Of a DNA stretch of 64,000 nucleotides, positions 1-64,000 are shown piece by piece. This DNA comes from Aurantiacibacter arachoides (lineage in GTDB: Bacteria > Pseudomonadota > Alphaproteobacteria > Sphingomonadales > Sphingomonadaceae). Each line of letters begins with the position of its first letter. Positions within the stretch are counted from its first letter, which is position 1. The position numbers were made by a program, and so were the translations under genes. Under the pieces are notes generated by a model that was given only the letters and a program-made list of their open reading frames with translations, ran no database searches and had not been told where the DNA came from. The DNA lies in assembly GCF_009827335.1 (NCBI RefSeq), contig NZ_WTYH01000001.1, positions 186,001-250,000 of the forward strand. Direction: 5' to 3'.

Positions 1-13
1 CGATACCGCCGCC

Positions 14-853
14 GTGCTTGCCGGGCCGACGATGGCGCGGCACAAGCAGCGCATGGATCGCCTGCAATTCAATGGCGAGTGGCTCGGCCTGGCCGTTGTC
101 GCCAGCGCCTTTGCCATTCTCGCCGTGCTGGAAATTGCCGTGCCGTTCCGCACCGCCAGGCATACCCGCGGGCGACGCTGGCTAACGAACCTCGCGCTTT
201 TCGCGCTCGACACGGCGGCGGTGCGGCTGGTGCTGCCCCTGGCGATGGCAGGCACCGCAGTCGTGGCGGCAGAGCGGGGGTGGGGGCTATTCAACGCCGT
301 CGGCGCGCCCGGCTGGCTGGCCTTGGCCGGCTCGCTCCTGGCGCTCGACCTTGCCTTGTGGGTCCAGCACCTGGCCACGCACCGGGTGCCCTGGCTGTGG
401 CGTCTGCACCGCGTGCACCACGTCGACCGCGCGTTTGACGTCACCACCGCGGCGCGGTTTCATCCGGTAGAGATCGTGCTGTCGATGGCATGGAAGATGG
501 CTGTCGTCGCGGCGCTTGGTGCGCCTGTCCTGGCGGTGGTCGTGTTCGAGGCGGGCTTTGCCGTCTTCGCCCTGTGGACCCATGCGAACCTTGACCTGCC
601 CGCGCAGGCAGAGCGCTGGGTGCGCGGGCTGATCGTGACGCCGGGAATGCACCGCATCCATCATTCGACCCGGCCCGGCGAGACGAACAGCAATTACGGG
701 ACTGTCCTTTCAGGCTGGGACCGCCTTTTCGGAACCTATGTCGGCAGCGCAGCCGATGCGCCGCGGACGATGCCGATCGGCCTCGCCGAGTTTCGCGACG
801 AGCGACCGACGCGGCTCGGGTGGAGCCTGTGGTTTCCGTTCCGGCGGCACTAA
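14..853 (+). CDS. Sterol desaturase / fatty acid hydroxylase family protein
   Basis: Integral membrane di-iron oxygenase of the fatty acid hydroxylase superfamily, which hydroxylates or desaturates lipid substrates; the substrate cannot be told from sequence. Hydrophobic helices surround the histidine clusters HLATH, HRVHH, the single HANLD and HRIHH-STRPGETNSNYG, the usual eight-histidine iron-binding layout. The start is uncertain: the frame is open to the window edge, with GTG at 14 and ATGs at 32 and 53, so the gene may begin before the window. It ends against a hairpin shared with the convergent rpoZ. The family call is solid. Confidence 0.85.
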   Translation: MLAGPTMARHKQRMDRLQFNGEWLGLAVVASAFAILAVLEIAVPFRTARHTRGRRWLTNLALFALDTAAVRLVLPLAMAGTAVVAAERGWGLFNAVGAPGWLALAGSLLALDLALWVQHLATHRVPWLWRLHRVHHVDRAFDVTTAARFHPVEIVLSMAWKMAVVAALGAPVLAVVVFEAGFAVFALWTHANLDLPAQAERWVRGLIVTPGMHRIHHSTRPGETNSNYGTVLSGWDRLFGTYVGSAADAPRTMPIGLAEFRDERPTRLGWSLWFPFRRH

Positions 854-861
854 ACGAAAAA

Positions 862-889
862 GGCCGCACCTTGCGGCGCGGCCCTTTTT
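862..889. terminator. Bidirectional terminator between the hydroxylase gene and rpoZ
   Basis: A GGCCGC stem (862-867) pairs with GCGGCC (878-883). It has an A run before it (857-861) and a T run after it (885-889), so it can stop transcription from both convergent genes. Confidence 0.75.
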
Positions 890-911
890 GAAACGGTCAG
901 GCGCGGAAGGC

Positions 912-1256
912 TTACCCTTCGTAATCGCCGCCGATCGAGGTCGAGCGGGCGGGCGCGGCGGCGGACAGCCGCATAGCCTCGGCCGACTGGCTCAGCGAAC
1001 CGATATCGTCCGCCTCGTCCTCTTCGTCGGGAAGGATGGTCTGCAGCGACTGGATCAGCGATTCCTGCAGGTTCTTCGGGCGCACGGTCTGCTCGGCAAC
1101 TTCGCGCAGGGCCACGACGGGGTTCTTGTCACGGTCACGGTCGATGGTGAGTTCGGCACCGCCCGAGATTTCGCGTGCGCGCTGCGCGGCGAGCAGCACC
1201 AGGTCGAAACGGTTGGGAATCTTGTCTACGCAATCTTCGACGGTAACGCGCGCCAT
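912..1256 (-). CDS. rpoZ: DNA-directed RNA polymerase omega subunit
   Basis: Small RNA polymerase subunit that helps fold and assemble beta-prime. The N-terminus [20 protein letters not shown] and the following [12 protein letters not shown] are the classic omega signature. The product is 114 residues with a longer acidic and Ala/Ser tail than E. coli omega. I start it at the ATG of MARV; four more codons lie in frame upstream but precede the conserved start. It is divergent from the phospholipase D-like gene and converges on the hydroxylase gene across a shared terminator. Confidence 0.97.
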
Positions 1257-1360
1257 ATGGCACTCCACTGGTCCGGTGTGACGGGGAAGCGCGCCAGATA
1301 GGCCACGGCGCGCCGACAGTCAAGGTTTTCCACAGCGCGAAGCGTGCTACACGGGGTGTG

Positions 1361-2545
1361 ATGACCGACGATACCACCCCTGCCGCCGCCACCGGCGCCT
1401 ACAACGATCCAGCGCCGTTTGCGGTGGAGGCACAAGGGCTGAGCTTCACTTTCTTTCCCGCAGGCAAGGACCGCCGGACCGAGCTGCTGCGCATCATCAA
1501 TGGCGCGAAGACAAGCCTGAAGATCGCCTTTTACATCTTCGTGAAGGAGGGCGTGGGGCAGGAGGTGCGCGACGCGCTTTGCGCCGCGGCAAAGCGCGGG
1601 GTCCATGTCTCGCTGATCGTCGACGGTTTTGGATCCGACGTCGACGACGCCTTCTTCGAGGAAATGACCGAGGCGGGCGGCACGTTCTGCGTGTTCATGG
1701 CCCGCTGGTCGTTCCGGGCGCTGATCCGCAATCACCAGAAGATCGTGGTGGCCGACGACGCGATCGCCATGCTCGGCGGGTTCAACGTGGAGGACGACTA
1801 CTTCGCCCCGCCGGACGAGAACGGCTGGAACGACATCGGCCTCAGCGTGCAGGGGCCGGTGGTCGCCCGGGTATCGCAATGGTTCGACGAGCTTCACGAC
1901 TGGGCGCGTGACGACAAGGCCCAGTTCAAGGACATCCGCCGCCGCGTGAAACACTGGGACGCGGGCGAGGGGCCCGTGCAGTTGCTGATCGGCGGCCCGA
2001 CGCGCGGCCTTTCGAGCTGGGCCGAATGCATCAAGCAGGATCTTGCCGAGGGCGAACGGCTGGACATGATGATGGCCTACTTCAGCCCGAGCAGACGCCT
2101 GCGCAAATGTATCCGCGCCATCGCGCGCAAGGGCAGGACGACGCTGGTAATGGCGGGCAAGAGCGACAACAACGCCACCATTGGGGCCAGCCGCGCGCTC
2201 TATGAAAAGTTGCTGGAAGCGGGTGCGCGCATCTACGAATTCCAGGCGTGCAAGCTGCACACCAAGCTGATCGTGCTCGACGACGCGGTCTACATCGGCA
2301 GCGCCAATTTCGACATGCGCTCGCTTTACGTGAACCTGGAGATCATGCTGAAGGTCGAGGATGCCGCGCTGGCCGAGCGGATGCGCGAATTCATCCGCGG
2401 CCATCTCGCTGCGAGCGACGAGATCACCGCCGAGGCCCACGCACAGAATGCCACCGCATGGTGCCGCGTGAAATGGTGGGCGAGCTGGTTCCTCGTATCG
2501 GTGGTTGACTACACCGTAAGCCGCAAGCTGAACCTGGGGCTGTAA
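1361..2545 (+). CDS. Phospholipase D-like / cardiolipin synthase family protein
   Basis: Phosphatidyltransferase or phosphodiesterase of the PLD superfamily, 394 residues. Two complete HxKx4D motifs are visible: H125-K127-D132, followed by GGFNVEDDYF, and H300-K302-D307, followed by GSANFDMRSL. This two-motif layout fits cardiolipin synthase-like enzymes, but the N-terminal membrane helices of ClsA are absent, so it is closer to soluble ClsB/ClsC-type proteins. ATG 1361 is preferred to the GTG one codon earlier. Its TAA directly abuts the stop codon of convergent dnaB. Cardiolipin synthesis is an inference. Confidence 0.88.
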   Translation: MTDDTTPAAATGAYNDPAPFAVEAQGLSFTFFPAGKDRRTELLRIINGAKTSLKIAFYIFVKEGVGQEVRDALCAAAKRGVHVSLIVDGFGSDVDDAFFEEMTEAGGTFCVFMARWSFRALIRNHQKIVVADDAIAMLGGFNVEDDYFAPPDENGWNDIGLSVQGPVVARVSQWFDELHDWARDDKAQFKDIRRRVKHWDAGEGPVQLLIGGPTRGLSSWAECIKQDLAEGERLDMMMAYFSPSRRLRKCIRAIARKGRTTLVMAGKSDNNATIGASRALYEKLLEAGARIYEFQACKLHTKLIVLDDAVYIGSANFDMRSLYVNLEIMLKVEDAALAERMREFIRGHLAASDEITAEAHAQNATAWCRVKWWASWFLVSVVDYTVSRKLNLGL

Positions 2546-4084
2546 TCAGTCCCAGTCGCCGCCGAAGTCGCCTTCGGCAAGGTCGGAAAACTTGGTGATC
2601 TTGGGTTCGAATCGCAGGCGCACCTTGCCCGTGGAGCCGTGGCGCTGCTTGGCGACGATCAGCTCGGCCAGGCCGTAGACGCGTTCCATCTCGGCGGCCC
2701 AGGCGGCGTGCTGATCGTGCACCTTGGCATCGTCCGATTCGATGGGGCGCTTGGGTTCGCGCGTGCCGACGTAATAATCCTCGCGGAAGATGAACCACAC
2801 CATGTCGGCGTCCTGCTCGATCGACCCCGATTCGCGCAGGTCGGACAGCATGGGGCGCTTGTCGTCGCGCTGCTCGACCGCGCGGCTGAGCTGGGACAGT
2901 GCGATCACCGGCACGTTGAGTTCCTTGGCCAGCGTCTTCAAGCCGCGGCTGATCTCGGAAATCTCGTTCACGCGGTTGTCAGTGGCGCGGCCCGATCCCT
3001 GCAGCAGCTGCAAATAGTCGACCACGATCAATCCGATATCGTGCCGCCGCTTCAGCCGCCTGGCGCGGGTGCGCAGCGCGCCGATGGATAGCGCGGGCGA
3101 ATCGTCGATGTAGAGCGGCAGGTCGTGCAGCCGCTGGCTGGCGAGCATCAGGTCTTGCAGGTCGCCCTTGCCGATCTTGCCCATGCGCAGCCGTTCGCTG
3201 GGAATGCCCGACTGCTCGGCCAGGATACGGGTGGCGAGCTGGTCTTTCGACATTTCGAGACTGAACACGGCCACGCCCGCACCGACCGATTCCTCGATCC
3301 CGTCGCGCCGGTCGTTCTTCAACCGTTCGGCGGCGTTGAAGGCGATGTTCATGGCCAGCGAGCTCTTGCCCATGCCCGGACGTCCGGCCAGGATGATGAG
3401 GTCGGAATTGTGCAGCCCGCCGCACTTCTCGTTGATCGAGGTGAGGCCGGTGGTCTTGCCCGATACGTGCCCGCCGGACTTGAAGGCGATTTCCGCCAGG
3501 TGCAGCGCCTCCGCCGCGGCCTTGCCGAAGCTCTGCGCCTCGTTGCCCGTGGTCGCCCCTTCGGCCACCTCGTAAAGCCGTGCCTCGGCCAGTTCGATCT
3601 GGCGCATGGGCTCCACGTCTTCCGACGTATCGAGCGCGCTTTCGACCAGGTCGCGGCCCACGGTGACGAGCTCGCGCAGCAGTGCCAGGTCGTAGATCTG
3701 CTGCGCCAGTTCGCGCGGGGCGAGCAGGCCCTGCCCATCGGCGGTAAGTTGCGCGAGATAGCCGGTGCCGCCCAGTTCCTTCAGCGCCGCGTCGCCTTCG
3801 AAATAGGGTTTGAGCGTAACGGGCGTGACCACCATCTGGCGGTCGATCAGCACCTGGATACGCTCGAACACGCGGGCGTGGACGGGGGCATAGAAATGTT
3901 CGGGGCGCAGCTGGACGGTCATCTCCTCCAGCACCCGGTTGTCGATCAGCACGGCACCGATGAAGGCGGCCTCGGCCTCCAGGTTGGTGGGCAGGCTGCG
4001 CCCGGTCGCGCCCACGGGGGCGTTGGCGTCGGGGGCCCTGGCATCGGCGGCGGGCGAGCGGACAAGAAGGGCTTCATCAGACAT
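2546..4084 (-). CDS. dnaB: Replicative DNA helicase DnaB
   Basis: Hexameric helicase that unwinds DNA at the replication fork; 512 residues. The N-terminal primase-interaction domain (about 30-130, LPTNLEAEAAFIGAVL) is followed by a linker and a RecA-like domain with Walker A GRPGMGKS at 234-241 and Walker B LIVVDYLQLL. The start is the ATG of MSDEALL; the frame stays open upstream but is not conserved there. It is divergent from the UPF0262 gene across about 170 bp that holds a DnaA-box-like site. No intein or other insertion is seen. Confidence 0.97.
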   Translation of the reverse strand: MSDEALLVRSPAADARAPDANAPVGATGRSLPTNLEAEAAFIGAVLIDNRVLEEMTVQLRPEHFYAPVHARVFERIQVLIDRQMVVTPVTLKPYFEGDAALKELGGTGYLAQLTADGQGLLAPRELAQQIYDLALLRELVTVGRDLVESALDTSEDVEPMRQIELAEARLYEVAEGATTGNEAQSFGKAAAEALHLAEIAFKSGGHVSGKTTGLTSINEKCGGLHNSDLIILAGRPGMGKSSLAMNIAFNAAERLKNDRRDGIEESVGAGVAVFSLEMSKDQLATRILAEQSGIPSERLRMGKIGKGDLQDLMLASQRLHDLPLYIDDSPALSIGALRTRARRLKRRHDIGLIVVDYLQLLQGSGRATDNRVNEISEISRGLKTLAKELNVPVIALSQLSRAVEQRDDKRPMLSDLRESGSIEQDADMVWFIFREDYYVGTREPKRPIESDDAKVHDQHAAWAAEMERVYGLAELIVAKQRHGSTGKVRLRFEPKITKFSDLAEGDFGGDWD

Positions 4085-4252
4085 GGGCGCGCACCATGCG
4101 TCGGGCCATGCCGCACCGCAAGGTGGCGGTGGCTGCAAATCTTTTTCGCCCCCTGTGGATAGCGGGGATGAGACGGATGCAGCGGGGAAGAGGCTGGAAC
4201 GACCTGATTGGCAATTGCATTGTGGCGCGCCGCTGGGCAGGAGGGCGCTGCC
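4085..4252. promoter_or_regulatory. Divergent dnaB / UPF0262 promoter region with DnaA-box-like site
   Basis: Non-coding gap between two divergent genes. Its minus strand carries CTATCCACA (plus strand 4154-4162), which differs at one base from the DnaA box TTATCCACA. The short AT stretch CTTTTT lies beside it at 4141-4146. A single box is weak evidence, so the regulatory role is tentative. Confidence 0.35.
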
Positions 4253-4744
4253 ATGAGCGCGACCCCCGACAACCGGATCGAGACGATTACCCTGGACGAG
4301 GCGACCGTCATCGCGCGCAGCGAGGACATCGAGAAGGAACGCGAGGTGGCCTTGCGCGATCTCGTGGTCGATAACCTGTTTCGCCCGGTGCGCGCCGCGA
4401 ACGAGGGCCATTGCGGGCCGTGGCACGTTCACCTCGGCATCGTTGACGGGATGCTGGCGCTGCACCTGAAGGATGCGGCCGGCGAGGGTGCCGGGACCAT
4501 CGGCCTTGGCCTCGCGCGCCTGCGCCGGGTGGTGCGCGACTATTTCGCCATCTGCGACAGTTATTACAAGGCGCTGCGCCGCGCTTCCGCGCAGGAACTC
4601 GAAACGCTCGACATGGCCCGCCGGGCCATCCACGATCGCGGCACGCGATTGCTGCTGGATGCGCTCGACAGCAAGGTGGAAACCGATTTCGAGACTGCCA
4701 GGCGGCTGTTCACGCTGATCTGCGTCCTGCATATCAGGGCCTGA
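4253..4744 (+). CDS. UPF0262 family protein
   Basis: Conserved alphaproteobacterial protein of unknown function, 163 residues. It has the characteristic core, with an NLFRPV stretch, a WHVHLGIVDGMLAL strand and an RLRRVVRDYFAICDSYY helix. The start ATG at 4253 is set by a good Shine-Dalgarno (CAGGAGGG, 4238-4245). It is likely cytosolic; no signal peptide or membrane segment is visible. The membership call is firm; no function is proposed. Confidence 0.85.
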   Translation: MSATPDNRIETITLDEATVIARSEDIEKEREVALRDLVVDNLFRPVRAANEGHCGPWHVHLGIVDGMLALHLKDAAGEGAGTIGLGLARLRRVVRDYFAICDSYYKALRRASAQELETLDMARRAIHDRGTRLLLDALDSKVETDFETARRLFTLICVLHIRA

Positions 4745-4818
4745 TTCTCAGTTCGAAACAGGCACCTGTTACCAACAAGGGAGATGATGGCGGCGGATCC
4801 GTTTCGCGCCGGTCAGTC

Positions 4819-5517
4819 ATGGGCAAGAAGAAGAAGAGCATTTTCCGGTTCTGGATCGAGGCGTTGCTGCTCGCGGGCCTCGTGGGCCTGGGTGTGTACC
4901 TGTGGTGGAGCACCCGCGAATGGGAGCCGGAGCGCAGCGAATATCCGGTGCAGGGCGTCCTCACCGGCGAGGCGGAAGGGGTGATCGACATCGCCGCGCT
5001 GCGGACGGCACGCGCCGATTTCGTCTACCTGGAGGCAAGCCGGGGCGCCGCTGGTCGTGACGCCACCTTTGGCCGCAACCTTGCGGCGCTTGCGGGCACC
5101 GGCATCCACCACGGCGCGGTGCACCTGTACGACCCTTGCGTCCCCGCCGAGCGGCAGGCTGCCAATTTCGTAACGATCGTGCCGCGCGACCCGGAGATGC
5201 TGCCGCCCGCCATCGCGCTGTCCAAGCTGGCCAGCGAATGCGGCGACCCGGTGCTGGAGGCCGCGGTCGAGAGCGAATTGACGACCTTCATCAACCAGGT
5301 GGAAGGCCACGCCGGCCAGCCGGTGGTCCTGAAGGTCTCGCCCGAATTCGAGGAAGCGACGCGCATCGCCAGCCGTATCGAGCGCAACCTGTGGCTGGAC
5401 AGTGACTGGATCGAACCCGACTACGCCGGCCGGCCGTGGACGCTGTGGACTGCCAATTCGCAGGCGACCAATCCCGCCGGTGGCGAGCCGCTGCGCTGGG
5501 TAGTGGTGCAGAACTGA
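4819..5517 (+). CDS. GH25-like membrane-anchored protein, catalytic residues apparently lost
   Basis: A 232-residue protein with a lysine-rich N-terminus and one membrane anchor (about 11-30), followed by a domain with the layout of GH25 lysozymes: FVYLEAS, an F-x-x-N helix, GAVHLYDPC...ERQAANFV, and a C-terminal PWTLWTANS strand. GH25 enzymes normally carry an Asp in a GxDVS motif and a DxE pair on later strands. Here the matching places read GVLTG (46-50) and AIALS (131-135), so the acids are missing. It may be a non-catalytic peptidoglycan-binding relative or a decaying gene; the frame is intact. The alignment was done by eye. Confidence 0.6.
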   Translation: MGKKKKSIFRFWIEALLLAGLVGLGVYLWWSTREWEPERSEYPVQGVLTGEAEGVIDIAALRTARADFVYLEASRGAAGRDATFGRNLAALAGTGIHHGAVHLYDPCVPAERQAANFVTIVPRDPEMLPPAIALSKLASECGDPVLEAAVESELTTFINQVEGHAGQPVVLKVSPEFEEATRIASRIERNLWLDSDWIEPDYAGRPWTLWTANSQATNPAGGEPLRWVVVQN

Positions 5518-5569
5518 TTTGCCAGCCGCGCGCTGGCGACTGGCCCTCAGGCCAGCGCCAGCGCCCGGA

Positions 5570-6715
5570 TCACTTGCCTTCGGCCTCCAGCCACTCGACC
5601 AGCGCGCCCAGGCATTCGCGCCCCAGCAGCTTGCAGCGTTCCGGACTCCAGCCCTGCGCCGCATCGGGCAGGTCGTCGTTGTCCTTGAAGGGCATTTCCA
5701 ATGTCATCGCTACCGCACCGAATCGCTCGGCGACCTGGTTGGTGCTGATGGTCAGGTTGGCAGTACCGGGCCGGGACTTGGCGTAACCCTTGGCGGTCTG
5801 GAACTCGGGCGCGCGGCGTTCGAGGATGCGCTGGTAGGCATACATCCGCTCGCCCTGATCGTCGGTCCACGAAGGGATGCCTTCGAACCCGGCGAGGAAG
5901 TTGGCGGCAATCGCCTCGTCACCGTGGACATCCATGGCAAAGTCGACACCGCTGGCGTCCATCGCATTACGGATGGCGAGAACTTCCGGGCTGCGTTCGG
6001 CAGACGGGTTTTCCCACTCGCGGTTGAGGTTCACGCCCTCTGCATTGGTCCGCAGATGGCCCCGGAAGCTGCCGTCGGGATTGCAGTTGGGAACGACATG
6101 GAGGCGGCACTTCTGCCGCAGAACGCGGCCGATGGCATCGGCGGGATCGGTCAGCACCTCGAGCGCGCCTTCCATCCACCATTCGGCCATGCTTTCACCC
6201 GGGTGCTGCCGGGCATAGAGCCAGACCTGCGTCTGCCCTGCGCCCATCTCGAGGCAATCGATGGTACGTCCGTCCAAGGTGTTACCCAGGCAGCGGTAGG
6301 AGACGCCCTCGGCGCAGGCAGCCTCGGCAACCAGATCGTTGTGCCGTTCCATCGAATAGGGCGCGAAATAGGCGAACCAGGCCATGTCGGACGCTGGTGT
6401 ATAGCGCACGGTCATCGTGCCGTTGCCGGATGCGTCATCGTAACTGGTTTCGGCCCGACCCCAGAAGGCGCGATCTTCCGACACGCAGCAGCGGTAACCG
6501 GGCCAACCCTGAGGGTAGGCGGTATCCTTCAGGTTTTCGAAGCGCAGCACGATTTCGCGCCCGGTCGCGCCCGAGACACGAAAGTGAAACCACTGCGCGA
6601 ATTCGCTGTTGCGGTCGTTGGGAATACGCAGGGTGGCGGTGCAACCGTCCACCGACACGACATGGATGTTGCCGCTGTCGAAAGCGGCGTCGATTTTGAT
6701 TTCGTCTGTAATCAT
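5570..6715 (-). CDS. M14-type cytosolic carboxypeptidase family protein
   Basis: Zinc carboxypeptidase of the M14 family, cytosolic (CCP/Nna1-like) branch, 381 residues. A beta-rich N-terminal domain (about 1-130) is followed by the peptidase domain with zinc ligands H171 and E174 (RQHPGES) and H264 (MDVHGDE), substrate-binding NLNREW near 229-234, and catalytic E340 (TLEMPFKDN). No signal peptide is present, so it should act in the cytoplasm; its substrate is unknown. The start ATG overlaps the stop of the upstream DUF4136 lipoprotein gene by 4 bp, which points to co-translation. Confidence 0.88.
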
Positions 6716-7329
6716 TCGACCGAGATAGTCTCGCCGGACTGTCCGGGGAAGCCCGAAAACAGCGCATCGGCCATACGCGCCGCAGCGGCAGGCGAGGCGC
6801 CGTAGTCGCTGTTGGCGCTGGCCGTCATGCTGGCGCGGCCCTCCCACAGGTTCCTGACGCCGCTCGCCGAACGGATGGAGACTGCCATCTGCCGCTCGAT
6901 CCGTTCGGCAGGCCGGCCGCTGAGAAGCCGGGTGAGATCGACGCCCACGCCGACACCGACGCCGGAGCCATAGGTCCCGGTCGAGGCGCCGCCGCCCACG
7001 CCAACACCGGTGCCGCGTCTGCCATCGGCTGCGGTGACCATCTGCTCGAGCGACACTTGCGCTACCTGGTCCGCCTCTTGCGTCACCACCCGGTAGCCAA
7101 GCTGCTGCAATTCGGCGCGCACCGCATCGGCATAGATGCCGTATTCAACGCTCGCGCTGTCGAGCCCCGGTGCGGCGACCACGCGGATCGTCCCTTGCCC
7201 AAGGCTAGTGCCCGCCTGATCGACGAATCGGGTGACCTCCACCGGGGAGACATAGGCTGGCGTGGCGCAACCGCCGAGCAGCGCGAGCGCGGCGACGGGG
7301 AGGGCGAACGTGAGAAGGGGGTGTTTCAT
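6712..7329 (-). CDS. DUF4136 domain lipoprotein
   Basis: Predicted outer-membrane or periplasmic lipoprotein, 205 residues. The signal peptide [21 protein letters not shown] ends in a lipobox with Cys as the acylated residue. The mature part begins with [11 protein letters not shown], contains a Gly/Val-rich repeat-like stretch (GVGVGGGAS...GVGVGVGVD), and ends in the [15 protein letters not shown] motif typical of DUF4136. A second member with the same C-terminal motif lies at 42707-43414. It is the first gene of a two-gene unit with the carboxypeptidase. Function unknown. Confidence 0.82.
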
Positions 7330-7420
7330 CGGTATCTCAACGCACGAAGGCGGCAGCGGTGCCGTGCGCCCTGGGCAAGTGTTAGCGCTTGCTTGACCAT
7401 ATCGTGCTAGGCCGACCCCC

Positions 7421-8491
7421 ATGACGACAGGAATCTCCTCGCCCAAGCCCCCCATCCTGGTGACCGGCGGGGCCGGTTACATCGGCAGCCACGCGGTGCT
7501 GGCGCTGCTGGACGGCGGCTGGCCGGTGGCGGTGATCGACAACCTTTCCACCGGCTTCCGCTTCGCCTTGCCCGAGGGCGTGCCGCTGTATGAAGGCGAC
7601 GTGGCCGATGCCGAATTGCTGGCGCGCATCTTTGCTGAGCAGGGCATGGGCAATGGCACGGGCGCCATCATGCATTTTGCCGGCAGCATCATCGTGCCCG
7701 AGAGCGTGGAAGATCCGCTTAAGTATTACGACAACAATACCGTCAAGAGCCGCGCGCTGATTGCTGCGATGGTGGCGGCGGGTGTGCCGCACGTCATCTT
7801 TTCCAGCACCGCGGCAACTTATGGCATCCCGGCCGAATCGCCGGTGCGCGAGGATACGCCCAAGGCGCCGATCAATCCCTACGGCTGGTCGAAGCTGATG
7901 ACCGAGCAGATGCTGGCCGACACTGCCGCAGCGCACGCGATGAACTACTGCGCGCTGAGGTATTTCAACGTCGCGGGCGCCGATCCGCAGGCGCGCAGCG
8001 GGCAATCGACCGCTGGCGCCACCCACCTCATCAAGGTCGCCGTGGAAGCCGCCCTGGGCAAGCGCGACAGCGTGGCCGTGTTCGGAACCGATTACGCCAC
8101 GCCCGACGGCACCGGCGTGCGGGACTACATCCACGTCAGCGACCTTGCCGCCGCGCACGTGCTGGCGCTGGAGGCGCTGATCGCGGCGCCGGATGCGTCG
8201 ATGACGATGAATTGCGGCTACGGGCGCGGGTTCAGCGTGCTCGAAGTCCTCGATGCGGTCGACCGGGTGACCAACCGCAGGATCGAGCGGGTGCTGGGCC
8301 CGCGGCGGCCCGGCGATCCCGATGCGCTGGTTTCCGACCCTGCCCGGATCAAGGCCACGTTGCCGTGGCAGCCGGCCCATGCCGACCTCGACCGGATCGT
8401 CGAGCACGCGCTGGCCTGGGAGCGCAAGCTGGACGCGCTGCGCGCGCAGGGCGACACGCACGGCGACACGCAAGGCGACAGGGGCGGTTGA
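7421..8491 (+). CDS. galE: UDP-glucose 4-epimerase
   Basis: Interconverts UDP-glucose and UDP-galactose for polysaccharide synthesis. It is a short-chain dehydrogenase-type enzyme of 356 residues: NAD-binding GGAGYIG at 16-22, Ser/Thr at FSSTAATYG, and catalytic Y154-x3-K158 (YGWSK). The C-terminal tail ends in GDTHGDTQGDRGG, coded by a 12-bp tandem repeat (8450-8485). The TGA stop overlaps a possible rpmJ -35 box. Specificity for glucose rather than N-acetylated sugars is inferred. Confidence 0.92.
   Translation: MTTGISSPKPPILVTGGAGYIGSHAVLALLDGGWPVAVIDNLSTGFRFALPEGVPLYEGDVADAELLARIFAEQGMGNGTGAIMHFAGSIIVPESVEDPLKYYDNNTVKSRALIAAMVAAGVPHVIFSSTAATYGIPAESPVREDTPKAPINPYGWSKLMTEQMLADTAAAHAMNYCALRYFNVAGADPQARSGQSTAGATHLIKVAVEAALGKRDSVAVFGTDYATPDGTGVRDYIHVSDLAAAHVLALEALIAAPDASMTMNCGYGRGFSVLEVLDAVDRVTNRRIERVLGPRRPGDPDALVSDPARIKATLPWQPAHADLDRIVEHALAWERKLDALRAQGDTHGDTQGDRGG
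8450..8485 (+). repeat. 12-bp in-frame tandem repeat at the galE 3' end
   Basis: GGCGACACGCAC (8450-8461), GGCGACACGCAA (8462-8473) and the partial copy GGCGACAGGGGC (8474-8485) follow one another in frame, coding for GDTH, GDTQ and GDRG. The copy number may vary between strains. Confidence 0.8.
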
Positions 8492-8516
8492 CTCGCCGCC
8501 ACGTCGCCCCTAGTGG
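8488..8516 (+). promoter_or_regulatory. Putative rpmJ promoter
   Basis: TTGACT (8488-8493), 17 bp, TAGTGG (8511-8516). The -35 box overlaps the galE stop codon. Transcription would begin near 8523, about 10 bp before a strong hairpin. The layout is the same as in front of rpmH. Confidence 0.5.
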
Positions 8517-8531
8517 CGCAGCTTGAATTTC

Positions 8532-8567
8532 CGGCATCGGAGGCTATCTCCGGTGCCGCTTGTTTTT
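8532..8567 (+). terminator. Hairpin with T run: galE terminator or rpmJ leader attenuator
   Basis: An 11-bp stem (CGGCATCGGAG 8532-8542 with CTCCGGTGCCG 8548-8558, one G-U pair) is followed by CTTGTTTTT. It can end galE transcripts. If the promoter just upstream is real, it also sits inside the rpmJ leader. Confidence 0.7.
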
Positions 8568-8580
8568 ACGGGAAAGACCG

Positions 8581-8706
8581 ATGAAAGTCCGCAACAGCCT
8601 CAAGTCGCTGAAGAACCGTCACCGCGATTGCCGCGTGATCCGTCGCCGCGGCCGCACCTACGTGATCAACAAGACCAACCGCCGCTTCAAGGCCCGCCAG
8701 GGTTGA
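8581..8706 (+). CDS. rpmJ: 50S ribosomal protein L36 (bL36, zinc-free type)
   Basis: A 41-residue ribosomal protein of the large subunit, [17 protein letters not shown] followed by [24 protein letters not shown]. Only one Cys remains, so this is the C-minus form that does not bind zinc. The start is ATG 8581, with GGGAAAGACC upstream as a weak ribosome-binding site. It stands alone between galE and the HAD gene, with its own promoter candidate and terminator. Confidence 0.97.
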
Positions 8707-8753
8707 TTGCAGGCGCCGTGCCGCGCCAGTGTCGCGGTGCAGGTTGCATGAAG

Positions 8754-8779
8754 AGCCCCCGCAACAACGGGGGCTTTTT
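8754..8779 (+). terminator. rpmJ terminator
   Basis: AGCCCCC (8754-8760) pairs with GGGGGCT (8769-8775) around an 8-base loop, with a T5 run at 8775-8779, directly before the next start codon. Confidence 0.9.
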
Positions 8780-8781
8780 GC

Positions 8782-9402
8782 ATGTCTGACGTCCGCCAGC
8801 CGACTGCCGTGGTGTTCGATGTCGGCCGCGTCATCATTCGCTGGCAGCTGCGCTACCTGTTCGAAAAGCTGATCGACGATCCGCGCGAACTCGACTGGTT
8901 CCTGGCGAACGTGGTGACCGAGCAGTGGCATCACCAGCATGACGAGGGCCGTTCGCTGGCCGAAATGCTGCCTGAGCGGATCGCCCTGTTTCCCCGATAC
9001 GAGGCGCTGATCCGTGCCTATGCCGCGCGCTTTCCCGAAACCTGCGCCGAACACGTCCCCGGCACGCTCGACCTCATCGCCCGGCTCGGCGCGCGCGGCG
9101 TGCCACTGTTCGGGCTGACGAACTTCGGCGCGGATTTCTGGCCGCAGTTCCGCGCCGTGCAGCCCGTGTTCGACGGCTTTCGCGATATCGTCGTCTCCGG
9201 CCACGAGAAGTGCGCCAAGCCCGAACCGCGCATCTACGCCATTGCGGAAGCGCGCTTCGGCCTGCCGCCGGAAGCGCTGTTCTTCATCGACGACAAGGCA
9301 GAGAACGTCGCCGCCGCACAGGCGCGCGGCTGGCACGGCCACGTGTTCACCGATGCCGCCCGGCTGGAGGAAGACCTGCGGGAACGCGGACTGCTGGCCT
9401 GA
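8782..9402 (+). CDS. HAD family hydrolase (haloacid dehalogenase-like, YihX type)
   Basis: Cytosolic HAD-superfamily phosphatase-like hydrolase, 206 residues. Motif I is FDVGRVIIRW with D13 as predicted nucleophile (DxG rather than DxD, as in the YihX/epoxide-hydrolase-N subgroup), motif II LTNF, motif III Lys in KCAKPEPRIY, and motif IV FIDDKAEN. An alpha-helical cap lies between motifs I and II. It starts two bases after the rpmJ terminator T run. The physiological substrate is unknown; a sugar phosphate is a reasonable guess for the subgroup. Confidence 0.88.
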   Translation: MSDVRQPTAVVFDVGRVIIRWQLRYLFEKLIDDPRELDWFLANVVTEQWHHQHDEGRSLAEMLPERIALFPRYEALIRAYAARFPETCAEHVPGTLDLIARLGARGVPLFGLTNFGADFWPQFRAVQPVFDGFRDIVVSGHEKCAKPEPRIYAIAEARFGLPPEALFFIDDKAENVAAAQARGWHGHVFTDAARLEEDLRERGLLA

Positions 9403-9442
9403 TCGGCATACCCCTCACCGAACAGGGCGACCGCGAAAGTTT

Positions 9443-9470
9443 TTGGCAAAGCGGGGTTTGCCTGTAGGAA
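9443..9470 (+). promoter_or_regulatory. Putative HxlR promoter with inverted repeat in the spacer
   Basis: TTGGCA (9443-9448), 16 bp, TAGGAA (9465-9470). The perfect inverted repeat GGCAAA-gcgggg-TTTGCC (9445-9462) runs through the -35 box and spacer, which is where an autorepressor would bind. A 7-codon reading frame, MDQVIWR, starts at 9481 after a strong AAGGGCGGGG Shine-Dalgarno and overlaps the regulator's start. Confidence 0.45.
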
Positions 9471-9494
9471 GGGCGGGGACATGGACCAGGTGAT

Positions 9495-9962
9495 TTGGCG
9501 ATAAGAGAACCCTTGCGCGAACCGGGCTGCGGATTGCCCCACGCGCTGGAGGTGATGGGTGAGCGCTGGTCGTTCCTCATCCTGCGCGCCGCGTTCAACG
9601 GCCTGGTGCATTTCGAGGAGTTCTCTGCCGAACTCGGCATCGCCCGCAACATCCTGTCCAACCGCCTGGGCAAGCTGGTCGCGCACGGGGTGATGGAGCG
9701 GCATCCGTGCGAGGATGACCGGCGCAAGGTCGAATACCGCCTGACGGAAAAGGGCGCAGGCCTGCTTCCTGCCATGCTGGCCCTGCGCCAGTGGGGCGAG
9801 CGGTACGCCGACAACTTCCGGTCAGAACTGGTGCTGGTCGACAAGGCGCATGGGCTGCCGATCGCCCCCATCACGATGCACGCGCACGACGGGCGCGAGC
9901 TGGGGTGGAAGGACCTTGCCTGGCAGCGCGCAGGTGCGCCGACGAAACCCGACCGCGCTTGA
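9495..9962 (+). CDS. HxlR family transcriptional regulator
   Basis: Winged-helix DNA-binding regulator, 155 residues or slightly fewer. The HxlR core is clear: HALEVMGERWSFLILRAAF, FEEFSAELGIARNILSNRL (recognition helix), the wing HPCEDDRRKVEYRLTEKG, and a C-terminal extension. No ATG fits; TTG 9495 (AGGTG just upstream) or TTG 9513 are possible starts. The single Cys near the N-terminus is common in the family and can be redox-active. Its last bases overlap the start of the next small gene. Self-regulation is suggested by an inverted repeat in the promoter. Confidence 0.85.
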   Translation: MAIREPLREPGCGLPHALEVMGERWSFLILRAAFNGLVHFEEFSAELGIARNILSNRLGKLVAHGVMERHPCEDDRRKVEYRLTEKGAGLLPAMLALRQWGERYADNFRSELVLVDKAHGLPIAPITMHAHDGRELGWKDLAWQRAGAPTKPDRA

Positions 9963-10297
9963 GCGAAGGCAGCCCGCCGCGCACCCCCGACGGACGCTAC
10001 ATCGTGGTCCGCGGGCGTTTGTGGCGGGCGAGCAACCCGCACCTGCCTGAAGACGAGCGCCAGCGACTGGTGAACGCGCTGATGCAGGCGCGCCGTGCGG
10101 TGCGCGACGCCAAGTCGGATGCGGCAGGGGGTGGGGCGTCCATGCGGCAGGCGCGCGCCGCGGTGCAGGCGGCAAAGGAGGGCCTTGGCGAACGCGGGCC
10201 GCCATGGTGGACCGACGGCGCGCCCGACTACAATCGCCACATGGCCAGGAACACGCCCTACGCCGACTGGTGGGCCGAAGAGAGCGCAGATCGCTGA
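9959..10297 (+). CDS. Conserved hypothetical protein coupled to the HxlR regulator
   Basis: A 112-residue protein starting at a TTG that overlaps the regulator's stop (TTGA, 4 bp). The conserved-looking parts are TPDGRYIVVRGRLWRASNPHLP at the N-terminus, a helical Ala/Arg-rich middle (MQARRAVRDAKSD) and a GPPWWTDGAPDYNRHMARNTPYADWW C-terminus. No signal peptide, membrane helix or known catalytic motif. I recall similar proteins in other alphaproteobacteria but no function. The start was chosen because homologous-looking sequence begins just after it. Confidence 0.75.
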   Translation: MSEGSPPRTPDGRYIVVRGRLWRASNPHLPEDERQRLVNALMQARRAVRDAKSDAAGGGASMRQARAAVQAAKEGLGERGPPWWTDGAPDYNRHMARNTPYADWWAEESADR

Positions 10298-10335
10298 GCC
10301 GGAAGGCTGCGCGGCCCTGCCCGCGCCGACGATCA

Positions 10336-10920
10336 TCACCCCGCGGCAGGGACGATGCCGGTGTGGGCTACGAGAATATTGATGCCTAGGCCAATCAGCA
10401 CGATCCCGCCGACAATCTCCGCCTTGCCACCCAGCCGGTTGCCGATGCGTGCCGCGAAGAGGTGGGCGGGGATGCACAGGGCCGCGGTGACAAGCCCGAT
10501 GATCGCGCACGATACGAGAATCGGTGGATCGAACAGGCCCAGCGTAAGGCCCGCCGCCGTCGCGTCTATCGACGTGGCAACGGCAGCGAGGAGCAGCGCG
10601 CCGTAACTTCCGCCCAGCGCGGCGTTGCCCGCGGACGCGGCCTCATCTTCTTCCCCATCGGCCATGCCCTGGTAGACCATCCGCGCACCGATGATGGCGA
10701 GCAGGACGAAGGCGATCCAGTGGTCGACCCGCTCGATCAGTCCGGCAAAGGCAATGCCCAGGGCCCAGCCCAGCCATGCCATTGCGCCCTGGACGATGCC
10801 GAACACGATCCCCGTTTCCACCGCGCGCCGAACGCTGCGCGCAGCCGCTGCGCCGCGCACCAGCGAAACGGCAAAGGCATCCATGGCCAGGGCAAGCGCA
10901 AGGGCAACGACGGCGAACAT
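10336..10920 (-). CDS. mntP: Manganese efflux pump MntP family protein
   Basis: Six-helix inner membrane exporter that removes excess Mn2+. Duplicated signature motifs are seen: ALAMDAFAVSL near the N-terminus and AVATSIDATAAGLTL in the second half, each giving an Asp for the metal path. There are 194 residues from ATG 10920; a TTG four codons earlier also has a nearby GAAGG. The loop MADGEEDEAASAG is acidic. It lies downstream of a small unknown gene on the same strand. I found no convincing yybP-ykoY riboswitch in the short leader. Confidence 0.92.
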   Translation of the reverse strand: MFAVVALALALAMDAFAVSLVRGAAAARSVRRAVETGIVFGIVQGAMAWLGWALGIAFAGLIERVDHWIAFVLLAIIGARMVYQGMADGEEDEAASAGNAALGGSYGALLLAAVATSIDATAAGLTLGLFDPPILVSCAIIGLVTAALCIPAHLFAARIGNRLGGKAEIVGGIVLIGLGINILVAHTGIVPAAG

Positions 10921-10983
10921 ACAGGGGAGCAACCTTCACGCACGGCGAGAGGCAGGGATGGCCTTGTGTGCGACTGAAAACGG

Positions 10984-11011
10984 CCGATACTCCAAGGCTG
11001 CCTACCGTCAA
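10984..11011 (-). promoter_or_regulatory. Possible mntP promoter
   Basis: On the minus strand TTGACG (11011-11006), 16 bp, TATCGG (10989-10984). It lies in the 104-bp gap between the stop of the upstream gene and the mntP ATG. Confidence 0.35.
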
Positions 11012-11024
11012 AGGCTCTTGGCCC

Positions 11025-11309
11025 TCAGGGTATCGGAACGCCGGCGAAATCGGCGGCGACCGTTGGGCGGATCGCGGCAAATTGCGCCACGAAAACGCTG
11101 TCGATCGGCTGCCCGGCGGCGTCGGCCGCAGGCGTGAACCGTGCGATCCCGACAAGGGCACGGCAGAGGTCCTGCGCAACGATGGGTTGGCGCTCGTCAG
11201 CGGGAAGCGGCAGGCACGCGCGCACCTCGCCGCGCGTGCCGACAACCAGGCCGAAGCGCAATTCCGGCAGGCCGCGGAAGCGCTGGTCTGCCGGCAGCGC
11301 TCGCGTCAT
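11025..11309 (-). CDS. Small protein of unknown function, 94 residues
   Basis: Starts MTRALPADQRFRGLPELRFG at an ATG preceded by a strong Shine-Dalgarno (AGAGGAAA, 8 bases upstream), so it is probably translated. The sequence is mixed, with a strand-like LRFGLVVGTRGEVRACLPL and a C-terminal SVFVAQFAAIRPTVAADFAG; no motif, signal peptide or membrane helix is recognised. It sits between comM (86 bp upstream) and mntP on the same strand. I do not recognise the family. Confidence 0.6.
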   Translation of the reverse strand: MTRALPADQRFRGLPELRFGLVVGTRGEVRACLPLPADERQPIVAQDLCRALVGIARFTPAADAAGQPIDSVFVAQFAAIRPTVAADFAGVPIP

Positions 11310-11395
11310 GGCGGTTTCCTCTGGAAGGCACCCGTAAGGGTGAACCGGCGGGAGGGGCGAGCCAAACCCAAGCGGTTGCCCGTGGCCGGACCGTC

Positions 11396-12892
11396 TCAGG
11401 CGCGCGGCGCCTGTCGGCGGTAACTGAGCGCCTCGGCCACATGGATCCGCCCGACCTGCTCGGCACCCGCGAGATCGGCAATGGTGCGCGCCACCCGCAG
11501 CATCCGCACATAGCCGCGCGCCGACAGGCGCATGGCCTCGGCCGCCTGCATCAACAACTTGCGCCCCGGCTCGTCGGGCGTGGCATGGCGTTCGAGCGTA
11601 TCGCCGTCGAGCTCGGCATTGGAGCGCACGCCGCGCGCCGTCTGCCGGGCGCGAGCCGCCGCCACCCGCGCAGCGACCTCCGCACTGCCTTCGCCCGCCG
11701 GCGGCAGGTGCAGGTCGGCGGCGCTGACGGCCTCGACCTCCACGTGCAGGTCGATGCGGTCGAGCATGGGGCCGGAGACCTTGCTCTGGTAATCGGCGGC
11801 GCAGCGCGGGGCGCGGCTGCAGGCCAGCGCGGGATCGCCCAGGTGCCCGCAGCGGCACGGGTTCATCGCGGCCACCAGTTGCACCCGCGCAGGATACTGA
11901 ACGTGGGCGTTGGCGCGCGCCACGTCGACCTTGCCGGTCTCCAGCGGCTGGCGCAGCGAATCGAGCACGGCGCGCTGGAATTCGGGCAGTTCGTCCAGGA
12001 ACAGGACGCCGAGATGCGCCAGGCTGACCTCGCCCGGCTTCACCCGCAGACCGCCGCCTGTCAGCGCCGCCATGCTGGCCGAATGATGCGGTGCACGGAA
12101 CGGGCGCGCGCGGCTGATCCGTCCGCCTTCCAGCAGGCCCGCGACGCTGGCGACCATGCTCACCTCCAGCGCCTCTGCCGGGGATAGCGGCGGGAGGATG
12201 CCCGGCAGGCAGGCTGCCAGCATCGACTTGCCCGCGCCCGGCGGCCCGTTCATCAGCAGGTTGTGACCGCCGGCGGCGGCAACCTCCAGCGCGCGCTTGG
12301 CGACCTCCTGCCCCTTCACTTGCCGCATGTCCGGCCCGTGGCCCGGCCCCTCCACTTCGCCCGCCGCCGGTTCGGGCAGCCGCTGGATGCCGCGCAGGTG
12401 ATTGAGCAGGCTGGTGAGATCGGGAGCGGCGCAGATGTTCACGTCGCTTGCCCAGCGCGCTTCGGGCCCCTGCGCGGCGGGACAGATCAGGCCCATTCCG
12501 CTCTCGCTGGCATGGAGCGCTGCCAGCAGGACGCCGGGCGATGCCACGATCCGCCCGTCGAGTGCCAGCTCACCCACCGCCAGCCATTCGCCCGTCGCCT
12601 CGGCATCGATCACGCCCATCGCGGCAAGCAGCGCCAGTGCGATTGGCAGGTCGTAATGCGAGCCTTCCTTGGGCAGGTCGGCGGGGGAAAGGTTCACGGT
12701 GATGCGCTTGGGCGGGAGGGAAAGGCCCATGGCGGACAGCGCGGCCTGCACCCGTTCCCGGCTTTCGCCCACCGCCTTGTCGGGCAGCCCGACGACGAGG
12801 AACTTGGGCAGCCCGGCGGCAAGGTGGCACTGCACCTCGACCCGCCGCGCCTCCAGCCCGAGGTAGGCAACCGTCCCGACCAGTGCGACCAC
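11396..12892 (-). CDS. comM: YifB/ComM family Mg chelatase-like AAA+ ATPase
   Basis: ComM-type hexameric helicase that in other bacteria drives branch migration during natural transformation; 498 residues. The Lon-like N-terminal domain (VAYLGLEARRVEVQCHL, LPKFLVVGLPDKAVGESRERV) is followed by a Mg-chelatase AAA+ module with Walker A NGPPGAGKSM, the RPFRAPHHSASMAALTGGG loop, Walker B VLFLDELPEF, and a C-terminal helical domain. The start is GTG 12892 with AAGGGG eight bases upstream. A role in DNA uptake here is inferred from the family only. Confidence 0.9.
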   Translation of the reverse strand: MVALVGTVAYLGLEARRVEVQCHLAAGLPKFLVVGLPDKAVGESRERVQAALSAMGLSLPPKRITVNLSPADLPKEGSHYDLPIALALLAAMGVIDAEATGEWLAVGELALDGRIVASPGVLLAALHASESGMGLICPAAQGPEARWASDVNICAAPDLTSLLNHLRGIQRLPEPAAGEVEGPGHGPDMRQVKGQEVAKRALEVAAAGGHNLLMNGPPGAGKSMLAACLPGILPPLSPAEALEVSMVASVAGLLEGGRISRARPFRAPHHSASMAALTGGGLRVKPGEVSLAHLGVLFLDELPEFQRAVLDSLRQPLETGKVDVARANAHVQYPARVQLVAAMNPCRCGHLGDPALACSRAPRCAADYQSKVSGPMLDRIDLHVEVEAVSAADLHLPPAGEGSAEVAARVAAARARQTARGVRSNAELDGDTLERHATPDEPGRKLLMQAAEAMRLSARGYVRMLRVARTIADLAGAEQVGRIHVAEALSYRRQAPRA

Positions 12893-13022
12893 GAAAGAAA
12901 TCCCCTTGTTTGGTCAGCGTGATAGCGGGTCAGCCCCGGCTGTCGAGCGGGAACCTTGCGTTAACCCGGCCTCAACCCTTTGTATTCGCCTTTGGGCAGG
13001 GCGGGGCTGTCATGCCCACGCG

Positions 13023-13727
13023 ATGCGTTGCTTCGCCCTTCTTTTCGCACCCGTGCTCGCCGCAGTCTTCGCCGCACCCGCAACGGCGCGGGACGAGGTC
13101 GGCGCCGCGCGTTACGTATCCGCACAGCACGCCGCCGTTGAGCGCGCGGCGCTCGCTGCCTTCGGACCGTTTCGCGTGATCGACGACCGGACCGTGGCGA
13201 TCGTGGACGTCACCGACGAGCGCTCACCCGACCAGTTCGTTGCCCTGCTGGCGCGCTATCCGGGCATCGCCACGCTCGATTTCGTCGAGGCGCCGGGCAC
13301 CCACGATGACCGCGCCAACTTCGCGCTGGCCCGCATGGTGCGCGCGCACGGCATCGCCACGCGGGCACCCGCCGGGGGATCGGTGCGTTCGGGAGCGGTC
13401 GAGCTGTTCCTTGCCGGCGTCTCGCGCACGATCGACGCGGGCAGCGAGTTTGCCGTTCACGGCTGGCTGGACGAGCGAGGGCGCGGGGCGCAGGACTTTC
13501 CCGAGGAAGCCCTGGAACACCGCCGCTATCTCGACTTCTACATGGAGATGGGGATGGGCGCGGCAGAGGCGCGGGCGTTCTATACCATGACCAATTCGGT
13601 GCCGTTCGAGGGTGCGTTGTGGCTGACCGGGCGCGAGATGCAGGGCTGGATGGACGGCCGCGAGACGGCGGTGTCGCCATCGCTTGCTCCCGTTCCCTCG
13701 CTCGCCTACGCTTCGCTGCCGCTCTAG
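13023..13727 (+). CDS. Secreted COG3904-like (ClpP-fold) protein
   Basis: Probable periplasmic protein, 234 residues. It has a signal peptide (MRCFALLFAPVLAAVFAAPATA, cleaved near 22), then a segment resembling the COG3904 family of ClpP/crotonase-fold proteins: ARMVRAHGIATRA, GGSVRSGAVELFLAG with a Ser at the usual nucleophile place, SEFAVHGW, a YLDFYMEMGMGA helix and an LTGREMQGWM C-terminal motif. In relatives the nucleophile region reads CASAC; the Cys residues are absent here. Peptidase activity is unproven. It is divergent from comM and upstream of rpmH. Confidence 0.6.
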   Translation: MRCFALLFAPVLAAVFAAPATARDEVGAARYVSAQHAAVERAALAAFGPFRVIDDRTVAIVDVTDERSPDQFVALLARYPGIATLDFVEAPGTHDDRANFALARMVRAHGIATRAPAGGSVRSGAVELFLAGVSRTIDAGSEFAVHGWLDERGRGAQDFPEEALEHRRYLDFYMEMGMGAAEARAFYTMTNSVPFEGALWLTGREMQGWMDGRETAVSPSLAPVPSLAYASLPL

Positions 13728-13761
13728 GCGCCCGGCATGGCAATGCTGGCCTGCATCCCGG

Positions 13762-13790
13762 TTGACTTGAAAGTGCCTTTTGCGTAAGCG
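13762..13790 (+). promoter_or_regulatory. Putative rpmH promoter
   Basis: TTGACT (13762-13767), 17 bp, TAAGCG (13785-13790). It closely matches the rpmJ and rpsT candidates (TTGACT-17-TAGTGG, TTGCAA-17-TAGGTG). Confidence 0.55.
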
Positions 13791-13806
13791 CCCGCCAGAC
13801 CATTGC

Positions 13807-13832
13807 GGCCGCCCGTATCGGCGGCCCTTTTT
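13807..13832 (+). terminator. Hairpin with T run in front of rpmH
   Basis: The perfect 7-bp stem GGCCGCC (13807-13813) / GGCGGCC (13820-13826) is followed by CTTTTT. It ends the upstream gene or, if the promoter at 13762 is used, lies in the rpmH leader as a possible attenuator. Confidence 0.7.
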
Positions 13833-13857
13833 ATTCGACTAGTCCAAGGTATTCGAC

Positions 13858-13992
13858 ATGAAGCGCACTTTCCAGCCGAGCAACCTCGTGCGTGCTCGCC
13901 GTCACGGCTTTTTCGCTCGTAAGGCGACGCCGGGTGGCCGCAAGATCTTGCGCGCCCGCCGTCGTCGTGGCCGCAACAAGCTCTGCGCGTAA
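13858..13992 (+). CDS. rpmH: 50S ribosomal protein L34 (bL34)
   Basis: A 44-residue ribosomal protein of the large subunit, [18 protein letters not shown] followed by [26 protein letters not shown], full length and typical. ATG 13858 follows an AAGG Shine-Dalgarno. It heads the conserved rpmH-rnpA-yidD-yidC-engB cluster that links translation, tRNA processing and membrane insertion. Confidence 0.98.
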
Positions 13993-14001
13993 GCTGCCTT
14001 G

Positions 14002-14023
14002 CGAAGCCGCCTTTGCGGCTTCG
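14002..14023 (+). other. Stem-loop between rpmH and rnpA
   Basis: The perfect 9-bp stem CGAAGCCGC (14002-14010) / GCGGCTTCG (14015-14023) with a CTTT loop has no T run, so RNA processing or protection of the rpmH 3' end is more likely than termination. Confidence 0.55.
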
Positions 14024-14078
14024 TCTTCGCCAGGCGGCCAGATAGGCTGGCCCCGCTGCGAGTGGCCGCTTGGCCTTG

Positions 14079-14103
14079 CGAGCCCCTTCATGGGGCTCGT
14101 TTT
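14079..14103 (+). terminator. Terminator-like hairpin between rpmH and rnpA
   Basis: The perfect 8-bp stem CGAGCCCC (14079-14086) / GGGGCTCG (14092-14099) is followed by TTTT (14100-14103), only 21 bases before the rnpA start. Partial termination here would give more L34 than RNase P protein. Confidence 0.7.
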
Positions 14104-14124
14104 CGTTGCGTGTGGAAGAGCGTG

Positions 14125-14505
14125 ATGATCTGCGTCCTCACCCGCCGTGCCGATTTTCTTGCCGCGAATCGGGGCCTGCGCGTGGCACGGCCCGGCTTCG
14201 TGCTGCTGACGCGGCCCAACGATGGTGCGGGCATCCGCTACGGCATCACCGTTACCAAGAAGATCGGCAATGCGGTGGTGCGCAATCGCATGAAGCGGCG
14301 GATTCGCGCATTGCTGCGCGCGGCGCTGCCGGAGGGCGGCCTTCCCGACCATGACCACGTGCTGATCGGCCGCGAAGGCGGGGTTGAGCGCGCGTTCGCC
14401 GCCATGGCGGAAGAACTGGGCATCGCGCTGGAGCGGGCGGCCGCCGGCAAGGGCGATCCCCCGCGTCGCGGCCCGCGTGGCCCGCGCGGCGGCAAACGCC
14501 GATGA
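14125..14505 (+). CDS. rnpA: Ribonuclease P protein component
   Basis: Protein subunit of RNase P, which with the catalytic RNA matures tRNA 5' ends. There are 126 residues from ATG 14125 (a GTG lies one codon earlier). The conserved core is present: LTRRADFLAANRGLRVARPGF, GITVTKKIGNAVVRNRMKRRIR (the RNR motif) and a helical C-terminus with the extra basic tail RRGPRGPRGGKRR. Its stop overlaps the yidD start by 4 bp. Confidence 0.95.
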   Translation: MICVLTRRADFLAANRGLRVARPGFVLLTRPNDGAGIRYGITVTKKIGNAVVRNRMKRRIRALLRAALPEGGLPDHDHVLIGREGGVERAFAAMAEELGIALERAAAGKGDPPRRGPRGPRGGKRR

Positions 14506-14711
14506 AGCGCCTGCTCATCCTCGTCGCGCGCGGCTGGCAGCTTGGCCCCAGCCGCGTGCTGCCGCCCTCCTGCCGCTTCCAGCCGTCGTGCAGCGCCTAC
14601 ACCATCGAGGCGCTTGAGCGACATGGCGCAATGAGGGGTGGATGGCTGGCACTCAAACGGGTATTGCGCTGCCATCCCTGGGGGGCACACGGACACGACC
14701 CGGTGCCGTAG
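14502..14711 (+). CDS. yidD: Membrane protein insertion efficiency factor YidD
   Basis: A 69-residue peripheral membrane protein that aids YidC-dependent insertion. The family signature PSCRFQPSCSAYTIEALERHGAMRGGWLALKRVLRCHPW is complete, with its conserved Cys residues and amphipathic N-terminal helix. The ATG overlaps the rnpA stop (ATGA). The C-terminus is short (GAHGHDPVP). Confidence 0.95.
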   Translation: MKRLLILVARGWQLGPSRVLPPSCRFQPSCSAYTIEALERHGAMRGGWLALKRVLRCHPWGAHGHDPVP

Positions 14712-14752
14712 CGCGGTAGCCGCCCCCGACATTATCGACGGACCGACCTGCC

Positions 14753-16507
14753 TTGGACAACAATCGTAACCTGATTCTCGCGGTGCTGCTGAGCGCCCTC
14801 CTGCTGTTCGGCTGGGACTTCGCAATGCGCACGTTCTACCCCGAGGTGGAGGCGCCCTCTGAAGCTGCCAGTGCCGAGGACGTGCCGCTGGAGCGCGCCG
14901 AGGACGCGCTGGCGCAGGCCGACGCGGCGGCGCCGGCCGGACTGGTCGACGTGGAAACCGCGCTCGCCGGCGGGCAGCGCGTCCCGATCGACGCGCCGGA
15001 AATCCTCGGCTCGATCAATCTGGTTGGCGCGCGGATCGATGACATCGATCTCAAGACCCATCGCCAGACCGTGGATCCCGACAGCGGCCCGATCCGCCTG
15101 TTCGCACCGGCCGGAACCGCCGCGCAGCACTATGCACGCTTCGGCTGGGCCGGCGATGGGGTCGCCACGCCCGACGCCAACACGGTGTGGCGGGTAATCG
15201 AGGGCGATCGCCTGACGCAGTCGACGCCCGTGACGCTGGCCTGGGACAATGGCCAGGGCCAGCGCTTCGTCACGCGCTTCGCCATCGACGATCATTACAT
15301 GCTGACGGTCAGCCAGGCGGTGCACAACGGCGCGACAGGCACCGTGGCGCTCAGGCCCTACGGCTTCATCACGCGCACCAGCCTCAGCGCCGATCCGAGC
15401 AACTTCAACGTCCATTCCGGCCCAATCGCCGCCAACGGCGACGGGGTGAACTTCGACTGGGATTACGACGAGGTCGCCGAGGAACGCGGCGCCAGCTTCG
15501 GTAACGGCACCGACTGGGTGGGCTTCACCGACATCTACTGGCTGTCCGCCCTGATCGACGACGCTGGCACCAACGCGGTGGGGTCGGTCCGTCCGCTGGG
15601 CGATTCGAACTACCGCGCGGAACTGCTGTACGACCCGGTCAACGTGCCCGCGGGCGAGACCGTGGGGCGCACCACGCGGTTGTTCGCCGGGGCCAAGGAA
15701 AGCTCCGTCCTGTCGGACTACCAGAACGCCGGCGTCGCCAACTTCAACAGCGCCATCGACTGGGGCTGGTTCGGCCTGATCGTGTGGCCGATGTGGCAGC
15801 TGCTGATCTTCCTGTTCGGGCTTGTCGGCAACTTCGGCATCGCCATCATCTGTCTGACGTTCATCATCCGCGCGCTGATGTTCCCGGTGGCGCAGAAGCA
15901 GTTCACCAGCATGGCGCAGATGCGCGCGGTGCAGCCCAAGATGAAGGCGCTGCAGGAACGTCACAAGGACGACCGCCAGCAATTGCAGCAGGAGATGGCC
16001 AAGCTCTACAAGGAGGAAAAGGTCAATCCGCTGGCGGGCTGCCTGCCGATCTTCCTGCAGATCCCCATCTTCTTCGCCCTGTACAAGGTGCTGCGCCTCG
16101 CCATCGAGATGCGGCACCAGCCGTTCCTCTACATCCGCGACCTGTCGGCGCAGGATCCGGCGCATATCCTCAACCTGTTCGGCCTGCTGGACTTCACCCC
16201 GCCAGGCTTCCTCGCCATCGGCGTGCTCGCGGTGCTGCTGGGCGTCACCATGTGGCTGCAGTTCAAGCTGAATCCGGCGGCGATGGACCCGATGCAGCAG
16301 CAGATCTTCATGCTGATGCCGTGGCTGATGATGTTCGTCATGGCGCCTTTTGCCGCGGGCCTGCTGATCTACTGGATCACCTCCAACCTGTTGACGCTGG
16401 CGCAGCAGTGGTTCCTCTATTCACGCAATCCGCAGCTGAAGGCGCAGATGCTGAAGGATAAAGAGGACAAGGCGCGCGAAGCCGAACGGGCAAAGGCCGA
16501 GGCATGA
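14753..16507 (+). CDS. yidC: Membrane protein insertase YidC
   Basis: Inner membrane insertase and chaperone, 584 residues. The N-terminal anchor (NLILAVLLSALLLFGWDF) is followed by an acidic linker, a large periplasmic beta domain (about 70-340) and the conserved five-helix 60KD_IMP core with the cytoplasmic coiled hairpin QMRAVQPKMKALQERHKDDR and PLAGCLPIFLQIPIFFALY. The start is TTG 14753 (no ATG fits the conserved MDNNRN beginning). The C-terminus is basic/acidic mixed. The ATG of engB overlaps its stop. Confidence 0.96.
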   Translation: MDNNRNLILAVLLSALLLFGWDFAMRTFYPEVEAPSEAASAEDVPLERAEDALAQADAAAPAGLVDVETALAGGQRVPIDAPEILGSINLVGARIDDIDLKTHRQTVDPDSGPIRLFAPAGTAAQHYARFGWAGDGVATPDANTVWRVIEGDRLTQSTPVTLAWDNGQGQRFVTRFAIDDHYMLTVSQAVHNGATGTVALRPYGFITRTSLSADPSNFNVHSGPIAANGDGVNFDWDYDEVAEERGASFGNGTDWVGFTDIYWLSALIDDAGTNAVGSVRPLGDSNYRAELLYDPVNVPAGETVGRTTRLFAGAKESSVLSDYQNAGVANFNSAIDWGWFGLIVWPMWQLLIFLFGLVGNFGIAIICLTFIIRALMFPVAQKQFTSMAQMRAVQPKMKALQERHKDDRQQLQQEMAKLYKEEKVNPLAGCLPIFLQIPIFFALYKVLRLAIEMRHQPFLYIRDLSAQDPAHILNLFGLLDFTPPGFLAIGVLAVLLGVTMWLQFKLNPAAMDPMQQQIFMLMPWLMMFVMAPFAAGLLIYWITSNLLTLAQQWFLYSRNPQLKAQMLKDKEDKAREAERAKAEA

Positions 16508-17157
16508 CGCCCGAGGAAGAGCAGCGGCAGGCCGAACTGGCCGAGGAAGCGGGGCGGTTGTTCTCGGGACGGGTGGAATTCCTGCTCTCGGCCCCGCAAC
16601 TGAAGTTTCTGCCCGAACCCGACTATCCCGAGATCGCCTTTTGCGGACGCTCGAACGTGGGCAAGAGCTCGCTTCTCAACGCGGTGACGGGGCGCCGGTC
16701 GATCGCGCGCGCCTCGGTCACACCGGGCCGCACGCAAGAGCTCAATTTCTTCGAAGTGGGTGATCCCACCCAGTTCCGCCTGGTCGACATGCCGGGATAC
16801 GGCTTTGCTAAGGCGCCGCTGAAGGTGGTCGAGAAATGGCGCGGCCTGGTCCGCACCTTCCTGCGCGGCCGGGCCCCGCTCAAGCGCACGATGGTGCTGG
16901 TCGACAGCCGGCACGGCCTGAAGGACAGCGACCGGGAGATGATGACAATGCTCGACGAAGCGGCCGTGGGCTATCGCGTGGTGCTGACCAAGGCCGACAA
17001 GGTGAAGGCGAGCGAACTGGCAGCAGTGGCGGCCGGTGTCGAGGCCGAGGCGCGCAAGCACGTTGCGGCCTTTCCCGACATTCACCTCACCAGTGCCGAG
17101 AAAGGCATGGGGATCGACGCGTTGCGCGCCGCCATTCTAGCCGACGTCCGCGCCTGA
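16504..17157 (+). CDS. engB: Ribosome biogenesis GTPase EngB/YsxC
   Basis: Small GTPase needed for large-subunit assembly, 217 residues. G motifs: G1 GRSNVGKSS, G2 region TPGRTQELNFF, G3 DMPGYGFAKAP, G4 TKADK, and G5 near TSAEKGMG. It overlaps yidC by 4 bp and is the last gene of the rpmH cluster. It faces a hairpin at 17207-17227 whose T run serves the opposite strand better. Confidence 0.95.
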   Translation: MTPEEEQRQAELAEEAGRLFSGRVEFLLSAPQLKFLPEPDYPEIAFCGRSNVGKSSLLNAVTGRRSIARASVTPGRTQELNFFEVGDPTQFRLVDMPGYGFAKAPLKVVEKWRGLVRTFLRGRAPLKRTMVLVDSRHGLKDSDREMMTMLDEAAVGYRVVLTKADKVKASELAAVAAGVEAEARKHVAAFPDIHLTSAEKGMGIDALRAAILADVRA

Positions 17158-17201
17158 CTGCTTGCGCGAACGGCCCGACGGGCATTCCCCACCACCGACA
17201 A

Positions 17202-17229
17202 CAAAAAAGGGCGCCGCTGGCGCCCTTCT
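17202..17229 (-). terminator. Terminator read mainly from the minus strand
   Basis: A perfect 9-bp stem, AAGGGCGCC (17207-17215) / GGCGCCCTT (17219-17227). On the minus strand it is followed by TTTTTTG, which suits the end of the small ORF at 17250-17300. On the plus strand the tail is only TTCT, after engB. Confidence 0.8.
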
Positions 17230-17249
17230 CGTAATTCCGTTTGTGCGGA

Positions 17250-17300
17250 TTAGCAGCTCTTCGTGCCGAAAAGCCAATCCCAAATGCTGTTGCCACCCAT
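17250..17300 (-). CDS. Candidate 16-residue microprotein
   Basis: An open frame encodes MGGNSIWDWLFGTKSC. It has a strong Shine-Dalgarno (AGGAGA) 6 bases before its ATG and an intrinsic terminator about 20 bases after its stop. The Shine-Dalgarno lies in a perfect 6-bp hairpin, GTCTCC/GGAGAC (17306-17326). It follows the CHASE2-EAL gene on the same strand after a 58-bp gap. The aromatic middle could bind a membrane surface and the final Cys could be modified; both are guesses. Not a recognised family. Confidence 0.45.
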   Translation of the reverse strand: MGGNSIWDWLFGTKSC

Positions 17301-17305
17301 GATCA

Positions 17306-17326
17306 GTCTCCTGTTATGACGGAGAC
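17306..17326 (-). promoter_or_regulatory. Hairpin covering the microprotein Shine-Dalgarno
   Basis: GTCTCC pairs perfectly with GGAGAC across a 9-base loop, hiding the AGGAGA site of the 16-codon ORF. It may control translation. Confidence 0.5.
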
Positions 17327-17358
17327 AGATGTGCGTTAACCAGTTTTGTTTGTAAAGT

Positions 17359-19677
17359 TTAAACCATGTTCCTTAAGGGGTCATCCCGCCCAAGCGCATG
17401 ATTTTTGATGATTCTTTCGTAATCGACGGGCCGCGAAAGGCCGAAACCCTGGGCCACGATGCATCCCGCTTCGCGCAGTTTCGTTAACGTTCCGGCATCC
17501 TCTACCCCCTCAGCGATCACGACGATTCGCATGCTTCGCCCCATGTCCAGGATGGACTTCACGATGGCCTCGGCCTTGGGGTTGACCAGCATCTGCGAGA
17601 TGAACGCGCGGTCGATCTTCAACTCGTTGAACGGCAGGCGCAGCAGCGCTTCCAGGCTGGCGGCTCCGACGCCGAAATCGTCCATCGAGATCTTGCAGCC
17701 CAGCCGCGCGAGTTCGCCCAGCACCTCGGCGGCCTGGTCGAGATTGGAAATGCGGTAGGTCTCGGTGATCTCCAGGGTCAGGTGGCGCGGCTCGAACCCG
17801 GTCTTGTCGAGCACGTCGGCGACCATGTCGACGATGTGCCGTTCGTGCACCAGGGTGGCCGAGATGTTCACCGCCACCGGGATGCTCAGCCCAGCCAGGT
17901 CGAACGCATTACCGGCGCGGCAGGCCTGGTCGAGCACGTAGCGGGTCAGCTGGCTCATCCGCCCGGCAGTTTCGCACTGGCGGATGAAGTTGTCCGGCGG
18001 AATCTGGCCCCGCTGCGGATCGTTCCAGCGCACCAGTGCCTCGACACCCACGATCTCGCCCGACTGGATCAGGATCTTGGGCTGGTAGGCGAGGTAGATC
18101 TCGCCATTCGCCAGCGCCGCATCGATGCGCGCCTGCAGCGAGATGTTCCAGATCAGGTCCTCTTCCGACGCGGTGTCGGCAATGGCGATGGGTTCGTAGG
18201 TTTCGTTGGTGGTTTCGGCGATGGCCACGGCCGACGCGACGCGGCGCGCGACGTTGGGGCTGGGGCTGATGTCGACACCGAAGGTAATGCCGACGTCGAC
18301 CTGGTGGTCGTCCACCATCAGAGGAGAGGAAAACAGCGCGCGCAGACCTTCCAGATGTTCGCGCAGCAGGGCGGGGTCCTTTTCCGCCAGCGTCCAGACC
18401 ATCAGGTGCCCCTGGCCCAGATAGATGCGCGCACCCTGCGTGGCGGCCTTCAGTCGGCTGGTGATCCGCAGCAGGTATTGCGCGTGCAGTTCGCGCGGAA
18501 GCGAGCGGCGCACTTCCTCGAACCGGTGAATGCGGGCGACGACGATCGCGGGGACGGTGTCCGCCACGTCCTTGTCAGCTTCGAGCACGGCGAGCGTGGG
18601 CAGACCGGTATCGGCATCGACGAGCTGAAATTTCGCGACCCAGCGGGCACGCAGGCGGAACAGGCCAAAGATCGCAAGCAGGGCCAGGGCATCGGCACCG
18701 TGAACGCGGATGCCCATCTGCGCGGCAATGGCGAGGGCCATTGGAATGGCCAAGACGACGATGCCGACATAGGCCAGGACACGACGACGGCGCCCAACCA
18801 GCAGGGTTGCCCCGACCAGTGCGACCAGGACCACTGCGAGTGACATCAAGGGGTAGATCAGCCGGGTGCGTCCCGCCTTCAGCGTTTCGGCCGCGAATAT
18901 ATCGACGTAGGACCAGGGCATGGCGATCTGCCCGGGGATGTTGGCGCCACCGCCCTGCACGAAATCGCCGATGACCACGGTCTTGCCGGCAAGGTCGGCC
19001 AGCGCGCGATCGCTATCGGAATCGATCTGGTCGAATTCGTAGGACGGTATCGAGGCGAGATCGAAGCTGTAGCTGATCGGGAACTGTGCCCCGGGGCTGC
19101 CGGTCAATCCGGCGATGGAGGCACTTGTGCTGGGCAGGGTGACGCCGCCATCGGAGACGGTAAAGGCCTGCGACCACACGTAGCCAAGGAAGTTCTGTTT
19201 CGATTCGGTCCCCACCTCGGGCACGCCGGCGGCTATGGCGCCGACGCTGCGATCAAGCTTCTCCGCCCCGTCGAGGCCGGTTGACATCTTGGCGACCAGA
19301 AAGGTTTGCGCATCAGCCGTGCGCAAGGCTTCGTTCAATGCGGCATCGTCAGCAGGCAATGAGGGACGGCTGAAAACCGCATCGATGTAGATCGCCCTCG
19401 CGCCGGCGCGATCGATGTGCCCGATCAACCGGGCCAGTTCGCTACGCCGCTCGGGATAGCGGGGATCGGCGATGTTATCCCGCGCACCGACATAGACGAT
19501 ATCGCCCGAGGCGGCCGTCTGGCTGGCGCGTGACTGGGTGATCCAGATCATCTGGTCGACAGGCTCGAACACCGTCAGCAGCGACAGCAGAAAGGCAATC
19601 CCGCCAGCCATGATAGCGTGGCGGGTTCGCGCAAACCGCAAACCTCTGCCGGGGAGTTTGAGGTCGGTTTCGACCAA
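17359..19677 (-). CDS. CHASE2 - degenerate GGDEF - EAL domain protein
   Basis: Membrane-bound cyclic-di-GMP signalling protein, about 772 residues. A first membrane helix (MAGGIAFLLSLLTVFEP) leads into an extracytoplasmic CHASE2 sensor, then three helices (LIYPLMSLAVVLVALVGATLL and following), a degenerate GGDEF-like domain without a GGDEF loop, and an EAL domain. The EAL domain keeps EALVRWND, NISATLVHE, LEITETY, DDFG, KIDRAFI and EGVED, so phosphodiesterase activity is likely. TTG 19677 is preferred because AAAGG lies just upstream; in-frame codons further up are less likely. Ligand unknown. Confidence 0.85.
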   Translation of the reverse strand: MVETDLKLPGRGLRFARTRHAIMAGGIAFLLSLLTVFEPVDQMIWITQSRASQTAASGDIVYVGARDNIADPRYPERRSELARLIGHIDRAGARAIYIDAVFSRPSLPADDAALNEALRTADAQTFLVAKMSTGLDGAEKLDRSVGAIAAGVPEVGTESKQNFLGYVWSQAFTVSDGGVTLPSTSASIAGLTGSPGAQFPISYSFDLASIPSYEFDQIDSDSDRALADLAGKTVVIGDFVQGGGANIPGQIAMPWSYVDIFAAETLKAGRTRLIYPLMSLAVVLVALVGATLLVGRRRRVLAYVGIVVLAIPMALAIAAQMGIRVHGADALALLAIFGLFRLRARWVAKFQLVDADTGLPTLAVLEADKDVADTVPAIVVARIHRFEEVRRSLPRELHAQYLLRITSRLKAATQGARIYLGQGHLMVWTLAEKDPALLREHLEGLRALFSSPLMVDDHQVDVGITFGVDISPSPNVARRVASAVAIAETTNETYEPIAIADTASEEDLIWNISLQARIDAALANGEIYLAYQPKILIQSGEIVGVEALVRWNDPQRGQIPPDNFIRQCETAGRMSQLTRYVLDQACRAGNAFDLAGLSIPVAVNISATLVHERHIVDMVADVLDKTGFEPRHLTLEITETYRISNLDQAAEVLGELARLGCKISMDDFGVGAASLEALLRLPFNELKIDRAFISQMLVNPKAEAIVKSILDMGRSMRIVVIAEGVEDAGTLTKLREAGCIVAQGFGLSRPVDYERIIKNHALGRDDPLRNMV

Positions 19678-19877
19678 GGGCTTGCCTTTTGTTATCGCGT
19701 TTCGTGGAAGCGAGAGAACCGTCTGGCACACGATGGTTAACAAATAGGAAGGATGATTCGTCCCATCGACGAGCGACTTGCGGGCGACTGGCGAGCACTG
19801 GGCGGCCATCCCCGTTCATGCTCGACACGCCTAGCCGCAACCTTTACCCACCCGCGACAACAGGGACAGACACATCC

Positions 19878-20543
19878 ATGAAGCTGATTATCGGCAACAA
19901 GAACTATTCCAGCTGGTCGCTGCGCGGCTGGCTGGCCGCCAAGCAGAGCGGGCTCTCGTTCGATGAACTGACCGTCCATATCGACGGCGACGACTGGCAG
20001 ACTATCAGGCAGGAGCAGGATGAATTCCAGCCCTCCGCTGGCAAGGTTCCCGTTCTGTGGGATGGCGATACGGTGGTGTGGGACAGTCTGGCGATGCTGG
20101 AATACCTGGCCGACAAGGTCGGGCGAGACCGCTACTGGCCCAAGACCGACGAGGCCCGCGGCATGGCCCGGGCCATGGTGGCAGAAATGCACTCGTCGTT
20201 CATCGCGCTTCGGCGCAACTGCCCGATGAACATCCGCGCGCGGGTGGCGGTGGAGCTGGAGGATGCAACGCGGGCGGACATCGTGCGCATCCTCGGGCTG
20301 TGGGCCGAGGCGAGGGCGCGCTTCGGCAAGGGCGGGCCCTATCTGTTCGGCACATTCAGCGCGGCGGACATCTTCTACGCCCCGATCGTGTGCCGGTTCG
20401 TCACCTACGGGATCGGCGTGCCGGGTTTCGCCCAGACCTACATGCAGGCGATCTGGGAACACGACTGGATGCAGCAATGGGTCGCGGGCGCGCTGGCCGA
20501 GGAATGGACGATCTCGCAATTCGAGGTGGGCGAGACAGCCTGA
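19878..20543 (+). CDS. Glutathione S-transferase family protein
   Basis: Cytosolic GST-fold protein, 221 residues. The thioredoxin-like N-terminal domain has the Ser-type active-site region NKNYSSWSLRGW (Ser 11-12), the cis-Pro KVPVL and the glutathione-binding DSLAMLEYLAD. The C-terminal helical domain ends at WTISQFEVGETA. ATG 19878 fits the domain start MKLIIGNKN. The substrate is not predictable. It converges on the cupin gene with a 12-bp gap. Confidence 0.9.
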   Translation: MKLIIGNKNYSSWSLRGWLAAKQSGLSFDELTVHIDGDDWQTIRQEQDEFQPSAGKVPVLWDGDTVVWDSLAMLEYLADKVGRDRYWPKTDEARGMARAMVAEMHSSFIALRRNCPMNIRARVAVELEDATRADIVRILGLWAEARARFGKGGPYLFGTFSAADIFYAPIVCRFVTYGIGVPGFAQTYMQAIWEHDWMQQWVAGALAEEWTISQFEVGETA

Positions 20544-20555
20544 GCCGCGCGCGCC

Positions 20556-21002
20556 TCAATAGGGCGTGCCGTCCTTGTGTGTATACCCGTGCGGGCCCCA
20601 TTGCATGTCGATATCGGGGTAGCTGCCACTGCCCTTTGCATTGCCGGCGCTGATGGCGACGAAGCTGCAGTCCGCGCTGCTCTCGTTCATCAGATGGTGC
20701 CCGTTCTCAGCCGCCATGGGCCAGGCGCAGACGTCACCGGCGCGCAGGAGGGTGCGCCCGGCATCCTCCACCAGCACGGCTTCCCCGGACAGCATCACGA
20801 GCAGTTCGTCCTCGTCCGCATGCCAGGGCCGCTGCGAGGACCAGGCGCCAGGCTTCAGCACCACGTGACTGGCGCCCATCGCAGTCAGCCCGCCCGCCGG
20901 AGCCAGCCGGCGCCACCAGCGCCCTTCCACGGGCCTTGCGAACGGTTCGGGATAGCCGGTGGCGTTCGATTGGGGGATGGCCTCGATATCGAGCTTGGGC
21001 AT
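20556..21002 (-). CDS. Cupin domain protein
   Basis: Small cytosolic beta-barrel protein, 148 residues. Cupin motif 1 is represented by RPWHADEDELLVMLSGEAVLV and motif 2 by GDVCAWPMAAENGHHLMN, giving His and Glu residues suited to metal binding. The ATG is preceded by AGGAGA. It is divergent from dapE (29 bp between the start codons). Possible roles include a sugar or amino acid binding enzyme; no substrate can be named. Confidence 0.85.
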   Translation of the reverse strand: MPKLDIEAIPQSNATGYPEPFARPVEGRWWRRLAPAGGLTAMGASHVVLKPGAWSSQRPWHADEDELLVMLSGEAVLVEDAGRTLLRAGDVCAWPMAAENGHHLMNESSADCSFVAISAGNAKGSGSYPDIDMQWGPHGYTHKDGTPY

Positions 21003-21031
21003 CGGCGCGCTCTCCTGCTAGCTGGCACACG

Positions 21032-22171
21032 ATGAGCCAAGCCGTAGACTTCGCCAAGCGCCTGATGGCCGCCGCCAGCATCACGCCTGCGCGCGGGGAG
21101 GTGTTCGCCGTGCTGGAGGCCATTCTCGCCCCGCTGGGGTTCGCCGTCCACCGCTTCGTGGCGGGCGAAGGCGCGCCGGGCAGCGATGACGAGCCGGTGG
21201 AGAACCTGTTTGCCGTGCGCCGCGGACCGGAAGGGTCTCGGCATTTCGCCTTTGCCGGTCACCTCGATGTCGTGCCGCCGGGCGAGGGGTGGTCGACCGA
21301 TGCCTTTGCGCCAGAGGTCCGCGGCGACCTGCTCTACGGGCGCGGGGCGGTGGACATGAAGGGCGCGGTGGCCTGCATGGCGGCGGCGGTGGCAGGCATT
21401 CCGGCCGATGCCGGCACGCTGAGCTTCGTCATCACCGGCGACGAGGAAGGCCCGGCGCTGCATGGCACGCGCGCGCTGATCGATCTGATGCGCGCGCGGG
21501 GCGACATTCCCGACTTCATCCTGGTTGGCGAGCCGACCAGCGTGAACCGGCTGGGCGACATGATGAAGATCGGGCGGCGCGGATCGGTCAACATCTGGAT
21601 CGACGTGGTGGGCAGCCAGGGCCACGTCGCCTACCCGCACCTGGCCGACAATCCGCTGCCCCGGCTGGTGGCGATCCTGGCCGAACTGGATGCGCTGCAC
21701 CTCGACGACGGCAGCGCGTGGTTCCAGCCGAGCAACCTGGAGATTACCGAGATCGACGTGCCCAACCAGGCGCACAACGTGATCCCGGGCAGGGCGAGCG
21801 CGCGCCTGTCGATCCGTTTCAACGACCTGCACACGGGCGCCGGGCTTGCCGAGCGCGTAGGCAGGGTCGCCGCGAAGCACGGCGGCACCGCGCGCCCGGT
21901 CATCTCGGGCGAAAGCTTCCTGACGCCGCCCGGTGCCTATTCCGCCATGATGGCGGAGGCGATCGAGACCGAGACCGGCGTCGTGCCCGAACTGTCCACC
22001 ACCGGGGGCACCAGCGATGCCCGGTTCCTGAAGGACCTTGCCCCGGTGATCGAGTTCGGCCTCGTCAATGCGACCATGCACAAGACCGACGAAGCGGTGG
22101 CGCTGGATGATCTGGAAACGCTGGCCCGTATCTATACCCGCATCGCGCACGCCGCGCTTGGCGCAGGCTGA
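21032..22171 (+). CDS. dapE: Succinyl-diaminopimelate desuccinylase
   Basis: Removes succinate from N-succinyl-LL-diaminopimelate in lysine and peptidoglycan synthesis. M20 metallopeptidase family, 379 residues. Metal and catalytic motifs: GHLDVVPPGEGW, GRGAVDMKG, GDEEGPA, GEPTS, and the C-terminal HKTDEAV. The start is the ATG of MSQAVDF. dapB of the same pathway lies 3 kb away on the other strand. A large imperfect inverted repeat follows the stop codon. Confidence 0.93.
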   Translation: MSQAVDFAKRLMAAASITPARGEVFAVLEAILAPLGFAVHRFVAGEGAPGSDDEPVENLFAVRRGPEGSRHFAFAGHLDVVPPGEGWSTDAFAPEVRGDLLYGRGAVDMKGAVACMAAAVAGIPADAGTLSFVITGDEEGPALHGTRALIDLMRARGDIPDFILVGEPTSVNRLGDMMKIGRRGSVNIWIDVVGSQGHVAYPHLADNPLPRLVAILAELDALHLDDGSAWFQPSNLEITEIDVPNQAHNVIPGRASARLSIRFNDLHTGAGLAERVGRVAAKHGGTARPVISGESFLTPPGAYSAMMAEAIETETGVVPELSTTGGTSDARFLKDLAPVIEFGLVNATMHKTDEAVALDDLETLARIYTRIAHAALGAG

Positions 22172-22243
22172 CCATGGCCGCCGCTGCCGACCCTTGCCGG
22201 GGTCGCGACGCGCAGCCGGTGCCCGACCCGATTGCGGCCATGG
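22172..22243. repeat. Inverted repeat between dapE and the symporter gene
   Basis: CCATGGCCGC (22172-22181) and GCGGCCATGG (22234-22243) form a perfect 10-bp outer stem around 52 bases that contain a further GACCC/GGGTC stem. No T run follows, so it is not a standard terminator. It begins one base after the dapE stop. Confidence 0.6.
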
Positions 22244-22287
22244 GCGGCGGCTGATAGGCCGCGACAAATGATTGAGGGGACGCGACC

Positions 22288-23655
22288 ATGACAACGCAGG
22301 ATGCCGCCGAAATGGCCGCCGAGGCCACGCCAGTAGACCATTCCCGGCTGCAGAAGCGCATCCTGGCCGGGTTCGTGCTGGGGCTGGCGGGCGGCTTGTT
22401 GGCCTACACCTTCGCGCAGGACGCGGGCTGGGTGGAATGGCTGGTGACCTATGTGACGGGGCCGATCGGGCAGATTTTCCTGCGGTTGCTGTTCATGCTG
22501 GTGATCCCGTTGCTGTTCAGCGCGCTGGTGGTGGGGATCGCCGAGATGGGCGAAGTCCGCTCGCTGGGCCGCGTCGGGCTGAAGACGCTGGGCTACACCG
22601 TTATCGTCTCCTCGATCGCGGTGGCGATTTCGCTGCTGCTGGTGAACCTGATCCGCCCAGGCGACGGGATCGATCCCGCCGCCGCCGCCGAACTGCTGGA
22701 GCAAGGCGCGGAAGGTGCCAGCGGCATCGTGGAGGCCAGCGCGGCGAGCGAGGCGGGGGTCAACCAGATCATCGCCATCGTCCCCAACAACATCATCGCC
22801 GCAATGAGCGCGAACGACATCCTGGCGGTGATGTTCTTCGCCCTGTTCTTCGGCATTGGCCTGCTGCTGGTGCAGTCGCGCCGAACGGCAGTGCTGAAAG
22901 ACGCGATCGAGGGCGTGTTCGAAGTGGCGATGAAGCTGATCGGCTTCGTCATCCAGCTGGCGCCGATCGCCATCTTCTGTTTCATGTTCAACCTGACCGC
23001 GCAGTTCGGCTGGGATCTGCTGGGCAAGCTGGCCGCCTTCGTGGCCGTGGTGCTGCTGGCGCTGGCCGTCCAGATGTTCGGGGTGTTCCCGCTGATCCTG
23101 AAATTCGTGGCGAAGAAAAGCCCGGTCGCGTTCTTCAAGCAGACGCGGGAGGCGAGCCTGATGGCCTTCTCCACCGCCAGTTCCAACGCCACCCTGCCCA
23201 CCGCGCTGCGCGTGGCCGATACCGAGCTCAACCTGCCGCGCCGCATCGCCCGCTTCGTGCTGACCATCGGTGCCACCGCCAACCAGAACGGCACGGCGAT
23301 GTTCGAAGGCGTGACGGTGCTGTTCCTCGCGCAGTTCTTCGGCATCGAGCTGACGCTGATGGACCAGGCCTTCGTGATGCTGATCTGCATCCTTGCCGGT
23401 ATCGGCACCGCGGGCGTGCCCGGGGGATCGCTGCCGGTGATCGCGCTGATCTTGGTAGGCGTGGGCGTGGATCCGGCGGGCATCGGCCTGATCCTTGGGG
23501 TCGACCGCTTCCTCGACATGTGCCGCACGACATTGAACGTCGTAGGGGATCTTGTTGCCGCGCAGACCATTTCCGCCCTGTCGCCCGAACTCGCCGAGGA
23601 GCGGGTTGCAGACACACAGTCAGAGCCCATCGGGCTTGCAGGAGAATCGCGATGA
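22288..23655 (+). CDS. Dicarboxylate/amino acid:cation symporter (DAACS family)
   Basis: Secondary transporter of the GltP/DctA family, 455 residues, with eight membrane helices and two re-entrant loops. Signature motifs: the first re-entrant serine-rich loop FSTASSNATLPTALR and the substrate-binding NQNGTAMFEG...GTAGVPGGSLPV. It imports glutamate, aspartate or C4-dicarboxylates with H+ or Na+; which one cannot be told. A GAGGGG Shine-Dalgarno precedes ATG 22288. Its stop overlaps the start of the next lipoprotein gene by 4 bp. Confidence 0.93.
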   Translation: MTTQDAAEMAAEATPVDHSRLQKRILAGFVLGLAGGLLAYTFAQDAGWVEWLVTYVTGPIGQIFLRLLFMLVIPLLFSALVVGIAEMGEVRSLGRVGLKTLGYTVIVSSIAVAISLLLVNLIRPGDGIDPAAAAELLEQGAEGASGIVEASAASEAGVNQIIAIVPNNIIAAMSANDILAVMFFALFFGIGLLLVQSRRTAVLKDAIEGVFEVAMKLIGFVIQLAPIAIFCFMFNLTAQFGWDLLGKLAAFVAVVLLALAVQMFGVFPLILKFVAKKSPVAFFKQTREASLMAFSTASSNATLPTALRVADTELNLPRRIARFVLTIGATANQNGTAMFEGVTVLFLAQFFGIELTLMDQAFVMLICILAGIGTAGVPGGSLPVIALILVGVGVDPAGIGLILGVDRFLDMCRTTLNVVGDLVAAQTISALSPELAEERVADTQSEPIGLAGESR

Positions 23656-23972
23656 AAGCCGGCATCTATTTCATCACCCTCTGCGCGATCGCCCTGGCCA
23701 TCGGCGGTTGCCAGACAGTGGTCAGCGAGCGGGTCGAGGATTCGCTGATCGAGGTGGGCGTGCCGAGCGGCATGGCGACCTGCATGGGCGATATCTGGGC
23801 GGACGATCTCTCCATTTCCCAGATCCGCGGGATTCAGCGTTTCGCCAGGGGCGTGAAGGCGGAGGGGCGACAGCTGACCGCCGGGCGGCTTATCGCCCAC
23901 GCGCGGGAATGGAACGATCTTGAGGCGCTTGCCGTGGTCACCACCTCCACCGCGCGCTGCGCCTTCAGCTAG
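23652..23972 (+). CDS. Small lipoprotein of unknown function
   Basis: A 106-residue protein with a lipoprotein signal (MKAGIYFITLCAIALAIGGC, lipobox IGGC). The mature part has paired Cys residues (CMGDIWADDLS... and a near-terminal ARCAF), suggesting a periplasmic disulphide. It is translationally coupled to the symporter gene by an ATGA overlap. Its TAG stop shares the palindrome CTAG with the stop of convergent nth. No named family is recognised. Confidence 0.75.
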   Translation: MKAGIYFITLCAIALAIGGCQTVVSERVEDSLIEVGVPSGMATCMGDIWADDLSISQIRGIQRFARGVKAEGRQLTAGRLIAHAREWNDLEALAVVTTSTARCAFS

Positions 23973-24631
23973 GCGGCCGCCTTGCGCCCCTTCGGCGGGG
24001 CGAGCACCTTCTTGCGATAGCTGCACAGGTCCACCACCGGGCAGCGCCAGCATTCGGGCGTGCGCGCCTTGCACACGTAGCGGCCGTGCAGGATCAGCCA
24101 GTGGTGCGCGCCAAGGCGGAAGGGGGCGGGGACGCGCCTTTCCAGCTTGGCCTCGACCTGTTCCGGCGTCTTGCCCTTGGCAAGTCCGGTGCGGTTGCCG
24201 ACGCGCAGGATGTGGGTGTCGACGGCAAAGGTTTCCTGCCCGAACCAGCAATTCAGCACCACGTTGGCGGTCTTGCGGCCCACGCCTGGCAGGCGCACCA
24301 GGTCCTCGCGGGTGCCGGGCACCTCGCCGCCGTATTCGTCGACCAGCAACCGGCTGAGCGCGATCACGTTCTTCGCCTTGGCATTGAACAGGCCGATGGT
24401 CTTGATGTGGTCGATCAGCCCAGCCTCACCCAAATCGAGCATCTGCGCCGGTGTTTCCACCTTGGCGAACAGCGCGCGGGTGGCCTTGTTGACGCCCACG
24501 TCCGTCGCCTGGGCTGACAGCGCCACGGCCACCACCAGCTGGTAGGCATTGCCATAGGCCAGCTCCGTTTCAGGGGCCGGATTGGCTTCGGCCAGTCGGC
24601 GGAAGAATTCGAAGATCTGGTCGCGGGTCAT
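23969..24631 (-). CDS. nth: Endonuclease III
   Basis: DNA glycosylase/AP lyase that removes oxidised pyrimidines, 220 residues. The catalytic Lys lies in LSAQATDVGVNKAT, the HhH motif is LPGVGRKTANVVL, and the catalytic Asp is in VDTHILRV. The C-terminal [4Fe-4S] ligands are in CKARTPECWRCPVVDLC (C-x6-C-x2-C-x5-C). It is the last gene of a dapB-(HEAGH protein)-nth minus-strand group. Confidence 0.97.
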   Translation of the reverse strand: MTRDQIFEFFRRLAEANPAPETELAYGNAYQLVVAVALSAQATDVGVNKATRALFAKVETPAQMLDLGEAGLIDHIKTIGLFNAKAKNVIALSRLLVDEYGGEVPGTREDLVRLPGVGRKTANVVLNCWFGQETFAVDTHILRVGNRTGLAKGKTPEQVEAKLERRVPAPFRLGAHHWLILHGRYVCKARTPECWRCPVVDLCSYRKKVLAPPKGRKAAA

Positions 24632-24710
24632 GCCCGCAGCGGATGGCGTGCCAGGCCAAACGCCGCAAGCCCCCGGCGCGCCGCGCGGCCGCCGGTTGGC
24701 CCGACTTGCT

Positions 24711-25235
24711 TCAGCGCAGCCATCGCAACATGACAGGATAGGTCGGTTCACCCGCCGCCAGAGCGCTGGCGAGGTCGAGGTGCGCCATGCCGGCCTGCGC
24801 CAGCAAGTCCGCGCCGACGAAATAACCCACGGCATAGCAGCTCGCCGCAAACTCGCTGCGACCCTTGTAACCGTCGGTATGGAATAACTGGCGCAGTTCG
24901 ACCCCGCAAACCCGGCTGGCTGCGTAGGACCAGGCGATCGCCATAAGCTCCTCGTCCCGGCTCATCGCCACCTCGTCCATCGTTGCGCGCCGGTCGGCGG
25001 TGACGATGGCGATATGGCCCGCTTCGTGCAGCAGATCGCCAGGCCAGATCGTGCTCTCGGGATCGATCGCCAGCGCGCCGCCAAGGATGGCCAGCCCGTT
25101 GATCGCCTGCGAAGCCGCGCCCGATGGCAGCGGCACGGTGGGAATGCCGACGTCTGACAGGAAGGCGAGGCACCGGGCTGCCGTGGCCTGCCCGCCGCCG
25201 TCCTCGCGCCAGCGAAATCCAGCGGCATCCAGCAC
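24711..25235 (-). CDS. Conserved protein with an HEAGH motif
   Basis: A 174-residue protein that starts at a GTG only two bases after the dapB stop, so it is probably translated by coupling. It holds DLLHEAGHIAIV, the HExxH zinc-metalloprotease signature, followed by DEELMAIAWSYAAS, where a third ligand could lie. There is no signal peptide. The rest (LPSGAASQAINGLAILGGALAIDPES, GRSEFAASCYAVGYFVGADL) resembles no family I can name. A metal-dependent activity is inferred from the motif only. Confidence 0.7.
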   Translation of the reverse strand: MLDAAGFRWREDGGGQATAARCLAFLSDVGIPTVPLPSGAASQAINGLAILGGALAIDPESTIWPGDLLHEAGHIAIVTADRRATMDEVAMSRDEELMAIAWSYAASRVCGVELRQLFHTDGYKGRSEFAASCYAVGYFVGADLLAQAGMAHLDLASALAAGEPTYPVMLRWLR

Positions 25236-25237
25236 GC

Positions 25238-25990
25238 TTACAGCCCCAGCACGTCAGTCATGGTATAGCGGCCCGGCGCCTTGCCGATCAGCCAGGCGGC
25301 AGCGCGGATCGCGCCGCGCGCGAAGATGGCGCGGCTTTGGGCCGAGTGCGAGAAGGTCAGCCGCTCGTCCTCGCCGGCAAAGATGACCGAGTGTTCGCCC
25401 GGCACCGTGCCACCGCGCAAAGCGGCAAAGCCGATGGCACCCGGCGCCCGGCGGCCGGTGTGGCCGTCGCGCCCGCTCTCCGTGGCGTCGGCAAGCGCGA
25501 TATTCCGGCCTGCCGCGGCAGCCTCCCCCAGCAGCAGCGCGGTGCCGGACGGCGCATCGACCTTCATCCGGTGGTGCATTTCCAGCACCTCGATATCCCA
25601 ATCCGGGCCGAGCCGCGCCGCCGCCTCACGCACAAGGTGCGCTAGCAGGGTCACGCCAAGCGACGTATTACCGGTCTGCAACACGGGAATGGTGCGCGCC
25701 GCTTCGTCGATGGCGGCGTGGTGATCTGGCGACAGGCCGGTGGTGCCGATCAGGATAGGAATGCCCGCACCCCGCGCCGCGGCGAGGTTGTCGGCCAAGG
25801 CATCGGGAGCGGAAAAGTCGACCAGCACGTCGGCATGGCCGGCCAGGTCCGCCGGATCATGCGTCCGGCCGACGCCGCCGGCGCAGGTATGCTCGCCTTC
25901 ATCGAGCAGCGCGGCGATCGCCTGCCCCATCCGGCCATCGCTGCCGATGATGCCCATGCGCGCTACAGATTGTGCTACAGATTGTGTCAT
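25238..25990 (-). CDS. dapB: 4-hydroxy-tetrahydrodipicolinate reductase
   Basis: Reduces 4-hydroxy-tetrahydrodipicolinate with NAD(P)H in the diaminopimelate/lysine pathway. 250 residues. The Rossmann motif is MGIIGSDGRMGQ, with VDFSAPDAL, GTTGLS, catalytic EMHHRMKVDAPSGTAL and C-terminal GAIRAAAWLIGKAPGRYTM. The start ATG is followed by a 12-bp tandem duplication giving QSVAQSVA before the conserved fold. It is divergent from the sirtuin gene with only 26 bp between the start codons. Confidence 0.95.
   Translation of the reverse strand: MTQSVAQSVARMGIIGSDGRMGQAIAALLDEGEHTCAGGVGRTHDPADLAGHADVLVDFSAPDALADNLAAARGAGIPILIGTTGLSPDHHAAIDEAARTIPVLQTGNTSLGVTLLAHLVREAAARLGPDWDIEVLEMHHRMKVDAPSGTALLLGEAAAAGRNIALADATESGRDGHTGRRAPGAIGFAALRGGTVPGEHSVIFAGEDERLTFSHSAQSRAIFARGAIRAAAWLIGKAPGRYTMTDVLGL
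25962..25985 (-). repeat. 12-bp tandem repeat at the dapB 5' end
   Basis: GCTACAGATTGT occurs twice back to back (25962-25973, 25974-25985 on the plus strand), adding one in-frame QSVA copy to the DapB N-terminus. It looks like a recent slippage or duplication. Confidence 0.85.
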
Positions 25991-26016
25991 TCCCGCTCCA
26001 ATCGTATGCGCGCTTC

Positions 26017-26751
26017 ATGCAAGCCCTGAATGCCGTGCGCAACATCGTGATCCTCACCGGGGCCGGAATTTCTGCCGAAAGCGGACTGCGCACCTTTCGT
26101 GCCGACGATGGATTGTGGGAAGATCACCCGATCGAACAGGTCGCCACGCCCGAAGGTTTCGCCCGCGATCCTGACCTGGTCCAGCGCTTCTACGATCAGC
26201 GCCGCACCGATATTCGCGCTGCCCGCCCCAATGCCGCGCATGAGGCGCTAGGACGGCTGGACCAAGAGTGGGCCAAGGGCGAGCACGGCGACCTCCTGAT
26301 CGTCACCCAAAACATCGACGACCTTCACGAACGCGGCGGCGCCCGCCGGGTGCTGCACATGCACGGCGAAGGACTTTCGGCATGGTGCACGGCGTGCGGG
26401 GCCCGCGTCCGCTGGGAAGGCACGCTGCGCGATGGACCGCCTTGCCCATCGTGCGGCGCAGCTGCCTTGCGCCCCGACATCGTGTGGTTCGGGGAGATGC
26501 CTTACGCGATGGAGCGCATCTTTGCCGCCATCGCGGCGTGCGACCTGTTCGTCTCGATCGGCACCAGCGGCGCGGTCTATCCGGCGGCGGGGTTCGTCCA
26601 GGAAGCCAGCCGCGCAGGTGCGCGCACGCTCGAACTCAATCTCGAACGAAGCCTGGGCAGCGCGATGTTCGATGAAACGCGTCTCGGCCCGGCCAGCGAA
26701 CTGGTCCCGGCCTGGGTGGACGACTTGCTAGACCCTCGCGAAACCGGATAA
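26017..26751 (+). CDS. cobB: NAD-dependent protein deacylase, Sir2 family
   Basis: Sirtuin that removes acyl groups from protein lysines using NAD+; 244 residues. Motifs: GAGISAESGLRTFR, TQNIDDLHERGG, catalytic His in LHMHG, four zinc Cys (CTACG and CPSCG), and GTSGAVYPAAGF. The FYDQRR stretch has the Tyr and Arg that give CobB and SIRT5 desuccinylase activity. ATG 26017 precedes the domain directly; more upstream codons are open but overlap the dapB start region. Confidence 0.93.
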   Translation: MQALNAVRNIVILTGAGISAESGLRTFRADDGLWEDHPIEQVATPEGFARDPDLVQRFYDQRRTDIRAARPNAAHEALGRLDQEWAKGEHGDLLIVTQNIDDLHERGGARRVLHMHGEGLSAWCTACGARVRWEGTLRDGPPCPSCGAAALRPDIVWFGEMPYAMERIFAAIAACDLFVSIGTSGAVYPAAGFVQEASRAGARTLELNLERSLGSAMFDETRLGPASELVPAWVDDLLDPRETG

Positions 26752-26826
26752 GCCTTCCGTCGTCGCTGGCACTTGGCGCGGGCCACGCTATAGTCCGGGT
26801 GCAAAGGAACCGAGGTCCACCCACGC

Positions 26827-28263
26827 ATGCACGCTTCGCAATACTGGCAATGGACGCGTCCCGCCGAACTGCCCCAGACATTTGAAGAAGGCTCGCTCGA
26901 TCAGTGGCGCGACTTTGCCGACCTGTTGCCGTCGCTGTGCTGGATCGCCCTCAGCGATGGCTACATCGCATGGTACAACAAGCGCTGGCACGATTACTGC
27001 GGCACGACGCCTGAAGAGATGGAAGGCTGGGGCTGGCAGTCGGTCCACGATGCCGAGGTGCTGCCGCAGGTGATGGAGAACTGGACGGCCAGCATCGCCA
27101 CCGGCGAACCGTTCGAGATGACCTTTCCCCTGCGCGGCGCGGACGGCAAATATCGCCCGTTCCTGACCCGCATTGTTCCTGTGCGCAATCGGCAGGGCAC
27201 GGTCGTGCGCTGGTTCGGCACCAATACCGAGATCACCGATCAGAAGAAGGCCGAACGCGCGCTGGAGGTGAGCGAGGCCAAGTACGCAGTCCTCACCAAC
27301 GCCATGCCGCAGATGGTCTGGACAACCCGGCCCGACGGGTTCCACGATTACTACAATGCCCAGTGGTATCGCTTCACCGGCATGCCCAAAGGGTCCACCG
27401 ACGGCGAGGAGTGGGCCGCCATGTTCCACCCCGACGACCAGGCCCGCGCCTGGGAGCGGTGGAACCGGAGCCTGGCAACGGGCGAACTCTACGAGGTCGA
27501 ATACCGCCTGCGCCGCCACGATGGCGCCTATCGCTGGGTCCTCGGGCGTGCGTTGCCGGCGCGTGACGAGGCGGGCGAGATCGTGCGCTGGATCGGCACC
27601 TGCACCGAGATCCACGAGGCCAAGCAGCATGCCGAGCAGGGCGAGCTGCTGAACCGCGAGCTGAGCCACCGGATCAAGAACATCTTTGCCGTCATCGGCG
27701 GGCTGCTCAACCTTACCGCTCGCGACAAGCCGGAACTGCGGCCGGTAATGGGCGAGCTGACGGGCCGCATCGCGGCGCTGGGCCGGGCGCACGACTTTGC
27801 CCGTCCGCACAGCGAAATCTCCGCATCGAGCGCGCACAGCGGCGATCTCCAAGGGCTGATCGCCGAGATCATGGTGCCCTACCAGAACGCTGCCGGTGAC
27901 CGGATCACCTTAGATGGCGATCACGTGGACATCGACGACAAGGGCGCAACGCCCATGGCGCTGGTGGTCCATGAACTGGCGACGAATGCAGCGAAATACG
28001 GCTCGCTATCGGTCGACGCCGGACGCGTCGACATCGTGGTGCGCCATGAAGGTGAGGACGTGGTGGTTGCGTGGAACGAGACCGGCGGACCGGCGATCGC
28101 AACCGTGCCGGAGCATATCGGTTTCGGAACGCAACTCGCCGATCTCAGCGTCAACCGCCAGCTGGGCGGTGAGCTGCAACGCAACTGGAACCCCGGCGGG
28201 CTCGGTGTGACCATCCGCGTGCGTCAGGCCCACCTTCATCGGGCCCAGGGCAGACCTGCATAA
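26827..28263 (+). CDS. PAS-PAS HWE-family sensor histidine kinase
   Basis: Soluble sensor kinase, 478 residues, no membrane helix. Two PAS domains (about 30-140, PSLCWIALSDGYIAWYN; about 150-270, MPQMVWTTRPDGFHDYYN), each ending in a PAC-like VRWFGTNTEI or VRWIGTCTEI, precede the HWE kinase core. The phospho-acceptor His is in ELSHRIKNIFAVIGGLL, with HELATNAAKYGSLS and the WNE motif in place of the usual N and G boxes. HWE kinases often feed the alphaproteobacterial general stress response; that link is inferred. The response regulator gene converges from the other strand, 27 bp away. Confidence 0.9.
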   Translation: MHASQYWQWTRPAELPQTFEEGSLDQWRDFADLLPSLCWIALSDGYIAWYNKRWHDYCGTTPEEMEGWGWQSVHDAEVLPQVMENWTASIATGEPFEMTFPLRGADGKYRPFLTRIVPVRNRQGTVVRWFGTNTEITDQKKAERALEVSEAKYAVLTNAMPQMVWTTRPDGFHDYYNAQWYRFTGMPKGSTDGEEWAAMFHPDDQARAWERWNRSLATGELYEVEYRLRRHDGAYRWVLGRALPARDEAGEIVRWIGTCTEIHEAKQHAEQGELLNRELSHRIKNIFAVIGGLLNLTARDKPELRPVMGELTGRIAALGRAHDFARPHSEISASSAHSGDLQGLIAEIMVPYQNAAGDRITLDGDHVDIDDKGATPMALVVHELATNAAKYGSLSVDAGRVDIVVRHEGEDVVVAWNETGGPAIATVPEHIGFGTQLADLSVNRQLGGELQRNWNPGGLGVTIRVRQAHLHRAQGRPA

Positions 28264-28290
28264 CGGCAGGACCCGCCGTCGGTACGCGGA

Positions 28291-28644
28291 TCAGTGCAGT
28301 TGGCGCGAACGGACCCGTTGCACCGCTTCCATCAGATCGGCACCGGAAAACGGCTTGGGCATGATCTGCCCCAGTGTCCGGCAGGCCTCGGGAATCTGCG
28401 ACGGGTTGGCGGTGATGTAGAAAACCTCGACACCGAGCGCGACGAGGGCTGCGGCAATCGCGGGGCCGGTGGGCCCGTCGCGCAGATTGACGTCTACGAA
28501 GGCCAGATCGACCGGGGTTGAGGCAAGCGCCATCGCCTCCGTCTGATCGCAGGCGATACCCACCGATTGCACGGCCAGCGATTGCAATTCGGATTCGAGG
28601 TGAAGCGCGGTGAGCAGCTCGTCCTCGACAATCAACGCCCGCAT
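28291..28644 (-). CDS. Single-domain response regulator
   Basis: A 117-residue receiver domain without an output domain. Acidic pocket VEDE (7-9), phospho-acceptor D51 (FVDVNLRDG), T78 (YITAN) and K97 (MPKPF) are present, so it is competent for phosphorylation. Likely partner of the adjacent HWE kinase, acting as a phosphate relay or sink. It converges on the kinase gene and so has its own promoter. Confidence 0.9.
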   Translation of the reverse strand: MRALIVEDELLTALHLESELQSLAVQSVGIACDQTEAMALASTPVDLAFVDVNLRDGPTGPAIAAALVALGVEVFYITANPSQIPEACRTLGQIMPKPFSGADLMEAVQRVRSRQLH

Positions 28645-28753
28645 TCCAAATTTTCCTGCTCAAGTGTAAAAGACAAAGCGCTGGGGGAGGGGCCCGGTTC
28701 CCGGCGCATTAACGCTGAAGCGCGAGGTGTTGCCTTGGCGCCACCCTCGCCAT

Positions 28754-29527
28754 TCAGGCGCAAGCCGAACACCGTGGATCGGGGGCGATGCGCAAGGTGC
28801 GCATGCCGGGTTTCAGTCCGTCCACCAGGTGCAGCATGCCCCATTGGGGATCGCCCATCTGCGGGGCGACGATGATCCGCACCGCCTGCATGGCGGCAAG
28901 CGTTCCGACCCAGCCAACCATTGCGCCAAGCACCCCGTCTTCGGCACAGGTGTCGCAATCGTCGGCATCGAAGGCATCGCCGACGAAGCAGCGGTAGCAC
29001 GGCTGATCGGCATTATGGCCGGCGAAGGCGCCGACCTGCCCCTGGAAGCGCCCGACGGCGGCGGAGAGCAGCGGCACCCTGGCCGCAACGCAGGCGTCGG
29101 ACACGGCGAGCCGGGTGGCGAAATTGTCCGTTCCGTCGATCACCAGGTCCGCCCCTTCGACCAGCGAAGCGGCATTGCCCGGACCGATCCGGGTATCCGA
29201 AATGTCGACCGCCAGCGCATTGTCGAAATTGGCCAGCCAGCGGCGCGCGGAGACCGCCTTGCCGTGGCCCACGTCTCGCGCGGCATAGATCGTCTGGCGT
29301 TGCAGGTTCGATACCTCGACCGCGCCGTCATCGACCAGCGCGAACCGGCCCACCCCCGCGCCCGCGAGGTATTGCACCACCGGCGCGCCGATCCCGCCCA
29401 GGCCGATGATGGCGATGCGGCTTCGTGCCAGCCTTACCTGCCCCGCGCCGCCGATCTCGGGCAAGACGATGTGCCGCGCAAAGCGGTCGAGGCGCTCGTC
29501 AGTCAGCGGATGCGGTGGATCGTCCAT
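28754..29527 (-). CDS. ThiF/MoeB/HesA family adenylyltransferase
   Basis: E1-like enzyme that adenylates the C-terminus of a sulfur-carrier protein (MoaD or ThiS type). 257 residues. Features: RFARHIVLPEIGGAGQ, the nucleotide-binding GLGGIGAP, DDGAVEVSNLQRQ, GTDNFATR, and zinc Cys pairs CYRC and the C-terminal CSAC. The loop CDTCAEDGVLG carries candidate catalytic Cys residues. There is no rhodanese domain. Whether it serves molybdopterin or thiamine synthesis is undecided. Downstream of dnaA on the same strand. Confidence 0.88.
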   Translation of the reverse strand: MDDPPHPLTDERLDRFARHIVLPEIGGAGQVRLARSRIAIIGLGGIGAPVVQYLAGAGVGRFALVDDGAVEVSNLQRQTIYAARDVGHGKAVSARRWLANFDNALAVDISDTRIGPGNAASLVEGADLVIDGTDNFATRLAVSDACVAARVPLLSAAVGRFQGQVGAFAGHNADQPCYRCFVGDAFDADDCDTCAEDGVLGAMVGWVGTLAAMQAVRIIVAPQMGDPQWGMLHLVDGLKPGMRTLRIAPDPRCSACA

Positions 29528-29626
29528 GTGCAGAAGGCTGTTGGCAGCCTGTGGACCCCCTGTCGATAGGCAGCGGTAAGCGCCCGGACCCGCCCGCGTC
29601 TGCGAGGGTGCGGCGCTGCCCGCAGC

Positions 29627-31030
29627 CTAGCTTTCGAGCTGGCGGAGCAGGCTGCGCACGTCGCCATCCATGTCGGCGTCGCGCTGGCGCAGGTCCTCGA
29701 TCAGGCGCACCGCGTGGATGACCGTCGAGTGATCGCGGCCCCCGAACTTCCGGCCGATTTCCGGATAGCTGCGCGGGGTGAGCACCTTGGCAAGATACAT
29801 CGCCACCTGGCGCGGGCGCACGACGGCGCGGGCGCGGCGCTTTGATGACATTTCCGACCGGTCGATCCGGTAGAACTGGCAGACCGTGCGCTGGATCTCG
29901 TCGATCGTTATGCGCCGGCGATTGGCGCTGAGGATGTCGGTCAGCTGCTCCTCGGCAAGCTGCAGCGACACTTCCTGCCCGGTAAGCTGGGCATAGGCGA
30001 TCAGCTTGTTGAGCCCGCCCACCAGCTCACGCACGTTGCGATTGATGGTGCGCGCGAGAAATTCGATGACGTCCGCGGGCACTTCCAGCGGTGCAAAGCG
30101 GGTGAGCTTGCTTTCCAGGATCAGGCGGCGCAGCTCGATGTCAGCGGACTGGATGTCGGCGACCAGACCCATCGACAGGCGGCTGAGAAGGCGCGGTTCC
30201 ACCCCGTCGAGCGCCTGTGGGGCGCGATCCGCGGCAAACACCAGCCGCTTGCCCTCGGCCAGCAGCGCGTCGATCGTGTAGAGCAGTTCTTCCTGCGCGC
30301 TGGCCTTGCCGATGATGAACTGGATGTCGTCCACCAGCAGCAGGTCGAACCCGCGCAGGCGCGATTTGAACTCCATCATCTCGTTGGATTTCAGCGCCTG
30401 GACGAATTCCACCATGAAGCGTTCGGCGCTGCAGTAGAAAATGCGCGCACGCGGATGCGCCTGTAGGTAGGAATGGCCGATGGCGTGCATCAGGTGCGTC
30501 TTGCCCTGGCCGGTGGCGGCCTTGAGGTAGAGCGGGCTGAACTGCGGCTTTTCCGCCTTGCTCATGCGTTCGGCGGCGTTCTTGGCGAGCACGTTGGTGC
30601 TGCCGGTCACGAAGGCGGCAAAGGTCTGGCTGGGGTCAAGGCCGACGGACGAGGTGAAGCCATCGTCGCCGATCGATTCCATGGCCATGGCCGAATCGTT
30701 GGCAGCGCGCTGGCCGAAGCCCTGGTGGCCGCGCAGGTCGAAATCGGCGATCTTGCGACGACCGGGATGCACGGCGATCTTCACTTGGCGCACTTCGCCC
30801 CGGGCGATCTTCCACGCCAGCGACAGCCGGTCGTGATAGCGGTCCTGCACCCAGTTGGCGGAAAACTCGGTCGGCAGGAACAGTTCCAGCGTGCCGGTTT
30901 CGTTGCACATCTTGCCCAGCTGGATCGGCTTGATCCACTGGGTGAAGAGCTGGTGACCAAGATCCTTGCGCAGCCCCTGGCTGATGTCGGCCCAGTCTGC
31001 CGCCAGATCCACTGCTTCCTGATCTTCCAT
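29627..31030 (-). CDS. dnaA: Chromosomal replication initiator protein DnaA
   Basis: Origin-binding AAA+ initiator, 467 residues. Domain I (LRKDLGHQLFTQWIKPIQL) is followed by a linker, AAA+ domain III with P-loop AATGQGKT at 171-178 (Ala where many DnaA proteins have the first Gly), Walker B LLLVDDIQF, and the C-terminal helix-turn-helix with PEIGRKFGGRDHSTVIHA. The start is the ATG of MEDQEAVDLAADW. It is preceded by about 550 bp without genes, then rpsT. Confidence 0.97.
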   Translation of the reverse strand: MEDQEAVDLAADWADISQGLRKDLGHQLFTQWIKPIQLGKMCNETGTLELFLPTEFSANWVQDRYHDRLSLAWKIARGEVRQVKIAVHPGRRKIADFDLRGHQGFGQRAANDSAMAMESIGDDGFTSSVGLDPSQTFAAFVTGSTNVLAKNAAERMSKAEKPQFSPLYLKAATGQGKTHLMHAIGHSYLQAHPRARIFYCSAERFMVEFVQALKSNEMMEFKSRLRGFDLLLVDDIQFIIGKASAQEELLYTIDALLAEGKRLVFAADRAPQALDGVEPRLLSRLSMGLVADIQSADIELRRLILESKLTRFAPLEVPADVIEFLARTINRNVRELVGGLNKLIAYAQLTGQEVSLQLAEEQLTDILSANRRRITIDEIQRTVCQFYRIDRSEMSSKRRARAVVRPRQVAMYLAKVLTPRSYPEIGRKFGGRDHSTVIHAVRLIEDLRQRDADMDGDVRSLLRQLES

Positions 31031-31578
31031 GCAATCCTCTATCGCCTCGCGCCCGGCCGTAGCCGGACGACCGCCATGCGGTGTCATCCTAATCATTGTC
31101 GACCCCGTTCCACCCGATACTCCCCCCCAAGCGACCGCGAACGGCATCCCCTTCGGGCAAGCGCACGGCTCCCGCTTCCGGAACCCTTGGTGGGCGCCGG
31201 AGGTGGCAGATGTAGCTCCTACTTGTGGACGACCGCTTCGCTCCCGCTCGGCGATCTGCAGCCGTTATGACCGTCTGGCCGAGCCGAGCAAGTAGGGGAT
31301 ATCGATTTAAAAAAAATATACGGCCTTGACTCGCGGTATGCCGCAGGGGTGCGTTCAAGTGCCTGATTTTACGTAGATATGATTATGACAGTCCTGCGAA
31401 TCGCGACAATTGCGTGGGTCCAAACCCGGCGCATCATCCGCTTCGAAGGCCGGCAGCGAAAACGCGAACGGGGGCCGTGGATAACCACGACCCCCGTTTG
31501 AATTTCGTTCCGATTACGTTCGCCGCCTGGTTGCCAGACAGCGCGAATCGATCGGCGGCCAGACCGCCGGGCAGCGAA
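31031..31578. promoter_or_regulatory. dnaA-rpsT intergenic region; candidate dnaA control region or replication origin
   Basis: No gene is visible in 548 bp. It contains an AT-rich stretch (31299-31320, with an A8 run), a second AT-rich patch near 31366-31390, a DnaA-box-like TTATCCACG within the rpsT terminator loop (minus strand, 31484-31476) and a weaker TCGTCCACA (31232-31224). A possible dnaA promoter on the minus strand is TTGCTC (31291-31286), 16 bp, CATAAC (31269-31264). Two boxes are too few to claim an origin. Confidence 0.4.
31467..31498 (-). terminator. rpsT terminator with embedded DnaA-box-like sequence
   Basis: AACGGGGG...CGTGG pairs with CCACG...CCCCCGTT around an ATAA loop, one mismatch in 14 pairs. 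On the minus strand it is followed by CGCGTTTT. The loop region reads GTTATCCACG on that strand. Confidence 0.7.
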
Positions 31579-31839
31579 TCAGAGCGCGGCGATTCGCTTG
31601 GACAGGCGGCTCATCTTGCGCGACGCGGTGTTCTTGTGGATCACGCCCTTGGCAACGCCCTTGGCGATTTCCGGCTGCGCGACCTTGAGCGCATCCTGCG
31701 CGGCCTGCTTGTCGCCCTCGGTGCAGGCGGTCTCCACCTTCTTCACGAAGCCGCGAATGCGGCTCCTGCGGGCGCCGTTGATCTCGGCACGCTTGTCGTT
31801 GCGACGGATACGCTTCTTGGCTTGCGGCGTGTTGGCCAT
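31579..31839 (-). CDS. rpsT: 30S ribosomal protein S20
   Basis: An 86-residue small-subunit protein with the full bS20 sequence pattern [21 protein letters not shown]...[13 protein letters not shown]...[22 protein letters not shown]. An AGGAAAA Shine-Dalgarno precedes the ATG. A hairpin CGGCCGT/ACGGCCG (31855-31874) lies in its leader and could take part in autoregulation. It is upstream of dnaA on the same strand but separated by its own terminator. Confidence 0.97.
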
Positions 31840-31927
31840 GTTTTCCTCGTGTCTCGGCCGTCCGTGAACGGCCGGTCTTGTCTTGGATAGAATCGGTAAA
31901 GCGACGCGTAAGCGCCGGAAAGCGCGC

Positions 31928-31956
31928 CACCTAGTTGGCATGCGATGAAATTGCAA
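31928..31956 (-). promoter_or_regulatory. Putative rpsT promoter
   Basis: Minus strand TTGCAA (31956-31951), 17 bp, TAGGTG (31933-31928), about 90 bp before the start codon. Confidence 0.5.
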
Positions 31957-31988
31957 GCGCCAACGGCCTCGGCGTGCAGGGTTCAATA

Positions 31989-32009
31989 GCCCCATTGTTA
32001 CGATGGGGC
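31989..32009 (-). terminator. mutM terminator
   Basis: GCCCCAT and ATGGGGC form a 7-bp stem with a 7-base loop just after the mutM stop. The tail on the minus strand is short (TATTG), so it is a weak terminator. Confidence 0.5.
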
Positions 32010-32014
32010 CAGGG

Positions 32015-32830
32015 TCATTTCTGACAGACTGGACAGAACCAGGTGCTGCGCCCGCCTTGCACGATGCGCCGCACGGTGCCGCCATCATCGCGCAGGCACG
32101 CCTGTCCTTCCCGTCCGTAGACCTGAAAGCGGGTCGCGAAATAGCCCAGTTCCCCATCGGGCCGGGCATAGTCGCGCAGGGTCGATCCGCCGTCCTCGAT
32201 CGATTGCAGCAGCACCTCGCGGATGGCCGGCACCAGCCGCGCGAGGGCCGGGCGATAGACCTTGTCGCCGTGCTTGCGTGGGTGGATGCGTGCGCGAAAC
32301 AGCGCCTCGCACACGTAGATATTGCCCAGCCCCGCGACTACGTGCTGATCGAGCAGCAAGAGCTTGATCGCCTGCCGCCGCCCGCGGATGGCGCGGCGCA
32401 GGTGATCGACGCTGAGCGCCTCGCCCAGCGGCTCGGGGCCCATTGCGGCAAAGGCGGGCCAGGCATCGAGCAGCGGCGTATCGACGAGGGCGACGTAGCC
32501 GAAGCGGCGCGGGTCGTTGAGCGCGAAGCGGTTTGCCGCGGTCTCGATCAGCAGGTGGTCGTGCCTGTCCGCCGATTCGGGATCGATGCGCCAGCGCCCG
32601 CTCATGCCGAGATGGAAGATCATCGTGGTGTCGCGGTCGGTGTGGACGAGGCCATACTTCGCCCGCCGCCCCAGGCCCGACACCCGCGCGCCGGTGAGCG
32701 CCTGCACCAGTCCGGTGGGGAAGGGGAAGCGCATGTCCGGCCGGGCCAGGACGACGCGCTCGATCCGCTGCCCGTCGAGGAAGCGCGCCAGGCCGCGCAC
32801 GGTGGTCTCTACTTCGGGAAGCTCGGGCAT
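32015..32830 (-). CDS. mutM: Formamidopyrimidine-DNA glycosylase
   Basis: Removes 8-oxoguanine and FaPy lesions. 271 residues, starting [14 protein letters not shown] with the catalytic Pro after Met and the Glu that follows. The helix-two-turn-helix region [17 protein letters not shown] and GGSTLRDY loop are conserved. The C-terminal zinc finger is altered: Cys at 245, 266 and 269, but Asp at 248 where the second ligand of the first pair usually is. Divergent from the EamA transporter gene. Confidence 0.93.
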
Positions 32831-32900
32831 GGGCGCAATGTAGGGGCGCGCGCGCATTCTGTCATCGCCAAGCGTGCGGCTGCCGCCTATCGCACCGGCG

Positions 32901-33842
32901 ATGACGCTTCGACCCGATACGCGCGCGCTTGCCCTGCTTGGCCTGGTGATGGTCTTCTGGGCCGGCAATTCGATCGTCGGGCGCGCGGTGGCGGACAGTA
33001 TTCCTCCGCTGACCCTGGCTTTCATGCGCTGGACGGGGGCCTCGCTGCTGCTGTTGCCGTTTGCCTGGACGCCGCTGCGCCGCGACCTGCCGGTGCTGCG
33101 CACACAGTGGAAGGCGGTGCTGCTGCTCGGCCTGCTGGGCATCGGCGCGTTCAATGCGCTGCTGTACAGCGGCCTGCACTATACCACCGCGACCAACGCG
33201 CTGCTGCTGCAGGCGGCGGTGCCGGCGCTGGTGCTGGTGCTTGATCGGATGTTCTACAAGGTGCGGGCCGGGGGCTGGCAGGTGGCGGGCACGGTGGCCT
33301 CGACGCTTGGCGTGATCATCGTGGTGTTCCGCGCCGACCCCGCGCTGCTCGCCGCGCTGCACCTGGGCGCGGGCGACGCGCTGGTGCTGGCCTCGGTCGT
33401 GGTCTGGGCGCTCTATACCGTGTTCCTGCGCCTGCGTCCCCAGGTCTCGCCCGTCAGTTTCGTGGCGGCGACATTTGCCGTGGGCGTGGTCTCGATGGCA
33501 CCGTTCGCTGCCTGGGAATTCACGCGCGGGCTGCGAATCGCATGGAGCACGGGAACGGTCCTCGCGCTCGCCTACGTCAGCGTCTTCCCCTCGCTGCTCA
33601 GCTACTTCATCTACAACGCCGCTGCCGCGCGGCTGGGGGCGGCGCGGGCCGGCCAGTCGATCACGCTTCTGCCGATCTTCGGCGCTCTGCTTTCGGCCGT
33701 GTTGCTGGGGGAGGCGCTGCACTGGTATCATGCGCTGGGCATGGCAATGATCGGGGCGGGCATCGCCATGGGCCTGCTGGCATTGCGACGGCAACAAGCC
33801 GGTGGCGCACCTGCCGGTGCCCCGCTAGAGGGCGAGGGATGA
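32901..33842 (+). CDS. EamA/DMT family transporter
   Basis: Ten-helix inner membrane protein of the drug/metabolite transporter superfamily, 313 residues, with two EamA repeats (GLVMVFWAGNSIVGRAV at the start; GDALVLASVVVWALYTVFLRL starting the second). Substrate unknown. ATG 32901 is chosen since the first helix begins right after it; the frame is open a few codons more. The stop overlaps the ubiE start (ATGA). Confidence 0.9.
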   Translation: MTLRPDTRALALLGLVMVFWAGNSIVGRAVADSIPPLTLAFMRWTGASLLLLPFAWTPLRRDLPVLRTQWKAVLLLGLLGIGAFNALLYSGLHYTTATNALLLQAAVPALVLVLDRMFYKVRAGGWQVAGTVASTLGVIIVVFRADPALLAALHLGAGDALVLASVVVWALYTVFLRLRPQVSPVSFVAATFAVGVVSMAPFAAWEFTRGLRIAWSTGTVLALAYVSVFPSLLSYFIYNAAAARLGAARAGQSITLLPIFGALLSAVLLGEALHWYHALGMAMIGAGIAMGLLALRRQQAGGAPAGAPLEGEG

Positions 33843-34585
33843 GCGAACAGGCCATGAGCGAGAAAGTCAGCTTCGGGTACGAAGATGTCGCACCGGACGA
33901 AAAGACGCGGCGCGTGGGCGGCGTGTTTTCCAGCGTGGCGGCCAAATACGATATCATGAACGATGCCATGTCGGGCGGGATGCACCGGTTGTGGAAGGAC
34001 CAGTTCGTGCGCCGCGTGAAACCGCAGCCCGGCGAGGCCGTGCTCGACATGGCGGGCGGCACCGGCGACATCGCCTTTCGCATGGCTGCGAGGGGCGCCG
34101 AGGTGGTGGTGGCCGACATCAACCAGGACATGCTCGACGTCGGCATCGAGCGGGCAATGGCGCGCGGCATAGATGGCCTGTCGTGGTCCTGCCAGAATGC
34201 CGAGCGACTGAGCTATCCCGATCGCCAGTTCGACGCCTACACAATCGCCTTCGGCATCCGCAACGTCACCGACATCCCCAGGGCCCTGCGCGAAGCGCAC
34301 CGGGTGCTGAAATACGGCGGGCGGTTCTTCTGCCTGGAATTTTCCACCATGACCTTTCCCGGCATGAAGGAAGCCTACGACTTCTACAGCCACAAGCTGG
34401 TGCCCCGGATCGGCAAGGCCGTGGCAGGCGACGAGGAGAGCTATCGCTACCTGGTCGAGAGCATCCGCCGTTTCCCGCCCATGGCCGAATTCGAAGGCAT
34501 GATCCGCACCGCCGGATTTGCCCGAACCAGGGTAGAGCCGATCATGGGCGGACTGGTGGCTATCCATTCGGGGTGGAAGATCTAA
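33839..34585 (+). CDS. ubiE: Demethylmenaquinone/ubiquinone methyltransferase UbiE
   Basis: SAM-dependent C-methyltransferase of ubiquinone synthesis, 248 residues. Motifs: FGYEDVAPDEKTRRVGGVFSSVAAKYDIMND at the N-terminus, SAM-binding LDMAGGTGDIAF, the FGIRNVTDIPRALREAHRVLKYGGRF stretch and the C-terminal GGLVAIHSGWK. A second ATG (MSEKVSF) five codons in is also possible. A long perfect inverted repeat separates it from ubiB, its pathway partner. Confidence 0.96.
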   Translation: MSEQAMSEKVSFGYEDVAPDEKTRRVGGVFSSVAAKYDIMNDAMSGGMHRLWKDQFVRRVKPQPGEAVLDMAGGTGDIAFRMAARGAEVVVADINQDMLDVGIERAMARGIDGLSWSCQNAERLSYPDRQFDAYTIAFGIRNVTDIPRALREAHRVLKYGGRFFCLEFSTMTFPGMKEAYDFYSHKLVPRIGKAVAGDEESYRYLVESIRRFPPMAEFEGMIRTAGFARTRVEPIMGGLVAIHSGWKI

Positions 34586-34625
34586 GTGGCGTCTGTTCGC
34601 TCCGCACTACGTGCTGCGCTGCGCC

Positions 34626-34705
34626 CGGCACCGGCCCGCTCCCCCACCCGGCCACCCATGGCATTATCCTGTAGGGTGGCCGGGTGGGGGAGCGGGCCGG
34701 TGCCG
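34626..34705. repeat. Perfect 32-bp inverted repeat between ubiE and ubiB
   Basis: The left arm (34626-34657) begins CGGCACCGGCCCGCTCCCCC and is the exact reverse complement of the right arm (34674-34705). The loop is 16 bases (34658-34673). There is no T run, so it does not look like a terminator; more likely it is a palindromic repeat element or an RNA-processing structure in the operon. Confidence 0.9.
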
Positions 34706-34728
34706 ATCGAGCGGTCAGGCGAGCAAAA

Positions 34729-36285
34729 ATGACGCGGCCGTCCACCCATATCTGGCGGCTCCTTACCTGGGGCCGCACGCTGGCGCGGCACGGCGCGCTG
34801 CGCGGGATCGAGCGTGATCCCAACACGCCCCCGCCAGTCAAGCGCATCGCGCGGCTGGCACGGCTGGGCACCTTTCCGCCGGCCGAGCCCGACTATGCCG
34901 GCGCCTTTCGCGCCATCGGCCCTGCTGCGATCAAGCTTGGCCAGACGCTGGCGACACGGCCAGACCTGGTGGGAGAGGACGCCGCAAGGAACCTGCTCAG
35001 CCTGCAGGACAGCCTGCCGCCGGTCCCCTATGCGGCCATCAGGCAAGAGATCGAGCGCAGTTTCGAACGGCCGGTCGAACAGCTCTTCACCAGCGTCGAT
35101 CCCGTGCCGGTCGGCGCCGCCAGCATCGCGCAGGTGCACCGTGCCGTCACCACCGATGGCCGCGACGTGGCGATCAAGGTGGTGCGCCCCGGCATCCGCG
35201 AGAAGTTCGCGCACGATATCGCCACCTATGAATGGGCTGCCGCGCATGTGGAGGCGATGGGCGGTGAAGCGGCGCGGCTGCGCCCTGCGCTCACCATCGC
35301 CAATTTCAAGCGCTGGACCAACAGCGAGCTCGACCTGCGGCGCGAGGCGGCCTCGGCCTCCGAACTTGCCGATCACATGCGCGGGGTGGATGGCTACTGC
35401 ATCCCCGGTATCGACTGGGATCGCACCAACGGCCGCGTGCTGACGATCGAGTGGATCGACGGCATCAAGATTTCCGATCGCGACGCGCTGGTGGCGGCAG
35501 GTCACGACCTGCCCGATCTCGCCCGGCGGCTGGTGCTGGCCTTCCTGACCCAAGCGATCAGCGCTGGTTTCTTCCATGCCGACATGCACCAGGGCAACCT
35601 GTTCGTGAAGGCCGACGGCACCATCGTGGCCATCGATTTCGGCATCATGGGCCGTATTGATCGGCGCGCGCGGCAGTGGCTGGCGGAAATCCTCTACGGC
35701 CTGACCGTGGGCGATTACCGCCGCGTCGCGGAAATCCATTTCGAGGCGCAATACGTGCCGTCCTACCATTCGGTGGACGAGTTCGCGACTGCCCTGCGCG
35801 CCGTGGGCGAACCGATGCGCGGCAAGCCGGTTTCCGAACTCAGCGTCGGCCAGATGCTGGACGGCCTGTTCGCCATCACCCGCGACTTCGACATGCAGAC
35901 CCAGCCGCACCTGCTGCTGCTGCAAAAGACGATGGTCATGGTCGAAGGCATCGCCACCAGCCTCGATCCGTCGATCAACATGTGGGACGTTTCCGCGCCC
36001 TTCGTGCGCAGCTGGATCCGTGACGAGCTGGGACCGGAGGCCGCGCTGGCCGATCGCCTGCGCACGGATTTCGACACCCTGCTGCGCCTGCCCGAACTGG
36101 TCCGACGTATCGAGGACGCCTATCCGCCCAAGGGCGCCGCGCCCGAGCCGCCGCCACTGCCCGCCATCGAACTGGTGTGGGAACGCCGCCGCCGCGAAGG
36201 CAGCGCGTGTCTGGGGTATGCTGTCGCGGCGCTCGCAGGGGGCGCAGTGGTCTACGGGGGAATTTGGGCAGGGTGGCTCGGATAA
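34729..36285 (+). CDS. ubiB: Ubiquinone biosynthesis kinase-like protein UbiB
   Basis: Atypical ADCK/UbiB-family kinase-like ATPase needed for ubiquinone synthesis, 518 residues. KxGQ motif in AIKLGQTLATRPDL, ATP-binding ASIAQVHRAVTTDGRDVAIKVVRPG, catalytic-loop HADMHQGNLFV and metal-binding AIDFGIMGRID are intact. One C-terminal membrane segment (LGYAVAALAGGAVVYGGIWAGWL). ATG 34729 lies 24 bases after the 32-bp inverted repeat. It overlaps the next gene by 13 bp. Confidence 0.95.
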   Translation: MTRPSTHIWRLLTWGRTLARHGALRGIERDPNTPPPVKRIARLARLGTFPPAEPDYAGAFRAIGPAAIKLGQTLATRPDLVGEDAARNLLSLQDSLPPVPYAAIRQEIERSFERPVEQLFTSVDPVPVGAASIAQVHRAVTTDGRDVAIKVVRPGIREKFAHDIATYEWAAAHVEAMGGEAARLRPALTIANFKRWTNSELDLRREAASASELADHMRGVDGYCIPGIDWDRTNGRVLTIEWIDGIKISDRDALVAAGHDLPDLARRLVLAFLTQAISAGFFHADMHQGNLFVKADGTIVAIDFGIMGRIDRRARQWLAEILYGLTVGDYRRVAEIHFEAQYVPSYHSVDEFATALRAVGEPMRGKPVSELSVGQMLDGLFAITRDFDMQTQPHLLLLQKTMVMVEGIATSLDPSINMWDVSAPFVRSWIRDELGPEAALADRLRTDFDTLLRLPELVRRIEDAYPPKGAAPEPPPLPAIELVWERRRREGSACLGYAVAALAGGAVVYGGIWAGWLG

Positions 36286-37394
36286 AGGGACGCATCCGGC
36301 GCAGGCCGGCCGACTGGGATCGCTTCGCGCAGTGGGCGCCGGGCGCGGCTATGCTGATGCTGGCCGTGATCGCGGCGCTGCTGCTGGGCGCTGCGCTGAC
36401 GGAGCGGTCCGCCATCCACGACGCGCCGCGCGCTCCCGCCGTCGCTGCTCCGGCTTCGACCGTGACCACGGCAGCCGCCACGCGCGATACTGATCTGCAG
36501 CTCTACGATGTCATCGCCGCGCGGGTTCGTGCAGGGGATGGCTATTATCGCGCGGCGGTGGAGGAACAGCGGGCGCGCGGCTTTCCCGTGCGCCCCGGAC
36601 TGGCGGTGCGGCTGCCGACGCTGGCCCACGTGCACGCCGCGATCGGGCCTTATGGCCTGATGGTGCTAGCCGCGCTGCTCGGCGTGGGCACGCTCGTCGC
36701 CTGGCATTACCGGCTGCGCGACGTCGCAGGCACTGGCGGACGGCTGCGGATCATCCTGCTGCTGGTGGTAATCGGCGCGGTCACGGGGCTGAAGCCGCAA
36801 TACCTTGCGCTGCACGAGGTCTGGTCGGGTCTGTTGATTGCGTTGGCGCTGGGTCTCTATCGCCCGAACCGCTGGTGGCCCGCCGTGCTGGCGGGCGCCC
36901 TGGCGCTGGCGGTGCGGGAACTGGCGCTGCCCTTTGCGCTGCTGATGGGTGCGCTCGCCCTCCTGCGCGGCAATCGGGGGGAGGCGCTGGCATGGGGCGC
37001 AGTGGTGCTGCTCTTCGGCGCGGCGCTGGCAGGCCATCTTGCCGAGGTCGCCCGTTTCACCACGCCTGCCGACCCTGCCAGCCCGAGCTGGTTCGCCCTG
37101 CGCGGTATCGGCGGCGTGACCTCCAACGTGGTCCTCTCCAGCCCGCTGCACCTGCTGCCGGGCTGGCTCGCCGCGCCGCTGGCCTTGCTGCCGCTGCTCG
37201 GCTGGGCCGGCTGGCGCACGCGCTTTGGCGAGACGGGCTTTCTGTTGACGCTGGGCTACGCGCTGCTGTTCGCCGTGGCCGGGCGTGACAACAACTTCTA
37301 CTGGGCGCTGATGGTGATGCCGGTGTGGTTCGTCGGCCTCGCCTTTGTGCCGCGTGCGCTGGCGAGCCTGTGGGCCTCCGCCCGCGGGAACTGA
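36273..37394 (+). CDS. Polytopic membrane protein, first of two tandem paralogues
   Basis: About 373 residues from GTG 36273, which overlaps ubiB by 13 bp. One N-terminal helix (GAAMLMLAVIAALLLGAAL) is followed by a soluble segment DLQLYDVIAARVRAGDGYYRAAVEEQR...PVRPGLAVRLPTLAHVHAAIG, then about eight hydrophobic helices with ALGLYRPNRWWPAVLAGALALAVRELALPFALL. The next gene codes for the same architecture with the same motifs. The form recalls GT-C-like membrane glycosyltransferases, but no catalytic motif proves it. Function unknown. Confidence 0.75.
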   Translation: MARIKGRIRRRPADWDRFAQWAPGAAMLMLAVIAALLLGAALTERSAIHDAPRAPAVAAPASTVTTAAATRDTDLQLYDVIAARVRAGDGYYRAAVEEQRARGFPVRPGLAVRLPTLAHVHAAIGPYGLMVLAALLGVGTLVAWHYRLRDVAGTGGRLRIILLLVVIGAVTGLKPQYLALHEVWSGLLIALALGLYRPNRWWPAVLAGALALAVRELALPFALLMGALALLRGNRGEALAWGAVVLLFGAALAGHLAEVARFTTPADPASPSWFALRGIGGVTSNVVLSSPLHLLPGWLAAPLALLPLLGWAGWRTRFGETGFLLTLGYALLFAVAGRDNNFYWALMVMPVWFVGLAFVPRALASLWASARGN

Positions 37395-37406
37395 AGAACG
37401 CGGGAC

Positions 37407-38540
37407 ATGGGGCGCGAGAACTTGGGAGCAGGGCGCTTCTGGCACGATCCGGTCGGCTGGAGCGAGGCGCGCCCGCACCCGCTCGCCCGCCTGCCGCGAT
37501 GGGCGGCATGGCTTGCGCTTGCGCTGTTGGCTGTCAGCTTGGTCTGGGCGGCTTTCGCGGCAACTCCTGCGGGCGGCCCGGACGCTGCGGTTGCCACGTC
37601 GGACACAAGCGCTGGCGAGGGCGGGAGCCAGGGCGATCTTGCACTCTACGCGCGCATTTCCGGCCGGGTCATGGCGGGCGAGGATTACTATGCCGCCGCC
37701 GTCGCGGAGCAGCGCGCGGGCAATTATCCGGTCCGTCCCGCCGTCACCGTGCGCCTGCCGACGCTTGCCCTGCTGCATGGCTGGATCGGGATCGAGGGCA
37801 CGGGGCTGCTGCTGAAACTGCTCTGGCCGCTGGCGGCAATCGCGCTGATGCTGCGGCTGCGCGGCCAGCTCGCAGGGCCGGAGCGGATCGCCTGCGGTGT
37901 CTTCGCCATGCTGGGCGGCGCGGCGGCGGCGATCCCCTTGGCGCCGCTGATCCACGAATTGCCCGCCGGGCTGCTGCTCACCCTGGCACTCGCGCTCTAT
38001 CGGCCGGATCGCTGGTGGCCCGCACTCGTCTGCGCTGCCATGGCGCTGGCCTTTCGCGAGCTTGCCGCGCCCTTCGTCGCGCTGTGGTTCGTGCTGGCGC
38101 TGTGGCAGCGCCGGGCGGGTGAAGCCGCGGCGGTGCTGGGCGTGCTGGTGCTGTTCTCTCTTGCCATGACCCTGCACGCGCAAGGGGTGGCAGCGGAGGT
38201 CCAGCCGGATGACCGCGCATCGCAAGGGTGGAGCGGGCTGGCCGGCCCGATGCTGCCGCTTGCCGCGCTGGCGAACCTCAGCGCATTGCTGCTGCTTCCG
38301 CACTGGCTCGCCGCGCCGCTGGCGATTCTGCCGCTCGCCGGCTGGCTGGGCCTCGGCGGGCGGAGCGGGCTTTTTGCAGGGCTGTGGTTCACAGGGTTCC
38401 TCGCCGCGATGGCGCTGTTCGCACGGCCGGAGAATTTCTATTGGGCGCAGGTGCTGCTGCCCGCCTACCTTGCCGGCTTCGCCTTCGTGCCGCGGGCAAT
38501 CGCTGATCTCGCCCGGGCGGCTGGACTAAAGCATTCTTAA
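37407..38540 (+). CDS. Polytopic membrane protein, second tandem paralogue
   Basis: 377 residues, 12 bp after its paralogue. Shared motifs include DLALYARISGRVMAGEDYYAAAVAEQR, YPVRPAVTVRLPTLALLHGWIG, ALALYRPDRWWPALVCAAMALAFRELAAPFVAL, LPHWLAAPLAILPLAGW, and a C-terminal NFYWAQVLLPAYLAGFAFVPRAIADL. The N-terminus is cytoplasmic and precedes one helix and a short extracytoplasmic segment. Same operon as ubiE, ubiB, coaBC and dut. No function is assigned. Confidence 0.75.
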   Translation: MGRENLGAGRFWHDPVGWSEARPHPLARLPRWAAWLALALLAVSLVWAAFAATPAGGPDAAVATSDTSAGEGGSQGDLALYARISGRVMAGEDYYAAAVAEQRAGNYPVRPAVTVRLPTLALLHGWIGIEGTGLLLKLLWPLAAIALMLRLRGQLAGPERIACGVFAMLGGAAAAIPLAPLIHELPAGLLLTLALALYRPDRWWPALVCAAMALAFRELAAPFVALWFVLALWQRRAGEAAAVLGVLVLFSLAMTLHAQGVAAEVQPDDRASQGWSGLAGPMLPLAALANLSALLLLPHWLAAPLAILPLAGWLGLGGRSGLFAGLWFTGFLAAMALFARPENFYWAQVLLPAYLAGFAFVPRAIADLARAAGLKHS

Positions 38541-38552
38541 CCATCATTTGCC

Positions 38553-40373
38553 ATGGCGCAGCCTTGGACTAATAACGGCGAAGCGATTTTGCCACTGCAG
38601 CACATGACCCCGGAGGGAGAGACGATTCAGCCCCTTGGCCAACCCCTTGCCCATCCGCGCATCCTGCTTGTCGTCGGGGGCGGTATCGCTGCCTACAAGT
38701 CGTGCGAACTGGTCCGCCTGGCGAAAAGGGGCGGGGCAGAGGTGACCTGCGTTCTGACCGATGGCGGGGCGCAGTTCGTCACCCCAATGGCGCTTGCCGC
38801 GCTGTCGGGCAACCAGGTCCACACCAGCCTGTGGGACCTGAAGAACGAGGCCGAGATCGGCCACATCCAGCTTTCGCGCGAGGCCGACCTCGTGGTCATA
38901 TGCCCCGCCACCGCCGACCTGATGGCCAGGATGGCGGCAGGCATCGCCGACGACCTTGCCACCACGCTGATCCTCGCCACCAATCGCCCGGTGATGGCGG
39001 TCCCGGCGATGAACGTGAAGATGTGGCAGCACGACGCGACGGTGCACAACGTCGAGGTCCTGCGATCGCGCGGGATCACGGTGATAGAGCCCGACATGGG
39101 CGACATGGCCTGCGGCGAGTTCGGCCCCGGCCGCCTGCCCGAACCCGAAGCGGTTTGGGTGGAGATCGCCGGCGCGCTGGGGCTCGACGCCGGTGCCGCG
39201 AGCGCCGATATCGCCGCCTACCTCGCCCGCCGGTACAACGCGCCCGACTACGGCGAAGACGAGGATTACGAGGAAGATCCCGCTCCTTCGGGCGGTGCCA
39301 GCATGGGCGGAATGCTCGGCTCGCTGATCCAGCGCGCCACGCCGCACTGGGCGCAGAGCGCAGAAGCGGCCGAGGAGGACGAATACGAGGGGATGGACCT
39401 GCCCGATGGCCTCGTGGAAGGCCCCGACCTGCCCGAACCCGACTATTCGGGTTTCGGCGGCCTGATGGCCAAGAAGGGCAGCGCCACCGCCGCTCCGCCG
39501 ACGGACCGCGAAGCGATCAACCACCAGGTCAACGCCCGCCAGGCCGCGCCGCAACCGTTCGAAGGGGAGGAGGCCGCCGCGCCGGTTGCTCCCATGGCGA
39601 GCCCGATGGCCTTTGCGCACAGCGACCCCGTGGATTCGCGCGCGGAGCTTTCGCTTGTGCCGGCATTGGACGCCTTCGATCCGCTGGCCGGACAGCCCGG
39701 CTTCGATCAGGACGTGGAGCATCGCCCGCTCTACGGTCGCCACGTCCTCGTCACCGCCGGGCCCACGCATGAGCCTATCGACCCGGTGCGTTATCTCGCC
39801 AACCGATCGAGCGGCAAGCAGGGCTATGCCATCGCCGCCGCCGCCGCTGCCGCCGGCGCGCGCGTCACGCTGGTATCGGGGCCGGTCCATCTGCGCACGC
39901 CGCTGGGCGTGGATCGCATCGATGTGGGGTCCGCACAGGAAATGGCGGACGCCGTGCGCGAGGCGATGCCGGCGGACGTTGCCATCATGGTCGCGGCCGT
40001 CGCCGACTGGCGCCCGCGCGACTACATCGGCGAGAAGATCAAGAAGCGCGGCTCCGCCCCGCCGGCGCTGATCCTCACCGAGAACCCCGATATCCTTGCC
40101 AGCGTGGCGGCCAGCGCCAATCGGCCGGAACTGCTGATCGGCTTCGCGGCAGAAACCGGCAACGTGGTCGAAAACGCGCGCAAGAAGCGCAAGAGCAAGG
40201 GCGTCGACTGGATCGTCGCCAACGATGTCTCGGGCGACGTGATGGGCGGAGAGGACAACGAGGTCCACCTTGTGCGCGAAGGCATGGTCGAGAAGTGGGA
40301 CGAAATGACCAAGCAGGACGTGGCGATGAAGCTGGTGCTGCAGGTCGCCGACAGGTTGAAGGTGAATGCCTGA
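38553..40373 (+). CDS. coaBC: Bifunctional CoaBC (Dfp) with a long acidic linker
   Basis: Joins cysteine to phosphopantothenate and decarboxylates the product in coenzyme A synthesis. At 606 residues it is far longer than the usual roughly 400. CoaC part: GGGIAAYKS, catalytic H104 (GHIQLS), PAMNVKMW at 151-158 and C187 ([10 protein letters not shown]). Residues about 212-392 form a linker rich in Glu, Asp, Pro and Ala that looks disordered. The CoaB part begins [18 protein letters not shown], with [21 protein letters not shown] and KIKK. Both enzyme halves look intact. Confidence 0.93.
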
Positions 40374-40839
40374 CGTCGCCCCTCGCCGCGTGGCGGTGCA
40401 GATCAAACGCCTGCCCCACGGGGAGGGGCTCGCGCTGCCCGTCTATGCCACTGCCGGCGCGGCGGGCATGGACGTGGTCAGCGCCGTGGCCGCCACCATC
40501 CGCCCCGGCGAACGGCACGCGGTGGCGACAGGCTTCGCGCTCGCCATTCCCGATGGCTTCGAGATACAGGTGCGCCCGCGCTCGGGCCTTGCGCTGAAGC
40601 ATGGCATCACCGTGCCCAATGCGCCCGGCACCATCGATTCCGATTACCGCGGCGAACTGAAGGTAATCCTCATCAACCACGGCCCGGACCCCTTCGTGAT
40701 CGAACGCGGCGACCGCGTGGCGCAGCTGGTGCTTGCGCCCGTGACACAGGCGGCATGGAACGAGGTCGAGGACCTTGCCGATACCGCGAGAGGCGCGGGC
40801 GGATTTGGCTCGACGGGGGGGCACGCGCGCCTCGGTTGA
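40366..40839 (+). CDS. dut: Deoxyuridine 5'-triphosphate nucleotidohydrolase
   Basis: Trimeric dUTPase that keeps uracil out of DNA and supplies dUMP; 157 residues. The five motifs are present: [48 protein letters not shown] and the C-terminal GAGGFGSTG. The ATG lies inside the end of coaBC (8-bp overlap). It closes the eamA-ubiE-ubiB-coaBC-dut run before a hairpin. Confidence 0.96.
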
Positions 40840-40845
40840 ACGAAC

Positions 40846-40874
40846 GAAGGGCGAGCCGATGCGGCCCGCCCTTC
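40846..40874. terminator. Terminator after dut
   Basis: GAAGGGCG pairs with CGCCCTTC (8 bp), with a further CCG/CGG pairing inside. It lies between convergent genes; the T tail is short on both sides. Confidence 0.6.
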
Positions 40875-40904
40875 TATCCGGGGGGCTGGACCCGGATATG
40901 CGGT

Positions 40905-41450
40905 TCAGCGCTGGCGCACGGCGCGATCGAAGGACCAGGCCGCGCTGCCCCACAGCAGGGCGAGAAAGGCGAGCAGGCCCCATTCCACCCCGTGCCCCGG
41001 CATGGTCTGCGTGGCAATGACGCCGACCGCCGGCTGGCCCACGGCGATCGCGCCGGTGATCCAGCGCATGGCGGCAGGGCGAAAGCGCGCCACCAGCGAA
41101 AGCACGATCCCGCCCAGCACCATGAAGAAGAAGAACTGGTTCACCCACTCATCATCACCGATGATGCCGACGGCGGCATTGATCCACATGGTGAAAAAGG
41201 CCGTGAAGCCGCCGAGCAGGTAACCGGCGCGCTCCTGTCCGCCGCGGGCCAGCCGCACGGCGAGCTCCACCACGCCGCCGAGGAACCCGAGCAGCACGGC
41301 GGCAAACACGAAGTCGCTGGCCGTCCACAGCACGCCGGGTGCGTCGAACTGCATGGCCAGGGCGGGAAGCAGCAACAGCGCGGCGAGGCTGCCCCAGCCG
41401 GCGATGCGCCAGCCGTTGGTGAACTTGCGGTGGATAGTGGTCATCTGCAT
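40905..41450 (-). CDS. Small polytopic membrane protein next to a membrane-bound regulator
   Basis: 181 residues, five or six hydrophobic helices (AGWGSLAALLLLPALAM; FVFAAVLLGFLGGVVELAV; AGYLLGGFTAFFTMWINAAVGIIG; FFFFMVLGGIVLSLVA; WGLLAFLALLWGSAAW). The aromatic FFFF stretch and the WINAAVGIIGDD motif are notable. ATG 41450 has GGAG four bases upstream. It is transcribed divergently from the winged-helix regulator at 41567, its likely controller. Not a family I can name with certainty. Confidence 0.75.
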   Translation of the reverse strand: MQMTTIHRKFTNGWRIAGWGSLAALLLLPALAMQFDAPGVLWTASDFVFAAVLLGFLGGVVELAVRLARGGQERAGYLLGGFTAFFTMWINAAVGIIGDDEWVNQFFFFMVLGGIVLSLVARFRPAAMRWITGAIAVGQPAVGVIATQTMPGHGVEWGLLAFLALLWGSAAWSFDRAVRQR

Positions 41451-41490
41451 TGTCTCCGTTTGCTGACCGGCCAGTGCCTCGCTTGCGTGC

Positions 41491-41518
41491 TGAGCGGCAT
41501 GAGCAATTCGTGAGCAAT
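41491..41518. promoter_or_regulatory. Candidate operator with TGAGCAAT direct repeats
   Basis: TGAGCAAT at 41500-41507 and 41511-41518 is repeated with an 11-bp spacing, and a further TGAGC occurs at 41491. OmpR/PhoB-type domains commonly bind direct repeats one helical turn apart. The site lies in the gap between the divergent regulator and membrane protein genes. Confidence 0.5.
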
Positions 41519-41566
41519 GGCTGAAAACCTTCCCACCCGGCACCAGGCTGGATAGGACACCCGGCA

Positions 41567-42643
41567 ATGGCGGATCGCACCACCCCCCCTCTCGCCTATC
41601 GCTTCGGTGGCTACGAGCTCAACGTGACGGATCGCCGCCTCAGCCGTGGCGGTGCGCCGGTCGAGCTTGGCAGCCGCTATTTCGATGCGCTGGCCCTGCT
41701 GGTGGCTGAGGGCGGGGCGCTGGTATCCAAGGACCGCTTCATGGACGAGGTGTGGCGCGGCATTCCGGTTACCGACGAGGCATTGACCCAGTGCATCCGC
41801 ACCCTGCGCCGCGCATTGGGAGACGATGCCGCGAACCCCCGCTTCATCCGCACGGTGCCCAAGCACGGTTATCGCTTCGTAGGTGAACTGGAAGACACAG
41901 GCGAGCCCGTGGACAGCGATTCGCGGCCTGCGCTGTCGGAGCCGGATTCATCGGCGGCGGAGCCTGCCGTGCAGGGGGCGCTCTCCCTGCCATCGCGCGT
42001 GGCCGGGGCGACCACGCTGGCGGGGCTTGTCGCCGGTGTGCTGGCGGGGCTGGTCTATGGCGTCGTTGCGGGGACCGGCGGGGGCGGGGGCGTGCTGGTG
42101 CTCGCCGCGCTGGTCGGTGCGCTCGGCCTGCTGGCCGGGGCCGGCGTCGGCGCTGGCACGGCGGCGGCGCTGGCCTGGCGCGGGCGGGCGGACCTGTTCG
42201 TGCTGCCCGCGGCGGCGCTTGGGGGTCTGGCCATCGGCGCGATCGGGTCGCTGCTCGGGCGCGAAGGCGTCGGACTGATGGGCGCACGCGCGCTCGGCCA
42301 CGTCGCCGGCGGGTTCGAGGGAATGCTGCTCGGCCTCGCCTGCGGGCTTGTGGCATGGCTGGCGTTTGGCGGCCATTCGCGCGCCCGGGTTTTGGGAAGC
42401 GCGGTGGTGCTGGGGGCGCTGGCGGGCCTCGCCGTCCACCTGGCGCGCGGGACCTTGCTGGCGGGATCGCTGTGGAGCCTGCAACGCGGCCTTCCCGGGG
42501 TAGAGCTGGCGATGGAGCGGCTCGGCGTGCTCACCGGCGGGGCGACGCTCAGCGCGGCGGCGCTGGGTATCCTGACGATTGCGGAAGGGGCCGCCTTCGT
42601 GCTGGCGACGGCGCTGGCCGCACTGGCGGTTCGCCGGCCCTAA
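41567..42643 (+). CDS. OmpR-type winged-helix regulator fused to a polytopic membrane domain
   Basis: 358 residues. The N-terminal Trans_reg_C domain (about 10-105: YRFGGYELNVTDRRLSRGG, LVSKDRFMDEVWRGIPVTDEALTQCIRTLRRALGD, FIRTVPKHGYRFVG) resembles CadC/ToxR regulators. After a short linker, residues from about 140 to the end form seven or eight Gly/Ala/Leu-rich membrane helices. CadC-type proteins normally have one helix and a periplasmic sensor, so a fully polytopic sensor part is unusual. Probably a one-component membrane regulator; it faces a divergent membrane protein gene. Confidence 0.8.
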   Translation: MADRTTPPLAYRFGGYELNVTDRRLSRGGAPVELGSRYFDALALLVAEGGALVSKDRFMDEVWRGIPVTDEALTQCIRTLRRALGDDAANPRFIRTVPKHGYRFVGELEDTGEPVDSDSRPALSEPDSSAAEPAVQGALSLPSRVAGATTLAGLVAGVLAGLVYGVVAGTGGGGGVLVLAALVGALGLLAGAGVGAGTAAALAWRGRADLFVLPAAALGGLAIGAIGSLLGREGVGLMGARALGHVAGGFEGMLLGLACGLVAWLAFGGHSRARVLGSAVVLGALAGLAVHLARGTLLAGSLWSLQRGLPGVELAMERLGVLTGGATLSAAALGILTIAEGAAFVLATALAALAVRRP

Positions 42644-42652
42644 ATATGCCAA

Positions 42653-42683
42653 GGGCGGACTTTCCATGCCGGAAAGCCCGCCC
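42653..42683. terminator. Terminator between convergent genes
   Basis: GGGCGG-a-CTTTCC pairs with GGAAAG-c-CCGCCC around an ATGCC loop (12 pairs, one mismatch). It lies between the regulator gene and the DUF4136 gene. Confidence 0.7.
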
Positions 42684-42706
42684 CGATCATCTTGTCCTTG
42701 CCTGCG

Positions 42707-43414
42707 TCAGCGGCGCTGGCGCTGCGCCGGCATGTCTTCCGGCGCGACGGAGATACGCACGGTTTCCCCCGAATTGCCGGGGAAGTCGGTGAACATGGCT
42801 TCTACCAGGTTGGGCACCAGGTACTGCAAGCGGTTCGAAGTGGAGGCGGCTTCGGCCTGGCCTTCGAACAGGCGCTGGCCCGATGCCGCGTCATCGATCT
42901 TCAGCGCCACGCCGCTGGTGTAGACGGTATAGCTGCGAACGTCCTGCTGGCCGAAGAACGGATCCTGCCAGCCGTAACCCCAGGCGCGGCTGGGCAGATA
43001 GGCGACGCGCGTGCGGCCAACCCGGTCGCGATAGAGCACCGGTCGGCTATAGCCGTACCAGGAATTGTAGAACGGATCGCGGTAGCCGGTGGAGCGGACG
43101 CGTTCCCGCCCGTTGTCGACGCCATAGTCGAAGCGCACCAGCAGGGTGGCAGCCTCGGGCGAGGCGGCCTGGACATAGCCCAGTTCCTGCATCTCGCCAG
43201 CGACGTAGCGGGCGTATTGCGAGAATTCGAGCCCCCCCGACAGGGCCGGGTCTTCCGCGACGACGTAAAAGCTTTGACCCTGCGGCGCAGGAAGCTGGCT
43301 TTCGAAACGGGAGACATCGGCGGCAAAGCCGGTTGCGCAGGCGGACAGTCCGAGGGCGAGCGCGGGTAGGACCGCAAGCTTCGCGCCTCTCTTGAGCATG
43401 GTCGTTACGGTCAT
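42707..43414 (-). CDS. DUF4136 domain lipoprotein (second copy)
   Basis: 235 residues. The signal peptide MLKRGAKLAVLPALALGLSAC follows a few extra N-terminal residues; the lipobox is LSAC. The mature part has DVSRFESQLPAPQGQSFYVV, QYARYVAGEMQELGY, a Tyr/Arg/Pro-rich middle (YRDPFYNSWYGYSRPVLYRD) and the VEAMFTDFPGNSGETVRI end, which matches that of the copy at 6712-7329. ATG 43414 or 43399 may be used. Function unknown; surface or envelope location likely. Confidence 0.8.
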   Translation of the reverse strand: MTVTTMLKRGAKLAVLPALALGLSACATGFAADVSRFESQLPAPQGQSFYVVAEDPALSGGLEFSQYARYVAGEMQELGYVQAASPEAATLLVRFDYGVDNGRERVRSTGYRDPFYNSWYGYSRPVLYRDRVGRTRVAYLPSRAWGYGWQDPFFGQQDVRSYTVYTSGVALKIDDAASGQRLFEGQAEAASTSNRLQYLVPNLVEAMFTDFPGNSGETVRISVAPEDMPAQRQRR

Positions 43415-43708
43415 GGCAGAAATCTCTTTCGACAAAGTGCGAATGGACACGCGCGGCCCCCCATTCATGGCGCGCACTAAACTCTACGATAGAACGGTCT
43501 TTATCAAGGGCGGGGTGAACCGCGATTGAACCGCAAATATGCGAATTGTTTAGTCATATCAGCACGCTGCATCGAAATTTGCAGTCTTTTCAATCCCGGC
43601 GATCACGCAGCAAGCTTCGCTGCCTGTCGAGCGACCGCTACCGGGGGGCGAATCGATTATGCCTTTGTCTCCGATCCGAGAGAGCACGCAGGTCCGCGCC
43701 GCAGTCTT
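43415..43708. other. Intergenic region between DUF4136 and trpS
   Basis: 294 bp, richer in AT than its surroundings. On the minus strand it holds GCGGTTCA twice, 11 bp apart (43536-43518), in the expected promoter zone of the DUF4136 gene. No gene, RNA or clear terminator is seen. Confidence 0.4.
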
Positions 43709-44743
43709 TCAGCCGCGCACCAGTCCGAGGGCGGAATAGGCCGCATCCAGCGTGGGCCGCGACAGCGCACGCGCCTCGGCCGCGCCGTTGGCGAGGATTG
43801 CGTGCAGTGCCTCGTGGTCGTCCTTCAACTCCACGAACCGATCGCGGATCGGGCCAAGCGTGGCCACCAGCAGGTCGGCGAGTGCCGGTTTGAAATGGCC
43901 GAAGCCCTTGCCGCCATGTTCGCGCAGCACCGCGTCCACCGCTTGCCCGGATAGCGCGGCGTAGATGCCCACCAGATTGCGCGCCTCTGCCCGATCGGCC
44001 AGCCCGGCTGCCTCGCTCGGCAGTGGCTCCGGATCGGTCTTCGCCTTCTTTACCTTGGACGCCATGTCATCCGCACTGTCGGTCAGGTTCACGCGGCTCA
44101 TGTCCGAAGGCTCGGACTTGGACATCTTCCGCGTGCCGTCGCGCAGGCTCATGATCCGCGCGGCCTCTTCCGGGATATAGGGTTCGGGCAGGGTGAACAC
44201 CGGTGCCTCTTCCCCATTTGCGCTTTTCGGGGCGAAGTCGTTGTTGAACTTCTGCGCGATGTCGCGGGCCAGCTCCAGGTGCTGCTTCTGGTCGTCGCCT
44301 ACCGGAACGTGGGTCGCCTGGTAGAGCAGGACGTCGGCGGCCTGCAGCACCGGATAGCCGAACAGGGCAACCGACTGCCCTTCGCGGTTCTTCCCCGCCT
44401 TGTCCTTCCACTGCGTCATGCGGCTGAGCCAGCCCATGCGCGCGGTGCCCATCAGCAGCCATTGCAATTCGGCATGGGCGGGCACCTGGGCCTGGTTGAA
44501 GAGCACGGTCCTGGCCGGATCGAGCCCGCAGGCGACCAGCGTGGCGACCATCTCCAGGGTGCTGGCGTTGAGCTGCGCGGGATCGTGCGGCATGGAAATG
44601 GCGTGCAGGTCGGCAAGGAAGATCAGGCATCGCCCGCCTTGCGCCACGGCCTCGTCCTGCAGCTTCACGTAATTGCGGATCGCGCCGAGATAGTTGCCAA
44701 GGTGCGGCTTGCCCGTCGGCTGGATGCCGGAAACGACGATCAT
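43709..44743 (-). CDS. trpS: Tryptophan--tRNA ligase
   Basis: Class I aminoacyl-tRNA synthetase, 344 residues. Starts MIVVSGIQPTGKPHLGNYLGA, where PHLGN (13-17) is the HIGH-type signature. The KMSKS loop is RKMSKSEPSD, and the VGDDQKQHLELARDIA stretch is typical. Last gene of secB-murJ-trpS on the minus strand; 12 bp follow murJ. Confidence 0.96.
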   Translation of the reverse strand: MIVVSGIQPTGKPHLGNYLGAIRNYVKLQDEAVAQGGRCLIFLADLHAISMPHDPAQLNASTLEMVATLVACGLDPARTVLFNQAQVPAHAELQWLLMGTARMGWLSRMTQWKDKAGKNREGQSVALFGYPVLQAADVLLYQATHVPVGDDQKQHLELARDIAQKFNNDFAPKSANGEEAPVFTLPEPYIPEEAARIMSLRDGTRKMSKSEPSDMSRVNLTDSADDMASKVKKAKTDPEPLPSEAAGLADRAEARNLVGIYAALSGQAVDAVLREHGGKGFGHFKPALADLLVATLGPIRDRFVELKDDHEALHAILANGAAEARALSRPTLDAAYSALGLVRG

Positions 44744-44755
44744 GGTATCAACTCG

Positions 44756-46369
44756 CTATTCGGAGAGATTGGGCGGCCCTTCGGCCTTGGGAATGGCGCG
44801 CTTGCGCGTTAGCTGGCGCACGAGGTCCTTGTCGAGCGCGCCGATAAGCAGCGCCACGGCGAAGAACACGGCAGCGCCTGCCGCCACCAGCGCGCCCAGC
44901 GACCAGACCCGGTGGAACGCGTTGCCGCGCCAGTAGGGTTCGAGCACCGGCACCAGCCATATCAGCAGTGCCGCCATGGCCGCTGTCGCCACGATCTGGC
45001 GTGCGATGCGCCCCGCCAGCTTGCCGGTAAAGGCGAACCAGCCCCGCACCTGGAGGATGGCGTAGAGCGTCAGGACGTTCAACGTCGCGGTAAAGGCCGT
45101 CGCGCCCGCCAGGCCGACGATGCCGTAGCGCGGCACGACGTAGAAATTGAGCGCGATGTTCACGGACAGGGCAAATGCCGCCACCCACACGGGCGTGCGC
45201 GTATCCTCGCGGCTGAAGAAGGCCGGCTGGAACACCTTGATGAGGACGTAGGCGGGCAGGCCGCACACCAGCGCGACCACGATGTTGCCCATGATCGCCG
45301 TGTCCGCTGGCGTCATGCGGCCACCCTGGAAGATGCCGGCGGTGAACGCTTCGGCGCAGATGGACAGCGCCACCGCGCTCGGCAGGCATAGCAGCATGGC
45401 GATTTCCACCGCGTTCGCCTGCAACCGCTGCGCCTCGGCGCGGTTGTCCGCCTGGATGTGTCGCGCCAGCATGGGCAGGATCGCGGTGCCAAGGGCAATG
45501 CCGAAAATCCCGAGCGGCATCTGGTTCAGTCGGTCGGCGTATTTCAGCAAGCTGAGCGATCCCTGCGGCAGGCTGGTGGCGAAGAACGTGTCGACCAGCT
45601 GGCTGATCTGGTAGATGCCGGCACCAAACGTCGCGGGCAGCATCAGCATCATGAGGCGTTTGACCTCGGGCGTGAAGCGCGGGCGCTTGATTGCCAGGCG
45701 GACCCCGGCCCGGCGAACGGCCCACCACATGTAGGCCAGCTGCGCCGCGCCCGCCACCACCAGCGAGATCGCCAACGCCCAGCCGACCACCAGGTCGTCG
45801 TCCGACGCGCCGCGCATGTACCAGCCGATCACGATGCCGCCGATCATCACCACGTTCAGCAGCACCGGCACGAAGGCGCCGGGCGCGAACCTGCTGCGCG
45901 CGTTGAGCACGCCCGACAGCATGGCGACCAGGCTGACGAGGCCGAGGTAGGGAAAGGTCACGCGGCTGAGCCAGACGCTGAGCTCGAACTTGCCCGCCAC
46001 CTCCTGATATTCGCGCGCCAGCAGCCAGACGATGCCCGGCATCGCGAGGATGCACAGCGCGGAAAAGCCCAGCAACACCCACACGAAGACCGACAATACG
46101 TCACCGGCAAACTCGTCCGCACCCCCGTCGCCGCTTTCACTTTCGGAATCGGCGAGACGGCGCGTGTACATCGGCACGAAGGCGACGCTGAATGCGCCCT
46201 CTGCAAACAGCCGGCGAAAGGTGTTGGGCAGGGTGAAAGCAAGCTGCCAGGCATCCGCTACCAGCCCCGCACCCAGCACGCGGGCGAGCAGCATGTCGCG
46301 GGCGAAGCCGAACACGCGGCTGACCAGCGTCAGCCCCCCGATCGTGCCGACATTGCGGACGAGACTCAT
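44756..46369 (-). CDS. murJ: Lipid II flippase MurJ
   Basis: MOP-superfamily flippase that moves lipid II across the inner membrane for peptidoglycan synthesis. 537 residues, about 14 helices. Typical starts MSLVRNVGTIGGLTLVSRVFGFARDMLLARVLGAG and RLFAEGAFSVAFVPMYTRR; PRYGIVGLAGATAFTATLN later. The cytoplasmic loop SESESGDGGADEF is acidic. It sits between secB and trpS with short gaps. Confidence 0.96.
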   Translation of the reverse strand: MSLVRNVGTIGGLTLVSRVFGFARDMLLARVLGAGLVADAWQLAFTLPNTFRRLFAEGAFSVAFVPMYTRRLADSESESGDGGADEFAGDVLSVFVWVLLGFSALCILAMPGIVWLLAREYQEVAGKFELSVWLSRVTFPYLGLVSLVAMLSGVLNARSRFAPGAFVPVLLNVVMIGGIVIGWYMRGASDDDLVVGWALAISLVVAGAAQLAYMWWAVRRAGVRLAIKRPRFTPEVKRLMMLMLPATFGAGIYQISQLVDTFFATSLPQGSLSLLKYADRLNQMPLGIFGIALGTAILPMLARHIQADNRAEAQRLQANAVEIAMLLCLPSAVALSICAEAFTAGIFQGGRMTPADTAIMGNIVVALVCGLPAYVLIKVFQPAFFSREDTRTPVWVAAFALSVNIALNFYVVPRYGIVGLAGATAFTATLNVLTLYAILQVRGWFAFTGKLAGRIARQIVATAAMAALLIWLVPVLEPYWRGNAFHRVWSLGALVAAGAAVFFAVALLIGALDKDLVRQLTRKRAIPKAEGPPNLSE

Positions 46370-46398
46370 GGCCCTTCCGCGCCCCTATGCCGGCCGGA

Positions 46399-46962
46399 TC
46401 AGTTCGGTGTGCCGGTGTCGTCGCCCGTCTGCGCAGGCGCGCCGCCGGCCTGTTCCTGCGCGCGCCGGTTGGCGAGCTGCTGGACATACAGACCGTTGAA
46501 ATCGATCGGATCGAGCATCAGCGGGGCAAAGCCCGCATCGCGCACGGCATCGGCCACGATACGGCGAGCGAAGGGGAACAGGATGCGCGGCGCCTCGGCA
46601 TAGAGGAACATGTGCATCTGGTCCTCGCCCATGTTGCGCATCCCCACCAGCCCGCAATAGGACAGGTCGACGATGTAGGCGGTGCCCTGCGCGGTCTTGC
46701 TGGTGGCCACGACCTTCAGCTCGATCTCGGTCAGCTCGTCGTTAATCTTGATCGCGCCGATGTTGAACTGCACGTCCATCTCGGGCTTGTCGCGCCACTG
46801 GAAGCTGTCAGGTGCGCGCGGGTTCTCGACCGACAGATCCTTGACGTACTGCGAGATGATGCCGGCCACCGGCTGGGTGTCCGCGCCGTTGCCCGGCAGC
46901 GGGCCGCCCGATGCGGGACTGTCGAGATCGGTGAGCACGTCGTTGCCTTGTTCATCGGCCAT
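46399..46962 (-). CDS. secB: Protein-export chaperone SecB
   Basis: Tetrameric cytosolic chaperone that keeps preproteins unfolded and hands them to SecA. 187 residues with the conserved core QYVKDLSVENP, FQWRDKPEMDVQFNIGA, CGLVGMRNM, PRILFPFARRIVADAVRDAGF and PLMLDPIDFNGLYVQQ. The N- and C-terminal ends (Gly/Pro-rich; QAGGAPAQTGDDTG) are disordered. Divergent from the Tim44-like gene, a common alphaproteobacterial arrangement. Confidence 0.97.
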   Translation of the reverse strand: MADEQGNDVLTDLDSPASGGPLPGNGADTQPVAGIISQYVKDLSVENPRAPDSFQWRDKPEMDVQFNIGAIKINDELTEIELKVVATSKTAQGTAYIVDLSYCGLVGMRNMGEDQMHMFLYAEAPRILFPFARRIVADAVRDAGFAPLMLDPIDFNGLYVQQLANRRAQEQAGGAPAQTGDDTGTPN

Positions 46963-47244
46963 GGGGCGGGTCTTTCGTATCTGGCGGGCCGGCGGGCGGA
47001 CTGGTGCGCCGCCGCCAGCGAGGTGGAATGCTGCGCGCGCCTAACACCCTTGCGGTTCGCCCGCAACGGCGACGACCGCCCGGCCGCACAAGCAACGATA
47101 CGCCACGACGAGCCGGTCCCGCGGCGGCTTCAGCGGACCTTAAGGCGCGGTTGTTAGTTTGCTATTGCATCCTATCTCGTTCACAACGACCCGACCCCCG
47201 CGACGGGCAAAATTCGCGGCGGCAGATTTGGGAAATATCGATCC

Positions 47245-47907
47245 GTGGTTATCTGGGAAATCGTCATCCTCGCCATGATTGCCGCCTTCCTCGGCATGCG
47301 GCTCTATTCGGTCCTCGGCCAGAAGGCCGAGCACGAGGAGGAGATGATCGCAAGTCGGCTGGAGCAGGCGGAACAGGCGCGCAACAAGGCCGATACCGTG
47401 GCCAAGCCGCTGGCCGAAGCGCCACGGCCCGACCGTTCGCTCGACCAGTTTCCCGTTGCCGTGGAACGTGGCCTGCGGGACATTGCTGCCGCTGACCGCC
47501 GGTTCGAACTCCTCCCTTTCATGGAAGGTGCCAAGGCCGCCTACGAGGTCATTCTCGAGGCGTTCTGGCGCGGCGACAAGGAAGAGCTGAAAGAGCTGTG
47601 CGATGACGACGTCTACGCCAGCTTTGCCACGGCAATCGACGAGCGCGATAGTCTGGGCCACACGCTCGACAATCGGCTCATCCGGATCGAGGAAAGCACG
47701 GTTCACTCGGCCGTGCTTGACGGACACATGGCGCGGATCGCCGTGCGGTTCGTGGCCGATATTGCCAGCGTGACCCGCGATACCGATGGGACGCTGATCG
47801 GCGGTTCGCTCGACGATGCGATCGAAAGCCGGGACGTCTGGACCTTCATGCGCGACGTGCGCAACACCGATCCGAACTGGCTTCTCGACGAGACCGACGC
47901 CGGCTGA
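47245..47907 (+). CDS. Tim44/TimA domain membrane protein
   Basis: 220 residues: one N-terminal membrane helix (IWEIVILAMIAAFLGMRLYSVLG), a charged stretch with many Glu and Ala, and a C-terminal Tim44-like domain (FMEGAKAAYEVILEAFWRGDKEELKELCDDDVYASF). Bacterial relatives are proposed to act at the inner membrane near protein export or assembly; the gene faces secB. GTG 47245 is the likely start. Followed closely by mltA. Confidence 0.88.
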   Translation: MVIWEIVILAMIAAFLGMRLYSVLGQKAEHEEEMIASRLEQAEQARNKADTVAKPLAEAPRPDRSLDQFPVAVERGLRDIAAADRRFELLPFMEGAKAAYEVILEAFWRGDKEELKELCDDDVYASFATAIDERDSLGHTLDNRLIRIEESTVHSAVLDGHMARIAVRFVADIASVTRDTDGTLIGGSLDDAIESRDVWTFMRDVRNTDPNWLLDETDAG

Positions 47908-47920
47908 TAGCGCCTGCGGA

Positions 47921-49117
47921 GTGACCTCACTTCGCCTCTCTATCGTCGCCGCCTCCTGCATCGCCCTGGCGGCGTGCACGCAGGTCATCCCCGATGGCCA
48001 GTTGCCCGAACCGCAACAACCCCTGCCCGTCGCCGAAAACGCGCGGGAACTGGGCGCAGTGCGCCAGCCCGCGGCCATCCTCAATCGGATCGACCCGCGT
48101 GACGCCGCCGACGCCCTCGACAGCTTTCGCCGCAGCTGCCGCGTGGCGACCACGCGCGAGGACGTCTCGGGCCTGACCGCCCCTGCCGACTGGGCCGTAC
48201 CGTGCACCGCCGCCGCCACCTGGCCGCGCGAGCGTGCCGACCAGTTCTTCGCCGCGCAGTTCACGCCCGTCCGGGTAGGCACGGGGGAGGCGTTCGCCAC
48301 CGGTTATTTCGAGCCCGAGATTGCCGGGTCGCGCACCCGCCGGGCCGCGAGCGACGTGCCCGTCTATGGCATCCCCCGCGATCTGGAACGCTGCTGGCGC
48401 GAGGATATCGCGATGAGCGAGCGCACGGGCCGTGCGCCGCTCAGCCGCCGCCTGCCCGATGGCACGTGCGTCGAATTCGACAGCCGGACCGAGATCGAGA
48501 ATGGCAGCCTGGAAGGGCGCGCCCCGGTGATCGGCTATGCCGCCGACGCCATCGAGTTCTTCTTCCTGCAGATCCAGGGGTCCGGCCGCCTGGTATCGCC
48601 CACTGGCGAAGTGGTGCGCATCGGCTATGCCGGGCAGAACGGCCACGGGTACACCGGCATCGGATCGGTCATGCGGCAACGCGGGCTGATCGGCGAGGGG
48701 ACGCCCTACGCGACCAGCATGCAGGGCATCATGGGCTACCTGCGCGACTATCCCGCAGAAGGCCGCGCCATCATGCGCGAGAACGCCAGCTGGATCTTCT
48801 TCCAGGAGCTTTCCGGCCCCGATGCCGCAATCGGTCCGCTCGGCAGCATCGGCGTGCCGGTGGTCGGGCAAAGCTCCGTGGCGGTGGACCCCAAGTTCGT
48901 GCCTTACGGCGCGCCGGTTGTCCTCGAACTCGACCGCGATCAGGCAGACGGCCTGTGGGTGGCGCAGGATACCGGCGGGGCAATCCGGGGGCCCAACCGC
49001 TTCGATACCTTCTGGGGCGCAGGCGCGCAGGCGCGCGAGATCGCCGGCGGAATGAGCGGGCGCGGGCAGGCCTTGGTGCTGCTGCCAAACGCGGCCGCCG
49101 CCCGGCTTCCCCGTTAG
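47921..49117 (+). CDS. mltA: Membrane-bound lytic murein transglycosylase A
   Basis: Lipoprotein that cleaves peptidoglycan glycan strands. 398 residues from GTG 47921; the signal peptide RLSIVAASCIALAAC ends in a lipobox. MltA domain features: GYFEPEIAGSRTR, YGIPRDL, FFFLQIQGSGRL, GYAGQNGHGYTGIG and the catalytic-Asp region VAQDTGGAIRGPNRFDTFWG of the 3D domain. The Shine-Dalgarno GGAG is very close to the GTG, so translation may depend on coupling to the Tim44-like gene 13 bp upstream. Confidence 0.94.
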   Translation: MTSLRLSIVAASCIALAACTQVIPDGQLPEPQQPLPVAENARELGAVRQPAAILNRIDPRDAADALDSFRRSCRVATTREDVSGLTAPADWAVPCTAAATWPRERADQFFAAQFTPVRVGTGEAFATGYFEPEIAGSRTRRAASDVPVYGIPRDLERCWREDIAMSERTGRAPLSRRLPDGTCVEFDSRTEIENGSLEGRAPVIGYAADAIEFFFLQIQGSGRLVSPTGEVVRIGYAGQNGHGYTGIGSVMRQRGLIGEGTPYATSMQGIMGYLRDYPAEGRAIMRENASWIFFQELSGPDAAIGPLGSIGVPVVGQSSVAVDPKFVPYGAPVVLELDRDQADGLWVAQDTGGAIRGPNRFDTFWGAGAQAREIAGGMSGRGQALVLLPNAAAARLPR

Positions 49118-49154
49118 GCCTGGCCGCCGAGACGAGCACGATGAGGGCAGCGCA

Positions 49155-49733
49155 ATGAACGGGCACCCGCGCGGCCTCTCCGCCGAGGAGGCTGCCGCGT
49201 GGGATCGGCTGGCACGCACGGTAAAGCCACTGGTTCCTGTCCGCCCGAAACCTCAGACCGGCAACTCGGACGCGGCGTCGTCGCGCGTTAAGCCCCCTCC
49301 GCCACCGCCTGCCAAGGTCCGCAAGCCCGCCGCCGCCCGCCCGCAAAAGCCGGCGCCGCCGCCGAAGCCCGCAGCCGCGCCCCCGTCACCGGGCCTCGAT
49401 TCGCATTGGGAACGGCGCCTCGCGCGCACCGGCACCGATCCGGACTTCACGCTGGACCTGCACGGCCATACGCTCGATCAGGCCTATCGCCGGCTCGACG
49501 ACGGATTGATCCAGGCAAAGGCAATGGGCGCGCGGCTGGTGCTGGTGGTGACCGGCAAGAGCCGCCCGGTCGATGCGGCCGACCGCGGACAGAAGCGCGG
49601 AGCCATCCGCGCCAAGATTCTCGACTGGCTGGCCGCCGGCAGCCACGCCTCCGATATCGCCGCCGTCAGGCAGGCGCACCGTCGCCACGGGGGCGAGGGG
49701 GCGCTTTACCTGGTGCTGAAGAAGCGGCGCTAG
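49155..49733 (+). CDS. Smr domain protein
   Basis: 192 residues with a Pro/Ala/Lys-rich, probably disordered first half and a C-terminal Smr (MutS2-type) domain: DFTLDLHGHTLDQAYRRLDD, LVLVVTGKSRP, and HGGEGALYLVLKKR. Smr domains are nucleases or nucleic-acid binders; the LDLHG and TGK motifs are retained. Third gene after the Tim44-like and mltA genes. Its biological target is not known. Confidence 0.88.
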   Translation: MNGHPRGLSAEEAAAWDRLARTVKPLVPVRPKPQTGNSDAASSRVKPPPPPPAKVRKPAAARPQKPAPPPKPAAAPPSPGLDSHWERRLARTGTDPDFTLDLHGHTLDQAYRRLDDGLIQAKAMGARLVLVVTGKSRPVDAADRGQKRGAIRAKILDWLAAGSHASDIAAVRQAHRRHGGEGALYLVLKKRR

Positions 49734-49772
49734 CCTGCCCGGTGAGCATCATGGTCGGGCGTGGCGGCGGTC

Positions 49773-49807
49773 CCCTACGGCCGCGCCAGGGCGGCGCAGC
49801 CGTAGGG
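49773..49807. terminator. Hairpin between convergent smr and S46 peptidase genes
   Basis: CCCTACGG (49773-49780) pairs with CCGTAGGG (49800-49807), with further GC pairing inside. No long T run on either side. Confidence 0.55.
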
Positions 49808-49824
49808 AACCTGCCGCTGACCCG

Positions 49825-51879
49825 TCAGCGCCCGGCGCGCAGTTCGGCCACCAGCGCGGGCGCCGGGTAGATGGTCTCCAGCGCTTCCTGCACGGCTTCG
49901 GTCGAAACCGATACCGTGCGGTTCAGCGTGCCATCATAGCCGTAGTTGCCACCCAGCGAATGGATGTTGCCATCAAAGGCGGCGCCGATCACCGCGCCGT
50001 TGCGGTCGATCACGGGTGAGCCGGAGTTGCCGCCGATGATGTCGTTGGTGCTGACGAAGTCGTAGGTCACGGCAGGGTCGATATCGGCCTGGTTCGCGGC
50101 AAAGGCGGGGGCAACGTCGAACGGTGCATTGCCGGTGGCGCGCTCGAACGTACCGCCCTTAGTGGTACGATAGGGCACCATGTTGCCGCGCTCTTCCCAG
50201 CCCTGCACCTTTCCGTAGGAAATGCGCAGGGTGAACGTGGCGTCCGGATAGAGGCTGTCGCCAAAGGCGGCGAACCGCGCGTCGGCAAGCTGCGCGCCGG
50301 CAGTCGCCAGCGGGGCGGCGTAGGCGGCGTCCACCTCCTGCTGCAACGCCCGGTCGCGCGCGTTGAGGCGCAGGGCATACTGGATCATCGGATCGTCGGA
50401 GGCCTGTATCGCTTCCATCCCGCCTTCCCACAGCTGCCGGCGATAGTCTGCATCGGCCAGCCGGGTGCCCGTTACCAGGCGCTCGGCCAGCTGCTCGGGG
50501 CTTTCGCGGCCCAGCAGGAGGCGGGTGTCGCTGTCGTCGACGCCCAGATACTCGCGCGCCTTGGACAGGCTCCACGCCAGCGTCAGTTCTTCCAGCCACG
50601 GATAGGTCGGCACCTCGTCCAGCAGGCGCCGCTCGGTCAGCGGCAGCGAGCTGTCGGTGAAGCCGGGCAGACGCTCGCCATTGGGCTTGCTGCGTTCCTG
50701 CGCGGCGTAGACCAGCGCCTCGGCATAACCGTAAAGGCTGCTCGACGGAGTGATGAAGCGGTAGGGGATGTAGAGGTCGCGATAGGCTTCCACCGCGCTG
50801 TCCACGGTGGTCCACGGATCGCCGATCGCGGCATTGCCCGCGCTGCGCGCGCGCAGGTCGGTCTCGGCCTGGGCGAGCGGGCCGGTGAAGCCCGGATCGT
50901 TCAGCGCAGTGGTGCGGCCGATGTAAACCTTCAGGCTGTTCTCCAGCCCGTTCAGCGTATCGAGCCCCTCGCGTGCGCGCTCGGGGCTTTCCTCCATGGC
51001 GCGGATCAGGCGGCCACGCAGTTCGGAACTGGTGGCGACGGTGATCGGCAGGCGCACCTCGCGCTCGAACGCGCGCTGGCTTTCGGTCCACAGGCGGCTG
51101 GTGGAGCCGGGGTTACCCACGACGAAAGTGATTTCGCCTTCCTCGGGCGCGCGCGGATCCCAGCGCAGGTGGTTCGGCGTGGAGACGGGCTGGCCGTTCT
51201 CGTAGGCGCGCAAGAAGCTGGCATCGAGCGAATAGCGCGGGAAGTTGAAGTTGTCGGGATCCCCGCCGAAGGTCGCGGCGCGGTCTTCCGGCGCCCATGC
51301 CACGCGCACGTCCGAATACTTGCGATAGGTGTAAAGCTTGTACTGCCCGCCGCCGAACAGGGTGACGACCTGGCAACGGGTGGTGGCGGTATCGGGGCAG
51401 CTCTCGCTCTCGATCGCGGCGACTTCCGCATCGCGCGCGCGCACCAGCGCCTCGCCGCTCATGGTGGCGAACGAGGCCTGCACGCGGTTGGTCACATCGG
51501 TGATGCCGGTGACGACCTCGGCCTGCTGGCCGGGGCAGCGCAGTTCATCCTCGCGGCGCGCGGCGACGAAGCCTGCATCGAGGTAATCGGCATCGGCGCT
51601 GGAGTTGTCGAACAGGCAGCTGGCGATGCAGTGGTGGTTCGTCAGGATCAGGCCATCGGGCGATACGAAGCTGGCCGAGCAGCCGCCCGTCAGGCGCACC
51701 GCACCCGCCTGCACCCGGTCCAGCCAGGCCTGGTCGGGCGCCCAGCCGTATTCCGCCATCATCTGTTCGGTGGGGAAGTTGTCGAACGTCCACATCCCCT
51801 CCTCCGCGGCGGCCGGCGATACGGCAAGGCCGAGCGCGGCGACGGACGAGGATGCAAGAATTGCGAGGCGGATGCGCAT
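49825..51879 (-). CDS. S46 family dipeptidyl peptidase
   Basis: Periplasmic or surface serine exopeptidase of the DPP7/DPP11 family, 684 residues. Signal peptide MRIRLAILASSSVAALGLAVSPAAA. Catalytic triad: H83 (TNHHC), Asp in GGDPDNFNFPR and Ser in GGNSGSPVI. AFDGN follows the Ser loop; a Gly there is linked in the family to hydrophobic-residue (DPP7-like) rather than acidic specificity, which I infer. A GGGAGA Shine-Dalgarno precedes the ATG. Confidence 0.93.
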   Translation of the reverse strand: MRIRLAILASSSVAALGLAVSPAAAEEGMWTFDNFPTEQMMAEYGWAPDQAWLDRVQAGAVRLTGGCSASFVSPDGLILTNHHCIASCLFDNSSADADYLDAGFVAARREDELRCPGQQAEVVTGITDVTNRVQASFATMSGEALVRARDAEVAAIESESCPDTATTRCQVVTLFGGGQYKLYTYRKYSDVRVAWAPEDRAATFGGDPDNFNFPRYSLDASFLRAYENGQPVSTPNHLRWDPRAPEEGEITFVVGNPGSTSRLWTESQRAFEREVRLPITVATSSELRGRLIRAMEESPERAREGLDTLNGLENSLKVYIGRTTALNDPGFTGPLAQAETDLRARSAGNAAIGDPWTTVDSAVEAYRDLYIPYRFITPSSSLYGYAEALVYAAQERSKPNGERLPGFTDSSLPLTERRLLDEVPTYPWLEELTLAWSLSKAREYLGVDDSDTRLLLGRESPEQLAERLVTGTRLADADYRRQLWEGGMEAIQASDDPMIQYALRLNARDRALQQEVDAAYAAPLATAGAQLADARFAAFGDSLYPDATFTLRISYGKVQGWEERGNMVPYRTTKGGTFERATGNAPFDVAPAFAANQADIDPAVTYDFVSTNDIIGGNSGSPVIDRNGAVIGAAFDGNIHSLGGNYGYDGTLNRTVSVSTEAVQEALETIYPAPALVAELRAGR

Positions 51880-51951
51880 GGGTGTCTCCCTTTCGAAAAC
51901 TGGTTTCGGCTGCATCTACCCGGCCTCGCCTGAACGCAAGAGCAATTGCGC

Positions 51952-53427
51952 TCAGTTGCCAAGGTCGTCCGCGCTGAAAGGCAACTGGCGCTTTTCGTGC
52001 TGCACCGTGATCCAGTGCGTGGCGGTAAACGCCTCCACCGCCCAGCGCCCGTTGAACCGCCCGATGCCCGAATTCTTCGCCCCGCCAAAGGGGCTGAAGG
52101 GGCTGTCATTGACGGTCTGGTCGTTGATATGCGTCATGCCCGCCTGGATCTGCCGGGCGAACCGCAGCGCGCGGCCCTCGTCACGGCTGAAGACCGCGCT
52201 GGACAGGCCCATCTCGGTGGCATTCGCCAGTTCGAGGGCGTGGTCCTCGTCCCGCGCCCGCTGGATCGGCGCGACGGGGCCGAAGATCTCGTTGGTGACC
52301 AGGGGATCGTCCTCGGCAACATCGGTGAAGACGTGCGGCGGGATGACGAGGCCATCGGGCTTTCCGCCAAGCGCGCACGTCGCCTTTGACTTGCCGATCA
52401 GCTCCATCACCGAGTCGAACTGGTCGCGGTTGATGATGGGGCCGATCATGCAGGCCGGATTGTCGCGCTGGCCGACAACCAGCTTCTTCGTGCGGGCGAC
52501 GAACTTTGCGGCGAACTCGTCGTAGATGCTGTCCTCCACCACGATGCGGTTGGCGATCATGCAGATCTGGCCCTGGTGGACGAACTTGCCCCAGACGCTC
52601 GCCTCCACGGTATAGTCTATATCGGCATCGTCCAGCACCACGATGGGAGAATTTCCGCCGAGCTCGAGTTCGAGCGACTTCAGCCGCTTCGATTCGAGCG
52701 CCGCCTGCCCCACCTTGCGGCCCACTGGGGTGGAGCCGGTGAACGAGACGACCGAGGCAGCCGGATGCTGCACGACGGCATCGCCGATGGCCTTGCCCGA
52801 TCCCGGCAGCACGGCGACGAGGCCAGGAGGCAACTCCGCCTCCTCGGCAATGGCGGCAAAGATGGTGCCGCCGGTGACGATCGAATCGCTCGATGGCTTG
52901 ATGACCACGCCGTTGCCCAGCGCCAGCGCCGGGAACAGCGTGCGCGCGGTCAGTTGCAGCGGGAAGTTCCACGGGCTGACCAGCGCGACCACGCCGACCG
53001 GGCGGCGATAGGCGCGGCTTTCCTTGCCGGGAATATCCTCGGGCAGGATGGCGCCTTCGACCATGAAGGGCAGGGCAGCGGCTTCGGAGCGAACGACCTG
53101 GGTGACCAGCATCAGTTCGAGAGCGGCCTTCAGCTTCGTGCCGCCAACCTCGCGCACGATCCAGCCAGCGATCTCGTCCCTACGCGCCTCGATGATGTCG
53201 GCGATGGCGCGCATCTTGGCCGATCTGGCGGACGGTGGCAGGCTTGCCCATTCCTTCTGTGCCTGGGCGGCAGCCTTGAAGGCTTGGTCCACGTCATCGG
53301 GCGTGGCGCCCGGCATTTCGAAAATGGTGCTTTCATCCCACGGGCTGACATTGGTCAGCGTGTCACCGGTTCCCTTGCGCCATTCGCCGGCGAGAAACAT
53401 ACGGTCGAGATTTTCGTAATCGCTCAT
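51952..53427 (-). CDS. Aldehyde dehydrogenase family protein
   Basis: NAD(P)-dependent aldehyde dehydrogenase, 491 residues. Cofactor and catalytic motifs: SPWNFPLQLTART, KPSSDS, FTGSTPVGRKVG, the general base Glu in LELGGNSPIV and nucleophile Cys in HQGQICMIANR, then NEIFGPVAPI and the C-terminal SPFGGAKNSGIGR. It resembles benzaldehyde/vanillin-type dehydrogenases (EAVALPFMVEGAILPEDIPGK region), though specificity is uncertain. Starts at MSDYENLD. Located downstream of katE on the same strand. Confidence 0.9.
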   Translation of the reverse strand: MSDYENLDRMFLAGEWRKGTGDTLTNVSPWDESTIFEMPGATPDDVDQAFKAAAQAQKEWASLPPSARSAKMRAIADIIEARRDEIAGWIVREVGGTKLKAALELMLVTQVVRSEAAALPFMVEGAILPEDIPGKESRAYRRPVGVVALVSPWNFPLQLTARTLFPALALGNGVVIKPSSDSIVTGGTIFAAIAEEAELPPGLVAVLPGSGKAIGDAVVQHPAASVVSFTGSTPVGRKVGQAALESKRLKSLELELGGNSPIVVLDDADIDYTVEASVWGKFVHQGQICMIANRIVVEDSIYDEFAAKFVARTKKLVVGQRDNPACMIGPIINRDQFDSVMELIGKSKATCALGGKPDGLVIPPHVFTDVAEDDPLVTNEIFGPVAPIQRARDEDHALELANATEMGLSSAVFSRDEGRALRFARQIQAGMTHINDQTVNDSPFSPFGGAKNSGIGRFNGRWAVEAFTATHWITVQHEKRQLPFSADDLGN

Positions 53428-53513
53428 TTCTGACCGGCCTTTCATGACAGGCGGACCGGACATGCCTGCCCGGTCCGCCATCTTTCGTTGTCGTTTGTCC
53501 GACCTTGGGCCGG

Positions 53514-55604
53514 TCAGTCCTGTTTTACTTTTTCACGATCCCAGAAGCGAAGCTTGCCGCAGCTTTTGAGGAAGTTCGTGGCAGACGAGCCGTCAGACAG
53601 TTCGACGAACCCGTCATCCATCCGCTCGGCCACGCCAGCACCCTTGAGGAGCGGCTTGGCGGCCGCGACGTAGCCAATGAACTTGGCATGGGCGAAGGCA
53701 TCGTTGACGAAGTCGATCGACGGTTTGTCCAAAGCGAACTTTTCAGCCGCATCCGCACCCATCACGATGGCCACGGCATCGTAGAGAACAGATGGCGCAC
53801 CATCGATCTTCTGGTCGGCCGCCATTTTCTCGCCGTCGGAAAGCTTGGCCCCCGCCACGTGTGGGGCAACGATCTCTACCGTGGCGCCAGCGTCCTTGGC
53901 CGCCTGCTTGAGCGCGCTCACCAGGGCCGCATCGCCGCCTTCGGCGATGTAGATACCCAGTTTGCGTCCGGCAAAACTGTCAGGGCCGTTCTTGAGGATC
54001 GACAGGGCCGGGCTTTCTGGCAGATCCTCGATCGTCTCGCGCGCGGCTGGCACCTTGTCCGGCATGTCGGCGAGGCCGAGGCCATCGGCGACAACCAGTG
54101 CCAGATCCTCGTCGATCCGGCGTAGGTGGCCCACCATGCGCTTGCGAATGTCCATGCGTTCGACCTTGGACAACTCGAACGTCAATGCATTGCCCATGTG
54201 CGTCTGCTCGATCGGGGTCTGCGACTTATAGAACTGGCGCGCCTGGCTGTAATGGTCGGCAAAGCTTTCCGACCGGTAGCGGACCTTGCGACCGTCCACC
54301 GGCGCTTCGTAACTTGTGAAGCCGCGGGTGGGGCAAGCGCGCGGGCCGCGATCCTCCTCCATGCCATCGCCTTCGCCCCAGCTGTTGGGCTCGTAATTCA
54401 CGCGTCCCTTCGGGTTGGTCATCGCCATGTGACCGTCCTGCTGAAAGTGGCGAACGGGGCAGCGGGGCGCGTTGATGGGGATGTGCGTGAAGTTGGGGCC
54501 GCCCAACCGCTTCAACTGCGTATCGAGGTACGAGAAATTGCGGCCCTGCAGCAGCGGATCGTCGCTGAAATCGATACCCGACACGATGTTCTGGGTGCAG
54601 AAGGCGACCTGTTCGGTCTCGGCGAAGAAGTTGTCGACGTTGGCGTCGAGGGTCAATGTGCCGATGATCTCGACCGGCACGCGTTCCTCGGGGATGATCT
54701 TGGTCGAATCGAGCACGTCAAATTCGAACTCTTCGGCAAAGGCATCATCGAACACCTGGATACCCAGATCCCACTGCGGGAAGTCGCCGGCATCGATCGA
54801 ATCCCACATGTCGCGGCGATGGAAGTCAGGGTCGGCGCCGTTGATCTTGACCGCCTCGTTCCACAATACCGACTGCAGACCCTGCTTCGGCTTCCAGTGA
54901 AACTTGACGAAGTGCGATTCCCCCTGCGCGTTCAGCAGGCGGAAGGTGTGCACTCCGAAGCCTTCCATAAAGCGGAAACTGCGCGGGATCGTGCGGTCAG
55001 ACATAATCCACATGATCATGTGCATCGATTCCGGACTCAGGCTGACGAAATCCCAGAAGTTGTCATGTGCAGTCTGTGCCTGCGGGAAGCCCCGGTCGGG
55101 CGCCGGCTTGGCTGCATGGACGAGATCGGGAAACTTGATCGCGTCCTGGATGAAGAACACCGGGATGTTGTTACCAACCAGATCCCAGTTGCCTTCCTGA
55201 GTATAGAACTTGGTGGCAAAGCCGCGCACGTCGCGCGCCAGATCGGGCGAACCCTTGTTGCCGGCAACGGTCGAAAAGCGGGTGAAGGTCGGGACCTTCA
55301 CGCCCGTTTCGTTGAAAATGCGGGCGCGCGAATACTGCGGAATGGCCTTTTTCAATTCGAAATGGCCATGCACACCGTACCCACGCGCATGGACCACGCG
55401 TTCGGGGATCCGCTCGTGATCGAAGTGGAAAATCTTCTCGCGAGCGATGTGATCTTCCAACAGCTGTGGACCGCGCGGCCCGGCGGTCAGCCAGTTTTGA
55501 TCATCGGCAATCGGCGCGCCCTGCGCCGTGGTCATCACGTCATCATCGCCTTTCGGCTTCTGATGGTTTGCGCCACCCTCGGACAGTTCGAATTCGTTCG
55601 CCAT
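53514..55604 (-). CDS. katE: Large-subunit catalase HPII-like (KatE)
   Basis: Heme catalase that disproportionates hydrogen peroxide; 696 residues, slightly shorter than E. coli HPII. Active-site region [15 protein letters not shown] with the catalytic His, distal Asn in the [13 protein letters not shown] region, and the proximal Tyr in [17 protein letters not shown]-terminal DJ-1/PfpI-like domain ([19 protein letters not shown]..., ending KVKQD) defines the large-subunit group. AGGAGA Shine-Dalgarno. A possible EcfG stress promoter lies upstream. Confidence 0.96.
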
Positions 55605-55635
55605 GGTATCTCCTGAGCCTGAACTACCTAGAGAT

Positions 55636-55660
55636 TACGGGGCATCGCTTCGCCTGTTCC
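55636..55660 (-). promoter_or_regulatory. Possible EcfG-type (general stress) promoter of katE
   Basis: Minus strand GGAAC (55660-55656), 16 bp, CGTA (55639-55636). The EcfG consensus in alphaproteobacteria is GGAAC-N16/17-CGTT, so one base differs in the -10. The start codon lies 32 bp downstream of the -10. Confidence 0.45.
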
Positions 55661-55703
55661 CCGAGCGAACTTAATTAGTATCGAACCCGGCAGCACGGAT
55701 GTG

Positions 55704-55737
55704 AAAAGGCCCCCGACAGCGATGCTGCCGAGGGCCT
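55704..55737 (-). terminator. Terminator between katG and katE
   Basis: GGCCC...CGACAG pairs with CTGCCG...GGGCC around a CGATG loop with two mismatches. On the minus strand TTTTC follows. Confidence 0.65.
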
Positions 55738-55932
55738 CCAGCGACCCGAAAAGACTTGGGGGGCAAGCTCTCCGGGCTTTGGTTATGCGGTGATGGGGGT
55801 GATGTCCGTGCCGTCCCCTGATCTACGTGGCAACCCAGCTATAGTTCCCGGTATCTCAATCACTTGCAGCGCCGGCCATCCCATTTCCTTGCCGGCGGGG
55901 AGGAAAGCCGGGTAGCTACCCTCCCCGGCCGG

Positions 55933-58275
<2,343 letters not shown>

Positions 58276-59346
58276 TCATCCGCACTGGGCGTGGTGGAGC
58301 AGCTTCTGATCGGCCAGCACCAGCGCCATCATCGCCTCCACCACGGGCGTGCCGCGAATGCCGACGCAGGGGTCGTGACGGCCTTTCGTGACGATTTCGG
58401 CGGCGTTCCCCTCCCGGTCGATCGTCTCGACGGGAGTCAGGATCGAACTTGTCGGCTTGAAGGCGACGCGGCAGGTGACCGGCTGGCCCGTGCTGATGCC
58501 GCCCGCGATGCCGCCTGCGTGGTTCGCCGCGAACCGCACGCCGCCCGCGCCATCGGGGCGCATGGCATCGGCATTGTCTTCGCCCGAGTTCGCAGCGGCT
58601 GCAAAACCGTCGCCGATCTCCACACCCTTGACCGCGTTGATGCTCATCATCGCGGCGGCGAGTTCGGCATCGAGCTTGGCGTAGAGCGGCGCACCCCAGC
58701 CCGCAGGAACGCCCGTCGCCCGGCAGCCGACCACCGCGCCAAGCGACGACCCGGCCTTGCGCGCCGCGTCGACGAGTGCCTCCCAGCGCACCGCGGCATC
58801 CGCATCGGGGCACCAGAACGGGTTGTTGCGGATCGCGCCTGCATCGAAGCGGGCCGGATCGATGGCATCGCCGCCGATCGCCTCCACGTATCCGGTGATC
58901 GCCACCTCGGGTATGACGAGCCGCGCGATCGCGCCGGCCGCCACCCGTGCGGCGGTTTCGCGCGCGGAACTGCGCCCGCCGCCGCGATAGTCGCGAAACC
59001 CGTACTTGGCATCGTAGGCGTAGTCGGCGTGACCGGGGCGATAGGCCTTGGCGACGTCCGCATAATCCTTGCTGCGCTGGTCTGTATTAGCGATCATCAG
59101 GCTGATGGGCGTGCCGGTGGTCTTCCCCTCGAACACGCCGGAGAGGATCTGCACCTCGTCCGCCTCGCGCCGCTGCGTGGTATAGCGGTTCTGGCCGGGC
59201 TTGCGCGCGTCGAGAAAGGGCTGGATGTCCGCCTCCGCCAGGGCAAGGCCCGGCGGGCAGCCGTCGACCACCACGCCCAGCGCGGGTCCGTGGCTTTCCC
59301 CCCAGGTGGTGAAGCGGAATATGCGTCCAAAGGTGTTCCAGCTCAT
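58276..59346 (-). CDS. aroC: Chorismate synthase
   Basis: Makes chorismate from EPSP in the last shikimate step, needing reduced FMN. 356 residues. Signature regions [55 protein letters not shown] and [17 protein letters not shown] are complete. The start is the ATG of [10 protein letters not shown]. It is divergent from ruvA. Confidence 0.97.
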
Positions 59347-59459
59347 GGAACGCGGGTCTGGCGCAGGCGTGGGCCGCTGTCCAGCGGGGCTGGACTGTTC
59401 CCGCTTTGACCGCCACACGGTGCGCTCAAGCAGCAAAGCGGTAGCGCCGAAACAAATCC

Positions 59460-60077
59460 ATGATCGCGAAACTGACAGGCACCCTGGACGAGACCGGCGC
59501 GGACTGGGCGGTTATTGCCGTGGGCGGGGTGGGCTACCTCGTCCACTGTTCCGCCCGCACGCTGGCCGCGCTGAGTGCAATGGGGCCAGAACGGGGCGGC
59601 CAGTGCACCGTCTTCACCGACTTGCAGGTGAGCGAGAACGACATGCGCCTGCTCGGCTTCGCGGACGGCGGGGAGCGCGACTGGTTCCGCCTGCTGACAG
59701 GCGTGCAGGGCGTGGGATCGAAGGTGGCGCTCGCCATCCTCTCGGCGCTGTCGGCAGGCGAACTGCGCGATGCCTGCGCCGCAGGCGATGCCGCCAGCGT
59801 GGCGCGGGCGCAGGGCGTGGGGCCGAAGCTGGCCGGGCGCATCGTCAACGAGCTGAAGGACAAGGAGGGCGGTATGCCCGGCGGCAGTGGACTGGCGATG
59901 GGCATCGCGGTGAGCCACGCGGGCGGCGCGAGCGCCGATGCCGTCAGCGCGCTGCAGAACCTCGGCTTCAAGCCCGCCGTCGCGGCGCAGGCCGTTGCGC
60001 GCGCGCAGGAGGAACTGGGCGAAGGCGCAGGCGAGGGCGACTTGATCCGCGTGGCGCTGCGGAGGGCGGCGGGGTGA
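59460..60077 (+). CDS. ruvA: Holliday junction DNA helicase RuvA
   Basis: Tetrameric Holliday-junction-binding subunit of RuvABC, 205 residues. OB-fold N-terminus [16 protein letters not shown]...[10 protein letters not shown], HhH motifs [16 protein letters not shown] and [16 protein letters not shown], and the C-terminal RuvB-binding domain ([16 protein letters not shown]). ruvB normally follows directly; here about 435 bp with an inverted-repeat cassette lie between. Confidence 0.96.
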
Positions 60078-60096
60078 GGCGTTGCATTACACCCGC

Positions 60097-60131
60097 CCGT
60101 CATCCTGAACTTGTTTCAGGATCCATCGCGC
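60097..60131 (+). repeat. Left inverted repeat of the GIY-YIG cassette
   Basis: 35 bp starting CCGTCATCCTGAACTTGTTT. It matches the reverse complement of 60467-60501 at 33 of 35 positions and holds the small palindrome CCTGAA-cttgt-TTCAGG. Confidence 0.9.
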
Positions 60132-60451
60132 ATTTGGTGCGGCGCCAGCGGCGGAAGGCCGAGGCCCGGAGCCAGGTCGTGCCAATCGGGATTATCGCTT
60201 TCGATCAGGTTGATCTTCCACCGCCGGTGCCAACGCTTCAATTGCTTCTCGCGCGCGATGGCCTCATCCATCGTGGCGAGCAGTTCGTATCGCACCAGGG
60301 TCTTTACGCGATAGCGGCTGGTGAAGCCGGGCACCGCGTCCGTGCGGTGCTGCCAGACGCGCGCGATCAGATCGCTGGTGACCCCGATATACAGCGTGCC
60401 GTAAGCCCCATTGACAAGAATGTAGACGCAGGGTTGGCGTTCTTGCCGCAT
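60116..60451 (-). CDS. GIY-YIG (URI-type) endonuclease family protein
   Basis: 111 residues from the ATG of MRQERQPCVYIL (a start 15 codons upstream lies inside the right repeat). Motifs: VYIL near Y10, YIG at 21-23 (TLYIGVTSDL), R31, HR at 35-36, E68 (AIAREKQLK) and N87. This is the small single-domain UvrC/Intron/Rim-type nuclease common in sphingomonads. It runs against ruvA and ruvB. Its role may be in moving or cutting its own repeats; no activity can be proven from sequence. Confidence 0.88.
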   Translation of the reverse strand: MRQERQPCVYILVNGAYGTLYIGVTSDLIARVWQHRTDAVPGFTSRYRVKTLVRYELLATMDEAIAREKQLKRWHRRWKINLIESDNPDWHDLAPGLGLPPLAPHQMRDGS

Positions 60452-60466
60452 GGCCCGGTGTGTGGG

Positions 60467-60501
60467 GCGCGATGGATGCTGAAACAAGTTCAGCATGACG
60501 G
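60467..60501 (-). repeat. Right inverted repeat of the GIY-YIG cassette
   Basis: 35 bp that read, on the minus strand, CCGTCATGCTGAACTTGTTT and onward. The two bases that differ from the left copy are the two partners of one stem pair (C-G there, G-C here), so the hairpin is kept. Confidence 0.9.
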
Positions 60502-60513
60502 TAGGGGACTGGC

Positions 60514-61542
60514 GTGACCGACCAGCCCATCCACACCCCCCAGCGCCAGCCGGACGACCCGGACGCCGCGCTGCGTCCGAAGTCGCTGACCGAGTTCATC
60601 GGCCAGGAGGCGGCGCGCGATAACCTGCGCGTGTTCGTGGAGGCCGCCCGCGCGCGGGGCGAGGCGATGGACCATGTCCTGTTCTTCGGACCGCCGGGGC
60701 TGGGCAAGACCACGCTGGCGCAGATCGTTGCCAAGGAACTGGGCGTCGGTTTCCGCGCCACCAGCGGGCCGGTCATCGCCAAGGCGGGCGACCTTGCCGC
60801 CCTGCTCACCAATCTCGAGCCGAACGACGTGCTCTTCATCGACGAAATTCACCGCCTCAATCCCGTGGTCGAGGAGGTGCTCTACCCGGCGATGGAGGAT
60901 CGCGCGCTCGACATCATCATCGGGGAGGGTCCGAGCGCGCGCAGCGTGCGGATCGACCTGCCACCCTTCACGCTGGTCGGCGCTACCACGCGGCAGGGGC
61001 TGCTGACCACGCCGCTGCGCGACCGCTTCGGCATCCCGGTGCGGCTGATCTTCTATACCGAGGCGGAGCTGACCGAGGTCGTCACGCGCGGTGCGCGGCT
61101 GCTGGGCGTGGCCATGGCGGCGGAGGGCGCGCGCGAGATCGCCCGCCGCAGCCGGGGGACGCCGCGCGTCGCCGGACGATTGCTGCGCCGGGTGCGGGAT
61201 TTCGCCCAGGTCCGCGCCGCAGGCGAGGTGACAGCCGAGGTGGCCGACGAGGCGCTGACCCGGCTGGAGATCGACGCGCTGGGCCTCGATGCGATGGATC
61301 GGCGTTATCTCACCATGATCGCCGACATCTACAAGGGCGGCCCGGTCGGCGTGGAAACGCTCGCCGCCGGCCTAGCCGAGCCGCGCGACACGGTGGAGGA
61401 GGTGATCGAACCTTTCCTCATCCAGCTTGGCCTTGTCGCCCGCACCGCGCGCGGGCGCTGCCTCAACGACGCGGCATGGAGCCACCTTGGCCTGCCGCAT
61501 CCGAACGGGAGCCAGACGGGCCTGTTCGATTCGGGCAAGTGA
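60514..61542 (+). CDS. ruvB: Holliday junction DNA helicase RuvB
   Basis: AAA+ motor of branch migration, 342 residues. [21 protein letters not shown], Walker [16 protein letters not shown], Walker [12 protein letters not shown], sensor [17 protein letters not shown], and C-terminal winged helix with [12 protein letters not shown]. The start is GTG 60514; its Shine-Dalgarno (TAGGGGA) lies directly next to the right repeat of the cassette. Confidence 0.96.
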
Positions 61543-61612
61543 GGCGGCTAGCCGCCGCTCTCCTGCTCCAAGTGCGCCGCTTTCGGTTCCATTCCGGGAC
61601 ATACTGACCCGA

Positions 61613-61637
61613 ACGCGCGGAATCGCGTGCTTTTTTT
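61613..61637 (+). terminator. ruvB terminator
   Basis: ACGCG (61613-61617) pairs with CGCGT (61624-61628), followed by GC and T7. A 14-bp perfect palindrome GGCGGCTAGCCGCC also lies right at the ruvB stop (61543-61556). Confidence 0.65.
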
Positions 61638-61775
61638 GGCCATCGCCCTGCAAAAACAGCACTTAGGCCATTGCCCGGACAGGCTTTGCGCGTCTCTTTG
61701 GCAGGAACCGGTAAAGGCCGTCGGCATCGCTGAGGATGCTGCAGGTCCGATCCAGGAATTCGAGAGAGACTTTTC

Positions 61776-62822
61776 ATGTCCGTACGCATGGCCATCGCCA
61801 AACTGAGCATCGCCGCCGCCGGCGGGGCGATCATCGGCGGGGGCGCGGTCCACGTGGCCGAGCCGCAGACCTCGCAGGTCCGCTACAAGTCCGACAAGGA
61901 CGATGCGCAGGTCGCCCTGATCGACGACAAGACCGAAGGCACTGCGCGCCGGGCCATTCCGCCGCGGCCACGCGAGCAGCTTCGCGCCCGCCGCACGATC
62001 GAGCGCGAGTGTTGCGAGGAAACGGAAGAATACGCGCTGGCCGGCGTGCCCTTGCCGCTTCCGCCCCTGCCCGCCGCACCGGTGCGCGGTGGCGGCGGCG
62101 GCCAGCCGATCGTGGTTGGCGGCACCGGCGGCTTCGGTGGCGGCTTTGGCGGCGGGTTCTTCGGTGGCTTCTTCGGCGGCGGCGGGGCGAGCGCCGGGGC
62201 GACGGCGGCGGTGGACCTGAGCACCACCACGACCACCACATCCAGCGGAACGCCGGGCGCCACCAGCGGCGATATCATCATCGACATCGACAACCAGAAC
62301 TCGACGACCACCAGTTCGGGCACCATCACCAGTTCGACGGGCGAAGTGTCCGTTTCCACCAGCACCGGGGCGGTCTCGACGTCTACCGGGCAGGTTTCCA
62401 CCAGCACCGGATCGGTGACCAGCTCCACGGGCGAGGTCTCGGTATCGAGCACCACGACCTCGGGGAACGTGACCAGTTCGGGCGACATCAACCAGAACCA
62501 GGAACAGAACCAGGGCCAGCAGCAGCAGCAGGGCCAGCAGCAGTCGAGCACGACCTCGACCTCGACGTCCACATCGGGCGATGTCAGCACCTCGACCAGC
62601 ACCAGCACGTCGACCAGTTCCAGCACCTCCACGTCGAGCTCGACCAGTTCGTCGACTTCGGGCGACCTGCCTCCGCCGGTTCATCCGCCCACCAGCACGG
62701 GCGACATCCCGCCGACGGAGGTTCCCGCGCCGGGTATGCTCCTGCTGTTCGGTGCGGGCGCGGGTGCGGTGTTCCTGCGGCGCCGCCGCAAGGGTGGCGA
62801 GGCACAGCTGGCCGCCGCCTAG
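61776..62822 (+). CDS. Ser/Thr-rich secreted protein with a VPAPG (PEP-CTERM-like) tail
   Basis: 348 residues of low complexity. N-terminal signal-like helix (IAKLSIAAAGGAIIGGGAVHV), a Cys pair (ERECCEE), a Gly-rich block with FGGGFGGGFFGG, then long Ser/Thr-rich stretches and a Gln-rich patch. The C-terminus at 316-348 has VPAPG, a hydrophobic helix LLLFGAGAGAVFL and RRRRK, the layout of PEP-CTERM exosortase sorting signals. Likely a processed, possibly glycosylated surface or matrix protein. The exosortase gene is not in the window. Followed by a terminator. Confidence 0.65.
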   Translation: MSVRMAIAKLSIAAAGGAIIGGGAVHVAEPQTSQVRYKSDKDDAQVALIDDKTEGTARRAIPPRPREQLRARRTIERECCEETEEYALAGVPLPLPPLPAAPVRGGGGGQPIVVGGTGGFGGGFGGGFFGGFFGGGGASAGATAAVDLSTTTTTTSSGTPGATSGDIIIDIDNQNSTTTSSGTITSSTGEVSVSTSTGAVSTSTGQVSTSTGSVTSSTGEVSVSSTTTSGNVTSSGDINQNQEQNQGQQQQQGQQQSSTTSTSTSTSGDVSTSTSTSTSTSSSTSTSSSTSSSTSGDLPPPVHPPTSTGDIPPTEVPAPGMLLLFGAGAGAVFLRRRRKGGEAQLAAA

Positions 62823-62847
62823 GGTATAGACAGACAACGGGGGGGAG

Positions 62848-62874
62848 GGGCGGCTCGCGAGGGCCGCCCTTTTT
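62848..62874 (+). terminator. Terminator after the VPAPG-tail protein gene
   Basis: GGGCGGC (62848-62854) pairs with GCCGCCC (62863-62869), followed by T5. Confidence 0.85.
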
Positions 62875-62993
62875 CGTTCAGGCAGGCAGGTTCCAGCCAG
62901 ACCAGGGCAAATGCCCGGGCGTGCGTGCCGAAAATCCATTCAGCCTCGGCGCGCGCAACGACCCCTGCCGTTGCGCGCACCCGGAGCTATCGG

Positions 62994-64000
62994 TCAGGCG
63001 GCGAGCTTGCGCAGCACGTAGTGCAGGATGCCGCCGTTGCGGTAGTATTCCATCTCGTTGGCGGTATCGATCCGGCACCGGGCGGTGAAGCTGGCGCTCG
63101 ACCCGTCGGCGCGCGTGACGTCGACCTCGACGTCCTGCCGCGGCGACAGCGCGTCCAGCCCGCGAATGGTGAACGTGCAATCCCCGTCGAGGCCCAGCGT
63201 CTGGCGGGTTTCACCATCCTGGAACTGCAGCGGCAGCACGCCCATGCCGATGAGGTTGGAGCGGTGGATGCGTTCGAAGCTTTCGACGATCACCGCCCGC
63301 ACGCCCAGCAGGATCGTGCCCTTCGCCGCCCAGTCGCGACTGGAGCCGGTGCCGTATTCCTTGCCCGCGACGACGACCAGCGGCGTGCCATCGGCCTGGT
63401 GCTTCATGGCGGCATCGTAGATGGCCATCTGCTCACCCTTGTAGGTGGTCACCCCGCCCTCGACGCCGGGCACCATCTCGTTCTTGATGCGGATGTTGGC
63501 AAAGGTGCCGCGCATCATCACTTCGTGGTTGCCGCGGCGGCTGCCGTAGGAATTGAAGTCCGCTCTCTCCACGCCGTGCTCCATCAGGTAGCGGCCGGCG
63601 GGGCTGTCGGCCTTGATCGAACCGGCCGGGCTAATGTGATCGGTGGTCACGCTGTCGCCCAGCACGGCGAGCGGCCTTGCAGCGACGATGTCCTCGACCG
63701 CCGAGGGTTCCATCCCCATGCCGTCGAAATAGGGCGGGTTGGCGACGTAGGTGCTGTCCGCGTTCCAGCCGTAGGTGTCGCTCGCATCAACCTGGATCGC
63801 CTGCCAGTGCTCGTCGCCCTTGTAGACGTCGGCGTAGCGCTTTTCGAACATGGAGCGGTCGATATTGGCGGCGCGATTGCGGGCGACCTCCTCGTTGGAG
63901 GGCCAGATGTCAGCCAGCATCACGTCGTCACCGTCCTGGTCCTGCCCGATCGGCGTGGTGGTGATGTCCTGCGTGACGGTGCCCTTCAGCGCATAGGCGA
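62994..64000 (-). CDS. acnA: Aconitate hydratase A, C-terminal part (cut by the window edge)
   Basis: Iron-sulfur TCA-cycle enzyme that isomerises citrate to isocitrate. The frame is open to the window end, so the 5' part with most of the cluster ligands lies outside. Seen here: [56 protein letters not shown] and [17 protein letters not shown], all of the AcnA swivel domain. The C-terminal end is [19 protein letters not shown]. Confidence 0.96.

Follow-up and report, generated by a model that had tools for sequence, protein, structure and literature searches.

The window, the whole stretch of 64,000 nucleotides from Aurantiacibacter arachoides that was analysed here, carries ruvA and ruvB on the plus strand, with a small open reading frame (ORF) of the GIY-YIG nuclease type on the opposite strand in the gap between them. 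This ORF is bounded by two inverted, hairpin-forming repeats of 28 bp each. The features are as follows:

59460-60077, plus strand: ruvA, flanking context outside the element
60098-60125, plus strand: left CGTC-tagged REP, made of CGTC and an 8-bp stem, a 5-nt loop and a CCA tail, with the tag outward; contains the stop codon of the ORF
60116-60496, minus strand: GIY-YIG nuclease ORF, 126 aa long if read from the upstream ATG and 111 aa if the ATG at 60451 is the start
60473-60500, minus strand: right CGTC-tagged REP, tag outward; contains the upstream in-frame ATG of the ORF
60514-61542, plus strand: ruvB, flanking context outside the element

The inverted arms, taken as 40 nt each (60092-60131 and 60467-60506), are complementary at 90%. 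The unit measures 375 bp from start to start and about 400 bp as a whole, and like insertion sequences it has terminal inverted repeats. A sequence-only reading of this DNA had described 35-nt arms around a gene that runs against ruvAB and ends within the repeats, and the sequence bore this out: 33 of 35 positions agree, the ORF lies on the minus strand with ruvA and ruvB both on the plus strand, the left arm contains the stop codon (60116-60118), the right one the upstream in-frame ATG (60494-60496). The protein-database entry for the nuclease (P0001, 111 aa) begins 15 codons later, at 60451, and both the 126-aa form, starting at the repeat-borne ATG, and the 111-aa form are possible. The neighbours within window positions 55933-63998, among them a peroxidase-family gene, chorismate synthase and a gene with an aconitase C-terminal domain, form an ordinary chromosomal context. 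A Ser/Thr-rich ORF at 61776-62822 has no Pfam match, and we take its end, PAPGMLLLFGAGAGAVFLRRRRK, to resemble a PEP-CTERM sorting signal.

The two differences between the arms are compensatory. They lie on bases that pair with each other in the stem (ATCCTGAA/TTCAGGAT in one arm, ATGCTGAA/TTCAGCAT in the other), and the fold of an 8-bp stem and a 5-nt loop is therefore preserved in both arms (shuffle z of -3.17 and -3.20). With an unpaired CGTC, a stem starting with AT and a CCA tail, both arms fit the rules of the CGTC-tagged REP superfamily (CGTC tag, stem of 8-9 bp starting with AT, loop of 4-5 nt, CCA tail) set out by Di Nocera, De Gregorio and Rocco (2013, PMC3733652). In that paper, CGTC REPs are described with an unpaired CGTC tag, an 8-bp stem starting with AT, a 5-nt loop and a CCA tail, arranged in inverted pairs; they occur mostly in Alphaproteobacteria, in some of which they are abundant, and include Neisseria dRS3 and two Rickettsia conorii RPE types. 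The same paper places REPs mostly downstream of coding regions, states that the CGTC superfamily members "apparently lack a dedicated transposase", and leaves their spread open in its conclusions. Members of the superfamily are also expected in many genomic copies, a feature that this genome, with two copies, lacks and that some relatives show (237 copies in genome G066). Searching this genome and ten relatives with a degenerate pattern, we found both variable stem pairs to be Watson-Crick in 97 of the 103 zero-mismatch repeats among the matches listed, copies from one genome being non-independent, against 35.5 expected if the two sides were independent, which argues that the hairpin is maintained.

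A genome-wide search for the arm, proposed by the same reading as a check, found the repeat confined to the two arms rather than scattered without association to the gene. The 31-nt core has two matches in the window at up to three mismatches, with a maximum of 0 across 100 shuffles. Across the complete genome, a single contig of 2,941,591 bases, the 14-nt core was found at exactly two places when up to one mismatch was allowed, and these are the arms. The A. arachoides copy is a lone unit, with no other copies of its repeat in the genome. The sole other GIY-YIG domain found in this genome lies within a 654-codon frame.

Conserved Tyr, Arg and Glu are the active-site residues of GIY-YIG enzymes. 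In an alignment of 33 sequences, Y36, G38, R46 and H50 of the window's protein are invariant, and Y25 and E83 are conserved in at least 90%. The ORF matches PF01541 (4.9e-12, 46.4 bits, cut-off 22.6) over profile positions 2-78 of 78, and this whole-domain match and the conserved active-site residues are both among the features expected of GIY-YIG superfamily members. In 18 hand-picked close pairs, some of which share a locus and one of which has a saturated dS, dN/dS ranged from 0.07 to 0.46, indicating that the nuclease gene is under purifying selection. The AlphaFold2 model has a mean pLDDT of 83, with residues 1-17, largely encoded by the repeat, below 50. Foldseek placed UPF0213 proteins first among the closest solved folds, followed by Slx1 and the UvrC N-domain; its best match had an E-value of 3.6e-3 and a probability of 1.00, none passing 0.001. 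The sequence profile matched 1zg2 at 7.4e-13 and 1ywl at 4.3e-10.

Several other identities were considered and rejected. The lone Rfam match (E 0.95) was far under the threshold for a known RNA family, PADLOC matches to known defence proteins were weak (2.8e-4 and 5.5e-4), a phage family found no match in PHROGs, and there was none in NCBIfam. A Y1 (RAYT-type) transposase as mobiliser was rejected for the 15 of 18 searched genomes that gave no match, including this one (searched with PF01797), G071 and the repeat-rich G066; Y1 matches are present in the other three, G093, G095 and G110.

Homologues were searched for with the repeat-encoded ends of the protein omitted. The protein core has a match in 87 of 119 family genomes (as many as 11 in a single genome), and an alignment search at E<=1e-3 gave matches in 125 of 240 class and 187 of 299 phylum genomes, remote GIY-YIG genes included. 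The loci examined were 30 family loci, 100 of the 120 other listed family places, and class and phylum loci that were the best-scoring ones rather than a random sample. Out of 185, four without a usable central match (L207, L227, L242 and L248) and three with short flanks were removed, leaving 178; one locus (L125, identical to L215) is counted once in the family and once in the class set, three members of the class and phylum sets (L215, L255 and L256) belong to the same family as the window, and further genomes of its class are part of the phylum set.

A strict CGTC hairpin lies within 250 bp of the gene core at 101 of these 178 loci (family 72/127, class 17/27, phylum 12/24), compared with 6 of 178 at 250-500 bp (four in the family, one in the class and one in the phylum set). 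Control patterns within 250 bp were found at none of the 178 loci when the tag was CTG or CAG or the first stem base was T, and at 3 when the tail was GG. Where hairpins stand on both sides of the gene (64 loci), the tags point outward in 50, in the same direction in 8 and 4, and inward in 2. The remaining 77 loci have no strict hairpin within 250 bp, and many of them have similar-looking, non-standard inverted repeats. The flanks of the homologues thus show the REPtron feature of an enzyme gene flanked by matched REPs, with CGTC-type hairpins far in excess of the controls. This demonstrates, at the level of sequence, that the gene family is coupled to CGTC-type repeats, in line with the earlier suggestion of a nuclease-coupled palindromic element similar in concept to REP/RAYT pairs.

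A more general measure was less useful. An inverted-repeat score of at least 15 was reached at 133 of 178 loci and at 0 with a shuffled flank; the direct-orientation control reached it at 66 of 178, with hairpins matching themselves, so that this score was set aside as weak and replaced by the strict-hairpin count. In a separate set, 31 of 39 loci scored at least 15 (judged by eye), including L039, which is not REP-like; this set was excluded from the rates because two of its search peptides were derived from the repeat. None of 20 remoter homologue loci has a strict hairpin. Next to homologues in records that bear the labels Bacteroidota and Ignavibacteria (L037, L040 and L034) there are inverted repeats with the same central stem-loop as in the window; of these, L034 and L037 are metagenome bins and L040 has a differing tag. 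We also observed that the remote class homologues L283, L284, L286, L287, L288, L295 and L296 lie between inverted repeats of a different appearance, CCTCATCCTGAGCTTGTCGAAGGATGAGG and variants, which are possibly a CCTC-tagged variant of the same superfamily.

Repeat type and protein were then compared. The edit distance between arms averages 1.79 within a unit; when arms of different units in one genome are compared, it averages 7.95 (14 units from 6 genomes, each with at least two units having both arms strict; permutation p 0.0036). Genome G087 has four units with four different stems, and G050 has two units of one type. Of 100 loci, 72 share their repeat type with the locus of the closest protein from a different genome, against a shuffled mean of 18 and maximum of 36, and over the same number of loci protein and repeat distances are correlated (Mantel rho 0.25, p 0.001), the type bins being defined by us. 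These comparisons demonstrate that repeat type and protein co-vary in the sequences examined, and the tracking of the protein by its repeat further supports the REP/RAYT-like concept with a GIY-YIG enzyme.

The window's repeat type is present in 59 of 119 family genomes (reversed pattern, 0/119). Where a close homologue (E<=1e-31) is present, 30 of 31 family genomes have this type, versus 29 of the 88 others, uncorrected for kinship. Within genera, genomes carrying the gene have more repeats than those without it, with wins, losses and ties of 8-0-1 at E<=1e-35, 10-0-1 at 1e-31, 8-1-2 at 1e-28 and 5-1-2 at 1e-20; subtracting by hand the two arm copies of each carrier changes the contrast at 1e-31 to 8-1-2. 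There are exceptions: 4 of 32 family genomes without a homologue match still have the repeat (G018, G034, G070 and G074), with 22 copies in G070, and G020 and G108, with 11 and 16 copies, have only distant homologues (1.8e-16 and 3.8e-19). A second repeat type is found in 22 of 119 genomes (reversed control, 0), in 12 of which it lies beside a listed homologue, as compared by eye from the coordinates.

This second type provided a view of units in several copies. Genome G071 has 18 repeats of the second type, all arranged in pairs; of the 9 pairs, 5 bound gene-length units, one of them (L308) frameshifted. The units L300 and L301 share a 137-bp deletion and L302 and L303 a 47-bp deletion, lengths that were taken from the pair spacings; neither is a multiple of three, so the ORF is broken. 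Dispersed copies with a common broken gene mean that the break came before the duplication, the pattern expected if derivatives are moved in trans. Judging by these copies, whole and internally deleted units do occur as dispersed copies in one genome. The homology between the G071 copies extends about 24 to 112 bp past the repeats, so the stretch from REP to REP may not be the exact unit; the junctions lie in partly similar flanking motifs, among which no target-site duplication was established. A motif, TCCGCAATGTCGGCG..., was seen just outside several G071 units (flanks of L302, L303 and L306-L308), and also at L344 and L345, which have neither a strict repeat nor a gene match; it is a second repeat family that may serve as insertion target.

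REP pairs without a gene were observed as well. In the 20 pairs considered (L260-L279), the distance from start to start is often 62-63 bp, about six helical turns, the others listed ranging from about 30 to 119, and the spacers are unlike in sequence. In genome G006, the four gene-less pairs examined share with the gene-bearing unit (L060) a CCAG following the stem; in most other genomes this position reads CCAT.

The sequence-only reading had proposed looking for empty sites between ruvA and ruvB in related genomes, and such sites exist. Within the approximately 1.5 kb seen upstream of ruvB, the gene is present in 8 of 30 family loci, seven times antiparallel to ruvB and once (L097) parallel, and in 6 of 30 genus loci, with L074 and L077 common to both sets. 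One strict repeat or more accompanies every occupied ruvB locus, including all six of the genus. In 5 of the 30 family loci ruvA and ruvB are at most 21 bp apart or overlap, with other DNA in the rest, and at the genus locus L330 the two genes touch; ruvA lay outside the stretch in 5 of 30 family and 4 of 30 genus loci. One of these family loci is L082 (G016), where a homologue some 1.6 kb upstream of ruvB also falls outside the stretch. The 85-bp gap of L075 holds what appears by eye to be a degenerate single repeat. In a sister species (L313), one of the six genus loci with the gene, RuvB is 96% identical and the nuclease only 77% identical, and at L340 a 68% identical nuclease stands beside ruvB with both arms of another repeat type. 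Occupied and gene-free ruvA-ruvB sites thus both exist in the genomes compared, with the gene absent in most relatives seen. Since few of the listed homologue places lie near a listed ruvB place, the ruvAB location appears secondary. Two side observations concern the same region: by eye, a gene-less REP pair of L082 apparently lies within the 5' portion of ruvB, flanked on both sides by a ruvB-like start, and in L077, L083 and L088 the gap holds similar small ORFs with the look of a signal peptide in place of the nuclease, so that the site seems variable.

We propose that the element is, with fair probability, a REPtron-like mobile unit, in which one GIY-YIG nuclease gene is bounded by two outward-tagged CGTC REP hairpins. 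The association and the dispersal are well supported; that the nuclease drives the movement we infer. It would recognise the tag-hairpin of its own repeat and nick beside it, releasing or copying the unit, and this nicking would act in cis to mobilise the unit with the gene, and in trans to mobilise repeat pairs without one. Enzymes of the GIY-YIG class hydrolyse DNA and are not known to transfer strands, and we know of no GIY-YIG chemistry that by itself joins DNA; insertion would therefore be expected to resemble homing, with the repair or replication of the host completing it. Possibly the nuclease is the missing partner by which a widespread repeat class spreads. A broader proposal, which we hold to be evenly balanced between right and wrong, is that CGTC REPs are the ends of a new class of mobile elements, with a GIY-YIG nuclease as sole protein, which would move itself and gene-less pairs in trans by hairpin nicking and host repair, independent of transposase chemistry, and which would have related units in the records labelled Bacteroidota and Ignavibacteria.

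Other explanations were weighed against this proposal. Another enzyme could move the CGTC REP pairs, with the GIY-YIG gene as trapped cargo, as the lack of any known strand-transfer chemistry in this enzyme class and the repeat-rich genomes with no or only distant homologues (G070, G020 and G108) would allow. We consider this unlikely: gene and repeat type co-vary both across and within genomes, the gene is under purifying selection, a unit of about 400 bp leaves little space for a further enzyme, and the search for alternatives, limited to the Y1 class, left 15 of 18 genomes without a candidate. Somewhat less likely again is a homing-type drive, in which the nuclease would cut gene-less REP pairs and repair would proceed from a gene-bearing copy, amounting to gene conversion between existing repeat sites, with the repeats themselves not transposed. 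Gene-less pairs are indeed oriented like the gene-bearing unit, homology extends past the repeats, and the L340 nuclease beside ruvB has both arms switched to another type; however, the spacers of the 20 gene-less pairs differ in sequence, and the shared-deletion pairs of G071 stand at dispersed sites, which fits transposition at least as well.

That the repeats serve the host, as terminators or mRNA-stabilising hairpins, with the nuclease as a housekeeping enzyme processing hairpins or branches, seems to us very improbable. The position of REPs mostly downstream of coding regions, as given in PMC3733652, and the presence of Slx1 and the UvrC N-domain among the closest folds would be consistent with such a role, but presence is patchy (the protein core in 87 of 119 family genomes), the number varies up to 11 matches per genome, and near-identical copies and deletion derivatives are dispersed. 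CGTC REPs are abundant in some alphaproteobacteria according to the same paper, and a small gene could by chance lie among common repeats; this we rejected as next to negligible, given that the core occurs only twice in a 2.94-Mb genome, at both ends of the gene, and never in the shuffles, and that the distance and tag controls gave 6/178 and 0/178. The REPtron-like mobile unit remains the preferred reading.

A matched nuclease makes the spread of CGTC REPs directly testable with one small protein and one hairpin. If the proposal is true, the REPtron design has been reached by a second, unrelated enzyme class, and there would be an explanation for the repeat-encoded peptide, e.g. MLNLFQHP, with which many small "putative endonuclease" proteins start. 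We found no paper in the open-access literature linking GIY-YIG genes to REPs; preprints and most subscription papers were beyond the scope of this search, and a prior mention is possible. The term "GIY" is absent from the main text of PMC3733652 and from the available parts of the HUH survey (PMC6006769), the TnpAREP paper (PMC8266576) and the Bradyrhizobium paper (PMC5082802), and the available part of RepRanger (PMC12306157) has neither "nuclease" nor "endonuclease".

The unit can be compared with several known systems. By sequence, the closest solved relatives of its enzyme are the small GIY-YIG proteins of the UPF0213 type from Bacillus halodurans and E. faecalis (1zg2 and 1ywl), which are also the two best Foldseek matches. 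The Slx1 and UvrC N-terminal nucleases share the GIY-YIG fold with the window's protein, and Slx1-Slx4 processes branched DNA, according to the title of 6seh. The CGTC REPs of PMC3733652 have the same tag, stem, loop, tail and inverted pairs as the window's arms; no dedicated enzyme is reported for them there, whereas the window's repeats bound a GIY-YIG gene and are present in two copies only. RAYT/TnpAREP REPtrons differ from the window's unit in having a Y1 HUH transposase instead of a GIY-YIG nuclease (PF01541) and GTAG instead of CGTC REPs, and for TnpAREP cleavage of REPs in vitro has been published (PMC8266576). The GIY-YIG domains of Slx1 and UvrC are, for their part, pieces of larger repair proteins. 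The RAYT REPtrons and the GIY-YIG units have in common a single enzyme gene between tagged hairpin repeats, together with gene-less pairs in related genomes.
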